Below are positions 1 to 46,648 of a stretch of 46,648 nt of DNA, piece after piece; positions within the stretch are counted from its first letter, which is position 1, and each line of letters starts with the position of its first letter. This stretch comes from Terriglobia bacterium (GTDB lineage Bacteria > Pseudomonadota > Alphaproteobacteria > Acetobacterales > Acetobacteraceae). The stretch lies in the NCBI GenBank assembly GCA_023511585.1, contig JAIMBF010000017.1, forward strand, positions 1 through 46,648, read 5' to 3'. A program made the translations under genes and the position numbers. The notes beneath the pieces are model-generated. The model made no database searches. It was not told the origin of the DNA and was given only the letters and a program-made list of their open reading frames with translations.

Positions 1-773
1 TTTCGCACCGCAAACCGGTCGGTAATACCGATCACGGTTTCGGAACCGCCGAGGAACAGCACGCCGTCCGGCGCCATTTGCCTCGCTATGGCCTCCAGCA
101 CCTGCTGCTTCGTTTTCGGCGCAAAATAGAGCAAGACATTGCGGCAAAACACGATGTCGAATAGGCCCAGCGGCTTGAGATCCTCCAACAGGTTCCAGCG
201 CCGAAATTCCACCATCTTGCGAAGCGGCTCGATCACGCGCCAGCCGGTCTGCTCTTTGCGAAAGTATTTGGCAAGCATTTGCATAGGTAGGCCGCGCTGA
301 ATTTCGAACTGGGAATAAAGCCCTTCTTGCGCGCGCGCGATCTGCGCCGACGAAATATCCGTCCCCAAAATCTCGATCTCGCAATCCTTAAGTTCCGGCA
401 TCTCCGCAATGGTCATGGCAATGGAATACGCTTCTTGTCCCGAAGCCGTTGCTGCCGACCATATGCGAATTTTCGCGTTCTTGGGGCGCGCGGCGTGAAG
501 CTCCAGCAAAGCGGAACGGAGAAAGATAAAAGGCGACCGATCGCGGAAGAATTGCGTTTCATTGGTGGTCATCAATTCTACCACGCGCGAGATCAAGTTT
601 TCCGCGGAGGGTTTGCACAATCGGTTGGCCAGCGCGTCCAGATTTGGAATTTGGTTTTCTCGCAAAAGGGGCGTAAGCCGGCTTTCAAAAAGATATTGTT
701 TATCCGCGCCGAGCTCGAGCCCTGATCGCGCGCGCAAAAGTTCCGCAATGATTTCATACGTTGTGGAATTCAC
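1..773 (-). CDS. cheR: Chemotaxis protein methyltransferase CheR (3' end outside window)
   Basis: CheR uses S-adenosylmethionine to methylate glutamates on chemoreceptors in the cytoplasm, opposing CheB. About 257 codons are visible; the C-terminus lies beyond the left edge. An N-terminal helical domain (about 1-95) ends in TNETQFFRD (residues 70-78), the family signature. The methyltransferase domain follows, with the SAM-binding segment IWSAATASGQEAYS (about 104-117), an acidic GTDIS (137-141) and FCRNVLLYF (209-217). The Cys usual in the first SAM loop is Ala here. I chose the GTG at 773 because it overlaps the cheB stop as GTGA, the normal coupling for the last gene of this operon, and gives a standard N-terminus. 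Confidence 0.93.
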   Translation of the reverse strand, partial: MNSTTYEIIAELLRARSGLELGADKQYLFESRLTPLLRENQIPNLDALANRLCKPSAENLISRVVELMTTNETQFFRDRSPFIFLRSALLELHAARPKNAKIRIWSAATASGQEAYSIAMTIAEMPELKDCEIEILGTDISSAQIARAQEGLYSQFEIQRGLPMQMLAKYFRKEQTGWRVIEPLRKMVEFRRWNLLEDLKPLGLFDIVFCRNVLLYFAPKTKQQVLEAIARQMAPDGVLFLGGSETVIGITDRFAVR

Positions 774-1846
774 GCGCGCAGCATCCGCAAGACGTATGGA
801 GCAATCTCACGAAGCGGCAAGACTGCGTGGCAAAGGCCGGCCTGCGCAATCGCCCCGGGCATGCCCCAGACCACGCTGGTTGCCTCGTCTTGCGCGATGG
901 CCGCGCCGCCGTGCTCCACAACCAGGCGCGTTCCGGCAAGCCCGTCTTGCCCCATGCCGGTCAGCATCACCACCAGCACTCTTCCCGGGCATGCGCTATC
1001 GGCGCTGCGGAGCATAGGATCCACCGAGGGCCGGCAGAAATTTTCCGGCGGGGATTGCGAAAGACGCACGCGCAATTGCTGGGTTCCGTTCGTTTCGATC
1101 AACATATGATGTTCGCCGGGGGCAACCAAAAGCCGGCCCGGTTCGAGCACATCGCCGTTGCGTGCTTCGCTGCAGACCATGCCGCCGAGCCTGCTCAAAT
1201 GCTCGGCAAAATAGGCCGTGAACAAGGGCGGCATGTGTTGAGTCAGAACAACCGGAACGGGGACATTTCGGCCAAGCGCCTCGACAAACGTGAACAAGGC
1301 TTGCGGCCCGCCGGTGGAAGCCCCGATTGCGAGCAGTTTCGGCGGCAGAAGCGGGGCAGGGCGAAGCGAGAGGCGCGGCCGGGGAGGGTTCGGTTGCACG
1401 CGGGCCCTATCGCGCGCTCGGCGTAAGCGGGCCAGACTTCGAATTTTGTTAAGAAGATCCCGACGAAAGGAGTCATCGGCGATTTCGGAAGCGCTCGGTT
1501 TGGTGATATAATCGGCAGCGCCGAGTTTCAGTGCGCGCAGCGTAACATCCGCGCCGCGGGTGGTCAGCGTGGAGATCATAATCACCTGTAGGTCCGGATC
1601 CGCCTCGTGAAGCAGCGGCAAAGCGCGAAGCCCGTCCATGACGGGCATTTCAATGTCGAGCAGAAGCACATCGATCTTTCGTGAAGCGGCGCTCTCGCGG
1701 ATCAAACGCACGGCGTCTTCGCCGTTGCTTGCCCGTGCCACTACGGAGATCTCGGTTTCGGCATCGAGAAGCCGCCCGAGCGCGGCACGGATCACGGCGG
1801 AATCGTCGCAAATCGCGACACGGATGGGGTCTTCGTGCAATGGCAT
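770..1846 (-). CDS. cheB: Protein-glutamate methylesterase/glutaminase CheB
   Basis: CheB is a response regulator that, when phosphorylated by CheA, demethylates and deamidates chemoreceptors. The N-terminal receiver domain has the acidic pair ICDDS, phospho-acceptor Asp64 in LLLDIEMPVMDG, and a TKPS lysine loop. After a basic/proline linker comes the esterase domain, with catalytic Ser177 (GASTGG), His204 (TQHMP) and Asp301 (GMGQDG). The chosen ATG gives 358 residues, normal for the family; an in-frame TTG six codons upstream (1864) is possible. It sits between cheY and cheR in the minus-strand operon and shares four bases with cheR. Confidence 0.95.
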   Translation of the reverse strand: MPLHEDPIRVAICDDSAVIRAALGRLLDAETEISVVARASNGEDAVRLIRESAASRKIDVLLLDIEMPVMDGLRALPLLHEADPDLQVIMISTLTTRGADVTLRALKLGAADYITKPSASEIADDSFRRDLLNKIRSLARLRRARDRARVQPNPPRPRLSLRPAPLLPPKLLAIGASTGGPQALFTFVEALGRNVPVPVVLTQHMPPLFTAYFAEHLSRLGGMVCSEARNGDVLEPGRLLVAPGEHHMLIETNGTQQLRVRLSQSPPENFCRPSVDPMLRSADSACPGRVLVVMLTGMGQDGLAGTRLVVEHGGAAIAQDEATSVVWGMPGAIAQAGLCHAVLPLREIAPYVLRMLRA

Positions 1847-1869
1847 GGCAGAAATGGAGAACAATTTCG

Positions 1870-2247
1870 TTACAGCAAGCCGACCTGCTGGAATTTTCCG
1901 ACTAAAATCTCCTCATCAAACGGCTTCATAATAAATTCCTGTGCGCCGTTCGCGATCGCTTGTTCGATGTATTTCATATCGGTTTCCGAGGTGCAGAAAA
2001 TCACCGGCGGGGTGTCCGAGCCGTATTCTCCGTGTAAGGTTCGCAGGAATTGAAGCCCGTTGAGTTCCGGCATATTCCAATCAAGAAGAATGCAATCCGG
2101 CATTTCTTGTCGGCATGCCTCTAAAGCAATTTTTCCATTTTCCGCTTCCCGAACCGAAAAGCCGTGCGCTTCCAAAATCCGCCGTGCCACGCAGCGCGCA
2201 ACACGGCTATCATCCACAACCAAACAGGAGCGTTGTGAGCCCGTCAT
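1870..2247 (-). CDS. cheY: Chemotaxis response regulator CheY
   Basis: A 125-residue single-domain receiver, the usual size for CheY, which carries the signal from CheA to the flagellar motor switch. It shows the acidic pair VDDS (11-14), phospho-acceptor Asp56 in LLDWNMPELNG, a switch Thr/Ser region (CTSE) and the conserved Lys in MKPFDEE. A GAGGGT ribosome binding site precedes the ATG and overlaps the end of cheW. Phenylalanine is the only aromatic near the C-terminal face. The operon also carries a second receiver at the CheA C-terminus, so this may not be the only phosphate acceptor. Confidence 0.93.
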   Translation of the reverse strand: MTGSQRSCLVVDDSRVARCVARRILEAHGFSVREAENGKIALEACRQEMPDCILLDWNMPELNGLQFLRTLHGEYGSDTPPVIFCTSETDMKYIEQAIANGAQEFIMKPFDEEILVGKFQQVGLL

Positions 2248-2254
2248 GGCACCC

Positions 2255-2761
2255 TCAATGCCGCTGGTCGCTCAGCGAAAGCAGCTTTGCGACGTCGAGA
2301 ACGATCATCAATCGATCCTTCAGCCGATAAATCCCTGCACTGTGGGCCGCCCAATTCGGCAGGAGGTTGGGCGGGTTGCTTTCGAAATCGTTGGCGGAAA
2401 GGTTCAAAACTTCATGAACCTGATCGACAAGAAGCGCATAAAGTTCGTTGCCGCGTTCCGCCACCACCGCCATGCGCCGCATGCCGGCCGGGGCGGGGGG
2501 AAGGTGCAATCGGCGGCGAACGTCAATGGCGGTGACAATCCGCCCGCGGAGATTTAAATTGCCGGCGATTTCGGGCGGCGCCAGCGGAATACGCGTAATC
2601 TGCTGCTCGTTTAGAACGTCGCGTACGCCAAGCACCGGAATGCCGCAAAGTTGCTCGGCAATGCTGAGGGTGACGAAAGCGGTTTCTTCTTGCCGGATAG
2701 TGGTTTGAGTCTTCTGCATAGCGGGCAGCGAAATAACGGGCGAGTTAGGAAGAGCCTCCAT
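2255..2761 (-). CDS. cheW: Chemotaxis coupling protein CheW
   Basis: CheW links chemoreceptors to CheA in the receptor array. The protein is 168 residues, with a non-conserved N-terminal tail of about 25 residues and then a single CheW fold: FVTLSIAEQLCGIPVLGVRDV, the NLRG-x-IVTAIDVRRRL turn and the C-terminal LMIVLDVAKLL strand. It lies 21 bases after cheA and is followed immediately by cheY. An internal ATG at 2719 would remove the tail, but has no better ribosome binding site. The Arg/Gly-rich turn (NLRGRI) that contacts CheA is intact. Confidence 0.92.
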   Translation of the reverse strand: MEALPNSPVISLPAMQKTQTTIRQEETAFVTLSIAEQLCGIPVLGVRDVLNEQQITRIPLAPPEIAGNLNLRGRIVTAIDVRRRLHLPPAPAGMRRMAVVAERGNELYALLVDQVHEVLNLSANDFESNPPNLLPNWAAHSAGIYRLKDRLMIVLDVAKLLSLSDQRH

Positions 2762-2782
2762 GGCTTTTGCGGCCTTTTCGGT

Positions 2783-5446
2783 TCAGGCAGCCAATGCCGG
2801 CGCCGGCGGCCGCGCCAGACAGTGACGGATGCTTGCAATCAGGGCTTCACGGTCGAACTTCACGACATAATCCGTAAAGCCCGACTCGCGGGCGGTGTTT
2901 TTGTCGGCATCGCTGCTGCGCGAAGAAAGCGCGATCATCGGAAGCGTCCGCCAAGGCCCGCCGGCGCGTACGGCGCGGGCAAAAGCAAAGCCGTCCATCT
3001 CCGGCATTTCAATGTCGGAGATGATGGCATCAAAGGTCTGCCCGTCGTCACGCAGCCGCAGAGCCTGCACGGCGGTCGGAACGGCGGTGACGTGATAGCC
3101 CGAAGCATTCAGCATCGGGCCGATAAGGTCGCGAAAGAAATCGCTATCTTCCACAACAAGCAGACGCGCAGCCGTCTCTGCCTGCTCTACTTTGGTGATG
3201 GAGAACCAATCCTGGTGCGCTTGAGTGAGCCAATAGCTGATATCCACGATATCGGTGGCATGCCCGGCGATCACGGCGGTGCCGAGCAAACCCGGCCGCG
3301 CGGCGCCGAGTTCGATGCGCAGCTCGGTGGCCACGATATCGAGAATCTCATCCACCATCAAACCCATAATCCGCCCGCGGTCGTTAAACACCAAGACCGC
3401 CTGGGTGGGTTCTTCGCTTTCTTGGTCATGCATGGAGATCAACGGCATCAGCTGGCCGCGATACTGCGTCACCTTGCCGCCGCTAACATGCTCGATCTGC
3501 TCGCGCGGAATGTCTTCCAAGCGGGCCACCAGCGCCAGCGGCACCGCTTTGATCATGGAACTTCCGGCACGGAAGAGAAGCATGTTCGTTTTTTCCGTTT
3601 CCACCGCAGTTTCGGAAGAGAGCATTTTGCCCTGCAAATATTTTTCTTCCTCCGCATTCAAGCCGATCGCGCGTGCCATGCCGTTTATATCCAATATCAT
3701 AATCACGGATCCGTCGCCCAGAATCGTGTTACCGGAAAACAAGGTGATATGACGCAAGATCGCGGCAACGGGTTTGACGACAATTTCTTCCGTATCGAAG
3801 ATACGATCGACGATAATACCGAACAGGTTTGCCCCGACCTGGACAACAATCACGTAATAATGGGCTTGCTCTTCGATGGAAAACGGCGCAAGCTGCAGCA
3901 ATTCGTTCAGCGCGACCAGGGGGAGAAGCCGGTTTCGCAGCCGTAAGACGAGCGTGGTGTTGATCCGTTCGATCACCGGCTGGGCCTCGTTTCCGTTGCC
4001 GTGCGTGCGCGCATGCACAAGCTCCTGCACGCTGATTTGTGGGATCGCAAACCGCTCGCCGCCGGCTTCCACAATCAGCGCGGAGACGATGGCCAAAGTC
4101 AGCGGGATTTTGATGGTAAAGGTCGTGCCGAGGCCCGGCACGCTTTTCACATCGATGGTGCCGCCGATGCGCTCCACATTGGTTTTGACGACATCCATCC
4201 CCACGCCGCGTCCGGAAACCGCGGAGACGTTAGCGGCAGTGGAGAATCCGGCGCGAAAGATAAAGCGCTGAATTTGGCTCTCCGACATCGCCGCAAGCTC
4301 GGCTTCGGTGGCAAGCCCGAGCGCAAGCGCCTTGGCACGGATGCGTTCCGTCGAAAGGCCGCGGCCGTCATCGCTCACCTCAATAATAATGTGTCCGCCT
4401 TCATGAAACGCATTGAGGCTGATGCGCCCGGTCTCCGGCTTATCGGCGGCGCGCCGCTCTTCCGGCGATTCCAGGCCATGATCCGCCGAATTCCGCACCA
4501 TGTGGGTCAGCGGATCCTTAATCAGTTCCAAGACTTGGCGGTCGAGCTCGGTCTCGGCGCCGTGCATGACAAGCTCGATTTTTTTGCCGAGCTCGTGTGA
4601 AAGATCCCGCACCAGCCGCGGCAGCTTGTTCCAGGCGTTGCCGATGGGTTGCATGCGCGACTTCATCACGCCTTCCTGCAATTCCGACGTGATTTGCGAA
4701 AGCCTCTGCAAGGGTAAGGAAAAAGCCGCATTCTCCTGCTTGCGGGCGAGCTGCAGCAATTGGTTGCGCGTCAGCACCAGCTCGCTCACCAAAGTCATCA
4801 AATGTTCCAGTACATCAACGGAAACGCGAATGGTCTGCGCGGAAGGCGCGGCTTCGGCGGGGCTCGCGCTATCCGCGGGGGAAACAACCGGAGCAGCCTG
4901 CCGGGCTGCTTCGGCCGGCGCCGGTTGCGGCTCTTGCGCTTGCGGCTGCTCTGCTTGCGGTTGGGGCTGCGGCGGTTCCGCCGGCGCTGCCGGCATTTCG
5001 GCGGCTGGGGCGGCCGCGAGGGCGGCTTCCGGGGCAACGGTGGGTTCGGCGGCCGTCACCGGCGGCTTTTCGCCGGCCGCCGCGGCATTCAGCGCGGCAA
5101 TCAAGGCTTCATCATCGCCCGCGGGTTCCTGCCCGGTCTCGGCAAGCCCGGCCAGAATCCGCTTGATCTGGTCCGCCGTGGTCAGGATCAGGCTCACAAT
5201 CTCGGCCGTCGGCGTCAGCCTGCCCTCTCGCAGCATGCCCAGAACGTTTTCCGCCGCATGCGCAACCCGCTCCAGGCGGGCGAGGCCGAGAAACCCGCAT
5301 GTTCCTTTAATGGTGTGTACCAGCCGGAAAATAAGCGAGAGGGTGGCGATATCGCCCGGCACTTGCTCAAGCTTCACCAGGGCGACATCGAGCTCCGCCA
5401 GGTTTTCGCTGGTCTCGGTGATAAAATCGGCGAGCAGATCGTCCAT
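2783..5446 (-). CDS. cheA: Hybrid chemotaxis histidine kinase CheA with tandem CheW-like domains and C-terminal receiver
   Basis: CheA autophosphorylates in response to receptors and passes phosphate to CheY and CheB. This 887-residue form has an Hpt domain (about 1-105; phospho-His44 in RLVHTIKGTCG), a Pro/Ala/Gln-rich linker (about 125-205) in place of a recognisable CheY-binding P2 domain, a dimerisation helix pair (about 205-265), an ATPase domain with N box HMVRNSADHG (315-324), G1 DDGRG (359-363) and G2 GRGVGMDVV (412-420), then two CheW-like regulatory domains (about 450-600 and 618-745) and a receiver with Asp811. The open frame extends 188 codons further upstream, but that part overlaps chpT in another frame and is compositionally a shadow. 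The ATG at 5446 with GAAAGAG upstream gives the natural Hpt start MDDLLADF. Confidence 0.95.
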   Translation of the reverse strand: MDDLLADFITETSENLAELDVALVKLEQVPGDIATLSLIFRLVHTIKGTCGFLGLARLERVAHAAENVLGMLREGRLTPTAEIVSLILTTADQIKRILAGLAETGQEPAGDDEALIAALNAAAAGEKPPVTAAEPTVAPEAALAAAPAAEMPAAPAEPPQPQPQAEQPQAQEPQPAPAEAARQAAPVVSPADSASPAEAAPSAQTIRVSVDVLEHLMTLVSELVLTRNQLLQLARKQENAAFSLPLQRLSQITSELQEGVMKSRMQPIGNAWNKLPRLVRDLSHELGKKIELVMHGAETELDRQVLELIKDPLTHMVRNSADHGLESPEERRAADKPETGRISLNAFHEGGHIIIEVSDDGRGLSTERIRAKALALGLATEAELAAMSESQIQRFIFRAGFSTAANVSAVSGRGVGMDVVKTNVERIGGTIDVKSVPGLGTTFTIKIPLTLAIVSALIVEAGGERFAIPQISVQELVHARTHGNGNEAQPVIERINTTLVLRLRNRLLPLVALNELLQLAPFSIEEQAHYYVIVVQVGANLFGIIVDRIFDTEEIVVKPVAAILRHITLFSGNTILGDGSVIMILDINGMARAIGLNAEEEKYLQGKMLSSETAVETEKTNMLLFRAGSSMIKAVPLALVARLEDIPREQIEHVSGGKVTQYRGQLMPLISMHDQESEEPTQAVLVFNDRGRIMGLMVDEILDIVATELRIELGAARPGLLGTAVIAGHATDIVDISYWLTQAHQDWFSITKVEQAETAARLLVVEDSDFFRDLIGPMLNASGYHVTAVPTAVQALRLRDDGQTFDAIISDIEMPEMDGFAFARAVRAGGPWRTLPMIALSSRSSDADKNTARESGFTDYVVKFDREALIASIRHCLARPPAPALAA

Positions 5447-5559
5447 GGCATACTCTTTCGGGGCTTGGCGTTGCGGGCTTATCGCCCTCCTCATCGCCCA
5501 ACCCTGCCAGCAACCCGCCAACAAACCGTAAAGGCCGAGACGAACCCGTTCTTTGCGCG

Positions 5560-6231
5560 TTAAGAAGCGAAGGGGCGTAGAAACAACGGGCTCGGCTTTT
5601 GGCCCGCCGCCTCGCTCGCGGGCAACAAAAAGCACAATTGCAACCCGCTTTCCTGCGCCAGCAAAGCGGTCAGCGGCGCCTGCACCTGCCGCGGCCCTTC
5701 CAGGTTCCGCCAGGCCGAGCAGGGATCTATCAGCATTTCGGCCAGCGCCGCGGGCCACGCCGCGCGCGGGCCCTCGATCGTCGTCACAATGCCGAGCTCC
5801 GGGCTTCCCTGCAAGGCCGCGCGGCCTTCGCCGCAGAGGCTTTCCGCCCCGAGCAGCGCGAGGTTGAGCAGCAGCCGCGCAATATGGGGCGGAAAGCTGG
5901 CTTCTTCGTCCAGCCCGGAAAGGTCGATCTGCACGCGCCGTCCCACCGGCGCCCCCGCCAAAAGTTCCTGGAGCTGCGAGCGATCCATCGTGGATGCCGC
6001 AACGCCCCATGCCGCGCGCAAAAGGTGCAGCCGCCGGGTGAGCTCATGGGCCGTGTCCCGGGCAAGCACCACCGCCTCGTTCCCGGCGCCGGGCTGTTCG
6101 GCGGCAAGCTCCAGCACGCCCAGCAGCGAACCGCTCACCCCGGCAAGTTCGTGGCAGAGCCGGGTGGCCAGCAGCTCGGCAAGCTGGAGTGAGGGTGAAG
6201 AACCCGCAGGATTGGCATTCGGTTCCGTCAT
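5560..6231 (-). CDS. chpT: ChpT-like histidine phosphotransferase
   Basis: A 223-residue protein resembling ChpT, the alphaproteobacterial phosphotransferase that relays phosphate from CckA to CtrA and CpdR. The phospho-acceptor is probably His27 in LATRLCHELAG, which matches the DHp-like helix of ChpT. The rest resembles a degenerate Bergerat ATPase domain (LLLNLALLGAESL is the remnant N-box helix) without ATP-binding glycines, as in ChpT. It is the first gene of the che operon, 113 bases before cheA. That position could mean a dedicated chemotaxis/motility phosphorelay role or simply a conserved local arrangement. Assignment is by motif and fold pattern only. Confidence 0.8.
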   Translation of the reverse strand: MTEPNANPAGSSPSLQLAELLATRLCHELAGVSGSLLGVLELAAEQPGAGNEAVVLARDTAHELTRRLHLLRAAWGVAASTMDRSQLQELLAGAPVGRRVQIDLSGLDEEASFPPHIARLLLNLALLGAESLCGEGRAALQGSPELGIVTTIEGPRAAWPAALAEMLIDPCSAWRNLEGPRQVQAPLTALLAQESGLQLCFLLPASEAAGQKPSPLFLRPFAS

Positions 6232-6295
6232 TTCGCCTTACCCCAAGGAACGATTGGTGCTAGAAAACTTCCGTTTTGCCCGGAGGGTCGTTGGA

Positions 6296-6493
6296 ATGGC
6301 TTCGTCCGCTTTCGCCACACTGATGCCTGGTCAGTTCGTTCGCATGACCAATAAACCAGAGTGGGGCCTCGGCCAAATCCAATCCGTGGTTGATGCACGA
6401 GCGACTGTCAATTTCGAACACGCGGGTAAGATTTTGGTAAATCTGAATCTTGCCAGCTTGGAAATCGTGGAAGATGAACAACCTCTTGCATAA
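6296..6493 (+). CDS. Small DUF3553 family protein
   Basis: A 65-residue protein with the DUF3553 pattern: a [19 protein letters not shown] opening, VNFEHAGK in the middle and [12 protein letters not shown] at the end. The family is small and basic to neutral, found mostly in alphaproteobacteria, and has no established function. The fold is probably an SH3-like barrel similar to that of CarD/UvrD-tail domains, which is inference. The ATG has a GGAGG site nine bases upstream (6282-6286). The open frame extends upstream across chpT, but that part is antisense shadow. It is divergent from the che operon and 50 bases ahead of moaA. Confidence 0.8.
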
Positions 6494-6543
6494 ACCGGGG
6501 GAACGGCAAAAATGATGGCTCACGCGCGATAGGGAGGGCATGC

Positions 6544-7530
6544 ATGCGCGATCCGTTCGGACGACACATTATGTACTTGCGCATTTCGGTCACCGATCGC
6601 TGCGATCTCCGCTGCGTTTACTGCATGGCGGAGGATATGGTCTTCCTTCCCAAGGCGGAGGTTCTTTCGCTTGAGGAACTGGAACGGATCGCCTCCGCTT
6701 TCATTGCCCTCGGCGTGCGCAAGTTGCGGCTCACGGGCGGAGAGCCGTTGGTGCGGCGCAACGTCATGAGCCTCTTCCGCGCGCTTGGCCGGCATATCGG
6801 CCACGGCCTCGATGAACTCACGCTCACCACGAACGGCACGCAGCTCGCCCGTTTCGCCGGAGAACTGGCCGCGGCCGGGGTTCGGCGCGTCAATGTCAGC
6901 CTGGATACGCTTTCGCCGGAAAAGTTTGCCGCCATCACCCGCTGGGGCAAAATCGAAAAAACGCTGGAGGGGATTTTCGCCGCCAAAGCCGCGGGGCTTG
7001 CCATCAAAATCAATACCGTCGTGCTGAAAGATATCAATGAGGATGAAATCGACTCCCTCATCGCCTTCTGCGGCGAGCACGGCTTTGACTTGTGTCTGAT
7101 CGAAACCATGCCGATGGGCGAGATCAGCGAGGACCGCACCGCCCAATATGTTCCGCTTTCGCTGGTTCGCGCCCGTCTCAAGCAACATTGGACATTAACC
7201 GAGACGGATTACCGCACCGGCGGCCCGGCACGCTATTACACCATTGGGGAAACCGGCCGGCGCCTCGGCTTCATCACGCCGATGACCCACAATTTCTGCG
7301 AAAGCTGCAACCGCGTGCGCCTGACCTGCACCGGCATGCTTTATATGTGTCTGGGGCAGGATGATTCGGCGGATCTTCGTGCCGTGCTGCGTTCCGGGGC
7401 CACGGATGCGGAACTGCAAGCCGCTATTCTCGAGGCGATTGCACGCAAGCCGAAAGGCCATGATTTCGTCATCGACCGGCGCCACCAGCGCCCGGCCGTG
7501 GCGCGGCATATGAGCGTCACCGGCGGCTGA
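6544..7530 (+). CDS. moaA: GTP 3',8-cyclase MoaA (molybdenum cofactor biosynthesis)
   Basis: MoaA is a radical SAM enzyme that starts molybdopterin synthesis by converting GTP to 3',8-cyclo-GTP. The 328-residue protein carries the SAM-cluster cysteines Cys20, Cys24 and Cys27 (CDLRCVYC), the LTGGEP motif (63-68) and the substrate-side cluster Cys252, Cys255 and Cys269 in the family spacing CxxC-x13-C. It ends in Gly-Gly (VTGG), the C-terminal tail needed for catalysis in this family. The ribosome binding site AGGGAGGG lies just upstream of the chosen ATG. No other moa genes are in the window. Confidence 0.97.
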
Positions 7531-7629
7531 GCCTTTCCGGCTCTTTTGTTCGTTTGCTTTCACTGCCCGTGCCGGAGGTCGGCACTTGAGCCCGCTGCGG
7601 AATACCGCTGCATACGGCGGGGCGCGGAC

Positions 7630-9018
7630 TCAACTCCGCAACAGCCGGCGCACCGCGCTGGAGGCATGCCGGCGCCCTTCGCCGACATAGGCCTCGTGAT
7701 ATTCCTCGATCTTGGCGGGGTCATACAGATAATTCACCATCACGGTGGCGCTTTCGCGCGCGCCTTTTTCCGAACGATCTCCCAAAATATTAATCCGCTC
7801 CAGCCTGGCGCCGTTGGTTAAATGAAAATGCGCCACCGGATCCAGCGCGCGTTTGCCGCGGCTTTCCTGCAAAAGGTAGCGGGCGCATAGCCGCAGCATC
7901 GGCGCTTCCACGGCGCGCACGAGGTTCGCGTTGCGATACCATCCGCGTTCCGCAAGAATCGCTGCAAGCGCGGCTTCGGGCGTCGGGTGCTCGCCGGGTG
8001 CTGCGGCCCGAATTGCCGCCGCTTCATCTTCCGAGAAAAACCCGGGCAAACCTTCCGCCATGCGCGCATCCAACCAGCGGCGAAATCCCGGAACCGGAGA
8101 GAGGGTGGCGAAGGTCTTCAGGTTTCGGAACTCGTCCGAAAGCAAGCCCACCACCCGCTTGATAAGGAAGTTGCCAAAACTGATTCCGGAAAGCCCCCGA
8201 TGACAGTTGCTGATGGAATAAAAAATGGCGGTATCCGCCGTGTGGGGATCCTGCAGGGGCGCCTTTTCATCCAGCAGCCGTTGCACGTTTCCCACAATGC
8301 CTTCCACCAACGCCACTTCCACAAAAATCAGCGGCTCATCCGGCATGCGCGGGTGGAAAAAGGCATAGCAACGGCGATCAGAATCCAGCCGATTCTTTAA
8401 ATCGCGCCATGAGCGGATTTCATGAACCGCCTCGTATCCCACCAGTTTTTCCAAGAGTGTGGCGGGGCTGGACCAATCGATCCGGCGGAGTTCCAAAAAG
8501 CCGACATCAAACCAGTTGGCCAGCAGCCCGCGCAGATCGGCATCCAGCGCGACAAGCTCGGGGTCGTTGGCCATCATATCCAGCACGGTCGCCCGAAGAT
8601 CTACCAAGAACTTGATCCCGTCGGGGATGGTGGTGAATTGCGTCAGCAGGCGAATCCGCCTCGGCTCCAAGGCCCGGCGCAGCCGCATCTGGGCGTGCGC
8701 GCGTTGCGTGGCGTCATTGGCCGCTTGCAGCTCGGCCAAGGCGGTTTCCACCGCGTCTTGGTCCGCATCGAAGCTGGCCAAGGTGCGCAGAAACTGATGC
8801 CGCCCCTCCGTATCCAGGCGCAGATAGGTCTCGGCCAGTTTGGCCGCGCGGTTGCGTGCGCTCACCTCGCCGCCGCGGCCGGCCAGGCAGGCGCGCATCT
8901 GCCCTTCGATGCTGTCGTCGTCTTCGCGCCCGACGCCGGAGGCCATCTCGCGCCAGACCGAGGTAATGCGGCGGATGGCACGGTCGAGTAACCCGGTGGG
9001 TGCGGCAATTTCGCTCAT
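7630..9018 (-). CDS. Malonyl-CoA decarboxylase
   Basis: This cytoplasmic enzyme converts malonyl-CoA to acetyl-CoA and CO2. The 462-residue protein matches the bacterial MCD family over its whole length: an N-terminal helical domain (about 1-150), then the acetyltransferase-like catalytic domain with FYSISNCHRGLSGISFGNF, TFATLSPVPGFRRWL and the C-terminal HFHLTNGARLERINI, where the catalytic His lies, followed by GARESATVMVNYLY. AGGA lies eight bases before the ATG. It converges on moaA. The rhizobial partners (malonyl-CoA synthetase, malonate transporter, MatR regulator) are not adjacent, so the malonyl-CoA source is unclear. Confidence 0.94.
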   Translation of the reverse strand: MSEIAAPTGLLDRAIRRITSVWREMASGVGREDDDSIEGQMRACLAGRGGEVSARNRAAKLAETYLRLDTEGRHQFLRTLASFDADQDAVETALAELQAANDATQRAHAQMRLRRALEPRRIRLLTQFTTIPDGIKFLVDLRATVLDMMANDPELVALDADLRGLLANWFDVGFLELRRIDWSSPATLLEKLVGYEAVHEIRSWRDLKNRLDSDRRCYAFFHPRMPDEPLIFVEVALVEGIVGNVQRLLDEKAPLQDPHTADTAIFYSISNCHRGLSGISFGNFLIKRVVGLLSDEFRNLKTFATLSPVPGFRRWLDARMAEGLPGFFSEDEAAAIRAAAPGEHPTPEAALAAILAERGWYRNANLVRAVEAPMLRLCARYLLQESRGKRALDPVAHFHLTNGARLERINILGDRSEKGARESATVMVNYLYDPAKIEEYHEAYVGEGRRHASSAVRRLLRS

Positions 9019-9049
9019 CGGCTCATCCTACTGCTCTATCGAGGTTATT

Positions 9050-10534
9050 TTACCGCGCCTTGGAGCGGAGAGGGAGGGGGGGGAGGGCGGAAAGCCGGTC
9101 GGCTTCATCCATGGCGTGCGGCAGCAGCGCCGGCAAATCTTCGGCAATCAGGCGTTTTCCCGCAAAAACCGCGGCGCGGCCGTGGAGCCAGACACCGGCC
9201 GCAGCGGCGGCGAAGGGCTCCATGCCGCCGGCGAGCAGCCCGGCGATGGTGCCTGCGAGAACATCGCCGGTGCCGGCAGTCGCCAAGCCGGGCGGTGCGG
9301 ATGCATTGATCGCAACCCGCCCGTCCGGCGCCGCGATCAGCGTATCGGAGCCTTTGAGCACCACCACCGCACCCGTTGCCTGCGCCGCGCGGCGTGCGGC
9401 GGAAAGGCGGTCGACCGGCAGCGCACCGAAGACGCGTGCGAATTCTCCGGCATGAGGGGTCAGCACGGCTGCCCCGCGAAGCGCCTGCGGTTCTCCGGCA
9501 AAAGCGGTGAAGACGTCGGCATCCGCGACCACGGCGCGGGCGGCGCCGATCAAGGCGGGAAGCGCGCTGCGGGCGGCTTCCGCCCCAAGCCCCGGCCCGC
9601 AGACCCAGACATGGCGGCGGGCATCTTGCAAAAGCGTCGCAAGCGGGGCGTCGGAGACAATGGTTCCGGGCTCGCCGGCGCGGAAAATATCGCCGGCGCC
9701 GCCGGCAGCGATCGTCACCAGCCCGGCTCCGGCACGCCGGGCGGCCAGCGCGGCAAGCCGGGCCGCCCCCGTCATCGCCGCTCCGGCCAGCACGGTCACG
9801 TGGCCGAAACTGTATTTATGGCTCGTCGCGGTGCGCGCAGGCAGCTGCCAAAGCCCCGGATGATTGAGAAAGGTCCGCGGCGCTGCCTTGGCGAGGACGT
9901 GCGCCGGTATGCCGATCTCGGCCAACACGCACCGGCCGCAAAGATCCCGCCCCGGCAACAGAAAATGGCCGGGCTTGAAACGAAAGAACGTCACCGTCGC
10001 GGAGGCTTGCGGCGCACCGCCGCGCACTGCGCCGGTGGCGCCGTCAACCCCGCTCGGAATGTCTACCGCCAGCACGCGCGGGGCGGCTTGCAGCGCGGCC
10101 AGAACGGCAGGGTCGAGGTCGCGCGCAAGCCCGGCGCCGAACACGGCGTCAATCACCAGCTCGGCCCGCTTTGCCGTTTCGGCGGAGAAGGAGAGCATCG
10201 GCCCTTTCCAGAGCGCGGCCGCCAGCGCCGCATCGGAACCCCGCCGTGGCGGCGCCAGCGCGGCGACGGCTACCGGCCAACCCAGTTCCGCCAAACGCCG
10301 GGCGGCCACGTAGCCATCGCCGCCGTTGTTGCCTGGTCCGCAGAACACCACGGTCCGCGACGGCCCGAAGCAGCGAACGGCGGCTCGAGCCACCGCTCGC
10401 CCGGCATGTTCCATCAGAACGCTGCCGGGGATGCCGCTGCCGATTGCTTCTGCGTCGGCGCGGGCCATTTCATCGGGTGAGAGCAACTCAGGCGGCGGAA
10501 GCCGAGCCGGGAGGGCGCGCGATGCGAAGAGCAT
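9050..10534 (-). CDS. nnrD: Bifunctional NAD(P)HX epimerase / ADP-dependent NAD(P)HX dehydratase
   Basis: This enzyme repairs hydrated NADH and NADPH: the N-terminal YjeF domain epimerises the R and S hydrates and the C-terminal ribokinase-like domain dehydrates the S form using ADP. In the 494-residue protein the N domain shows FCGPGNNGGDGYVAARR and VDIPSGVDG. The C domain shows LTPHAGEF, VLKGSDTLIAAPDG and ATAGTGDVLAGTIAGLLA. I chose the ATG at 10534; the frame stays open upstream to 10735, but that would cross the start of the divergent gene at 10674. An ATG at 10651 is an alternative. No strong ribosome binding site is visible at either. Confidence 0.93.
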   Translation of the reverse strand: MLFASRALPARLPPPELLSPDEMARADAEAIGSGIPGSVLMEHAGRAVARAAVRCFGPSRTVVFCGPGNNGGDGYVAARRLAELGWPVAVAALAPPRRGSDAALAAALWKGPMLSFSAETAKRAELVIDAVFGAGLARDLDPAVLAALQAAPRVLAVDIPSGVDGATGAVRGGAPQASATVTFFRFKPGHFLLPGRDLCGRCVLAEIGIPAHVLAKAAPRTFLNHPGLWQLPARTATSHKYSFGHVTVLAGAAMTGAARLAALAARRAGAGLVTIAAGGAGDIFRAGEPGTIVSDAPLATLLQDARRHVWVCGPGLGAEAARSALPALIGAARAVVADADVFTAFAGEPQALRGAAVLTPHAGEFARVFGALPVDRLSAARRAAQATGAVVVLKGSDTLIAAPDGRVAINASAPPGLATAGTGDVLAGTIAGLLAGGMEPFAAAAAGVWLHGRAAVFAGKRLIAEDLPALLPHAMDEADRLSALPPLPLRSKAR

Positions 10535-10673
10535 GGGAAAAGCTTTGCCGGATGCCGGATCCTGAAATCCGCGGAAGCTTGCAACCGGAAGGAAAACTCT
10601 GCAAGCCCGAGGCCCGGACGAAGTTCCCGACCTTGGCGTCTTTATCTCCATAACCAAAAAAGGCACGTGTGCG

Positions 10674-11102
10674 ATGATCGCCCGTTTGCTGTTAGCACTG
10701 CACCTGCTTGCGGCCGTCATCTGGGTCGGCGGCACGGTATTTGCGTTATTCGTCCTTTGGCCAAGCCTTGCCGTGCTTTCCTCGGCGGATCGGCTTGCCC
10801 TTTATAAGCAGGTTTTTCGCCGGTTTTTTCTTTGGGTTTGGTATGCCGCAACGACGGTGATCTTGACGGGCTATGCCATGGTTTTCGGCGTTTACGGGGG
10901 TTATCGCTATCTCGGCTGGAATGTGCAGCTGATGAATTTGCTGGGGCTGATCATGGCGGGCATATTTCTTTGGATGTTCCTTTTCCCTTGGTATCAGCTT
11001 CGTTCAACCGATCATGCCCCGGCCGTCGAAAGCATTCGCCGGCTGCTCTTCGCGAATCTTCTTCTTGGAGTCATGACCATTGCGGTTGCGGCCTGGGGCT
11101 GA
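10674..11102 (+). CDS. CopD-like four-helix inner membrane protein
   Basis: A 142-residue integral membrane protein with four hydrophobic segments (about 5-28, 48-72, 83-107, 122-141). The first contains HLLAAVIWVGGTVFALFVLWP, the pattern of the CopD superfamily, where the His and Trp lie near the membrane surface. CopD-type proteins have been linked to copper or haem handling, but no ligand can be assigned here. It is divergent from nnrD and has AAGG upstream of its ATG. No copper-resistance genes are adjacent. Confidence 0.75.
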   Translation: MIARLLLALHLLAAVIWVGGTVFALFVLWPSLAVLSSADRLALYKQVFRRFFLWVWYAATTVILTGYAMVFGVYGGYRYLGWNVQLMNLLGLIMAGIFLWMFLFPWYQLRSTDHAPAVESIRRLLFANLLLGVMTIAVAAWG

Positions 11103-11325
11103 CGCGCGCGCACCCTCACGGGGCGAAAGACCGGGGCGGCGTGAACACCGCCAGCCGGCAGCGCAAACTCTACGCCTAACCTTTACGCCTAAACTTGCAT
11201 TTCTTCCGCCGTGCCGCCTGTGCCGCGCGGTTTGAAGATTTCGCCGGCGCAAAACCAACTGCCGATGCACCCATTCCACGACGCGCATCGTTTTAAAAAA
11301 ACCGGCGAAACCAAGAGGAAAACGC

Positions 11326-11595
11326 TCAGACCATCTTCTTCAGCGAGGGGGATGCCTTAAAGCGAACCGTTTTGCCGGCCTTCACCTTAATGGCTTCACC
11401 GGTACGGGGGTTGAGGCCCTTGCGCGCTTTGGTCTTGCGAACAACAAACGTGCCGAAGCTCGGCAGCGTGAACTTCCCGTTTTTCTTCAGCTCTTGCACG
11501 ATCGCATCGATCAGATCGCTTGTGGCCCGATTCGCGGCAACCCCCGTAATCTGGGCAGAATCACGAAGAACTTGGGCGAGGAACGCTTTCGACAT
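11326..11595 (-). CDS. HU family DNA-binding protein
   Basis: An 89-residue nucleoid-associated protein. It has the N-terminal dimerisation helices (SKAFLAQVLRDSAQITG) and the DNA-binding arm region, beginning at PSFGTFVVRKTKARKG and continuing with LNPRTGEAIKV, followed by FKASPSLKKMV. HU bends DNA non-specifically and compacts the nucleoid. The ATG at 11595 has AGGAG eight bases upstream. The frame is open upstream to 11763, but that extension has no HU character. It is read away from the reductase gene at 11962, leaving a 366-base shared upstream region. The arm is slightly shorter and more basic than in Escherichia coli HU. Confidence 0.93.
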   Translation of the reverse strand: MSKAFLAQVLRDSAQITGVAANRATSDLIDAIVQELKKNGKFTLPSFGTFVVRKTKARKGLNPRTGEAIKVKAGKTVRFKASPSLKKMV

Positions 11596-11961
11596 ATATT
11601 CTCCTGTCTTTATCGTAGGCTTTGCAGACCGAATAGGGCCACCCAGCAAAACGAATCGCAACTGGTTTCCAACCCTTCTTTGCCTTATGGAGGATTTAGA
11701 CGTGCTCTGCAAGTTTCGGAAGAAAATTTTTAGCACGTAAACCAAATAAGCAACCATCGGCACCGACCGTATTCTCCCTTACCTCGACGGCCAAGTTTCG
11801 TTTCCCGCGCTTTTTTGCCGGAGAATGCGAATCTCTAATGGCGGCCGCAGGTTTTCGGTGCCGGTGCAAACCCAAGGCGGCGCTTGCCGAATTCGCGCCG
11901 CCCTTGCGCCGAAGACAAACGGCCGCGATGCTGCGTTTCTCGCAAGCGGGAGCAAAAACCT
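11596..11961. other. Divergent intergenic region between HU and the reductase gene
   Basis: This 366-base gap separates two divergent genes and should hold both promoters. It is less GC-rich than its surroundings. The clearest structure is a perfect 7-bp inverted repeat, ACGTGCT (11700-11706) and AGCACGT (11732-11738), with an AT-rich 25-base centre. No convincing gene, RNA or strong -35/-10 pair could be fixed by eye. Confidence 0.5.
11700..11738. repeat. 7-bp inverted repeat with AT-rich centre (possible operator)
   Basis: ACGTGCT and AGCACGT flank a 25-base AT-rich stretch, about 105 bases upstream of the HU start and 220 upstream of the reductase. A dyad of this spacing could be a regulator site or chance. 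There is no T-run or tight loop to suggest a terminator. Confidence 0.3.
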
Positions 11962-13194
11962 ATGGAGATGACGGAGGGGTTGGTCATTATCGGCGCGGGA
12001 CAAGCCGGCCTACAGCTTGCTGCCGAGCTGCGTGCACGCGGCTATGAAGAGCCTATTGTTCTGGTGGGCGAAGAAGCCGTCCCACCCTATCAAAGGCCGC
12101 CCCTTTCCAAATCCTTTCTCACTGGCGAAACTCAGGCGGCGGCGCTCTTTCTCCGCCCACCGGGGTTTTATGATTCGCATCGAATCAGTTTGCTGACCGA
12201 GGAACGTGCCGTCGGTATCGACCGCGCGGCCCGCCGAATCGCGCTGGCCTCCGGTCGCACGCTGTCTTTTCGCAAGCTTGCGCTTACCACCGGTGCGGCG
12301 GCCCGCATTCCGTCTTTGCCGGGAATCGATTATCCGGGTGTCGCGGCTTTGCGCACGCTTGCCGATGCCGAGAGCTTGCGTGCGCACCTGCAAAAAGCCT
12401 CGGAAGTTGTGGTGATCGGCGGCGGCTTCATCGGGCTGGAAACGGCAGCGGCGGCGCGCAAGCTCGGCAAATCGGTAACCGTTTTGGAAGCGCTGCCGCG
12501 TCTGCTGGCGCGCGTCGTGGCACCGATCGTCTCCGATTTTTATGCCGAAGCGCATCGGCGCCGGGGGATCGTGGTGCGCACCAATGTCACGGTGGCGGCT
12601 TTGGAAGGCGATGCCTCCGGTATCCGTGCGGTGCGGCTGGCGGACGGCACACGGCTTGCCGCGGATTTGGTGATTTTGGGCACCGGCGCGCTGCCGCGCA
12701 CCGAATTGGCGGAAGCTTTGGGCCTTGCTTGTCAGGGCGGCATCTTGGTGGATCGCTTCGCGCGCACAAGCTCTTCGGAGATTGTCGCGGCCGGCGATTG
12801 CACGGTGCATCGGGATCTCGACGACCGCATGGCGCGGCTCGAATCGGTGCAAAACGCGATCGACCAAGCCAAGGTCGCCGCGGCAACCCTTCTCGGATGG
12901 TTCGAGCCATTTTCCGCCGTGCCGTGGTTTTGGTCCGATCAAGGCGATCTCAAATTGCAAATTGCCGGCTACAACGGCGGTTATGATCGCCTCGTGCTGC
13001 GGGGCGATCCGGCAACCGAGAGTTTTTCGGTGCTTTACTTTCGTCAGGAGCAGCTTCTGGCGGTCGATAGCATCAACCGCCCGGCGGATTACGCGGCCGC
13101 CCGCCGGTTGCTCGCGGCGCGCATCTCCGTGCCGCCGGCGGAGGCGGCGGATCCTTCCGTGCCGTTGAAAAAATGGCTGGCCAATCCGGGCTAA
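11962..13194 (+). CDS. FAD-dependent ferredoxin/rubredoxin-type NAD reductase
   Basis: A 410-residue flavoprotein of the class that passes electrons from NADH to a ferredoxin serving a P450 or dioxygenase (putidaredoxin reductase, rhodocoxin reductase). It shows the FAD-binding GAGQAGLQ (about 12-19), PPYQRPPLSKSFL, the NAD-binding VVIGGGFIGLETA and the C-terminal FAD motif VAAGDCT, followed by the LESVQNAIDQA segment typical of this subfamily. The start at 11962 has GGGAG nine bases upstream; the frame extends 26 codons further with a compositionally odd, Arg/Cys-rich segment. No ferredoxin or oxygenase partner is adjacent, so its electron acceptor is unknown. Confidence 0.88.
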   Translation: MEMTEGLVIIGAGQAGLQLAAELRARGYEEPIVLVGEEAVPPYQRPPLSKSFLTGETQAAALFLRPPGFYDSHRISLLTEERAVGIDRAARRIALASGRTLSFRKLALTTGAAARIPSLPGIDYPGVAALRTLADAESLRAHLQKASEVVVIGGGFIGLETAAAARKLGKSVTVLEALPRLLARVVAPIVSDFYAEAHRRRGIVVRTNVTVAALEGDASGIRAVRLADGTRLAADLVILGTGALPRTELAEALGLACQGGILVDRFARTSSSEIVAAGDCTVHRDLDDRMARLESVQNAIDQAKVAAATLLGWFEPFSAVPWFWSDQGDLKLQIAGYNGGYDRLVLRGDPATESFSVLYFRQEQLLAVDSINRPADYAAARRLLAARISVPPAEAADPSVPLKKWLANPG

Positions 13195-13281
13195 CTCCGA
13201 ATTCCCCGGCAGGCGGCGTTTCGGGTTCGGCGCAGAACCTCCGCCATTGGCATATCGGCAGCGAACCGCTATCCCGGCGTC

Positions 13282-14502
13282 ATGAGAGCCGAAGCCCAGC
13301 AGATTGCCGGGATTGTCATTTTCCTTCTGACCTACGCGGTGGTTGCCGTTGGCAGGCTGCCCGGGTTTCGCTTGGATCGCCCCGCCGCTGCGTTTTTCGG
13401 CGCCGCCGCGATGGTCGGCTTCGGGGTGCTTTCGCCCGCGCAGGCTTATCACGCCATCGATATGGATACGATTGCGTTACTGCTCGGCATGATGATCGTG
13501 GTGGCCTCCCTCACGCGCTCGGGCGCATTTCGGCTGATTGTGGCCTGGGCCGTTACCCGCGCGCGGCATCCGCTGCTTTTGCTGGTGGCGATCGTGCTGG
13601 CCAGCGGCGTGCTTTCCGCCTTTATGGTCAACGACACCATCTGCCTGGTGATGACGCCGTTGGTGCTGGACTTGGTGGAGCGCCTGCGGCGCCCGCCCGT
13701 GCCCTATCTGCTCGCCATCGCCATGGCCGCCAATATCGGCAGCGTGACAACAATCACCGGCAACCCGCACAATATGATTATCGGCAGCCTGTCTCATATT
13801 TCCTACGGTCGCTTTGCCGCCGCGTTGGCACCCGTTGCCGCCGTGGGGCTCGTTCTCGTGGTGGTCTTGATCGCGATCGTTTGGAAAGGCGAATTTTTTT
13901 CCACCGTGCGGATCGTTGCGGAAACGCCGAGAACGCACGCATCCGGCCCCTTGGTGCGGCTCTCCGCCTTCGTCATGCTGGCCATGGTGGCCGGTTTTTT
14001 CGCCGGGGCACCGCCCGCGGCGGTGGCCATCGTCGGCGGCGCCGTGCTGCTGGTCATCAGCCGCACCAAGCCGGAAAAATTCTATGCGGGAATCGACGGC
14101 GTACTGCTGCTCATGTTCGCGAGTCTCTTCGTTGTGGTTGCGGGCGTCGAGCACGTCGTGCTGACACCGGGTCTGATCGATGCGGTTGCCGGCCTGCATC
14201 TCGAACGCACGTGGTTGCTCACCATCGTCACGGCGGTGCTGTCGAATATCGTCAGCAACGTGCCGGCGGTGCTGGTGCTTCACCCGTTCATCAGCCGCTT
14301 GAACGATTCGGCCCATGCGTGGCTGATCGTGGCGATGGCGTCCACTCTGGCGGGCAACCTGACGCTCTTGGGATCGGTCGCCAATCTCATCGTCGCACAA
14401 CAAGCGCGTGCGCGCGGGGTGCATATCAGCCTTTGGGCCTATGCGCTGGTCGGCGTCCCTTTAACGCTTCTGACCCTCGCCGTCGGCATCGTGCTCCTTT
14501 AA
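13282..14502 (+). CDS. ArsB/NhaD/SLC13-type anion or ion transporter
   Basis: A 406-residue inner membrane protein with about ten to eleven hydrophobic segments. It has the two related motifs of the ion-transporter superfamily: SAFMVNDTICLVMTPLV with GNPHNMIIG in the first half, and SNIVSNVPAVLVLHP with AGNLTLLGSVANLIVAQQA in the second. These correspond to the paired hairpin regions of ArsB, NhaD and SLC13 carriers. The substrate cannot be read from sequence; arsenite, citrate-like anions or Na+/H+ exchange are possible. It follows the reductase by 87 bases on the same strand and precedes the acyl-CoA dehydrogenase cluster by 96 bases, so a carboxylate substrate for that cluster is conceivable. 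Confidence 0.82.
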   Translation: MRAEAQQIAGIVIFLLTYAVVAVGRLPGFRLDRPAAAFFGAAAMVGFGVLSPAQAYHAIDMDTIALLLGMMIVVASLTRSGAFRLIVAWAVTRARHPLLLLVAIVLASGVLSAFMVNDTICLVMTPLVLDLVERLRRPPVPYLLAIAMAANIGSVTTITGNPHNMIIGSLSHISYGRFAAALAPVAAVGLVLVVVLIAIVWKGEFFSTVRIVAETPRTHASGPLVRLSAFVMLAMVAGFFAGAPPAAVAIVGGAVLLVISRTKPEKFYAGIDGVLLLMFASLFVVVAGVEHVVLTPGLIDAVAGLHLERTWLLTIVTAVLSNIVSNVPAVLVLHPFISRLNDSAHAWLIVAMASTLAGNLTLLGSVANLIVAQQARARGVHISLWAYALVGVPLTLLTLAVGIVLL

Positions 14503-14598
14503 GGGCTTTAGGGCGTGGAGATATGCCGGTATTCCCCCTAGCCGAGGGCGCCTTTTCTGCCTAGTCTGCCGCGGAAAAACCCAGAGGAGATGTTCCGC

Positions 14599-15825
14599 AT
14601 GGATTTCGCATTCAGCCCGAAGGTCATGGACTTGCGTGAGCGGCTGCTCGCCTTCATGGACGAGCATATTTACCCGAATGAGAAAACGTATCGGGAACAG
14701 CAGGCGGCGGCAAAAGACCGCTGGCAGCCGGTTCCCATCGTCGAGCAGCTCAAGCCGTTGGCGCGCGAAGCCGGGCTTTGGAATCTCTTCCTGCCGCATT
14801 CCGAATACGGGGCTGGCCTCACCAATTTGGAATATGCGCCCTTGGCGGAAATCATGGGTCGCGTGCAATGGAGTTCCGAAGTTTTCAATTGTTCGGCGCC
14901 CGATACCGGAAATATGGAAACCCTCGTGCTTTACGGCACGGAGGAGCAAAAGCGGCAATGGCTGCTGCCGCTCTTGGAAGGCAAAATTCGTTCCGCTTTT
15001 TGCATGACGGAGCCGGATGTCGCCTCTTCGGATGCGACCAATATCGCCACCAGCATCCGCCGCGAGGGGGATGAATACGTCATCAACGGCCGCAAGTGGT
15101 GGTCATCCGGGCTCGGTGACCCGCGCTGCAAAATCCTGATTGTCATGGGCAAAACGGATCCCGACAACCCCGACAAGCATCGCCAACAATCCATGATTTT
15201 GGTGCCGCGCGATACGCCCGGCGTGCATGTGCAACGCATGCTGCCGGTATTCGGTTTCGACGATGCGCCGCATGGTCATGGCGAAGTGGTCTTCGATAAT
15301 GTGCGCGTGCCCGCCTCCAACATTCTTCTCGGTGAAGGCCGCGGCTTCGAAATTGCGCAGGGCCGTTTGGGCCCGGGCCGCGTGCATCACTGCATGCGCA
15401 CCATCGGCCTTGCGGAGCGCGCGCTGGAAATGACCTGCAAGCGTGCGCTCGAGCGGCATGTCTTCGGCCGCGCGCTCGCCGAGCAGGGCGTGATGATCGA
15501 ACGCATCGCCAACATGCGTATTCTGATCGATCAAGCCCGCTTGCTGGTGTTTCATGCCGCCTGGAAAATGGATACGGTCGGCAACAAAGAGGCCAGACGC
15601 GAAATTGCCGAAATCAAGGTCGCGGTGCCCAATATGGCCTGTCAGGTCATCGATTGGGCGGTGCAAGCCTTCGGCGGCGCCGGGGTCACGGAAGATTTCG
15701 GCCTTGCGGAAATGTGGAAGACCGCCCGCACCATGCGCATCGTCGATGGCCCGGACGAGGTGCATCGGCATCAGCTCGGCCGGCTCGAGCTCAGGAAGTA
15801 TCGCTCGAACCAATCCAATATTTAA
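14599..15825 (+). CDS. Acyl-CoA dehydrogenase, ACAD10/11 (LvaC-like) type
   Basis: A 408-residue FAD-dependent acyl-CoA dehydrogenase fold protein. It has the flavin-contacting [15 protein letters not shown], the WWSSG segment and the C-terminal [18 protein letters not shown] and [14 protein letters not shown]. The DGPDEVH motif is characteristic of ACAD10/11 and LvaC rather than classical fatty-acid dehydrogenases. In the lva pathway this partner acts with a kinase to remove the phosphate of a 4-phosphoacyl-CoA and form an enoyl-CoA, rather than carrying out ordinary dehydrogenation. GAGGAG (14584-14589) sits nine bases before the ATG at 14599; the earlier ATG at 14590 abuts the site directly and is unlikely. 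It is the first gene of a four-gene cluster. Confidence 0.9.
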
Positions 15826-15840
15826 AGCAAGGAGGGCCCG

Positions 15841-16308
15841 ATGAGCGAAGGCCGTCGTCCTTCGGTAAGCTTGCGACAAATCAAAGACTATCAATTTTCC
15901 ATTGATTTCGGTGCAGGCATTCCTCCATTGCTGGCGGACGAGAGCGCGCCGCTCGGCAGCGGCGCCGGTCCTTCTCCGGTACAGCTTTTGCTCGCGGCCG
16001 TGGCCAATTGCATGAGCGATAGTCTTTACTTTGCCATGCGCAAATTTCATCAAGACCCGAAAGGGATTCAAACCAACGCAACGGCAAGCGTCGGCCGCAA
16101 CGAAAAAGGCCGCTTGCGCGTACAAGAAATCACCGTGAATATCGGTTTCGAGGCCAAAGCCGAAGAGATCGAACACCTGGACCGAATCCTCAACCAATTC
16201 GAGGATTTCTGCACCGTCGGGCAGAGCGTGCGCGCCGGCATTGCCACTACCGTTATCGTTTCTGACGGCACCGGCAAGGAACTCCACAAGACCAGCGGCA
16301 AGGCATGA
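15841..16308 (+). CDS. OsmC-like protein
   Basis: A 155-residue OsmC/Ohr family protein. It has the two active cysteines expected of a thiol peroxidase, Cys57 in AVANCMSDSL and Cys124 in EDFCTVGQSV, and the strand ITVNIGFEA between them. OsmC proteins reduce organic or inorganic peroxides with Cys pairs, though many members have no tested substrate. It has a strong AAGGAGG just upstream and sits between the ACAD gene (15-base gap) and the SDR gene (13-base gap), so it is almost certainly co-transcribed with them. It could handle peroxidised acyl substrates or act as a bystander; the sequence does not decide. Confidence 0.85.
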   Translation: MSEGRRPSVSLRQIKDYQFSIDFGAGIPPLLADESAPLGSGAGPSPVQLLLAAVANCMSDSLYFAMRKFHQDPKGIQTNATASVGRNEKGRLRVQEITVNIGFEAKAEEIEHLDRILNQFEDFCTVGQSVRAGIATTVIVSDGTGKELHKTSGKA

Positions 16309-16321
16309 GGGAAAATCAGCC

Positions 16322-17110
16322 ATGACACACTCCTCGCTTTTCGATCTTCATGGCAAAGTCGCGGTGGTGACGGGCTCCTCGCGCGGCATCGGGCGCGCAA
16401 TTGCCGAACGCTTGGCCGAGCATGGGGCGAAAGTGGTGGTTTCCAGTCGCAAAGCGGAGATGTGCGAAAAAGTGGCGGAAGGGATCCGCAGCAAGGGCGG
16501 GGAGGCCATCGTCATTCCCTGCCACATTGCGCATAAGGAACAACTCCGCGCGCTTGTCGAGGGCACGCTCGCGCATTGGGGCGGAATCGATATCCTGGTC
16601 TGCAACGCAGCCGTTAATCCGTATTTCGGCCCCTCGGCGGGAATCTCCGATGAAGCCTACGACCGCATCATGAACGCCAACGTGCGCAGCAATTTCTGGC
16701 TTTGCAACATGGTCCTGCCGATCATGGCGGAACGCGGCGGCGGTTCCATCATCGTCATTTCCTCGATCGGCGGTCTGCGCGGCTCGCCTTGGCTTGCCGT
16801 CTACGGGCTTTCCAAAGCAGCCGATATGCAGCTTGTGCGCAACATCGCCGTGGAATGGGGGCCGAAAAACATCCGCGCCAACTGCATCGCACCCGGCCTG
16901 ATCCGCACCGATTTTGCCCGCGCGCTTTGGGAAAACCCGGAGTTCGAACGCAAGCGCGCGGCGGAAACACCGCTCGGCCGTATCGGCGAGCCCGACGAAA
17001 TCGCCGGCGCCGCGGTCTTTCTCGCGTCTCAAGCCGCATCTTTCATGACCGGCCAAACCATGGTGATCGATGGCGGCGTGACCATCGGCACGCCGATGGG
17101 CGCGGAGTGA
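16322..17110 (+). CDS. Short-chain dehydrogenase/reductase (possible LvaD-like role)
   Basis: A 262-residue classical SDR. It has the nucleotide motif TGSSRGIG (17-24), NAA (95-97) and the catalytic Ser148, Tyr161 and Lys165 (YGLSK). An Arg at position 21 within the glycine motif and the SSRK that follows strand two fit NADP(H) preference, which is inference. The C-terminal FMTGQTMVIDGG is typical of FabG-like enzymes. In the lva pathway the SDR partner reduces a 4-ketoacyl-CoA to the 4-hydroxyacyl-CoA; the same could apply here, but many SDRs have this outline. A frame open upstream to 16241 overlaps the OsmC gene and is not used. Confidence 0.9.
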   Translation: MTHSSLFDLHGKVAVVTGSSRGIGRAIAERLAEHGAKVVVSSRKAEMCEKVAEGIRSKGGEAIVIPCHIAHKEQLRALVEGTLAHWGGIDILVCNAAVNPYFGPSAGISDEAYDRIMNANVRSNFWLCNMVLPIMAERGGGSIIVISSIGGLRGSPWLAVYGLSKAADMQLVRNIAVEWGPKNIRANCIAPGLIRTDFARALWENPEFERKRAAETPLGRIGEPDEIAGAAVFLASQAASFMTGQTMVIDGGVTIGTPMGAE

Positions 17111-17116
17111 TCAACC

Positions 17117-18175
17117 ATGGCAGGCCAGCCGATCGGCCAGCCAGAGCTCGTTCCGGTCCTGCCCAATCATCGCTTCGATGAGGCGGCGCTGGAGCGATAT
17201 TTGGCAGAACATTTGCCGGGCTTTCGCGGCGGGCTCCGCGTGCGCCAGTTTCAAGGCGGCCAATCGAACCCGACATTTCACTTGGAAACCGAAAACGGGG
17301 CCTATGTGCTCCGCAAGAAACCGCCCGGCAAATTGTTGCCTTCCGCGCATGCGGTCGATCGCGAATTTACCGTCCTGAAAGCGCTTGCCGCAACCGGCGT
17401 GCCGGTGCCGCGCGTGCACTTGCTCTGCACGGATGAAAGCGTGATCGGGCAGATGTTCTATATCATGGATTACATACCGGGGCGCGTGTTTGCCGATCGT
17501 TTGTTGCCCGGCCTTTCGCCCGCCGAACGCGCCGCCATGCATGACGATATGAACCGTGTTTTGGCGGTGTTGCATCAAGTGGATTGGCGTGCCGTCGGGC
17601 TGGAAGGGTTCGGCCGCCCGGAGGGTTATTTTGCGCGCCAAATCGCGCGTTGGACCAAACAATATCTCGCCGCGCGCACCGAAGATGTTCCGGCCATGGA
17701 AAAACTCATGGCCTGGCTTGCCGAGCGGCCGCCGCCGCCCGACGAAGCGGTGATCGTGCATGGTGATTATCGGCTCGGCAATTTGCTCTTCCATCCCTCC
17801 GAGCCGCGGGTGGTTGCCGTTTTGGACTGGGAGCTTTCCACCATCGGCCATCCTTTGGCGGATTTGGCTTACAACGTCTTGACCTATCGCTTGCCGGAAT
17901 CCGCAGGCGGCGCGCCGGAAGCCGCGCTTGTGGCGTTGGGCGTTCCCTCGGAAGCCGAATACGTGGCGCAATATTGTGCGCGCACGGGGCGCGAAAACGT
18001 TCCCGATCTGGAATATGCGATCGTCTTCTCCATGTTCCGCCTTGCCGCAATCCTGGCCGGCGTCTATCGACGCGGCTTGGACGGAAACGCCGCCGATGCC
18101 CGCGCGATTGCGCGCGGTGTGGCGTTTCGCGAAACCGCCGAACGGGCCTGGGCTTTCGCACAAGCCTTGGATTGA
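17117..18175 (+). CDS. Aminoglycoside phosphotransferase-fold kinase (ACAD10/11 kinase domain, LvaA-like)
   Basis: A 352-residue kinase-fold protein that closely follows the N-terminal kinase domain of human ACAD10/11 and LvaA. It has the nucleotide-binding lysines in YVLRKKPPG (63-71), the catalytic loop VHGDYRLGNLLFHP with Asp217 and Asn222, and the metal-binding AVLDWELSTIGHPLADLA with Asp237. The family phosphorylates the 4-hydroxyl of acyl-CoAs so that the ACAD partner can eliminate phosphate. The ATG is six bases after the SDR stop, and GGAG lies ten bases upstream. It ends the cluster; the next gene is convergent. A choline-type or antibiotic substrate is less likely given the neighbours. 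Confidence 0.9.
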   Translation: MAGQPIGQPELVPVLPNHRFDEAALERYLAEHLPGFRGGLRVRQFQGGQSNPTFHLETENGAYVLRKKPPGKLLPSAHAVDREFTVLKALAATGVPVPRVHLLCTDESVIGQMFYIMDYIPGRVFADRLLPGLSPAERAAMHDDMNRVLAVLHQVDWRAVGLEGFGRPEGYFARQIARWTKQYLAARTEDVPAMEKLMAWLAERPPPPDEAVIVHGDYRLGNLLFHPSEPRVVAVLDWELSTIGHPLADLAYNVLTYRLPESAGGAPEAALVALGVPSEAEYVAQYCARTGRENVPDLEYAIVFSMFRLAAILAGVYRRGLDGNAADARAIARGVAFRETAERAWAFAQALD

Positions 18176-18196
18176 GCCGAAACCTGCCGAAACGCT

Positions 18197-19327
18197 TTAT
18201 TCCATTCGGAACCGTTCCAAAGCCGCGCGCTTAATCTCAACGCCAAGCCCGGGCCCGGTTGGAATCTCCACCCAACCGTTGCGTTGTACAATCGGCTCTT
18301 GCAGCACTTCCATGCGGAAGGGGTGTTCCGATTGGTCAAATTCCAAAACCGGCTCGATGGGGAAAAGTCCCGGCGGATTGTGCGGCAATACGGCAAGAAC
18401 CTGAAGCGCCGCCGCCATGCCGATTCCCGTGCCCCAAACATGGGGGTTGACGCGTACCCCGAACGCATTCGCCATATCGGCGATTTTCTTGCATTCCGAA
18501 ATGCCGCCCGCGGCGCACGTATCCGGCTGCAAAATGTCAAGTAAGCGATCGGCGATGAGCTTGCGAAACCCCCAACGGGTAAATTCCGCTTCGCCCCCCG
18601 CAATCGGAATCTTCAGCGCGGCTTTGGTTTCGCGATAGCCTTGCCAATCTTCCGGCGGAACCGGCTCTTCAAACCACGCGATGCGATAGTCCTCGATCTG
18701 CCGGCCGAGTGCAATCGCGGCGGTGGCATCGTAAGCATGGTTGGCGTCCACCATGATCGTGATGTTTTCGCCAACAAGCTTCCGCACCGCCCGACACAGC
18801 GCAATATCGCCCTCTATACCGAAGCCGAGCTTGAGCTTGATCGCGGTAAAACCGGAAGCAACGCGCGTTTCCGCTTCTTCCAGCAAATACTTGAGCGGGT
18901 CGCCCGCGCGCTTGCGATAAAAGCCGGTGGCATAAGCTTGCACGCGGGTGCGCAACGGCCCGCCGAGCAAGCGGTAAATCGGCAAACCCAACGCGCGCCC
19001 CTTGAGATCCCAAAGCGCGATATCGATGGCGCTTTGGGCCTCGATCGGCAAGCCTTTCCGGCCGTGATCGCGCAGGCGGTTGTACAGCCGTTGCCAAATC
19101 TCGTCGGTGGCAAACGCATCCGAGCCGATCAATTCCGGCGCATAATGCGCAACGATGGCGGCAACGGGCTTCGGCGGGCCGAAGGCCTCGCCAAAGCCGC
19201 TGGTTCCGTCTTCGCCGATCACTTCCACAATGCATGCGCCGCGGCTTTCCACCCAGCCTTGCGAATAGGCAAAAGGCTCGGAAAGCGGCGCCGACAGTGC
19301 ATAGATTTTTACGTCTCGGATCCGCAT
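18197..19327 (-). CDS. Enolase-superfamily enzyme, D-galactarolactone cycloisomerase-like
   Basis: A 376-residue member of the mandelate racemase subgroup. All catalytic positions are present: the KxK pair Lys164/Lys166 (IKLKLGFG), metal ligands Asp194 (MVDAN), Glu220 (WFEEP) and Glu246 (AGGEAE), and the Asp269 (LQPD)/His296 (NPHVWGTG) dyad. The numbering is within one of mandelate racemase itself. The C-terminal segments IEPVLEFD and GPGLGVEI, and the overall spacing, resemble the Agrobacterium D-galactarolactone cycloisomerase, which acts in galacturonate oxidation. Other sugar-acid dehydratases share much of this. The start at 19327 has GGAGG upstream; the frame is open further, but the extension has no family character. 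It lies 55 bases after ymdB. Confidence 0.85.
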   Translation of the reverse strand: MRIRDVKIYALSAPLSEPFAYSQGWVESRGACIVEVIGEDGTSGFGEAFGPPKPVAAIVAHYAPELIGSDAFATDEIWQRLYNRLRDHGRKGLPIEAQSAIDIALWDLKGRALGLPIYRLLGGPLRTRVQAYATGFYRKRAGDPLKYLLEEAETRVASGFTAIKLKLGFGIEGDIALCRAVRKLVGENITIMVDANHAYDATAAIALGRQIEDYRIAWFEEPVPPEDWQGYRETKAALKIPIAGGEAEFTRWGFRKLIADRLLDILQPDTCAAGGISECKKIADMANAFGVRVNPHVWGTGIGMAAALQVLAVLPHNPPGLFPIEPVLEFDQSEHPFRMEVLQEPIVQRNGWVEIPTGPGLGVEIKRAALERFRME

Positions 19328-19382
19328 CGTTGCCTCCGTTCTTTGTTGCGGTTCGTTTCCTCCTGTATCGGCGCACGCAGGC

Positions 19383-20198
19383 TCAAAGCCGCGGCATGGC
19401 CTCGGAAAGCAAACCCCCGCGTCGAATGGGTTCAATGCGGCGGGCAAGGCCGCTCTGATCATCGGTTTCCACGAAGACGCCGCAAATGCTTGCCTCACCT
19501 TCGGCGGGGGCCAGTCTTTCTCCGGGCATTTTGCGCCAAAAGCGCGCGATGGCCGTCTCCTTGCTCATACCGATGACGCTATCGTAATCACCGCACATGC
19601 CGATATCGGTCTGATAGGCCGTGCCGCGCGGCAGGATTTGATGATCGGCGGTGGGGCAATGGGTGTGCGTGCCCACAATAAGTGACGCGCGGCCGTCGAA
19701 AGAATGCGCAAAGGCCATTTTTTCGCTGGTCGCTTCCGCGTGAAAATCAATGACGATCGCCTGCACGCTCACCCCGAGCCGATACCGCTCGAGAATTTCG
19801 TCCGTGGCACGAAAGGGGCAATCCAGCGCCTCCATATACAAGCGCCCCATCGCGTTGATCACCAACGTACGCCGACCATCCGGCAGCGAAACCATGGCGG
19901 ATCCGGCGCCGGGCGTGCCCGGAGGAAAATTCAGCGGGCGAATCAGTTTGGGCTCGCTTGCGATGAAGGGGATGATTTCTTTGCGATCCCAGGCATGATT
20001 GCCGAGCGTAATAATATCGACTCCGGCATCGAATAAGGCCCGCGCCATCTCCGGGGCAAGCCCGAAGCCATGGCTCGCGTTCTCTCCATTCACCACGGCG
20101 AGATCCACGGCCAACGCGCGGCGCAAGCCGGGCATCGCGGCGATCACGGCTTCCCGGCCGCTCCGCCCGACAATATCGCCAAGAAACAAAATGCGCAT
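19383..20198 (-). CDS. ymdB: YmdB-family metallophosphoesterase
   Basis: A 271-residue protein of the TIGR00282/YmdB family. It is a dinuclear metal phosphoesterase; the Bacillus member hydrolyses cyclic nucleotides. Metal ligands can be read directly: Asp8 (FLGDIVG), Glu39/Asn40 (NGENAS), Asn67/His68 (TLGNHAWD), His153 (DFHAEATSEK), His178 and His180 (VGTHTHCPTAD). The length is normal. It sits downstream of 6S RNA and zapA on the same strand, a neighbourhood conserved in many alphaproteobacteria, although the 5-formyltetrahydrofolate cyclo-ligase gene that often lies between is absent. Confidence 0.93.
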   Translation of the reverse strand: MRILFLGDIVGRSGREAVIAAMPGLRRALAVDLAVVNGENASHGFGLAPEMARALFDAGVDIITLGNHAWDRKEIIPFIASEPKLIRPLNFPPGTPGAGSAMVSLPDGRRTLVINAMGRLYMEALDCPFRATDEILERYRLGVSVQAIVIDFHAEATSEKMAFAHSFDGRASLIVGTHTHCPTADHQILPRGTAYQTDIGMCGDYDSVIGMSKETAIARFWRKMPGERLAPAEGEASICGVFVETDDQSGLARRIEPIRRGGLLSEAMPRL

Positions 20199-20357
20199 GC
20201 GCTCAGCCTATTCTGCAGAAAGAAACCATCCCATCGGGATTCGGTGCCGGCGCAAGCGTTTGCCACGCAGCGAAGCTCTCCGGCAAGGGTAAGGGGATCG
20301 GCTTTGCCTGCGGGTAGGGAGAGAGGCGTCGGCGGAGCCGCCCTGGCCGTTGGCGTT

Positions 20358-20503
20358 TCATCCTCCCAAGGCCCGCGTGTGCAGGTGGGCGCCAGATACC
20401 GTGACCAGGGCCACGGCAGAGCCAGCTCCCTGGAGAATGCTTACTGGCCCCGGGGATAAGTTGCCTGACGCACCGGGCAGCTCCATGAAACTACTTAGGG
20501 CTC
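20358..20503 (-). ncRNA. ssrS: 6S RNA
   Basis: Read on the minus strand, this stretch has the alphaproteobacterial 6S RNA pattern: a GC-rich 5' arm, a CCCCGGGGCC element, a central region with CTCCAGGGAGCTGG, then GGCCCTGGTCACGGTA and GGCGCCCACCTG near the 3' end. The outer closing stem can be drawn from CCTAAG (20499-20494) pairing with CTTGGG (20371-20366, with one G-U pair). 6S RNA binds housekeeping RNA polymerase by mimicking an open promoter and is typically encoded just downstream of zapA, as here. Its 5' end overlaps the zapA stop codon. The ends are estimated to within about ten bases. Confidence 0.82.
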
Positions 20504-20839
20504 TTCGAAGGATGCCGCAATCTCCTCGGCGCGGTCGGCAAGCGCGGCGATTTTGAAGGCAAGCTCGGGCGCCACCGCGCCGGAACGCATCGCCTCGACG
20601 CTTTCCGGGCCGTTGTGGTTCGCCGCCTCCATCGCTTTCTTTAAATCGTGCAGCTCGTCCGCCAGCAGCAACGCCGCCAACATCAAGAGCCGGGCTTCCC
20701 CGCTCGGGCCGGCCACCGCTTTGATGCGCTCGATGCGCTCGTCCACCTGCTGGGCCATCGCCTGCAAATGGGCTTCCTGACCGTCTTCGCATCCAACGGT
20801 ATAGGCATACCCGTTGATTCGTACCGTGACTTGCGCCAT
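20495..20839 (-). CDS. zapA: Cell division protein ZapA
   Basis: A 114-residue protein. ZapA promotes FtsZ bundling at the division site. The N-terminal head is VTVRINGYAYTVGCEDGQEAHL, the family pattern, and is followed by a long helix (VDERIERIKAVAG, then RLLMLAALLLADELHDLKKAME) that would form the tetramer coiled coil. The C-terminal tail is Ala/Glu-rich. I chose the ATG giving MAQVTVRING; the longer open frame upstream overlaps the preceding gene. The stop codon TAA lies inside the 5' end of the 6S RNA. An upstream small coiled-coil gene ends five bases before it. Confidence 0.9.
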   Translation of the reverse strand: MAQVTVRINGYAYTVGCEDGQEAHLQAMAQQVDERIERIKAVAGPSGEARLLMLAALLLADELHDLKKAMEAANHNGPESVEAMRSGAVAPELAFKIAALADRAEEIAASFEEP

Positions 20840-20844
20840 GGGTC

Positions 20845-21051
20845 TTACGCATCCTTCTCCGGCTCGGCGAGCACGGCTTTGAGCTTTGCGATAATCGTAT
20901 CGAGGTGCAAGACAATTTCGGCCAGCGCGGGATGGACCTCCTTGCCGGGCTCGGCCGCGGCCTTGCGCGCGCGCGCCGCATTGGCGGCAATGCGCTCCAG
21001 CGCTGCTTCCAAGCGTGTGATTGCGGCAGTCTCGTCTTCGGTTTCCGCCAT
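20845..21051 (-). CDS. Small coiled-coil protein upstream of zapA (DUF4164-like)
   Basis: A 68-residue, Ala/Glu-rich helical protein with heptad-like spacing across about residues 10-65 (ITRLEAALERI, then IVLHLDTIIAKLKAVL). Small proteins of this type commonly precede zapA in alphaproteobacteria and are often labelled DUF4164, but the function is unknown. GGGAGG lies five bases before the ATG at 21051, which is why I prefer it to the ATG at 21093. The gap to zapA is five bases, so the two are probably co-translated. Sequence similarity was judged only by pattern. Confidence 0.7.
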   Translation of the reverse strand: MAETEDETAAITRLEAALERIAANAARARKAAAEPGKEVHPALAEIVLHLDTIIAKLKAVLAEPEKDA

Positions 21052-21114
21052 CGCGGCCTCCCGCGCGTTGTGAGAGAGAAAGGGTGAAAGCAAGGGAGCA
21101 GCGGGTCGTCAAGC

Positions 21115-21525
21115 ATGATCACGTATCCGGCGGTGATGGTGCATGGCTTGAACGATGCGTTGGCGGCCTTGGCGCCCGGTCTGCCGGTCACCTTGCTGTC
21201 CGCCCCGGGGGCGGGATGCTTCCTGGGTGCCGGCTTCTGGCGCGCCTTGGTGGCGGCCGCAACCAAGGAATATCCCGCCACCCCTTGCCAAGACGTTCTG
21301 GATTGCGCAGACGCACCGGGGCGCGCCTTGGAGGCCTTACGAATGGGGCAAAAAATTCTGGTGCTCTGGCCGGAGGTGCCGGGCTGGCAGGCAGCGGCGG
21401 AGGCGGCACGGGCTTGCAACGCTGTTCTGCTTGCCGAAGCGCCGCCCGCGCTGGACCTTGCGCGTCCCGGCGCGCTGCGCAGGCTTCCCGATTGGCTGAA
21501 TCGCATGACAGGACAGTCGGGTTAA
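21115..21525 (+). CDS. Hypothetical protein upstream of class I aldolase
   Basis: A 136-residue soluble protein I cannot assign. It has an N-terminal VMVHGLNDALAAL segment, a glycine-rich SAPGAGCFLGAGFWRAL, a central CQDVLDCADAPGRALEAL containing two cysteines, and a strand KILVLWPEV. The alternation of short strands and helices suggests a small alpha/beta fold. It is divergent from the zapA group and 45 bases ahead of the aldolase on the same strand, so it is probably co-transcribed with it. Codon use resembles its neighbours. The ribosome binding site is weak. Confidence 0.7.
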   Translation: MITYPAVMVHGLNDALAALAPGLPVTLLSAPGAGCFLGAGFWRALVAAATKEYPATPCQDVLDCADAPGRALEALRMGQKILVLWPEVPGWQAAAEAARACNAVLLAEAPPALDLARPGALRRLPDWLNRMTGQSG

Positions 21526-21570
21526 ACTAAAACGGCAACGATACCACTTTCTCGGCGAGGGAGAACGACC

Positions 21571-22491
21571 ATGCGCATCACCCAGCGTGTCAAAGAGATT
21601 TTGAGCTGGTACGAAGGCATCAATCCCGGTACCAAAGCGAATCTCGCGCGAATTTTGATGGAAGGAAAGCTCGGCGGCACCGGCAAGCTGGTGATTCTGC
21701 CGGTGGATCAGGGCTTTGAACATGGCCCGGCGCGGAGTTTCGCGCCCAACCCGCCGGCTTACGACCCCCATTACCACTTCCAGCTTGCCGTCGAGGCCGG
21801 GCTTTCGGCCTATGCGGCGCCGCTCGGCATGATCGAAGCGGGGGCGGATAGCTTCGCCGGCGCCATTCCGCTGATTTTGAAGCTCAACAGCAGCAACGCC
21901 CTGGCCACTGCCAAAGACCAAGCCATCACCGGCTCGGTGCGCGATGCGCTGCGGCTCGGCTGCGCAGCGATCGGCTTTACCATCTACCCCGGCAGCGAAT
22001 ATGCCCTCGAGCAAATGGAAGAGCTGCGCGCACTGGCCGAAGAGGCCAAAGCCGCGGGGCTTGCCGTTGTGGTTTGGAGCTATCCGCGCGGGCCGGGTTT
22101 GGACAAGGCGGCGGAAACGGCCCTCGATATCTGCGCTTACGCAGCCCATATGGCGGCTTTGCTGGGTGCGCATATTATCAAAGTCAAGCCGCCCACCGAC
22201 CATATTGCCTTGGACGCCGCCAAAAAAGTCTATGAAAAACAAGGCATCGACCGCTCCACCTTGGCGCGGCGCGTGGAGCATGTGATGCAGGCCGCCTTCA
22301 ACGGCCGCCGGTTGGTGGTCTTTTCGGGCGGGGAAAGCACCGGCACGGAAGAGCTTCTGGAAACCATCCGGGGGCTCCGCGACGGCGGCGCATCGGGCAG
22401 TATCATCGGCCGTAATACGTTCCAACGGCCAAAAGAGGAGGCGCTTGCCCTTCTTGCTAAAATTATCGAGATTTACCAAGGCCGTGCCTAG
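21571..22491 (+). CDS. Class I fructose-bisphosphate aldolase (DhnA/FbaB type)
   Basis: A 306-residue aldolase of the archaeal/FbaB type, cleaving fructose 1,6-bisphosphate to glyceraldehyde 3-phosphate and dihydroxyacetone phosphate through a lysine Schiff base. Key parts are [11 protein letters not shown] (43-53), the strand [16 protein letters not shown] (168-174 region), HIIKVKPP, where the Schiff-base Lys is 204 or 206, and the phosphate-binding FSGGES and [10 protein letters not shown] loops. GGGAGAA precedes the ATG. The end overlaps the start of thiE by a few bases. The length is slightly above that of the bacterial FbaB core domain. Confidence 0.92.
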
Positions 22492-23137
22492 TTCTCATGC
22501 CTCGGACGAACGCTGTCGGCTGTATTTGATCACGCCGCCGGCGTTCGACCCGCTTGCATTCCGCGACACACTCGCCGCCGCCTTGGACGCGGACGACGTC
22601 GCCGCGGTCCAGCTGCGTCTGAAGCCGGCCGATGAGTCAAGCCTCCGCCGCGCGATTGAAGTGCTTCGCCCGGTGGTGCAAGAACGCGGCGTGGCGTTTC
22701 TGATCAACGACCGGCCGGATCTTGCGGTGGAGTTTGAGTGCGACGGCGCCCATGTCGGGCAGACCGATACCTCGGCACGCGAAGCGCGGCGCATTTTAGG
22801 CACCAAGAAAACCTTGGGCGTGACTTGCCATGCAAGCCGGCACCTTGCCATGCAAGCCGGAGAGGACGGCGCCGATTACGTTGCTTTCGGCGCGTTTTTC
22901 CCAACCGAGACAAAAGCCACCACGCACCGCGCCGATGTTGAAATTTTGCGATGGTGGTCGGAGCTGATGGAGCTTCCCTCGGTGGCCATCGGCGGCATTA
23001 CCCCGGAAAATTGTGCACCGCTGGTGCAGGCGGGGGCGGATTTTCTGGCGGTCATTTCTGCGGTGTGGAATCACCCGGAAGGGGCCGCCGCCGGGGTGCG
23101 CGCCATGAACGCGGCGATTCGCGCCGCTTTGCGCTGA
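22484..23137 (+). CDS. thiE: Thiamine-phosphate synthase ThiE
   Basis: ThiE joins the thiazole and pyrimidine halves of thiamine. In the 217-residue form it shows YLITPP near the N-terminus, VQLRLK (usually QLRDK), the pyrophosphate-site [42 protein letters not shown] and the phosphate loop [10 protein letters not shown] prefer the GTG at 22484, which overlaps the aldolase stop by eight bases; an in-frame ATG at 22445 would add 13 residues. No TPP riboswitch is visible, as expected for a gene inside a transcript. A 17-base direct repeat occurs within it (22824-22860). Confidence 0.9.
22824..22860 (+). repeat. 17-base direct repeat, 20-base period, inside thiE
   Basis: CTTGCCATGCAAGCCGG occurs at 22824-22840 and again at 22844-22860. 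The 20-base period is not a multiple of three, so the copies are read in different frames (CHASR, then LAMQAG). Each copy contains CTTGC/GCAAG around CAT and could form a small hairpin. Confidence 0.9.
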
Positions 23138-23171
23138 TCGCCGAAGCCGGCACAGCTGACGCGGCTTTGCG

Positions 23172-23690
23172 TTATTTCCCGCTTTGCAAATGCGCCGCCG
23201 CCAGTGTCAGCAATTCTTGCAGCTTGGGAATCGGCACGATCGTCGTGGCATCCGGCATCTCGACGACAAGCAGCAGGCTTTGGTTTCCCTGTTGTAGTCG
23301 GCAAAACGACATACCGGGCGCGGCCGCCATCGCTTGCGGCATGGCCGCCGTGCCGCAGCGGAAGGCCCCCATGGTATTCACCCGCACCGTTGCGGATTTG
23401 GCGCGCCATGGGGCCAGAGGGTCCGGCTCGGCGGTGAGCGGGGAAAGGCGAAGCATCATTTTCCCGTTGCCGAGCTTGCCTTGGCAGACTGAGGCGTGTT
23501 CGTCATCCCCCGGTTTGCTCGCCGCAAGCCCGGCGGGCGCAAGGCTGAGCGTTGCTTCGATCTCGCTCTCCGAAAGCAGGCGGCACGCATCCGCGGCTGC
23601 CGCCGCCTCCGTTGCGTCTGCTGCCTCCGCCCGCAGCGCTGCCGGAAACGCGAAACCGCAGAAAAGCAAAAAGAAAACGAGGGGGCGCAT
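23172..23690 (-). CDS. Exported protein of unknown function
   Basis: A 172-residue protein with a clear signal peptide (MRPLVFFLLFCGFAFPAALRAEA, cleavage near residue 22), so it is probably periplasmic. The mature part has cysteines in DACRLLSES, SVCQGKLGN, FRCGTAA and SFCRLQQGN, suggesting two disulfides, and a central strand KMMLRLSPL. The DACRLLSESEIEATL opening resembles that of secreted DUF3558-like proteins, but I cannot assign a family. It is the last of three exported-protein genes on the minus strand, 29 bases after the lipoprotein gene. The open frame runs upstream to 23984, where it overlaps that gene and is not used. Confidence 0.75.
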   Translation of the reverse strand: MRPLVFFLLFCGFAFPAALRAEAADATEAAAAADACRLLSESEIEATLSLAPAGLAASKPGDDEHASVCQGKLGNGKMMLRLSPLTAEPDPLAPWRAKSATVRVNTMGAFRCGTAAMPQAMAAAPGMSFCRLQQGNQSLLLVVEMPDATTIVPIPKLQELLTLAAAHLQSGK

Positions 23691-23719
23691 CGGTGCCTCG
23701 CAGAAGAAACGCGTGAATT

Positions 23720-24043
23720 TCAACAATATCCGTGCATGCTCGCGCTTTGCACTTTGCCTTGATAGATTTCCACGGTGGTTTGGCAAATCGCAACCGGCGG
23801 GCCGAAGCTGAAGTCCGAAAACGGGGCAGGCTGATTGTATGCCAAAAACCGGTGGCCATCCACCTCGTAGGTTTGTTGCGGCAGGCCGAGCGCGCGGATG
23901 GCGTCCGCCTCGGTTCGGCCCACCAACCCTGCCAGGAAAGCCTGCCGCCGCGCCCGTGCCTCTTGCATCGCATGATCGGCACAAGCGGCCAGAGAGCCTG
24001 CCATCAACGCCAAAATCACCGGCCAGAGAAAACCAGATCGCAT
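23720..24043 (-). CDS. Small lipoprotein with C-terminal HG-x-C motif (paralogue 1)
   Basis: A 107-residue lipoprotein: signal peptide with lipobox LAAC, giving lipidated Cys21. The mature part starts with a helix (MQEARARRQAFLAGLVGRTE) and a short BamE/SmpA-like segment, DAIRALGLPQQTYEVDGHRF, then a C-terminal hairpin with the pattern CxTTxxIxxGxVxSxSxHGxC. The second copy of this architecture is the gene immediately upstream. The arrangement of an N-terminal helix, a G-x-P turn and C-terminal strands is like small outer-membrane assembly lipoproteins, but that is inference. The start at 24043 fits the lipobox; the longer frame would add 23 residues ahead of it. Confidence 0.78.
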   Translation of the reverse strand: MRSGFLWPVILALMAGSLAACADHAMQEARARRQAFLAGLVGRTEADAIRALGLPQQTYEVDGHRFLAYNQPAPFSDFSFGPPVAICQTTVEIYQGKVQSASMHGYC

Positions 24044-24095
24044 CGTGGAGCGTCTCCGCGCGAAAGCAGATTGCGATTGCATGTGTTCATGCGAT

Positions 24096-24443
24096 TTAGC
24101 AGCCGTTTCCATGCACGGAGAAGGAGCTCACCGTGCCGTGGTCGATGACGAATGTGGTCGTGCACGTATAAACCGAGCTGGAAGGCGGAATCACGATTCC
24201 GGTCAAGAAATCGACATAGCCCGGATCGTTCACGCGGTAGGCCTGCGCATAAGTCAGGTAACGACGGCCGTTCTGCTGGGATGTATAAGTCGGCACGCCG
24301 AAGTCGCGGATCAGATCGATTTCTTTCTCACCGATATGGGTGGCGAGCATCGCGCGCCTCTGCGCCAGCGAGTCCGTGCAATTGCCGAGCACGATCAGCG
24401 AGGCTGCCCAAACCATTCGGCGAACAATCAGGCCTCGCCTCAC
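24096..24443 (-). CDS. Small lipoprotein with C-terminal HG-x-C motif (paralogue 2)
   Basis: A 115-residue paralogue of the next gene. The signal region is MRRGLIVRRMVWAASLIVLG, followed by Asn-Cys22; Asn at -1 is not ideal for a lipobox, so lipidation is less certain. The mature part repeats the same plan: helix RRAMLATHIGEKEIDLIRD, then FGVPTY, then RRYLTYAQAY, then a C-terminal CTTTxVIxxGTVSSFSVHGNGC pattern in which the His-Gly and final Cys are kept. It is probably the first gene of the three-gene exported set; the gap to paralogue 1 is 52 bases. Function unknown. Confidence 0.75.
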   Translation of the reverse strand: MRRGLIVRRMVWAASLIVLGNCTDSLAQRRAMLATHIGEKEIDLIRDFGVPTYTSQQNGRRYLTYAQAYRVNDPGYVDFLTGIVIPPSSSVYTCTTTFVIDHGTVSSFSVHGNGC

Positions 24444-24592
24444 GCTCCCACCTTTGCCAAATTCTTGTTTGCCAAATTCTTGCCGCGCGCAGGCCTAAGA
24501 TTAGGCGCCTTCTTTTGCTTGTCTAGAGTCTCTTCCGGCAATTGCAGGGCAAGCAATCCGGGACTACTGAAGGGCCGGAGGGGGGCTTGATC

Positions 24593-25570
24593 ATGCGGAT
24601 TTCGATTTTGGGCGGCGCCGGCTTTATCGGCCGCAAACTGGCAGCAAGGCTGGCTTCCGAGGGCACGCTCGGCGGGCGGGAGATTACCGCCCTCACATTG
24701 TTTGATGTGGCAGCCGCGCCGCGCCCGGAGGCCAAGTTTCCGGTGCATGTGGTGGTCGGGGATTTGGTCGATTTGCCCAAGGAGGCCATCCCTGATGAAA
24801 CCGATATCGTGTTTCACATGGCCGCCGTGGTCAGCGCCGCGGCGGAAGCCGACTACGATTTGGGATGGCGAGTGAATCTGCACGGCACGGAAGCGGTCGT
24901 GCATGCGTGCCGGCGGCTTTCCCGTCCGCCGCGCGTGGTCTTTACCTCTTCCATCGCCACCTTCAGCGGCGGGCAGAACGCGGTCCTGACCGATGATTCC
25001 CGCCAAATTCCAACCGGCAGCTACGGCGCCCAGAAGGCGGCGGCGGAGCTGGTTCTGGCCGATGCGTCTCGGCGCGGCTTTCTCGATGTCGTCTCCTTAC
25101 GCCTGCCGACCATCATCGTGCGTCCCGGCCGGCCCAACAAGGCCGCCAGCAGTTTCATCTCGGCCATTATTCGCGAGCCGCTGCTCGGCTTGCCCACGGA
25201 GCTTCCGGTGCCTGAGGGTTTCGCGGTCTGGGTAGGAAGCACCCGGCGTGTGGTGGAATGGCTCTTGCACGCCGCGGCGATGGATACCAAGCCGCTCGGG
25301 CTCGATCGCAGCATAAACCTGCCGGGCATCAGCGTGACGGTCGCGAAAATGCTCGAGGCCCTGGACGCGGTGAAACCCGGTGCTTCCGCCTTGGTGAAAC
25401 GGGTCGAGGATCCCGTGATCGCCGCCATCGTCTCCGAATGGCCTGCCGCTTTCGAGCCCGTGCGGGCGCGCGCCTTCGGCTTCGCTCCGCATGAACCGCT
25501 CATCGACGTCGTTCGCGCCTTTGTTGAAGACGATCTGGAAGCCACCCGCCGCGAGCGGGGCCTGGCGTGA
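24593..25570 (+). CDS. NAD-dependent epimerase/dehydratase family, D-erythronate dehydrogenase-like
   Basis: A 325-residue extended SDR. It has the NAD motif GGAGFIG (7-13), the catalytic Ser-Ser/Tyr-Lys pattern FTSSIA and SYGAQK, and the C-terminal signature RLPTIIVRPGRPNKAASSF with IIREPL, which is the mark of the DenD family. DenD oxidises D-erythronate to 2-keto-D-erythronate in tetronate catabolism. The usual partners (OtnK kinase, OtnC decarboxylase, a DenD-linked isomerase) are not adjacent, so another sugar acid is possible. GGAG precedes the ATG by twelve bases. The longer open frame adds 17 residues with no conserved features. Confidence 0.83.
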   Translation: MRISILGGAGFIGRKLAARLASEGTLGGREITALTLFDVAAAPRPEAKFPVHVVVGDLVDLPKEAIPDETDIVFHMAAVVSAAAEADYDLGWRVNLHGTEAVVHACRRLSRPPRVVFTSSIATFSGGQNAVLTDDSRQIPTGSYGAQKAAAELVLADASRRGFLDVVSLRLPTIIVRPGRPNKAASSFISAIIREPLLGLPTELPVPEGFAVWVGSTRRVVEWLLHAAAMDTKPLGLDRSINLPGISVTVAKMLEALDAVKPGASALVKRVEDPVIAAIVSEWPAAFEPVRARAFGFAPHEPLIDVVRAFVEDDLEATRRERGLA

Positions 25571-25671
25571 TGCCTCGCCGCTCATCGGCGGGTATGTTCC
25601 GGATCTCGTGCTCCTTTGCTTTTTCATGCGAGCAAATTTCGGCTGCGATGACATATTCCTCCAATCCTCAC

Positions 25672-25713
25672 GGAACGCCCGCCCGTCCGGGCGCTCCGGG
25701 TATCGTTTTGTTT
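25672..25713 (+). terminator. Probable intrinsic terminator after the DenD-like gene
   Basis: A hairpin with arms GGAACGCCCG (25672-25681) and CGGGCGCTCC (25688-25697), ten pairs with one mismatch and a six-base loop, is followed by the T-rich CGTTTTGTTT (25704-25713). It lies about 100 bases past the stop codon and upstream of the ClC leader. Confidence 0.5.
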
Positions 25714-25768
25714 AAAGAGAAAGCCTACGATCACGCGTGAGCATCACGTTTTCCAAAGCCGGTATCGC

Positions 25769-25782
25769 CTCCTGCACAGGAG
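25769..25782 (+). promoter_or_regulatory. Hairpin holding the ribosome binding site of the leader ORF
   Basis: CTCCT (25769-25773), a GCAC loop and AGGAG (25778-25782) form a small hairpin. AGGAG is the Shine-Dalgarno sequence of the leader ORF that starts at 25793, ten bases on. Pairing would hide it from ribosomes. The stem is short, so any effect would be modest. Confidence 0.4.
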
Positions 25783-25792
25783 AAGAATTTTC

Positions 25793-25849
25793 ATGGCGCG
25801 GCTGAGGGTTTTCCCTGCGCCGGCGGACGGAGCGGAAAGGGCGGAGTAA
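25793..25849 (+). CDS. Short leader peptide overlapping the ClC gene start
   Basis: An 18-codon frame with AGGAG ten bases upstream ends in TAA whose last base is the A of the ClC start codon (TAATG). The predicted peptide, MARLRVFPAPADGAERAE, has no known match to me. The strong ribosome binding site, the one-base overlap and the hairpin over that site suggest translational coupling rather than a functional peptide. It may be chance, since the ClC gene also has a GGCGGAG just before its ATG. Confidence 0.4.
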   Translation: MARLRVFPAPADGAERAE

Positions 25850-27723
25850 TGGCTATGTTCCCGAGCAGCGGGGAGGTGGCCTCAGTCAAACAAGCGGCGG
25901 AAATAGCCGGCGCACAGCAAAGAGCGGGTGCCGCGCGCGAGAGCGGCACGCGCGTCCGGCTGCGTCGCCGCCGCTTCAGCGATGCTCTTTTCCACGCCCC
26001 GCAAACTTTGCGGGCGCTGGTACGCACCGACGAGCTTTGGTTGGTCGTCTTGGCCGCTTTCGTCGGCTTCGGCGCCGGTTTGGTAGTGGTGGCGATGAAC
26101 ACCGTCATGCAGGCCATGCACCAGGTGCTCTTCGGCCTGCATGCAGGCGAACGCTTGAGCGCGGTCACCACTTTAAGCCCCGTGCGCATGATCCTCGTTC
26201 CCACGCTCGGCGGGCTTTGCTTCGGCCTCCTCGGCCTCTTGATCGCGCGTCAATGGCCGCGGCGGTCGGTGGACCCGATCGAGGCAAACGCTCTGCACGG
26301 CGGCCGCATGTCGCTGACGGAAAGCCTGATCGTCGTGATCCAGACCATCTTCTCAAGCGGCGTCGGCGCTTCGGTCGGGTTGGAAGCGGGGTATACGCAG
26401 ATGGGCTCGGCCATCGGTTCCCGCCTCGGCCGGTTTTTTCGCGTCCGACGCAATGACCTGCGCCTGCTGGTAGGCTGCGGCGCCGCCGGTGCCATCGGGG
26501 CTGCGTTCAATGCGCCGCTGACCGGCGCGTTTTACGCCTTTGAACTGATTATCGGCAATTACACCCTCGCCATGCTGGCGCCCGTGGTGGTGGCTTCCAT
26601 CGTGGCGATCGCCGTCACCCGTGCGCTTTTGGGCGATATCGGCGGGTTTCAGGTAGAACTTCCCAACGTCATCCGCCCCATCGATTATCTGCCGCTGGTT
26701 GCGCTTGGCATGCTCTGCGCGCTCTTCGGCATTGTGGTCATGCGCGGCGTCACCCTTGCGGAAAACGCCTTCCGGAAAACCGGCATTCCCGTTTGGCTCC
26801 GCCCGGCGGTCGGCGGTCTGATCGTGGGTCTGCTCGGCCTCGAGGCACCGCAGGTCTTTTCGTCCGGGCACGGGGCGCTGCATGTCGGCATCGATATCGC
26901 CTATCCGCTCAAGCAGCTGGCCGTGATGCTGCTCTTCAAAGCCATCGCGTCCGCGGTTTCCGTCGGCGCCGGCTTCCGCGGCGGCTTGTTCTTCGCCTCG
27001 CTCTTTCTGGGGGCTATGCTCGGAAAGCTCTTTTTCGGCGGGCTTGATCTCATTGCCGCGGCCGATACGCCGCCGATGATCGTCTGCGCGCTTGTCGGCA
27101 TGGGCTCCATGGCCACCGCCATTGTCGGCGGGCCGCTGACGATGGCGCTGCTCGCGTTGGAAAGCACGGGCAGCCTTTCGCTCACCATTGCCGTGCTGGC
27201 CGCCTCCGTGGTCTCCGCCATGACCGTTCGCCGCATCTTCGGCTACTCCTTCGCGACCTGGCGGTTCCATCTGCGCGGCGAGGCCATTCGCAGCGCCATC
27301 GATATCGGTTGGATGCGCAATCTCACCGTCGGCCGCATGATGCGCCGCGATGTCCGCACGGTTCACGCCGATATGTCGGTGGCCGCGTTTCGCCGGGACT
27401 TTCCTCTCGGCGCGACGCAGCGGGTGGTGGTGGTGGACCGCGCGGGCCGTTATGCCGGAATTGTTCTCGTGCCCGAGGCGCACGCCGTCGAATGCACCGC
27501 CAACCGGGTTTCGGAATTGCTGCACTATCAAAATGTGATGCTCTTCCCTCAAATGAACGTCAAAGAAGCGATTGCGGTCTTCGAAAATGCCGAGGCGGAC
27601 GCCTTGGCCGTGGTCGATAACCCGGAATCGCGCCGCGTGTTGGGCATCTTGACAGAGCAATATCTGCTCCGGCGTTACGCCGAGGAGCTTGACCAGCGAC
27701 GGCGCGAGCTTTCGGGAGAGTAA
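25849..27723 (+). CDS. ClC-family chloride channel/transporter with C-terminal CBS domains
   Basis: A 624-residue ClC protein. A basic N-terminal tail (about 1-60) precedes ten or more membrane helices (about 62-460). The gating-glutamate region is GVGASVGLEAGYTQ instead of the classical GREGP, and the GxFxP loop appears as GGLFFAS, so the ion-pathway motifs are divergent although the glutamate is present. NAPLTGAFYAFELI is well conserved. A cytoplasmic part (about 480-610) contains two CBS-like repeats (MRRDVRTVHADMSVAAF, then VMLFPQMNVKEAIAVF), which usually bind adenine nucleotides. Whether it is a channel or a Cl-/H+ exchanger cannot be told from sequence. Confidence 0.92.
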   Translation: MAMFPSSGEVASVKQAAEIAGAQQRAGAARESGTRVRLRRRRFSDALFHAPQTLRALVRTDELWLVVLAAFVGFGAGLVVVAMNTVMQAMHQVLFGLHAGERLSAVTTLSPVRMILVPTLGGLCFGLLGLLIARQWPRRSVDPIEANALHGGRMSLTESLIVVIQTIFSSGVGASVGLEAGYTQMGSAIGSRLGRFFRVRRNDLRLLVGCGAAGAIGAAFNAPLTGAFYAFELIIGNYTLAMLAPVVVASIVAIAVTRALLGDIGGFQVELPNVIRPIDYLPLVALGMLCALFGIVVMRGVTLAENAFRKTGIPVWLRPAVGGLIVGLLGLEAPQVFSSGHGALHVGIDIAYPLKQLAVMLLFKAIASAVSVGAGFRGGLFFASLFLGAMLGKLFFGGLDLIAAADTPPMIVCALVGMGSMATAIVGGPLTMALLALESTGSLSLTIAVLAASVVSAMTVRRIFGYSFATWRFHLRGEAIRSAIDIGWMRNLTVGRMMRRDVRTVHADMSVAAFRRDFPLGATQRVVVVDRAGRYAGIVLVPEAHAVECTANRVSELLHYQNVMLFPQMNVKEAIAVFENAEADALAVVDNPESRRVLGILTEQYLLRRYAEELDQRRRELSGE

Positions 27724-27813
27724 ACAAATTTCAATCATAGGTTGCGAAATTGACCTTTGCTTAACCTTTAATTGATAGACCGGCAGAACCCCGTCAGAAA
27801 ACGTCTGCCGATC

Positions 27814-30800
27814 ATGTCCGCAACCGTAAAGGACTATTGGCTTGCCGGCTCCGGTTCATGGAGTACGGCCGCGAACTGGAGCGCCGGCGTCCCCGGCGCG
27901 AACCAGGCGGCGGTTTTTCCGGGTAGCGCAACGCTGACCGTCGGCTTTTCCATCACCGACAGCATCGCCCTGCTGCTCGATTCCGGCGATCCGGCACTCA
28001 CGCTGGCGCTCTCCGCCGGCACCTTGGCGCTGGCCGATGGCGGGGCGTTCAGCGGAACCATCAGCCAAACCGGCGGCACGCTGGCGCTGAACGGCGGTCT
28101 GCTGGAAGTCGCCGGGCCCTACACCGCCTCCGGCGGAGCGCTGCAAATCGCTTCCGGCGCCACCTACGACCTACTCGCCGATGTGCCGTTAACGGGCGGG
28201 TTCATCAACAACGCGGGGGTGTTGGAAAAAACCGGCAGCACCGGCATCAGCACGCTTTCCGGCACGCTGAAAGATACCGGCACCATCACGGTGGCCGAAG
28301 GCACGCTGGACTTTACCTCCGGCACGGCCACACTCAGCGGTCCCTTGGAGGGTGGGGGTGAATTCGAAATCACCGGCGGCACCGTTACCCTTGCCGCCGG
28401 GGCCACGCTCGGCGTCGGCACACTCGCCGCTTTCGGCTCGGGCACGGACCTCGTGCTCACCAGCAGTTTTTCGGATTCCGGCGCGTTTGAGCTCGGCCAG
28501 TTCGCCACGCTCTCTCTGGGCGGCAAGACCTTCACCGCTCTCGGTCCGGTGGTTTTGGCGGGCACCGTGCTGCCCTACGGCACGCTGGATCTCGCCGGCA
28601 ATGCCGAAATCATCGGCGCCACCGTCAACCCCGGCGTGGTGCTGCAAGATGCCGGAACCGTCACGCAGCCCGGCTCATTGACGCTCGGCAATTCCAGCGG
28701 CGGAACAACACGGCTCAACATCAACTCCGGCGCCGTTTACACGCTCGAAGGCAGCGCCGTGATCAACGGTTATTCTTCGGCAAGCGTTCTGAACGCGGGC
28801 ACGCTTGCCGTTGCCGGCGGAGAGGCATCCGCGCCGGCGATCGGCGCCGCTTTCTCCAATTCCGGAACCATCTCCGTAGCCGCCGGCACGCTGGATCTCG
28901 GCGGGCCGACAATAACCTTGGGCGGCGTGGTCACCGGCGCCGGCACGCTGGTCTTGGGCGGCAATACCATCAACCTCGCCGCGGGGCTCACCGCCGCGGT
29001 TGGCGGTCTCGTTCTCAACGGCATCAACAGCACGGCAACGCTCTCGGAGAACTTGCCGTATTCGGGCGCTTTCGTGCTCGGCGCCGGCGTGCCGCTCTAC
29101 GGCGAGGGCCATACCTTAACCCTCTCCGGCAGCGCCACGCTTGCGGGGAAGTTTGTCGGCTCCGGCACGCTGGCCGTTTCCGGCGCGGCCGAGATCGGCG
29201 GCTTTACCCTCGCCGCCGGCGCAACGCTCGCCGATAGCGGCACCATCGGCCAGGACAGCAATATCTTTCTCGGCACCACGACATCCGATACCGCAACCTT
29301 GGCGATCGCATCCGGCGGAGGTTGGAATATCCGCGATGATGCCAGCATTCTCGGCACCGCGAACACCGTCATCAACAATGCCGGCCAGCTTGCCAAGCTC
29401 GGTTTGGCCGGAACGAGCCTTCTGAATGCGAAACTTCAGAACAGCGGAACGGTCCTCGTCGCCGCGGGCACCCTGGAACTCGGCCAATCCGTCACCAACA
29501 CTGCGCTTATCAGCGTGGCGGAAGGCGAGCTCATCACAGAGGGCGCGGTCTCTGCGAGCTCGGGCCAAAGCGGCAGCATTTCGCTCGGCAATAATGCCAC
29601 ACTTGCGGTTTTTGCCTCGATCGCCCCGCAAGAGACGATCGCCTTCGCCGGCACCGCGGATCTTTTGCAACTCCATGCCCCGGGGCAGTTCGGCGCCGCC
29701 GTTACCGGCTTCGGCGTCGGGGATACCATCGATCTTCCGGGCTTGATAGCCAACAGCTTCAGCTATACCGCCGGCACGCTCACACTCTTCGATACCATCG
29801 GCACCACCGTCACCACGGTGGCCAGTCTCGCGCTCCCGGGGCTTGCCAATCCCTCGTCCCTCGCGCTGCTGGCCGATGGGCAAGGCGGAACCGAGCTGGT
29901 TTTGAATCATTCCGGCCCCGCCTACAGCGGCCCCACGCAAACGATTACGGGGGCGACATGGGAAGCGGCAAGCGGCAGCTGGACGCTCGCTTCCAACTGG
30001 CTGGAAACCGGCGGGGCGAGCAGCGTGCCCGGTGCTGCCAATTCCGTGCTGGTGCCGACGCAAAGCGGCGCCACCATCAGCTATGACACCACCGATACCA
30101 TCGCATCCTTGCAAGGCGGCGCCGGCAGCACGTTGGCCATCACCGGCGGCAGCTTGGTGATCGAAGGGGGCGGCACCTGGAGCGGCGCGCTCAGCCTCGG
30201 CGCGGGCCTTTTCGATGCGGTCAGCGGGCTTGCGTTCGCCGGCCCGGTGGTCGCCGCCAATGCGACAACGCTGGAGGTCGATAGCGGCACCTTATCCCTC
30301 AACGGCGGCACTCTCGCCGGTACATTGACAGGCGCGGGAGAGGCGTTGGTCGCCGGGTCGAACGTGCTCACTTTAGCGTCGGGGTTTTCCGATTCCACGG
30401 CCACGCTGGTGGTGGGCTCGGGCAGCGGTTCGCTGGCCCTGGCCACCTCGCTCGCATTCGGCGGGGTCTTTGAACAAACGAACACCGCAGGACCGGCGGA
30501 GACAATTTTCCTAGGCGGCAACACGCTCACCTTGAGCGGGCTTTCCACCTTGGCCGGGCCGGTGGCGGGCTCCGGCCTTTTGGATCTCACCGGCAACTCC
30601 GTTTGGAACGGATTGACCGCAGCAAGCGGCGTGAGCATCGCGGATCTCGGCACGGTGACCGTCGCGGGCTCGGCAAGCCTTGGCGGGCCGGCAAGCATCG
30701 CTGCCGGCGCAAGCCTCAACATCGCTGCCGATATCACGCTTTCCGCCGCAACGCTCAGCAATGCCGGCCTCTTGGAAGCTACCGATGAGGCGTTGCAATC

Positions 30801-33483
30801 CGTCCTCGCCGCGCCCTTGCAAAGCACCGGCACTATTCTCTCCCAGGCCGGAACGCTCACCCTCGGCGGTTCGGGGGCCGATAGCCTGGCCGGCGCCTTG
30901 CAAGGTGCAGGGGCCATTGCCTTGGCCGCTCAGGGAAACACCACCCTCGCGCCGGGGCTTTCGCTGAGCGTGGCAAATCTCGAGCTCGCAGGCGGTGAGA
31001 TTTTTCTGCAAAGCGCGGAAAGCTTCGGCGGCGCATTTTCGCTCGGCCCCTATGCCACGCTCGCGCTCGGCGGAGAGACACTCTCGCTTTCCGGCAACGC
31101 CGCCTTGAACGGAACGCTCACCGCTGCGGGTTCGTTGGTGGTCGGTGCGAGCGCGGATGCCAACGGCCTGGCGCTCTCGGGCCCAGCCAATCTTGTTGAT
31201 GCCGGAACAATCACCCAGGACGGCATGGTCAGCCTCGGGCTCGGCAGTTCCGATTCGCCGCAACTGCAAATCCTCGCCGGCGCCGGCTACGAAATCGTGG
31301 ATGACACCAATCTGTTGGGTGCAGGCTCCGGTGCGATCGTCAACAATGGCCTGTTCGCCAAAACCGGCACCGGCGGCGTCAGCTATGTCACGGCCCAATT
31401 CACAAATTCGGGAACGCTCAACGTAGCATCGGGCACGCTTGCCCTGCAGGGCACGCGCAACAGCCTCGGCGGCACCATCGAAGGACCGGGGCAGCTGGTC
31501 ATCGCCGCCCCGGTCTCCGCCACGTTGCAGCCGGGCGTCGTGCTTTCGGTGGCCACCTTCGAGGCCGCCGGCGGCGCCGCACTCACGCTTACCGCCAACG
31601 AAACCTATGCAGGCAACTTCGTTCTCGGCCAGGGCGCAACCGTCAATCTCGCCGCGCATACGCTCTCCGTGACCGGCCCGAGCGCGCTGCAAGGGCTTGT
31701 GATGGGCTCCGGCGCCTTGAGCGTGAGCGGCTCTGCCGAAGCAAACGGGTTGCAGATCGGCGGCGGTGGCACCATTTCGCTGGCCGGCAGTTTGCTGGCC
31801 GATGGCGATGTCACGCTCGGCACCGGCAGCGATGTCGGTATTCTCGATATCCTCGCCGGCGGAACCTACACGCTGCTCAGTGATAACGGAATTCTGGCCG
31901 ACGGCAGCACGATCCTCAACAATGCCGGGCTTTTGCAAAAAATCGGCGCGCTCGGCACCAGTTCCATCACCGTTCCCCTCGACAATACCGGCACGATTTT
32001 CGCCACCAACGGCACTTTGGCATTGCTCGGAAATGTCTGGAACGATGCCACGATCGCATCGGAAGGCGGCACCGTGACCATCGGCTCTACTCTGGTCGCC
32101 GATAGTTCCAAGACCGGAACGGTGTTGATCAACGGCGGTGAGGTTTTACTGCAGCAAGGCGCCGCCAGCTCACAGACGATCGGGTTCGGCGCTGCCGGCG
32201 GCACGCTCGCGCTTGCCAAGCCGAATACCGTGCTCGGCACAATCAACGGATTTTCCGCGGGCAATACCATAGACTTGGTGAACCTCGGCTTCGCGCCGGC
32301 AAACGAAAGCGTGACATGGCAAGCGGGCACCCTGAGCGTGACCAATTTGGGCACGCTCGCCGCGGTCTTGAACGTTCCCGGAAATTTCTCTGCAAATTCC
32401 TTTACCCTCGTTGCCGACGGCACCGGCGGCACGGATATCGTCACCTCCGTTCCGTGTTTCGCGGAAGGAACACGCATTGCCACGCCAAAGGGCATGCGCC
32501 CGGTGGAAGCACTTGATGTCGGTGAGAGCGTTCTTACGGCAAACGGGCAACAGCGGCAGATTATTTGGATCGGGAAACGTTGGGTGGACTGTCGGCGCCA
32601 TCCCGAGCCCGAAAAAGTCTTTCCGGTGCGCATTCGTGCCGGTGCCTTCGGGCCGCATCTGCCGGCAGAGGACGTGCTGCTCTCGCCCGATCACGCGGTC
32701 TGGGCGGAAGGCGTGTTGATTCCGGTCCGGCATTTGATCAACGGCGTCAGCATTCGCCGGGAGCATCAACAGCAGATCTGTTACTACCATATCGAGCTGG
32801 CTTCCCACGAGCTTTTGCTCGCGGAAGGGCTTGCCGTGGAAAGTTATCTCGATTGCGGCAATCGGCATCAGTTTGAAGGCGGCGGCATCGGCCTCGCGCT
32901 GCATGCCGATTTCGCACCCGTTACGGCACGAACCGGCCTTGCCCCGCGCATCACTGCCGGCGCGCCGTTGCACCGCGCCAAAGCGCGGCTATTTGCGGTA
33001 CTCCGCGGCCGCGGTTGGCGGGTGGTGGAATCCACCGATCTGCAAATTGTGGCGGGCTTGCACCGGCTTTCCCCTGTTTCCCGCCACCGGAACACGCTGC
33101 GGTTTCTGGTTCCTGGGGGAAGCTCGCGCTTATGGGTTCTCTCCGAGCGTTTCGTGCCCGCCGAGGTTTCCGCCGAAGCCGAAGACGAACGCATCCTCGG
33201 CGTGGCGATCTCTGAAATTTTCGTGGATGGGCATCCCGTGCCGTTGAACGCCGCGGTTTTTGGCCGTGGGTTTTATGCGCTGGAGGAAAGCGAAGTCGGC
33301 AGCTGGCGCTGGACAAGCGGAAGCGGCGAATTTCTCCTGGGGCAGAACGCGCCCGCGCACCCCTTCACGCTCGATCTCGTCATTCAGGCGTTTCCGCGTC
33401 GATGGGATCAAAGGCCGGCATTACCGGCCTTTGATCCGTCTGCCCCCTCCATCGCGTCGCGCCGCGAGGCGGTTGGCGCTTGA
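27814..33483 (+). CDS. Giant repeat-rich surface protein with C-terminal Hint domain
   Basis: A 1889-residue Ala/Gly/Thr/Ser/Leu-rich protein, probably a beta-helix. It has two blocks, each opening with a W-x6-W-x5-W module (Trp9/16/22 and Trp716/723/729). Each then carries three copies of a repeat about 195 residues long, marked by NAG-L...NsGTi.va.GTL (landmarks at 130, 324, 519 and 979, 1175, 1366), and closes with a GxxxDTIDLxxL segment. The Hint_2 domain begins at Cys1548 (CFAEGTRI), includes His1627 (SPDHAVW) and ends near CGNR (1681-1684). A 200-residue tail follows. Hint domains can self-cleave, as in Hedgehog and inteins. There is no obvious signal peptide. The start is the ATG at 27814; a TTG at 27772 is an alternative. 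Confidence 0.88.
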   Translation: MSATVKDYWLAGSGSWSTAANWSAGVPGANQAAVFPGSATLTVGFSITDSIALLLDSGDPALTLALSAGTLALADGGAFSGTISQTGGTLALNGGLLEVAGPYTASGGALQIASGATYDLLADVPLTGGFINNAGVLEKTGSTGISTLSGTLKDTGTITVAEGTLDFTSGTATLSGPLEGGGEFEITGGTVTLAAGATLGVGTLAAFGSGTDLVLTSSFSDSGAFELGQFATLSLGGKTFTALGPVVLAGTVLPYGTLDLAGNAEIIGATVNPGVVLQDAGTVTQPGSLTLGNSSGGTTRLNINSGAVYTLEGSAVINGYSSASVLNAGTLAVAGGEASAPAIGAAFSNSGTISVAAGTLDLGGPTITLGGVVTGAGTLVLGGNTINLAAGLTAAVGGLVLNGINSTATLSENLPYSGAFVLGAGVPLYGEGHTLTLSGSATLAGKFVGSGTLAVSGAAEIGGFTLAAGATLADSGTIGQDSNIFLGTTTSDTATLAIASGGGWNIRDDASILGTANTVINNAGQLAKLGLAGTSLLNAKLQNSGTVLVAAGTLELGQSVTNTALISVAEGELITEGAVSASSGQSGSISLGNNATLAVFASIAPQETIAFAGTADLLQLHAPGQFGAAVTGFGVGDTIDLPGLIANSFSYTAGTLTLFDTIGTTVTTVASLALPGLANPSSLALLADGQGGTELVLNHSGPAYSGPTQTITGATWEAASGSWTLASNWLETGGASSVPGAANSVLVPTQSGATISYDTTDTIASLQGGAGSTLAITGGSLVIEGGGTWSGALSLGAGLFDAVSGLAFAGPVVAANATTLEVDSGTLSLNGGTLAGTLTGAGEALVAGSNVLTLASGFSDSTATLVVGSGSGSLALATSLAFGGVFEQTNTAGPAETIFLGGNTLTLSGLSTLAGPVAGSGLLDLTGNSVWNGLTAASGVSIADLGTVTVAGSASLGGPASIAAGASLNIAADITLSAATLSNAGLLEATDEALQSVLAAPLQSTGTILSQAGTLTLGGSGADSLAGALQGAGAIALAAQGNTTLAPGLSLSVANLELAGGEIFLQSAESFGGAFSLGPYATLALGGETLSLSGNAALNGTLTAAGSLVVGASADANGLALSGPANLVDAGTITQDGMVSLGLGSSDSPQLQILAGAGYEIVDDTNLLGAGSGAIVNNGLFAKTGTGGVSYVTAQFTNSGTLNVASGTLALQGTRNSLGGTIEGPGQLVIAAPVSATLQPGVVLSVATFEAAGGAALTLTANETYAGNFVLGQGATVNLAAHTLSVTGPSALQGLVMGSGALSVSGSAEANGLQIGGGGTISLAGSLLADGDVTLGTGSDVGILDILAGGTYTLLSDNGILADGSTILNNAGLLQKIGALGTSSITVPLDNTGTIFATNGTLALLGNVWNDATIASEGGTVTIGSTLVADSSKTGTVLINGGEVLLQQGAASSQTIGFGAAGGTLALAKPNTVLGTINGFSAGNTIDLVNLGFAPANESVTWQAGTLSVTNLGTLAAVLNVPGNFSANSFTLVADGTGGTDIVTSVPCFAEGTRIATPKGMRPVEALDVGESVLTANGQQRQIIWIGKRWVDCRRHPEPEKVFPVRIRAGAFGPHLPAEDVLLSPDHAVWAEGVLIPVRHLINGVSIRREHQQQICYYHIELASHELLLAEGLAVESYLDCGNRHQFEGGGIGLALHADFAPVTARTGLAPRITAGAPLHRAKARLFAVLRGRGWRVVESTDLQIVAGLHRLSPVSRHRNTLRFLVPGGSSRLWVLSERFVPAEVSAEAEDERILGVAISEIFVDGHPVPLNAAVFGRGFYALEESEVGSWRWTSGSGEFLLGQNAPAHPFTLDLVIQAFPRRWDQRPALPAFDPSAPSIASRREAVGA
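33405..33437 (+). repeat. Perfect 14-bp inverted repeat inside the 3' end of the Hint gene
   Basis: GGATCAAAGGCCGG (33405-33418) and CCGGCCTTTGATCC (33424-33437) are exact complements around CATTA. The hairpin ends 44 bases before the stop codon. It is not followed by a T-run, so a simple terminator is unlikely. It could stabilise the 3' end or slow ribosomes. Confidence 0.85.
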
Positions 33484-33488
33484 CGATT

Positions 33489-33510
33489 ACCAAGCCTTGG
33501 TTCTTTTTTT
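33489..33510 (+). terminator. Weak terminator candidate after the Hint gene
   Basis: ACCAA-GCC-TTGGT (33489-33501) forms a five-base-pair stem directly followed by TCTTTTTTT (to 33510), six bases after the stop codon. The stem is short, but the T-run is among the longest in the window. Confidence 0.35.
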
Positions 33511-33515
33511 CTCCC

Positions 33516-33716
33516 ATGGAAAATCCACCTCGTCGCAAACACCCCCCGGCATTCGGCGCGACGGCGGAGCAACAACGGCAGGCGCGGCTTGCGCGGGAAG
33601 CAGAGGCGCTGCGGGCAAACCTGCGCAAGCGCAAGGAACAAGCGCGCAACCGAACCGCCCGCGCAGAGCCGCAAGCCTCGCCTGCCGCGCAAGCCGAAGA
33701 GTCGGCCAAACCCTAA
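33516..33716 (+). CDS. Small basic helical protein
   Basis: A 66-residue protein with a long charged helix (AEQQRQARLAREAEALRANL, then RKRKEQARNRTARA). Small proteins of this composition with the LRxNLRKRK pattern recur in alphaproteobacteria and have no known function. The frame extends 12 codons upstream to a TTG within the T-run. The ribosome binding site is poor. It converges on the ribokinase gene, with five bases between the stops. It is probably real on the basis of the recurring pattern, but not certain. Confidence 0.5.
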   Translation: MENPPRRKHPPAFGATAEQQRQARLAREAEALRANLRKRKEQARNRTARAEPQASPAAQAEESAKP

Positions 33717-33721
33717 AGGCG

Positions 33722-34687
33722 TTACCGCTTCGGCGGCCGCAGGCGTTCGCCCTTCTGCCCCTTGGCGGGGAGGGCGGAACGGAACGCATCGAAGGTCGCG
33801 AGCGTGGCGAAGGATTTCTGCGCGCCGCGTCGCGTAACGGAGAGGGCGGCGTATTGCGCGGCAAGCTGCACGGCCTCGGCCACGGGCTTTCCTTCCGCAT
33901 GAAAATGCGCAAAAGCCCCGATAAAGGCATCACCCGCGCCCGTTGTATCAACGGCCTTGACCGGAACCGCGGGGATGTGAAGCACTACCTCCTTTTCCAC
34001 CAGCATGACCCCGTCCGCGCCGAGCGTGGTGATCACCGTCGCGATGCCGGCCTGCAGCAATTTGCGTGATGCGGCCACAATGTCTTCGCCTGCCGTTGTC
34101 GGCATGCCGGAAAGCATAGCAAGTTCCGTGCGGTTCGGAACCAGAAAGTCAACGCCGCGCAGAAGCCGAAGATTAAGCTCGGCTTTCGCCGGTGCCGGGT
34201 TCAGAATAACTTTGCAGCCGCTTCTCGTGCAAAACCCGATTGTTGCATAAACGGTCTCAAGCGGAATTTCCAGCTGCAACAGCACGATTCGGCAAGCCTT
34301 CAATGCATCTTCGGCTAGCCGGATATCGTCGGGCATCAGATGGCCGTTGGCGCCTTTCACAATGGCGATCATGTTCTCGCCGGCGGCATCGACAAGAATG
34401 GAAGCAATCCCGTTTGGTGTGCCCGGCGCCACACGCACATGGCGGACGTCGATTTTTTCTTCTTGCAAATTGGCGAGCATATTCCGGCCGAAAATGTCAT
34501 CGCCGATTTTGCTGACCATCACCACCTGGCTGCCGAGCCGCGCCGCCGCAACCGCTTGGTTGGCACCTTTGCCGCCGGGCCCCATTTCAAAACGCGTGGC
34601 CTCCAGCGTCTCGCCGCGCTCCGGCATGCGCGGAAGATAGGCAACAAGGTCGATGTTATTGCTGCCGACAACGGCGAGGCGTGCCAT
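33722..34687 (-). CDS. rbsK: Ribokinase-family sugar kinase
   Basis: A 321-residue PfkB-family kinase closest to ribokinase, which phosphorylates D-ribose at O5. It shows the substrate-side Asn/Asp of VVGSNNIDLV (6-15), the GPGGKGANQAVAAARLG signature (36-52), GxNP in KVILNPAP, and the catalytic loop AVDTTGAGDAFIGAF with Asp253 as base. The length is a little above the Escherichia coli enzyme because of a basic C-terminal tail. No ribose transporter or regulator is adjacent; dps follows downstream on the same strand. Related kinases act on other nucleosides or sugars, so substrate specificity is not proven. Confidence 0.87.
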   Translation of the reverse strand: MARLAVVGSNNIDLVAYLPRMPERGETLEATRFEMGPGGKGANQAVAAARLGSQVVMVSKIGDDIFGRNMLANLQEEKIDVRHVRVAPGTPNGIASILVDAAGENMIAIVKGANGHLMPDDIRLAEDALKACRIVLLQLEIPLETVYATIGFCTRSGCKVILNPAPAKAELNLRLLRGVDFLVPNRTELAMLSGMPTTAGEDIVAASRKLLQAGIATVITTLGADGVMLVEKEVVLHIPAVPVKAVDTTGAGDAFIGAFAHFHAEGKPVAEAVQLAAQYAALSVTRRGAQKSFATLATFDAFRSALPAKGQKGERLRPPKR

Positions 34688-34716
34688 GGCCCGAAAGTCT
34701 TTGCATGGGGCTGAAC

Positions 34717-35205
34717 TCAGGCGCTTTCCTGAACATGGGCTTCCAGAAACCAGAGCGCCTTGTCCAGGTCGCGTGAGGCGGCGGTAAAAATGTCGGCGGT
34801 ATCCGCATCTCCTGCTTCGGCCGCTTGGTCGATACTGCGCCGCAACCTATTGGCAACGGCACCGTAACGTTCGATCAGCGCCGCGAGATGATCCTTGATG
34901 GCATAGATGTCGGTGGGATAGGGGGTCAAGGTGCTCGCCTTCGCCACCGTTTGCGTCGTGCCGAGCGCGGTGCCGCCCAATTGCACGATCCGCTCGGCCA
35001 TGGTGTCGATATGCTCGTCAAGCTGTGTGCGAAAACCGTCCAGCATTTCATGCACGGCAATAAATTGCGGGCCTTTCAAATTCCAATGCGCCTGCTTTGT
35101 TGCCAATGCCAGATCAATGGCCTCGGCAAGGTTCGCATTCAAAAGCTCGATGGCCGTTTTTTTCGCATTCGATTTGAGATCATTGACGGTTTTATGAAGG
35201 CGCAT
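34717..35205 (-). CDS. dps: Dps-family DNA-protecting ferritin
   Basis: A 162-residue Dps. It forms dodecamers that oxidise and store iron using peroxide and can bind DNA. The inter-subunit ferroxidase residues are all present with Escherichia coli spacing: His40 (KQAHWNLKG), His52, Asp56 (VHEMLDGF), Asp67 and Glu71 (EHIDTMAER). The N-terminus has several lysines (KSNAKK), suited to DNA contact. The start at 35205 has AGGGGGG upstream; the longer frame adds 17 basic residues. It is near a superoxide dismutase gene, though in a separate transcript. Confidence 0.93.
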
Positions 35206-35317
35206 CTCGGTTTCCCCCCTTTGTCTGCGCGCGCGGCGGCTCTGCGTTTTCCGCACCCTCCACTATAGGCGCTCTTTCGGAAATTGTGAAAGCGGCGCGG
35301 TTGCGGCCGCGCACGGC

Positions 35318-36103
35318 TTACAGACGGCCACTCAGGCCGGCCCGGATCACGGCCAGGCGATCGGGAAGGCCGCGCGGGCGCGGGGGCACGGCCATCCTCG
35401 CAAGGTCGCGCTTTGCGAAAACAAGGGGTAAGGCGGCCACGTGCATCGGGCGCGGAAACGCGGTTTGCTTGGCCGTTTTCATCCAGCCGCGCACGTCTTC
35501 GGCGAGCCGGGCCTTCACCTTGGCCACGGCCGGGCTTGTCGGGTCGGCGATCGCGGCTTCCGGCGAAAGTCCTTGCGCGGCCAGCAGGTCTGCCGGCAGC
35601 AGGCAGCGGTTCCGGCGGGCATGGAAGGCCACGCTCCGCAGCAGACCCGCGGCCATATAGGCCGCCCCCGCGGCGCGGAAGGCGTCGTCCAACGCGGCGG
35701 GCGCGCCCAGCACGCGGCCCGCCGCCGCCGCCAAAGCGCCGCCCGCACCCAAGACGTAAGCGCGCCAGGAGGGGAGATCCGGCAGATTTGCCTCCGCCTC
35801 GGCTTCGCGCGCCGCGATCATTTCCAAAAGCAGGTCCGGCGCCAGCGCCCCGGCCGCCAACGCCGCCCGAAGCGGTGCGGCGATTTCATGCTGCCGTTCG
35901 GCGCCTTCGAGGATTTCACGCCACCATTGCAGGCGGAGCAATGCCAGGGTGGGGTGGGACGTGACCTCCCGCGCGCGCGCCAGCTCGTGATTGAAGGCAT
36001 AAAGAAGAAACAGGGTTTCGCGGCGCTCCGGCGGGGCAAAGAGCGCGGTCAAAAACCGATCGGGATCGTGCCGGCGCACAAAGCCGGCAAGCGCGCTCAA
36101 CAT
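35318..36103 (-). CDS. Squalene/phytoene synthase-like protein, probably non-catalytic (NDUFAF6-like)
   Basis: A 261-residue all-helical protein of the squalene/phytoene synthase fold. The region of the first Asp-rich motif reads YAFNHELARAREV and the second reads NRCLLPADLLAAQ, so the paired DxxxD metal sites of true synthases are missing. The pattern RLQWWREILEG is typical of the NDUFAF6 subfamily, which in mitochondria assists complex I assembly. A role in respiratory-complex assembly is therefore more likely than terpene synthesis, but this is inference. It is divergent from the superoxide dismutase gene with 158 bases between. Confidence 0.8.
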   Translation of the reverse strand: MLSALAGFVRRHDPDRFLTALFAPPERRETLFLLYAFNHELARAREVTSHPTLALLRLQWWREILEGAERQHEIAAPLRAALAAGALAPDLLLEMIAAREAEAEANLPDLPSWRAYVLGAGGALAAAAGRVLGAPAALDDAFRAAGAAYMAAGLLRSVAFHARRNRCLLPADLLAAQGLSPEAAIADPTSPAVAKVKARLAEDVRGWMKTAKQTAFPRPMHVAALPLVFAKRDLARMAVPPRPRGLPDRLAVIRAGLSGRL

Positions 36104-36261
36104 GCTCGTTCCGAAAATGCTGTGCCTGGCGCCCTTTTCGGGCAGGCTTGACGGGGCTTCGCCAGCCTCATTAGCTAGTCTCGACGGGCGAGAGCCAAAG
36201 CCGGGCGGATGCCACTGCCCGGTTCCTTTATCGCAACCACAACAAACTGGAGAACGGTGCC

Positions 36262-36867
36262 ATGGCTTTCCAATTGCCTCCTCTTCCTTATTCCACGAAT
36301 GCCCTGGCTGCGCGCCAGATGTGCCAAGAAACCCTGGAGCTGCACCACGGCAAGCATCATCAAGCCTATGTCACGGCGCTCAACGGATTCGTCGAAAAGA
36401 ACCCCGCCTTGCAAGGCAAGTCCTTGGAAGACATCATCAAGCTCAGCTACAATAACCCGGATCTGGCGCCGGTCTTCAACAATGCGGGCCAGCATTGGAA
36501 CCATATCCTTTTCTGGCAGGCGATGTCGCCGACCGAGGGGGGCAAAATTCCGGGCCGGCTGGAGCAGAAGTTGGTCTCCGATTTCGGCAGCGTCGCCGCC
36601 TTCAAGGAAGCGTTCAAGGCGGCCGGCGTCGGGCAGTTCGGCTCGGGCTGGGCGTGGCTTGTGCTCGCGCCCGACGGCAAGCTTAAGGTGACCAAGACGC
36701 CGAACGGCTCCAACCCGCTCGCCACCGGCGAAGGCAAAGCCCTGCTCGGCTGCGACGTCTGGGAGCATTCCTACTATCTGGATTTCCGCAACCGCCGGCC
36801 GGACTACCTGCAGAACTGGTTGGATAACATCGCCAATTACGAGTTCGCGCTCGCCCAGCTCGGCTAA
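36262..36867 (+). CDS. sodB: Superoxide dismutase, iron type
   Basis: A 201-residue Fe/Mn superoxide dismutase. Metal ligands by alignment to Escherichia coli SodB are His28 (LELHHGKHH), His81 (WNHILFW), Asp165 and His169 (CDVWEHSYY). The outer-sphere Gln is at position 77, on the iron-type side, and the manganese-type Gln in the later loop is replaced by Gly. This favours iron or cambialistic use. There is no signal peptide, so it is cytoplasmic. GGAGAA precedes the ATG. The end converges on yajC. Confidence 0.94.
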   Translation: MAFQLPPLPYSTNALAARQMCQETLELHHGKHHQAYVTALNGFVEKNPALQGKSLEDIIKLSYNNPDLAPVFNNAGQHWNHILFWQAMSPTEGGKIPGRLEQKLVSDFGSVAAFKEAFKAAGVGQFGSGWAWLVLAPDGKLKVTKTPNGSNPLATGEGKALLGCDVWEHSYYLDFRNRRPDYLQNWLDNIANYEFALAQLG

Positions 36868-36895
36868 AAGCATCGCCGAGCCGGGCTTCGGCAGC

Positions 36896-37267
36896 TCAGT
36901 CGCCGGCGGTTTTCGCCGGCGGCTTGGTTTCCGCTGCGGCGGGCCGCTTGAGCACGCTGGAGATGGTCTCCTTCAGCGCCGTAACGCGCACGTTCGGCGC
37001 GATCTCGAGCTCGACCTCGTTGCTGTCCTCGCGCACTTTTTGCACCGTGGCGAGGATACCGCCCGCGGTCACCACGCGATCGCCGCGTTTGAGCTGACGA
37101 AGCGCCTGCTTCAGCTCCTTTTGGCGCTGTTGCTGGGGGCGAATAAGCAGGAAGTAGAAAACGACAAAGATCAATATCAGCGGCGCGAACTGCGCGATGC
37201 TGCCGAGCGGGCTGGGATTGGCGGCCTGGGCATAAGCAGGCGAGATGAATGAGAAAAGCATCAGCAT
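36896..37267 (-). CDS. yajC: Preprotein translocase subunit YajC
   Basis: A 123-residue single-pass membrane protein that associates with SecDF in the Sec translocon. The N-terminus includes MLMLFSFISPAYAQA, which looks like a weak signal segment, then the anchor APLILIFVVFYFLLIRPQQQRQK with the RPQQxxxK turn. The cytoplasmic domain contains LKRGDRVVTAGGILATV, the family signature. The exact start is uncertain among 37267, 37261 and a GTG at 37294. The secDF genes are not in the window. It is divergent from the DUF815 ATPase gene, an arrangement seen in many alphaproteobacteria. Confidence 0.92.
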   Translation of the reverse strand: MLMLFSFISPAYAQAANPSPLGSIAQFAPLILIFVVFYFLLIRPQQQRQKELKQALRQLKRGDRVVTAGGILATVQKVREDSNEVELEIAPNVRVTALKETISSVLKRPAAAETKPPAKTAGD

Positions 37268-37345
37268 GTCTTTCAAGGTTGCGGCAAAACGCACCGGACC
37301 ATACTGTTCAGCCCCCGCCCGTCAAGTTTTCCCGAAAGGTCTTTT

Positions 37346-38206
37346 ATGCCCATGGATGAGCGCCTGATCGAGGCTGTTACCCGAATTGCCGATGCCCTGG
37401 AGCGTCTTGCCCCGGCCCCGCCGGCGGCGGTCGATCTCTCTCTCGCCGATGCTTTCGTCTGGCAGCCCGAGCAGGGTCAGCTGTTCCCGGTGAAGCGGGT
37501 GGCCGCCGTGCCGCTGGAACTTTTGCAGGGAATCGAGCGCCAGAAAAGCATTCTGCTGGACAACACCACCCGCTTTGCGCGCGGCTTTCCCGCCAACAAC
37601 GCCATGTTGTGGGGGGCGCGCGGCATGGGCAAATCCTCCTTGGTGAAGGGCGTGCATGCGAAGATCAACGAAGAAATCCCCCACAGTTTGGTGTTGATCG
37701 AAATCCATCGCGAAGACATCGCCACCCTGCCCGAGCTGCTCCGCCGGATTCGGGACCAGTCCCGCCGGTGCTTGATTTTTTGCGACGATCTTTCCTTCGA
37801 ACGAGAGGATACCGACTATAAGGCATTGAAATCCATGCTCGAAGGCGGCATCGAAGGCCGGCCGGAACACGTGCTTTTCTATGCCACCAGTAATCGCCGG
37901 CATCTCATGCCGCGCGACATGATCGAAAACGAACGCGCCACGGCCATCAACCCTTCGGAAGCCATCGAAGAGAAGGTCTCGCTGTCCGACCGCTTCGGCC
38001 TCTGGATCGGGTTTCATAATTGCGACCAAGAGACTTTTTTTGCGATGGTCGAGGCTTACGCCGCGGCCTATCGCTTGCCGATCGAGCGGGAGGCATTGCG
38101 CGCCGAGGCGGTGGAATGGTCGGTTACGCGCGGCGCCCGCTCGGGCCGCGTGGCCTGGCAATTCATCCAAGACCTTGCCGGCCGGCTCGGCGTCCGCGGC
38201 GTCTGA
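37346..38206 (+). CDS. AAA-type ATPase of the DUF815 family
   Basis: A 286-residue cytoplasmic ATPase. The Walker A motif is GARGMGKSSL (89-98 region) and the Walker B motif is LIFCDDLSF. The sensor-like segment FYATSNRRHLMPRD follows. The family is widespread in alphaproteobacteria next to yajC, and its role is not established. GAAAGG eight bases before the first ATG supports the start. The C-terminus is helical and may hold the lid domain. Confidence 0.88.
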   Translation: MPMDERLIEAVTRIADALERLAPAPPAAVDLSLADAFVWQPEQGQLFPVKRVAAVPLELLQGIERQKSILLDNTTRFARGFPANNAMLWGARGMGKSSLVKGVHAKINEEIPHSLVLIEIHREDIATLPELLRRIRDQSRRCLIFCDDLSFEREDTDYKALKSMLEGGIEGRPEHVLFYATSNRRHLMPRDMIENERATAINPSEAIEEKVSLSDRFGLWIGFHNCDQETFFAMVEAYAAAYRLPIEREALRAEAVEWSVTRGARSGRVAWQFIQDLAGRLGVRGV

Positions 38207-38232
38207 CGCGCGCGGGCATCGGCGCCCCGGGC

Positions 38233-39102
38233 TTAGGGGAGAAAGCGGAAGCTTAAGGTGTGCGCGCGGCCCAGCGCTTCGGCCGGCAAGGGCAGCCGGG
38301 CGCATTGCGGGGAAAGCACGGCCTGCATGGCGCGCGTGGCAAATTCCGCAAAGGCCGGGTCGATCAAGCGCTGGCGGTCGATCGCATCCACCGAAGCAGC
38401 GCGCGCCACGCCGGCGCGGTCGGTCCGCACCACCAGCACTACCCCCCGAAGCGTATCCGCCCAGGCATCGGCCGACGCGCGATAGCAGGCCCGCACATGA
38501 TCGGCGATGGCCACCCGCTGGTCGACCGAAAGCGGCAATTCGGAGTCGCCGCGCTCGGCCATCGCCACGGCTTGGGAAGCGGCCGGCCGGGGCTGCGAGG
38601 GGGGCGGATGGGGCCAATGCGTGCCGAGCGCCGAACGCAGAAGCACGAGCAACGCCCCCGCGATGGCAAACCACGCAAAGCGGCGAACGGAGACGGCGCC
38701 GGCGGCACGCGGCTGTTCCGAAACCGGCGGCTCGGATGCGGGCCGGCGCGAGAGAGAGAAGGCGAACGCATGCGGGCGCGCGGCGCGCTTTTCCGCAAGC
38801 TCGGCTTGGAGCCGCGCAATCTCGCTTTGTGCGGCCGCAAGCTGCCGGCTGCGTTCCGCCAGCATCAGGTGCAGGCGCGCGATGTCCGCAGCCTGGGCGG
38901 GGTCCGTTTGCTCCTTTTCGCCCGTCTGCCGCGCCAGGTGCAGAAAGAGGTTTTTGATGGCCCCGCCGGAAATACCTTCCTGTTGCGCCCGGCGCCGTAT
39001 CGCGGCCAAGGCGGTTTCCGCAGAGCCGGGCGGCTCCTCCAGCACCAACGCGAGAAGATCGCCAAGCAGTTTCACTTCGCGAGGGTCCAGGCCTTCCTTC
39101 AT
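38233..39102 (-). CDS. TolA/TonB-C-like membrane-anchored protein
   Basis: A 289-residue protein with an N-terminal helical region and coiled coil (about 70-107), one membrane segment in the middle (143-157, FAWFAIAGALLVLLR), a Pro-rich periplasmic spacer and a C-terminal domain of about 95 residues. That domain (Cys206 in VRACYR, Cys267 in SPQCARLPLP, ending LSFRFLP) resembles the C-terminal domain of TolA-like proteins, which also carry a Cys pair. The N-terminal part would be cytoplasmic, unlike classical TolA, which has only a short cytoplasmic tail. Function unknown. A frame open upstream to 39201 gives no conserved features. Confidence 0.7.
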   Translation of the reverse strand: MKEGLDPREVKLLGDLLALVLEEPPGSAETALAAIRRRAQQEGISGGAIKNLFLHLARQTGEKEQTDPAQAADIARLHLMLAERSRQLAAAQSEIARLQAELAEKRAARPHAFAFSLSRRPASEPPVSEQPRAAGAVSVRRFAWFAIAGALLVLLRSALGTHWPHPPPSQPRPAASQAVAMAERGDSELPLSVDQRVAIADHVRACYRASADAWADTLRGVVLVVRTDRAGVARAASVDAIDRQRLIDPAFAEFATRAMQAVLSPQCARLPLPAEALGRAHTLSFRFLP

Positions 39103-39297
39103 GACCCACCTGTTCGCAGGCGATGCACCGTTGCTTCGGTATGAAAGCAAGGGCGGAGCCGAGATTTCCGCCTCCCAAAGGCGGGCGGCGGCGCGAAACA
39201 ATCTCTCTCGGCGATAGAATCAACCACATGATTGCGTTGGACTGCAAGCAGGACGCCGGCCATGCTGCCGCCTCCCTGAGAGAAGCAAACGACGCTG

Positions 39298-40395
39298 ATG
39301 TCCGCCTCACCGACGTCCTCAAGCACTGAAACCCTTGCAACTCCCCAACTCCCGGAACCACCCTTGCTGAGCCGGCGCCTGCCGGCCTTGGGCCGGGTCG
39401 CGATTGCCTTCGGGCATGGGCGCAGCGCCGCCGGCGGCGTTCTGCTTTGCGCGCTGATCGCGCTGGCGGCGTTCGGCTTGCGCGAACTGCCCGCCGCCGC
39501 TTTGTTCAGCCCGCTGATCCTTTCTATTCTGATCGGGGTGGCGTTTCGCAATTTGGTGGGCGTTCCGCCGCTGGCCTATCCCGGCATCGCGTTCACGCTC
39601 CGGCGGATTTTGCGTTTTGCGATCGTCCTGCTCGGCTTGCAATTGACCGTCCAGCAGATTGCGCAAGCCGGAATAGGCGGGCTTGCCGTCATGCTGGTCT
39701 GCCTTGTCGCCACCTTCGCGTTCACCAAGTGGTTTGGGAAGTTTATCGGCGTTTCTCCGCAGCTTGCCGAATTGATCGGCGCGGGAACCGCCGTGTGCGG
39801 GGCCTCGGCCGCCATCGCCATGAACACGGTGACCAAGGCGCACGAAGAGGATGTCGCTTACGCGGTCGCTTGCGTGACGGTCTTCGGCACTCTGGCGATG
39901 TTTCTTTATCCTTTGCTGCCGCACTGGCTGCCGCTGGATCATCGCGGCTACGGGCTTTGGATCGGAAGCTCCATTCATGAAGTGGCGCAGGTTGTTGCTG
40001 CCGGGTTTCAAGGCGGGCAGGACGCCGGCAAGCTCGCGACCATCGTTAAGCTCTCGCGCGTGTTGATGCTCGGGCCGCTTGTCATCACGCTCGGGCTGGC
40101 GGCTCGGCGGCGGTTGGGCGCGCATCAGAAAAACACCGCCAAGGCGCCGATCCCGTATTTCGTGTTCGGGTTTCTCGGCATGGTTCTGCTCGGCAGCCTG
40201 ATCACTATTCCCCCCGCCCCGAAGCTTTGGATCGGCCAGACGACCACCTTCCTGCTCTCCGTCGCCGTGGCGGCAATGGGCCTGCAAACCGATATCCGCC
40301 GGGTGGTGGAGAAGGGCTTAAGGCCCTTGGCGCTCGGCGCCGCCGCCTCGGTCTTCATCGGCGCGCTCGCCCTTGCCCTGGTTGAGCTGACATAA
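39298..40395 (+). CDS. YeiH/UPF0324-family putative sulfate exporter
   Basis: A 365-residue inner membrane protein with about ten hydrophobic segments. It has the family motifs IGVAFRNL, LLGLQLTVQQI, GAGTAVCGASAAIAMNTV (the central GT-x-VCGxSAI motif) and SIHEVAQVVAAG. UPF0324 proteins have been linked to sulfate export from taurine/sulfoacetate metabolism or related anions; the substrate here is unknown. The N-terminal 35 residues are Ser/Pro-rich and probably cytoplasmic. The ribosome binding site is weak. No sulfonate genes are adjacent. Confidence 0.88.
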   Translation: MSASPTSSSTETLATPQLPEPPLLSRRLPALGRVAIAFGHGRSAAGGVLLCALIALAAFGLRELPAAALFSPLILSILIGVAFRNLVGVPPLAYPGIAFTLRRILRFAIVLLGLQLTVQQIAQAGIGGLAVMLVCLVATFAFTKWFGKFIGVSPQLAELIGAGTAVCGASAAIAMNTVTKAHEEDVAYAVACVTVFGTLAMFLYPLLPHWLPLDHRGYGLWIGSSIHEVAQVVAAGFQGGQDAGKLATIVKLSRVLMLGPLVITLGLAARRRLGAHQKNTAKAPIPYFVFGFLGMVLLGSLITIPPAPKLWIGQTTTFLLSVAVAAMGLQTDIRRVVEKGLRPLALGAAASVFIGALALALVELT

Positions 40396-40502
40396 CAGGC
40401 CCCGCAGCGGCGGGCTTGTCATGAAAGCGTGATTGCGGCGAAACCCGTTCCGCGGCAACCTCTTCGGCGGATGCGGAAACGACGAACGAAGAGGCGCCGC
40501 TC

Positions 40503-42212
40503 ATGACCGATCCATCGCTTGTGTCTGCCAACCTAACACGCCGCCAAGCCGTCGCCGGCACCGGCGCGCTTGTCTTGGCTTCGGCATTTTCCCGCGCGGC
40601 AACAAGCGCCGAGGATACCGAGGTGATTGCGCGCGGAACGGTGTTCGAAGACACCGACGGCACCTTCCGGCGCAAACCGAACGCGCGCGGCATCGCAAAT
40701 GTGATGGTCTCCAACGGGCGCGAGGTGGTGAAAACCGATGCGGACGGACGATGGGCGCTGCCCGTGCGGGAGGGCGATACGATTTTCGTGATCAAGCCCG
40801 CGCATTGGATGACGCCGGTTGCGCCGCAAACGGGGCTGCCGCAATTCTTTTTCCACTACGCGCCGAAGGGGACGCCCAAGGAACTCGGCTTTCGTTATGA
40901 AGGGCTGGCGCCGACCGGCCCTTTGCCCGCAAGCATCGACTTCCCGCTGCAACGGCGCGAGGAAAGCCCAGATTTCCAAGTCTTGATGTTTGCCGACCCG
41001 CAGCCGGAATCCTCGGCCGAGCTCGATTTCGTGCGCGATGGCGTGCTGGCGCGCGCGATGGGAACGGATGCCGCCTTCGGAATGACCTTGGGCGATATCA
41101 TGTTCGACGATCTTTCCTTCTACCCGCGCAGCAACCGTCTTTTCGGCAGTCTCGGCGTGCCGTGGTATAATCTTCCCGGCAACCACGACATGAATTTCGA
41201 GGCGCCGGACAATCGCCTCTCGCGCGAGACCTACAAGCGGTATTTCGGACCGCGTTCCTATGCGTTCCAATACGGAAGCGTGACATTTTTCATGCTGGAT
41301 AACGTGGTCTATCAAGGGCAGGCCGCTGCGCAGGCCGAGCCGCGCGCGCGTTATCACGGGGAATTCGGCGCGACGCAATTGCAATTCATCCGCTCGGTTT
41401 TGGCAAACGTGCCTCCGGATGAGCTGGTGATCTTCTGCATGCATATTCCGTTGCGCACCGTTCTCGGCCCGGATCTGCCGAATCAAACCGCCGTCGATCG
41501 CAAGGCTTTTCTGCAAACCATTTCCGGCCGAAACTATGCGGCGAGTTTCGCCGGCCATACGCATACCCATGAATATCATGTCTTCGGGCCGGAAGACGGC
41601 TTTGCCGGCCCGGGCAAGCATCGACACCAAATCCTCACCGCGGCTTCGGGAAGCTGGTGGAGCGGGCCGCTTGATGTTCGCGGCATTCCAACCGCTTTGG
41701 CAACCGACGGTTCGCCGAACGGGTTTCATGTGCTTACGATCGAAGGCAACCGATATTCCACACGCTTGGTTGCCGCTGCGGATCCCGCCCAATCGCATCT
41801 CAGGCTGGTGCTGGATTATGCCTACCACGCAAGCATCGAGGTGCTGCGCGAGGAGCGTCCCGGCGTTTTGTTTCGCGGTCCGATTCTGCAGGAAGCGGTG
41901 CCGGTTGCGGATTTGGTCGTGAACTTTTTCAGCGGCGGCCCCGATTCCGTGGTGCAAGCCGCAATCGGCGCCCATGCACCCTTCCTGCCCATGCAACGCA
42001 CGATTGCCAAGGATCCGTTCGTGGAACAAGTTTACGCCGCGCACACTTCCAGCAAAAAACCTTGGGTGAACGCGCAGCCTTGCAGCCATCTCTGGCGTTT
42101 GCGCTTGCCGGCGGGGCTGGCGGCGGGCGTGCACCCGGTAGAGGTGCGCGCGTTGGATGCCTTCGGCCGCACGCATGAAGCGGGGATGGTGCTCGAGATT
42201 CTCGCGAGTTAG
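40503..42212 (+). CDS. Tat-exported calcineurin-like phosphoesterase
   Basis: A 569-residue protein with a twin-arginine signal (NLTRRQAVAGTGALVLASA, Arg13/14) predicting folded export to the periplasm. It has three parts: an N-terminal beta domain (about 40-150), the metallophosphatase core (about 155-365) and a C-terminal beta domain (about 370-569), as in the metallophos_N/metallophos/metallophos_C family. Metal ligands are Asp165 (FADPQPE), Asp198 (LGDIM), Asn227/His228 (GNHDM), His314 (CMHIP), His352 and His354 (GHTHTH). The substrate is not known for this family. AGAGG lies upstream of the start. Confidence 0.9.
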   Translation: MTDPSLVSANLTRRQAVAGTGALVLASAFSRAATSAEDTEVIARGTVFEDTDGTFRRKPNARGIANVMVSNGREVVKTDADGRWALPVREGDTIFVIKPAHWMTPVAPQTGLPQFFFHYAPKGTPKELGFRYEGLAPTGPLPASIDFPLQRREESPDFQVLMFADPQPESSAELDFVRDGVLARAMGTDAAFGMTLGDIMFDDLSFYPRSNRLFGSLGVPWYNLPGNHDMNFEAPDNRLSRETYKRYFGPRSYAFQYGSVTFFMLDNVVYQGQAAAQAEPRARYHGEFGATQLQFIRSVLANVPPDELVIFCMHIPLRTVLGPDLPNQTAVDRKAFLQTISGRNYAASFAGHTHTHEYHVFGPEDGFAGPGKHRHQILTAASGSWWSGPLDVRGIPTALATDGSPNGFHVLTIEGNRYSTRLVAAADPAQSHLRLVLDYAYHASIEVLREERPGVLFRGPILQEAVPVADLVVNFFSGGPDSVVQAAIGAHAPFLPMQRTIAKDPFVEQVYAAHTSSKKPWVNAQPCSHLWRLRLPAGLAAGVHPVEVRALDAFGRTHEAGMVLEILAS

Positions 42213-42247
42213 CAGGGTTAACGCAGCACGCGGTAGCGACGGGGGCT

Positions 42248-43105
42248 TTATGGGTCCTCTTCCTCTTCTTTGAGCAGAAAATCCCGAATGGCGCGGATGG
42301 TCGGGAAATCCATCAAGGCGGGGGCGTGGCCGGCATCTTTGACGATCAAGGCCTCCGCTCCGGAGGCTTGCATGCGCGCGAGCGTCTGCGGCAACAAGAG
42401 TTCGCTCCGTTCGCCGCGAATGGCGAGCACGGGAATTTTGATGCGCTCCCAGAGCGGCCAAAGATCGGTATTAATCGCCAGCGTGGAGCGGATGGGCTTG
42501 GCGATTCCCGGGTCATAATGAAATGCCACGCGCCCGTCCGGCAAAACGCGCGCCGAGGTTTTGGCCAGATGCTCCCATTGCGCATCGGTGAGCAACCCGA
42601 ATTCCTCATGCACGTGGCGCAAATATGCTTCGAGTGCCAGAATATCGGGAAATTCCGGCCGCACGCCGTTCATGTAATCGCGGATGCGGCGGATCGCGTT
42701 GGCCGGAATGAACGGCCCCACATCGTTGAGCACCAATTTGCGGATCGGATGCCCCAAGCCGGCGGCAATCATCATACCGCACAAGCCGCCGAGCGAAGTG
42801 CCGACCCAATGCACGGGTTTGCCGAGCGCGGCCAGCAAATGGCTTAACGCCTGCACGTAGGAGGGGGGTTCGTACAGCGAGGCATCCGGCAACCAAGACG
42901 AGCCGCCGCGGCCCGGCAAATCGGGAGCGATCACGCGGAAGCGATCGGCCAGACCCGCGGCGAGCGCATCGAAATCCCGCCCGGTGCGTGTCAGCCCGTG
43001 CACGCAGACAACCGGCGGCGCATCGGGGTTGCCGAATTCGTAATAGACCATACGGTAGAAGGCGCCGGCGAGCAGGTAGCGGATTTCTCCCACGCGAGGG
43101 ATCAT
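42248..43105 (-). CDS. Alpha/beta hydrolase
   Basis: A 285-residue alpha/beta hydrolase. The oxyanion region is VCVHGLTRTG (34-43) and the nucleophile is Ser104 in GTSLGG. The acid is probably in the GERSE segment and the catalytic His is in DAGHAPAL. The DLPGRGGSSWL segment resembles carboxylesterase and lactonase relatives. The start ATG overlaps the CoA-transferase stop as ATGA, so the two are translated together and may act in one pathway, for example releasing an acid that the transferase then activates. The exact substrate is unknown. Confidence 0.88.
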   Translation of the reverse strand: MIPRVGEIRYLLAGAFYRMVYYEFGNPDAPPVVCVHGLTRTGRDFDALAAGLADRFRVIAPDLPGRGGSSWLPDASLYEPPSYVQALSHLLAALGKPVHWVGTSLGGLCGMMIAAGLGHPIRKLVLNDVGPFIPANAIRRIRDYMNGVRPEFPDILALEAYLRHVHEEFGLLTDAQWEHLAKTSARVLPDGRVAFHYDPGIAKPIRSTLAINTDLWPLWERIKIPVLAIRGERSELLLPQTLARMQASGAEALIVKDAGHAPALMDFPTIRAIRDFLLKEEEEDP

Positions 43106-44322
43106 CCAATCACGCCTTTCGCTTTCAGTTCGGCGATCCTGTCATCGCCGAGCCCCAGCAATTCGCGCAACACTTCTTCCGTATGCTCGCCGAGCAAAGG
43201 CGGGCCGCGGCGATAATCCGGCGGGGTTGCCGAAAGCCGCACCGGATTGGCAACCACGCGCACCTTGCCCTCGGGCGCGGAGCTATGCGGCACCTCGCGC
43301 ACCATGGCGCGTGCTTGCACGTGCGGGTCGGCGAAGACTTCGGAAAGCCGGTTGATCGGCCCGCAGCCGATGGCCAGCGCTTCCAGACGCTCGACCCACC
43401 ATTTGGTGGTGTGTTGGCGCATCACCGGCGCCAAGGTTTCGGTGACCAGTTGGCGGTTGCGCACGCGGGCGGCGTTGGTTTGGAAACGCTCGTCCTCCAG
43501 AAGGTGTTTGAGGCCGAAATTTTCGCAGAACCGCGCGAAAGTGGGGTCGTTGCCGATGGCGAGCACGATATGTCCGTCTTCGGTGGCGAAGACTTGATAG
43601 GGAACGATGTTGGGGTGTTGGTTGCCGAGCCGCGGCGGATTTTCCCCTGTGGCAAGGTAATTCATGGCCTGGTTTGCCAGCCAGGCGACATGGGTATCGA
43701 GCATGCCGATATCAATATATTGGCCAAGCCCGGTACGCTCTCGGTATTGCAAGGCAGCCAGCACGCCGATGGTGGCATAGAGCCCTGCGAAAAGATCGGC
43801 CACCGGCACGCCCACTTTCTGCGGCATGCCGTCGGGCTCGCCGGTAAGGCTCATCACACCGCCCATGGCTTGGATCAAACTGTCGTATCCGGGGCGGGGC
43901 GCGTAGGGGCCGGTTTGGCCGAAGCCCGTGATGGAGCAGTAAATCAGGCCGGGGAACGATTCTTTCAGCTGCTCGTAGCCGAGCCCGTATTTCGCGAGCG
44001 TGCCGGGCTTGAAGTTCTCGACCAGGATGTCGCACTTCGCGATCAGCGCGCGCGCCAATTCCTGCCCTTCCGCGCCGGCGATATCGAGGGCGAGCGAGCG
44101 CTTGTTGCGATTCGCACCGACGAAATAAGCGCTTTCTTGCGTTCCCGGCATGTAAGGCGGGGCGAAGCCGCGCGTATCGTCGCCGCTTTTGGGCTTCTCG
44201 ATTTTGATGACATCGGCGCCGAGATCACCCAGCATTTGGGTGGCGGTGGGGCCGGCCAAGACGCGCGTGAGGTCGAACACGCGAAGGCCGCGCAACGGCC
44301 CGGTGGGTTCGCTTTTTGTCAT
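43102..44322 (-). CDS. Family III (CaiB/BaiF) acyl-CoA transferase
   Basis: A 406-residue CoA-transferase that moves CoA between carboxylic acids through an aspartyl-CoA thioester. The N-terminal LRVFDLTRVLAGPTATQMLG is the family signature, followed by IKIEKPKSGDDTR. The catalytic acid is Asp176 (GVPVADLFAGLYA). The C-terminal lobe has PVRLSATP. The donor and acceptor acids are not predictable; formyl-, carnitine-, mesaconyl- and succinyl-CoA types share these motifs. It is the first gene of a two-gene unit with the hydrolase and is divergent from an aldehyde dehydrogenase gene. Confidence 0.93.
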   Translation of the reverse strand: MTKSEPTGPLRGLRVFDLTRVLAGPTATQMLGDLGADVIKIEKPKSGDDTRGFAPPYMPGTQESAYFVGANRNKRSLALDIAGAEGQELARALIAKCDILVENFKPGTLAKYGLGYEQLKESFPGLIYCSITGFGQTGPYAPRPGYDSLIQAMGGVMSLTGEPDGMPQKVGVPVADLFAGLYATIGVLAALQYRERTGLGQYIDIGMLDTHVAWLANQAMNYLATGENPPRLGNQHPNIVPYQVFATEDGHIVLAIGNDPTFARFCENFGLKHLLEDERFQTNAARVRNRQLVTETLAPVMRQHTTKWWVERLEALAIGCGPINRLSEVFADPHVQARAMVREVPHSSAPEGKVRVVANPVRLSATPPDYRRGPPLLGEHTEEVLRELLGLGDDRIAELKAKGVIG

Positions 44323-44427
44323 GCCTCTTCCTCTCCTTCACCCGGGTTTGGGCGGCTTGCCCGCAGGCGCTTCCGGGTTCATCCTTAGTGGCCGTATCTC
44401 AGCCCCCTTGCAAGTGAGGAACCCCTG

Positions 44428-45939
44428 ATGCTTGACCGTCCCTCTGGTATTCCGGAAGCCCCGTTGCTGGACGAACGCGCTTTGGCGCGTGCCCTTTCGG
44501 GCTGGCATTTCATCGGCGGGCGCTTTGTGCCGGCTCGTTCGGGCAAGACCTTTGCCGTGCACAACCCTGCCACGGGCGAAGAGATCGGGCGCGCCGCGGA
44601 CGGCGATGCCGCAGACGTGGATGCCGCGGTGGAAAACGCCGCCGCCGCGCAGCGCGAATGGGCGAAGATGCCCGCCCGCAAGCGCGGCGCGTTGGTGGCC
44701 AAATGCGGCGCTTTGCTCTCCGCCCATGCCGAGGAGCTGGCGCGGCTGATTGCGTTGGAGACCGGCAAGGCGCTGCGCACGGAATGCCGCGTGGAGGCCA
44801 ATGTCGTTGCGGATATTTTCGAGTTTTACGGCGGCCTCGGCAGCGAGCTGAAAGGCGAGAGCGTGCCCTTTGCCCCCAATGTGCTGACGGTGACGGTGCG
44901 CGAGCCGCTGGGCGTGGTGGGCGCCATTATTCCCTGGAACGTGCCGATGCTGCTGATGGCGTTGAAAATCGCCCCGGCGCTGGTGGCGGGCAACACCGTG
45001 GTGGTGAAATCCGCCGAAGAAGCCCCGCTTGCCGTGCTGCGTGTGTGCGAGCTGATGAACCGCGTCTTGCCGGCAGGCTGCTTTAACATTCTTTCGGGTT
45101 ACGGCCCGGAATGCGGCGCCCCGCTCGTGCAGCACCCGAAGGTGCGCAAGGTGACGTTCACCGGCAGCGTAGAAGTCGGGCGCACCGTTTATCAAACCGC
45201 CGCGGCGAAGATCATCCCGGTTACGCTGGAGCTCGGCGGCAAGAGCCCGATGTTGGTGTTCGCCGATTGCGATTTCGAAAAAACCGTGATGGGCGCGATT
45301 ACCTCCATGCGGTTCACGCGCCAGGGGCAAAGCTGCACGGCGGCCAGCCGCATTTTTGTGGAGCGGCCGCTGTTTGAGCGCTTCGTCGATGCGTTGGCGG
45401 CGAAGGTGGATGCGATGGTGATGGGCGATCCGTTGGACGAAAAGACCGATATCGGCACCATCATCAGCCCGACGCAATTTGAAAAAGTGAAGGGCTTTAT
45501 TGAGGAAGGCCGCGCCACGAAGGGCGCTTCGGCACGGGTGTGCTCGCGCTTGCCCGAGGATCCCGCGTTGAAGAAAGGGCTCTTCATTCAGCCGCATATT
45601 TTTACCGGCTTGCCGCCGGAAAGCCGCTTGGTGCGCGAGGAAATCTTCGGCCCGGTCACGACGGTGTTTCCCTTCGACGATGCCGCAAGCGCGCTTGCCG
45701 CAGCGAATGACAGTGAATACGGGCTGGCCGCCTCGATTTGGACGAACAATCTGCGCGTGGGGCTTGATTTGGCCCACCGGCTGGAAGCGGGGTTGGTGCA
45801 GATCAACCAAAACCTGGTGGTGCAGGCGAATATTTCCTACGGCGGGGTGAAAAACTCGGGCCTCGGCAAGGAGGCGAGTCTGGAGGCCATGCTCGAACAC
45901 TTCACGCATAAGAAGACGATCATGGTGAATTATGCGTAA
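44428..45939 (+). CDS. NAD(P)-dependent aldehyde dehydrogenase
   Basis: A 503-residue aldehyde dehydrogenase that oxidises aldehydes to acids. Catalytic residues are all present: Asn171 (IPWNVPM), Lys194 (VVVKSAEEAP), Glu268 (LELGGKSP) and Cys303 (GQSCTAA). The cofactor segment FTGSVEVGR (244-252) is intact. EEIFGPVTTVFPF and YGGVKNSGLG are standard. GAGGA lies upstream of the ATG. It is divergent from the CoA-transferase/hydrolase pair across 105 bases, and could supply the acid they handle, but nothing fixes the substrate. Confidence 0.93.
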   Translation: MLDRPSGIPEAPLLDERALARALSGWHFIGGRFVPARSGKTFAVHNPATGEEIGRAADGDAADVDAAVENAAAAQREWAKMPARKRGALVAKCGALLSAHAEELARLIALETGKALRTECRVEANVVADIFEFYGGLGSELKGESVPFAPNVLTVTVREPLGVVGAIIPWNVPMLLMALKIAPALVAGNTVVVKSAEEAPLAVLRVCELMNRVLPAGCFNILSGYGPECGAPLVQHPKVRKVTFTGSVEVGRTVYQTAAAKIIPVTLELGGKSPMLVFADCDFEKTVMGAITSMRFTRQGQSCTAASRIFVERPLFERFVDALAAKVDAMVMGDPLDEKTDIGTIISPTQFEKVKGFIEEGRATKGASARVCSRLPEDPALKKGLFIQPHIFTGLPPESRLVREEIFGPVTTVFPFDDAASALAAANDSEYGLAASIWTNNLRVGLDLAHRLEAGLVQINQNLVVQANISYGGVKNSGLGKEASLEAMLEHFTHKKTIMVNYA

Positions 45940-46201
45940 GGCTTGCCGGGATTGTTTCGGCGCCGTGAGGCGATAGGTTTCGGCCAAGAGGGCGGTGCGC
46001 GAGGCCTGGGGCGAGCGGGTCGTTGCATAGGGGAAACGGGATCGGCAAGCCGTTTCTCCTCGGCCAGCCTGAGGTCGCCAAGGCAGATTCGGCCGAGATT
46101 CGGCGTGATCTCTGGAATCGCAGAGGGGTTCGACTCGGCGAGTTATGCTTCGTTTGCGGCGTTTTCAGGTGAAGAGCTTGCGCGCAACCCGGACGTTACA
46201 C

Positions 46202-46648
46202 CTAAAACAACTTTTTGAACCATGAAACGAAGCGCTTCGCGGTTTGGCTATGGGGTGTAAGAATCTTTTTGGTGAGCGCCATTCCGATCCGCAAGCCCGG
46301 CGGATCTTGCCATGCGAGCCATGTGTGGATATGTGCTTTTTCCACCTGATCGGGCTTATAGCTTGCTCCTAACTCTTTTGCACCATCGAGGCACTTACGG
46401 GCATAGTCCAAAAGGGGTTTGCCATCTTCCGGTACGAGGGCATGACAGAAATTTTCGAGCATTCCGTCCGATTTGTTGTCCGGCATAATCCAGACGCCGA
46501 GTCGTTTTCCATCGATATCGAGAATCAACCCATCGGGCGGAAAGTTCTCGCTGGGCGCGCCGCCAAGATCCAGACAGATGTTGCGTATACGGTCCCATCT
46601 TGATGAGAAGCTAGAATCCGCATCGACGATCAGACCCAATGCAACCAA
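46202..46648 (-). CDS. DUF3226 (TOPRIM-like) protein, 5' end outside window
   Basis: The last 148 codons of a minus-strand gene that begins beyond the right edge. The visible part has an acidic pair in LIVDADSS (a DxD TOPRIM-like motif), VGVWIMPDN-type residues (LGVWIMPDNKSDGMLENF), and a C-terminal KAHIHTWLAWQDPPGLRIG, followed by RFVSWFKKLF. This pattern is that of DUF3226, which I recall as often paired with an AAA ATPase in phage-defence-like loci, as TOPRIM/OLD systems are. The partner is not visible. By hand count 46261-46620 is about 52 percent GC, lower than the aldehyde dehydrogenase region. The apparent TTG start at the edge is only the window end. Confidence 0.8.
   Translation of the reverse strand: MVALGLIVDADSSFSSRWDRIRNICLDLGGAPSENFPPDGLILDIDGKRLGVWIMPDNKSDGMLENFCHALVPEDGKPLLDYARKCLDGAKELGASYKPDQVEKAHIHTWLAWQDPPGLRIGMALTKKILTPHSQTAKRFVSWFKKLF

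Follow-up and report, generated by a model that had tools for sequence, protein, structure and literature searches.

Gene content of the locus

The window (the whole stretch of DNA that was analyzed, 46,648 nucleotides) carries four closely spaced genes on its forward strand: an ACAD10/11- (LvaC-) type acyl-CoA dehydrogenase (ACAD, 14590..15825), an OsmC-family protein with two conserved Cys (15841..16308), an SDR (16322..17110), and a kinase with the APH fold that belongs to the ACAD10/11 kinase-domain type (17117..18175). The ACAD, the SDR, and the kinase (Pfam APH) all score above their Pfam cut-offs, as does the OsmC-family protein, with 43.8 bits against a cut-off of 27.5. The ORF calls reproduce the four positions, the common strand, and the gaps of 15, 13, and 6 bases given by an earlier, sequence-only reading of this DNA. 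That reading also began the ACAD at 14599. In-frame ATGs are present at 14590 and 14599, and the latter is the likelier start because the alignments of most homologues begin at residue 3 or 4. Both motifs it had singled out were located (DGPDEVH in the ACAD, from residue 386, and VHGDYRLGN in the kinase), and the OsmC-family protein contains exactly two cysteines, Cys57 and Cys124. Upstream on the same strand lies a CitMHS/ArsB-superfamily transporter (13282..14502; Pfam CitMHS, 219.6 bits; NCBIfam MamN/ArsB scores far short of their cut-offs). It is separated from the ACAD, counted from 14590, by 87 bases and may belong to the same transcription unit.

Family assignment and recurrence of the ACAD, SDR, and kinase genes

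In a phmmer search of solved structures, the ACAD scored highest against 4hr3 (499 bits), followed by three chains of ACAD11 (470–480 bits). Since ACAD11 reaches 480 bits and MCAD 165, the enzyme resembles ACAD10/11 more than it does other ACADs, and its identity to ACAD11 chain 8v3u is approximately 54% over 398 residues. PMC12440821 describes R626, the HCMR motif, and D753, the catalytic Asp (mouse ACAD11 numbering), as residues for 4-phosphoacyl-CoA handling that are conserved in ACAD10/11 and LvaC. Arg259, His267-Cys-Met-Arg270, and Asp386 of the window ACAD align with R626, H634-C-M-R637, and D753. Chain 8v3v has Asn where D753 and Asp386 align, and chain 8v3u has Ala in place of the catalytic Asp217 of the window kinase; because both substitutions are described in PMC12440821, we take 8v3u and 8v3v to be its mutated mouse chains. 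Of 109 matches with at least 50% identity, 108 have RHCMRD at the six diagnostic positions and one has RHSMRD; none of five matches, from four genes, below 50% has RHCMRD. This count excludes matches shorter than 251 residues, and it includes some genes more than once because loci overlap. By alignment, the ACAD is thus assigned to the ACAD10/11–LvaC type down to its diagnostic residues, and it is predicted to dephosphorylate 4-phosphoacyl-CoAs.

The kinase has 3dxp and ACAD11 as its nearest solved relatives and shares approximately 49% identity (155/319 residues) with the ACAD11 kinase domain. Asp217, Asn222, Arg174, and Arg82 correspond to the published D220, N225, R176, and the Arg adjoining the helix-C Glu; this last residue was used because the published R86 misfits our hand-counted chain numbering. 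PMC11342911 gives an identity of 29% between LvaA and the kinase domains of ACAD10/11, so an identity of ~49% to ACAD11 puts the window kinase on the ACAD10/11 side. We classify it as an ACAD10/11 kinase-domain type by homology, with LvaA set beside it through the published identity value. The three nearest solved relatives of the SDR are DHRS4 chains (3o4r, 2zat, and 5ojg). Among the NCBIfam matches listed for it (25 of 234), it reaches one subfamily cut-off, PRK07231, and no equivalog cut-off. Seven of 60 genomes (G002, G004, G007, G014, G026, G028, and G033; E-value limits of 1e-60 and 1e-80) have a close SDR but no close ACAD, and the SDR is therefore not exclusive to the module. Its role there is inferred.

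The ACAD-SDR-kinase order was found at 18 of 35 loci from relatives (14 of 20 in a family set and four of 15 in another set), all from other genera, as the window genus is represented by this genome alone. Of 299 family genomes searched, including that of the window, 86 gave an ACAD match. The 20 family loci were mostly those of highest identity, with already sampled ones and some from repeated genera left out and one genome (G583) added. Besides the 14 with the full order, five are ACAD-kinase and one (L207) is ACAD-SDR, whose contig runs on for another 0.9 kb and shows no kinase match there. The 15 further loci, own genome aside, comprise four ACAD-SDR-kinase, three ACAD-kinase, one ACAD-kinase-SDR, two kinase-ACAD, one in which the ACAD is divergent from SDR-kinase, and four without an adjacent kinase. 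The ACAD-SDR-kinase order extends beyond the class as well (L164, L165, and L166). In a phylum sample whose first-look candidates were scored in part only, 299 genomes, including that of the window, gave ACAD matches in 85 and kinase matches in 87. For 35 genomes outside the class, tables read by eye place both genes within 3 kb in 22 and apart in 13. Kinase and ACAD genes of the ACAD10/11 type that stand alone, frequently on either side of the same SDR, thus recur in the family and beyond. Their ACAD/SDR/kinase core is, by homology, a known kind of 4-hydroxyacyl-CoA module, and the function of the homologues would be expected to apply here.

The surroundings may bear on the choice of substrate. 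The transporter is syntenic at four of the 35 loci, all from close relatives (L204–L206, 73%; L207, 55%), and an AMP-binding ligase precedes it in L204 and L206, with L205 cut by a contig end. For the L206 ligase, the nearest match is 3-(methylthio)propionyl-CoA ligase, with a score under the equivalog cut-off. In the window genome there are 24 AMP-binding matches, the best 32% identical to the L206 ligase, and none lies on this contig, which agrees with the earlier remark that the cluster contains no LvaE-type synthetase. The transporter and the relatives' ligase hint at a specific acid. The kinase and ACAD might accordingly act on another hydroxyacyl-CoA, such as a 5-hydroxy compound or one whose aromatic or terpenoid side chain is hydroxylated, while the SDR acts on a different substrate. 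We regard this as unlikely, given that every residue associated with 4-phosphoacyl-CoA handling is in place.

The sequence-only reading had likened the cluster to the core of the lva pathway. The part of this claim that assigned the kinase and ACAD to the ACAD10/11–LvaA/LvaC kind stands, with every diagnostic residue in place, whereas an ACAD10/11-type module describes the cluster better than an lva core does in view of the two kinase identities compared above. A true levulinate (lva) operon that lost lvaB and lvaE would retain the kinase, ACAD, and SDR seen here. The missing lvaB is itself not unusual, because a P. citronellolis lva cluster, as presented in PMC6692424, includes a histidine phosphatase gene and is also without lvaB. 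Following Rand et al. 2017, the same paper reports lvaABCD homologues in Alpha-, Beta-, and Gammaproteobacteria; lva-like clusters, and variable small genes inside them, were thus already known. The only small gene in the window cluster is OsmC. Against descent from an lva operon, the order ACAD-OsmC-SDR-kinase differs from lvaA-B-C-D-E, the kinase is nearer to ACAD11 than the published value places LvaA to ACAD10/11, and some genomes have a close SDR without the module. In a search for the P. putida lva operon itself, no kinase–small gene–ACAD–SDR order was seen at seven of 122 ACAD loci in the genus of G343 (probably Pseudomonas; 119 genomes), namely the six that are a second or third match in their genome and the main locus of G343, all checked by matches to the window proteins. 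Because the gene order differs and the contig carries no ligase, we classify the cluster as other than an lva operon on comparative grounds, and the loss scenario appears improbable.

The OsmC gene and its slot

The sequence-only reading had further proposed that OsmC belongs to a variant pathway with a peroxide-handling or thiol step, and had suggested surveying the slot between ACAD and SDR in relatives as a check that could overturn this idea. The slot lacks OsmC at all 35 loci (0/20 in the family set and 0/15 in the other set), and the proposal finds no support. Together with the separate OsmC genes of the family, the empty slot also led us to reject the idea that OsmC is a fourth, conserved member. 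Of 299 family genomes, 14 gave an OsmC match, among them that of the window and G531, where the match is partial. All eight other family genomes that have both OsmC and ACAD keep them apart, on different contigs in seven and by ~87 kb in G664. Twelve stretches around family OsmC genes (L224–L235) contain no ACAD, SDR, or kinase match. In G012, where the ACAD-SDR gap is longer, a search for a decayed OsmC returned no match.

A wider survey gave a similar picture. From 133 confirmed OsmC relatives in genome contigs, the best 80 loci were examined, and no kinase match lies near OsmC in these, some contigs being short. The sole module matches at the best 80 of 133 are a 38% SDR (L020) and two 24% ACADs (L026 and L030). 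The gene caller recovered OsmC itself at 57 of the 80 loci, and neighbor counts are lower bounds for this reason. Neighbors, named by reading their sequences, vary by lineage. Within the family they include apparent gat genes (L225), an ABC transporter (L226), apparent molybdenum hydroxylase genes (L229), and an apparent homogentisate dioxygenase (L008), and Xanthomonadales-type loci share surroundings of apparent GAPDH and pyruvate kinase genes. A tree groups the window OsmC with sequences from four family genomes and from two MAG loci (seven rows in all, support 99/95), so this gene type is present elsewhere in the family, though outside this slot. Carriage of the subfamily as viral-contig cargo was also considered, and none of 103 candidate stretches proved to be a relative (tblastn).

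Third-position GC is 0.63 in OsmC, 0.73 in the ACAD, 0.75 in the SDR, 0.69 in the kinase, and 0.64 in the next downstream gene, so that base composition hints only weakly at an insertion. From the comparisons above, the OsmC gene looks like an insertion between ACAD and SDR that, of all the genomes surveyed, is seen in this one alone, on a single MAG contig. The tight spacing suggests that it may be co-transcribed, possibly as a selected arrangement. We infer that OsmC is a passenger, perhaps on the same transcript as the pathway genes and outside their pathway.

OsmC could alternatively be a working part of the cluster, for example by reducing lipid hydroperoxides to hydroxy acids for the kinase and ACAD or by protecting thiols. 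The co-directional spacing is compatible with such a role, and both Cys are conserved in the subfamily (94/94 and 93/93 rows, some of them duplicates). According to PMC11342911, moreover, hydroxylated fatty acids lie downstream of lipid peroxidation. Beyond the empty slot and the kinase-free surroundings of OsmC at the best 80 of 133 loci, the window protein falls far below the three NCBIfam cut-offs for the OsmC, Ohr, and SACOL1771 peroxiredoxins, reaching 25.7 of 166.15, 24.1 of 85.8, and 22.2 of 88.85 bits. The Glu that follows the helix Pro in 3eer, which we take to be catalytic in Ohr, corresponds to Val47 in the window protein, and Glu occupies position 47 in just eight of 94 subfamily rows. 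Our literature search found no paper naming both OsmC and ACAD11. A working role appears very unlikely, and the comparisons make OsmC an unlikely part of a 4-hydroxy acid pathway. It is also very improbable that this lineage recruited OsmC so that the reduction of fatty-acid hydroperoxides to hydroxy acids became transcriptionally coupled to phosphorylation of the latter and their entry into β-oxidation.

Proposed pathway and relation to known systems

Taken together, we interpret the locus as a bacterial ACAD10/11-type module for 4-hydroxy acids into which a stray OsmC gene was inserted, with a probability of roughly 0.8. The pathway steps are proposed by analogy, the kinase and ACAD chemistry having been demonstrated by others in homologues. 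An acyl-CoA ligase encoded elsewhere would form the CoA ester, and the SDR might reduce a 4-oxoacyl-CoA to the 4-hydroxyacyl-CoA, as LvaD does, or act on a related carbonyl. The kinase would then phosphorylate the 4-hydroxyl of the acyl-CoA, and the ACAD would eliminate the phosphate through a transient FAD redox step to yield a 2-enoyl-CoA for β-oxidation. If the chemistry of the homologues holds here, the module lets 4-hydroxy acids enter fat breakdown, and it supplies alphaproteobacterial sequences with which the use of these acids can be tested.

Compared with known systems, the inserted protein resembles the OsmC/Ohr family in its OsmC domain and two Cys, and differs in its low NCBIfam peroxiredoxin scores and in having Val in place of the Ohr (3eer) Glu. 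With the lva operon the cluster shares a grouped kinase, ACAD, and SDR; it departs from that operon in its ACAD-(OsmC)-SDR-kinase order, in a contig that encodes no ligase, in having OsmC as its sole small gene, and in a kinase nearer to ACAD11 than LvaA is by the published figure. Other parallels are found on the ACAD10/11 branch. PMC11342911 reports that kinase and ACAD orthologues from Burkholderia pseudomallei replace the ACAD10 domains in vitro, and by that description they are, as in the window, stand-alone bacterial counterparts. Mammalian ACAD10 and ACAD11 have the same kinase and ACAD types, the same diagnostic residues, and the same expected two-step chemistry, yet they combine both activities in one chain, whereas the window encodes them as separate genes accompanied by an adjacent SDR and transporter and by the inserted OsmC.

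Neighbours of the OsmC subfamily

Among the best 80 of 133 relatives of the OsmC protein, at least 21 of the 80 loci L010-L089 carry one or more neighbours from gene clusters in which the sampled members resemble sulfide-handling genes, for example L024, L026, L052 and L054. The sampled neighbour types were a BigR-like ArsR regulator, a Blh-like dioxygenase, a sulfide:quinone reductase (SQR)-like flavoprotein, a YgaP-like membrane protein and a sulfate permease. One member per cluster was scanned, and the BigR, Blh and SQR scores fell under the NCBIfam cut-offs.

SDR and kinase relatives outside the module

Because close SDR relatives occur in seven genomes with no close ACAD match (G002, G004, G007, G014, G026, G028 and G033), the SDR probably has a role outside the module. 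The window's own genome encodes a second ACAD10/11-type kinase (locus L134:8812-9759, corresponding to G000:C142:44811-45752) that is 50% identical to the window kinase; no ACAD match was found within the 19 kb fetched around this gene.

Other genes of the window and upstream context

A 1903-aa ORF lies at 27772-33483. In two close relatives (ACAD loci L204 and L206), a CitMHS/ArsB-like transporter gene and, before it, one for an acyl-CoA ligase lie upstream of ACAD-SDR-kinase. The window lacks the ligase but contains the transporter (13282-14502, forward strand).
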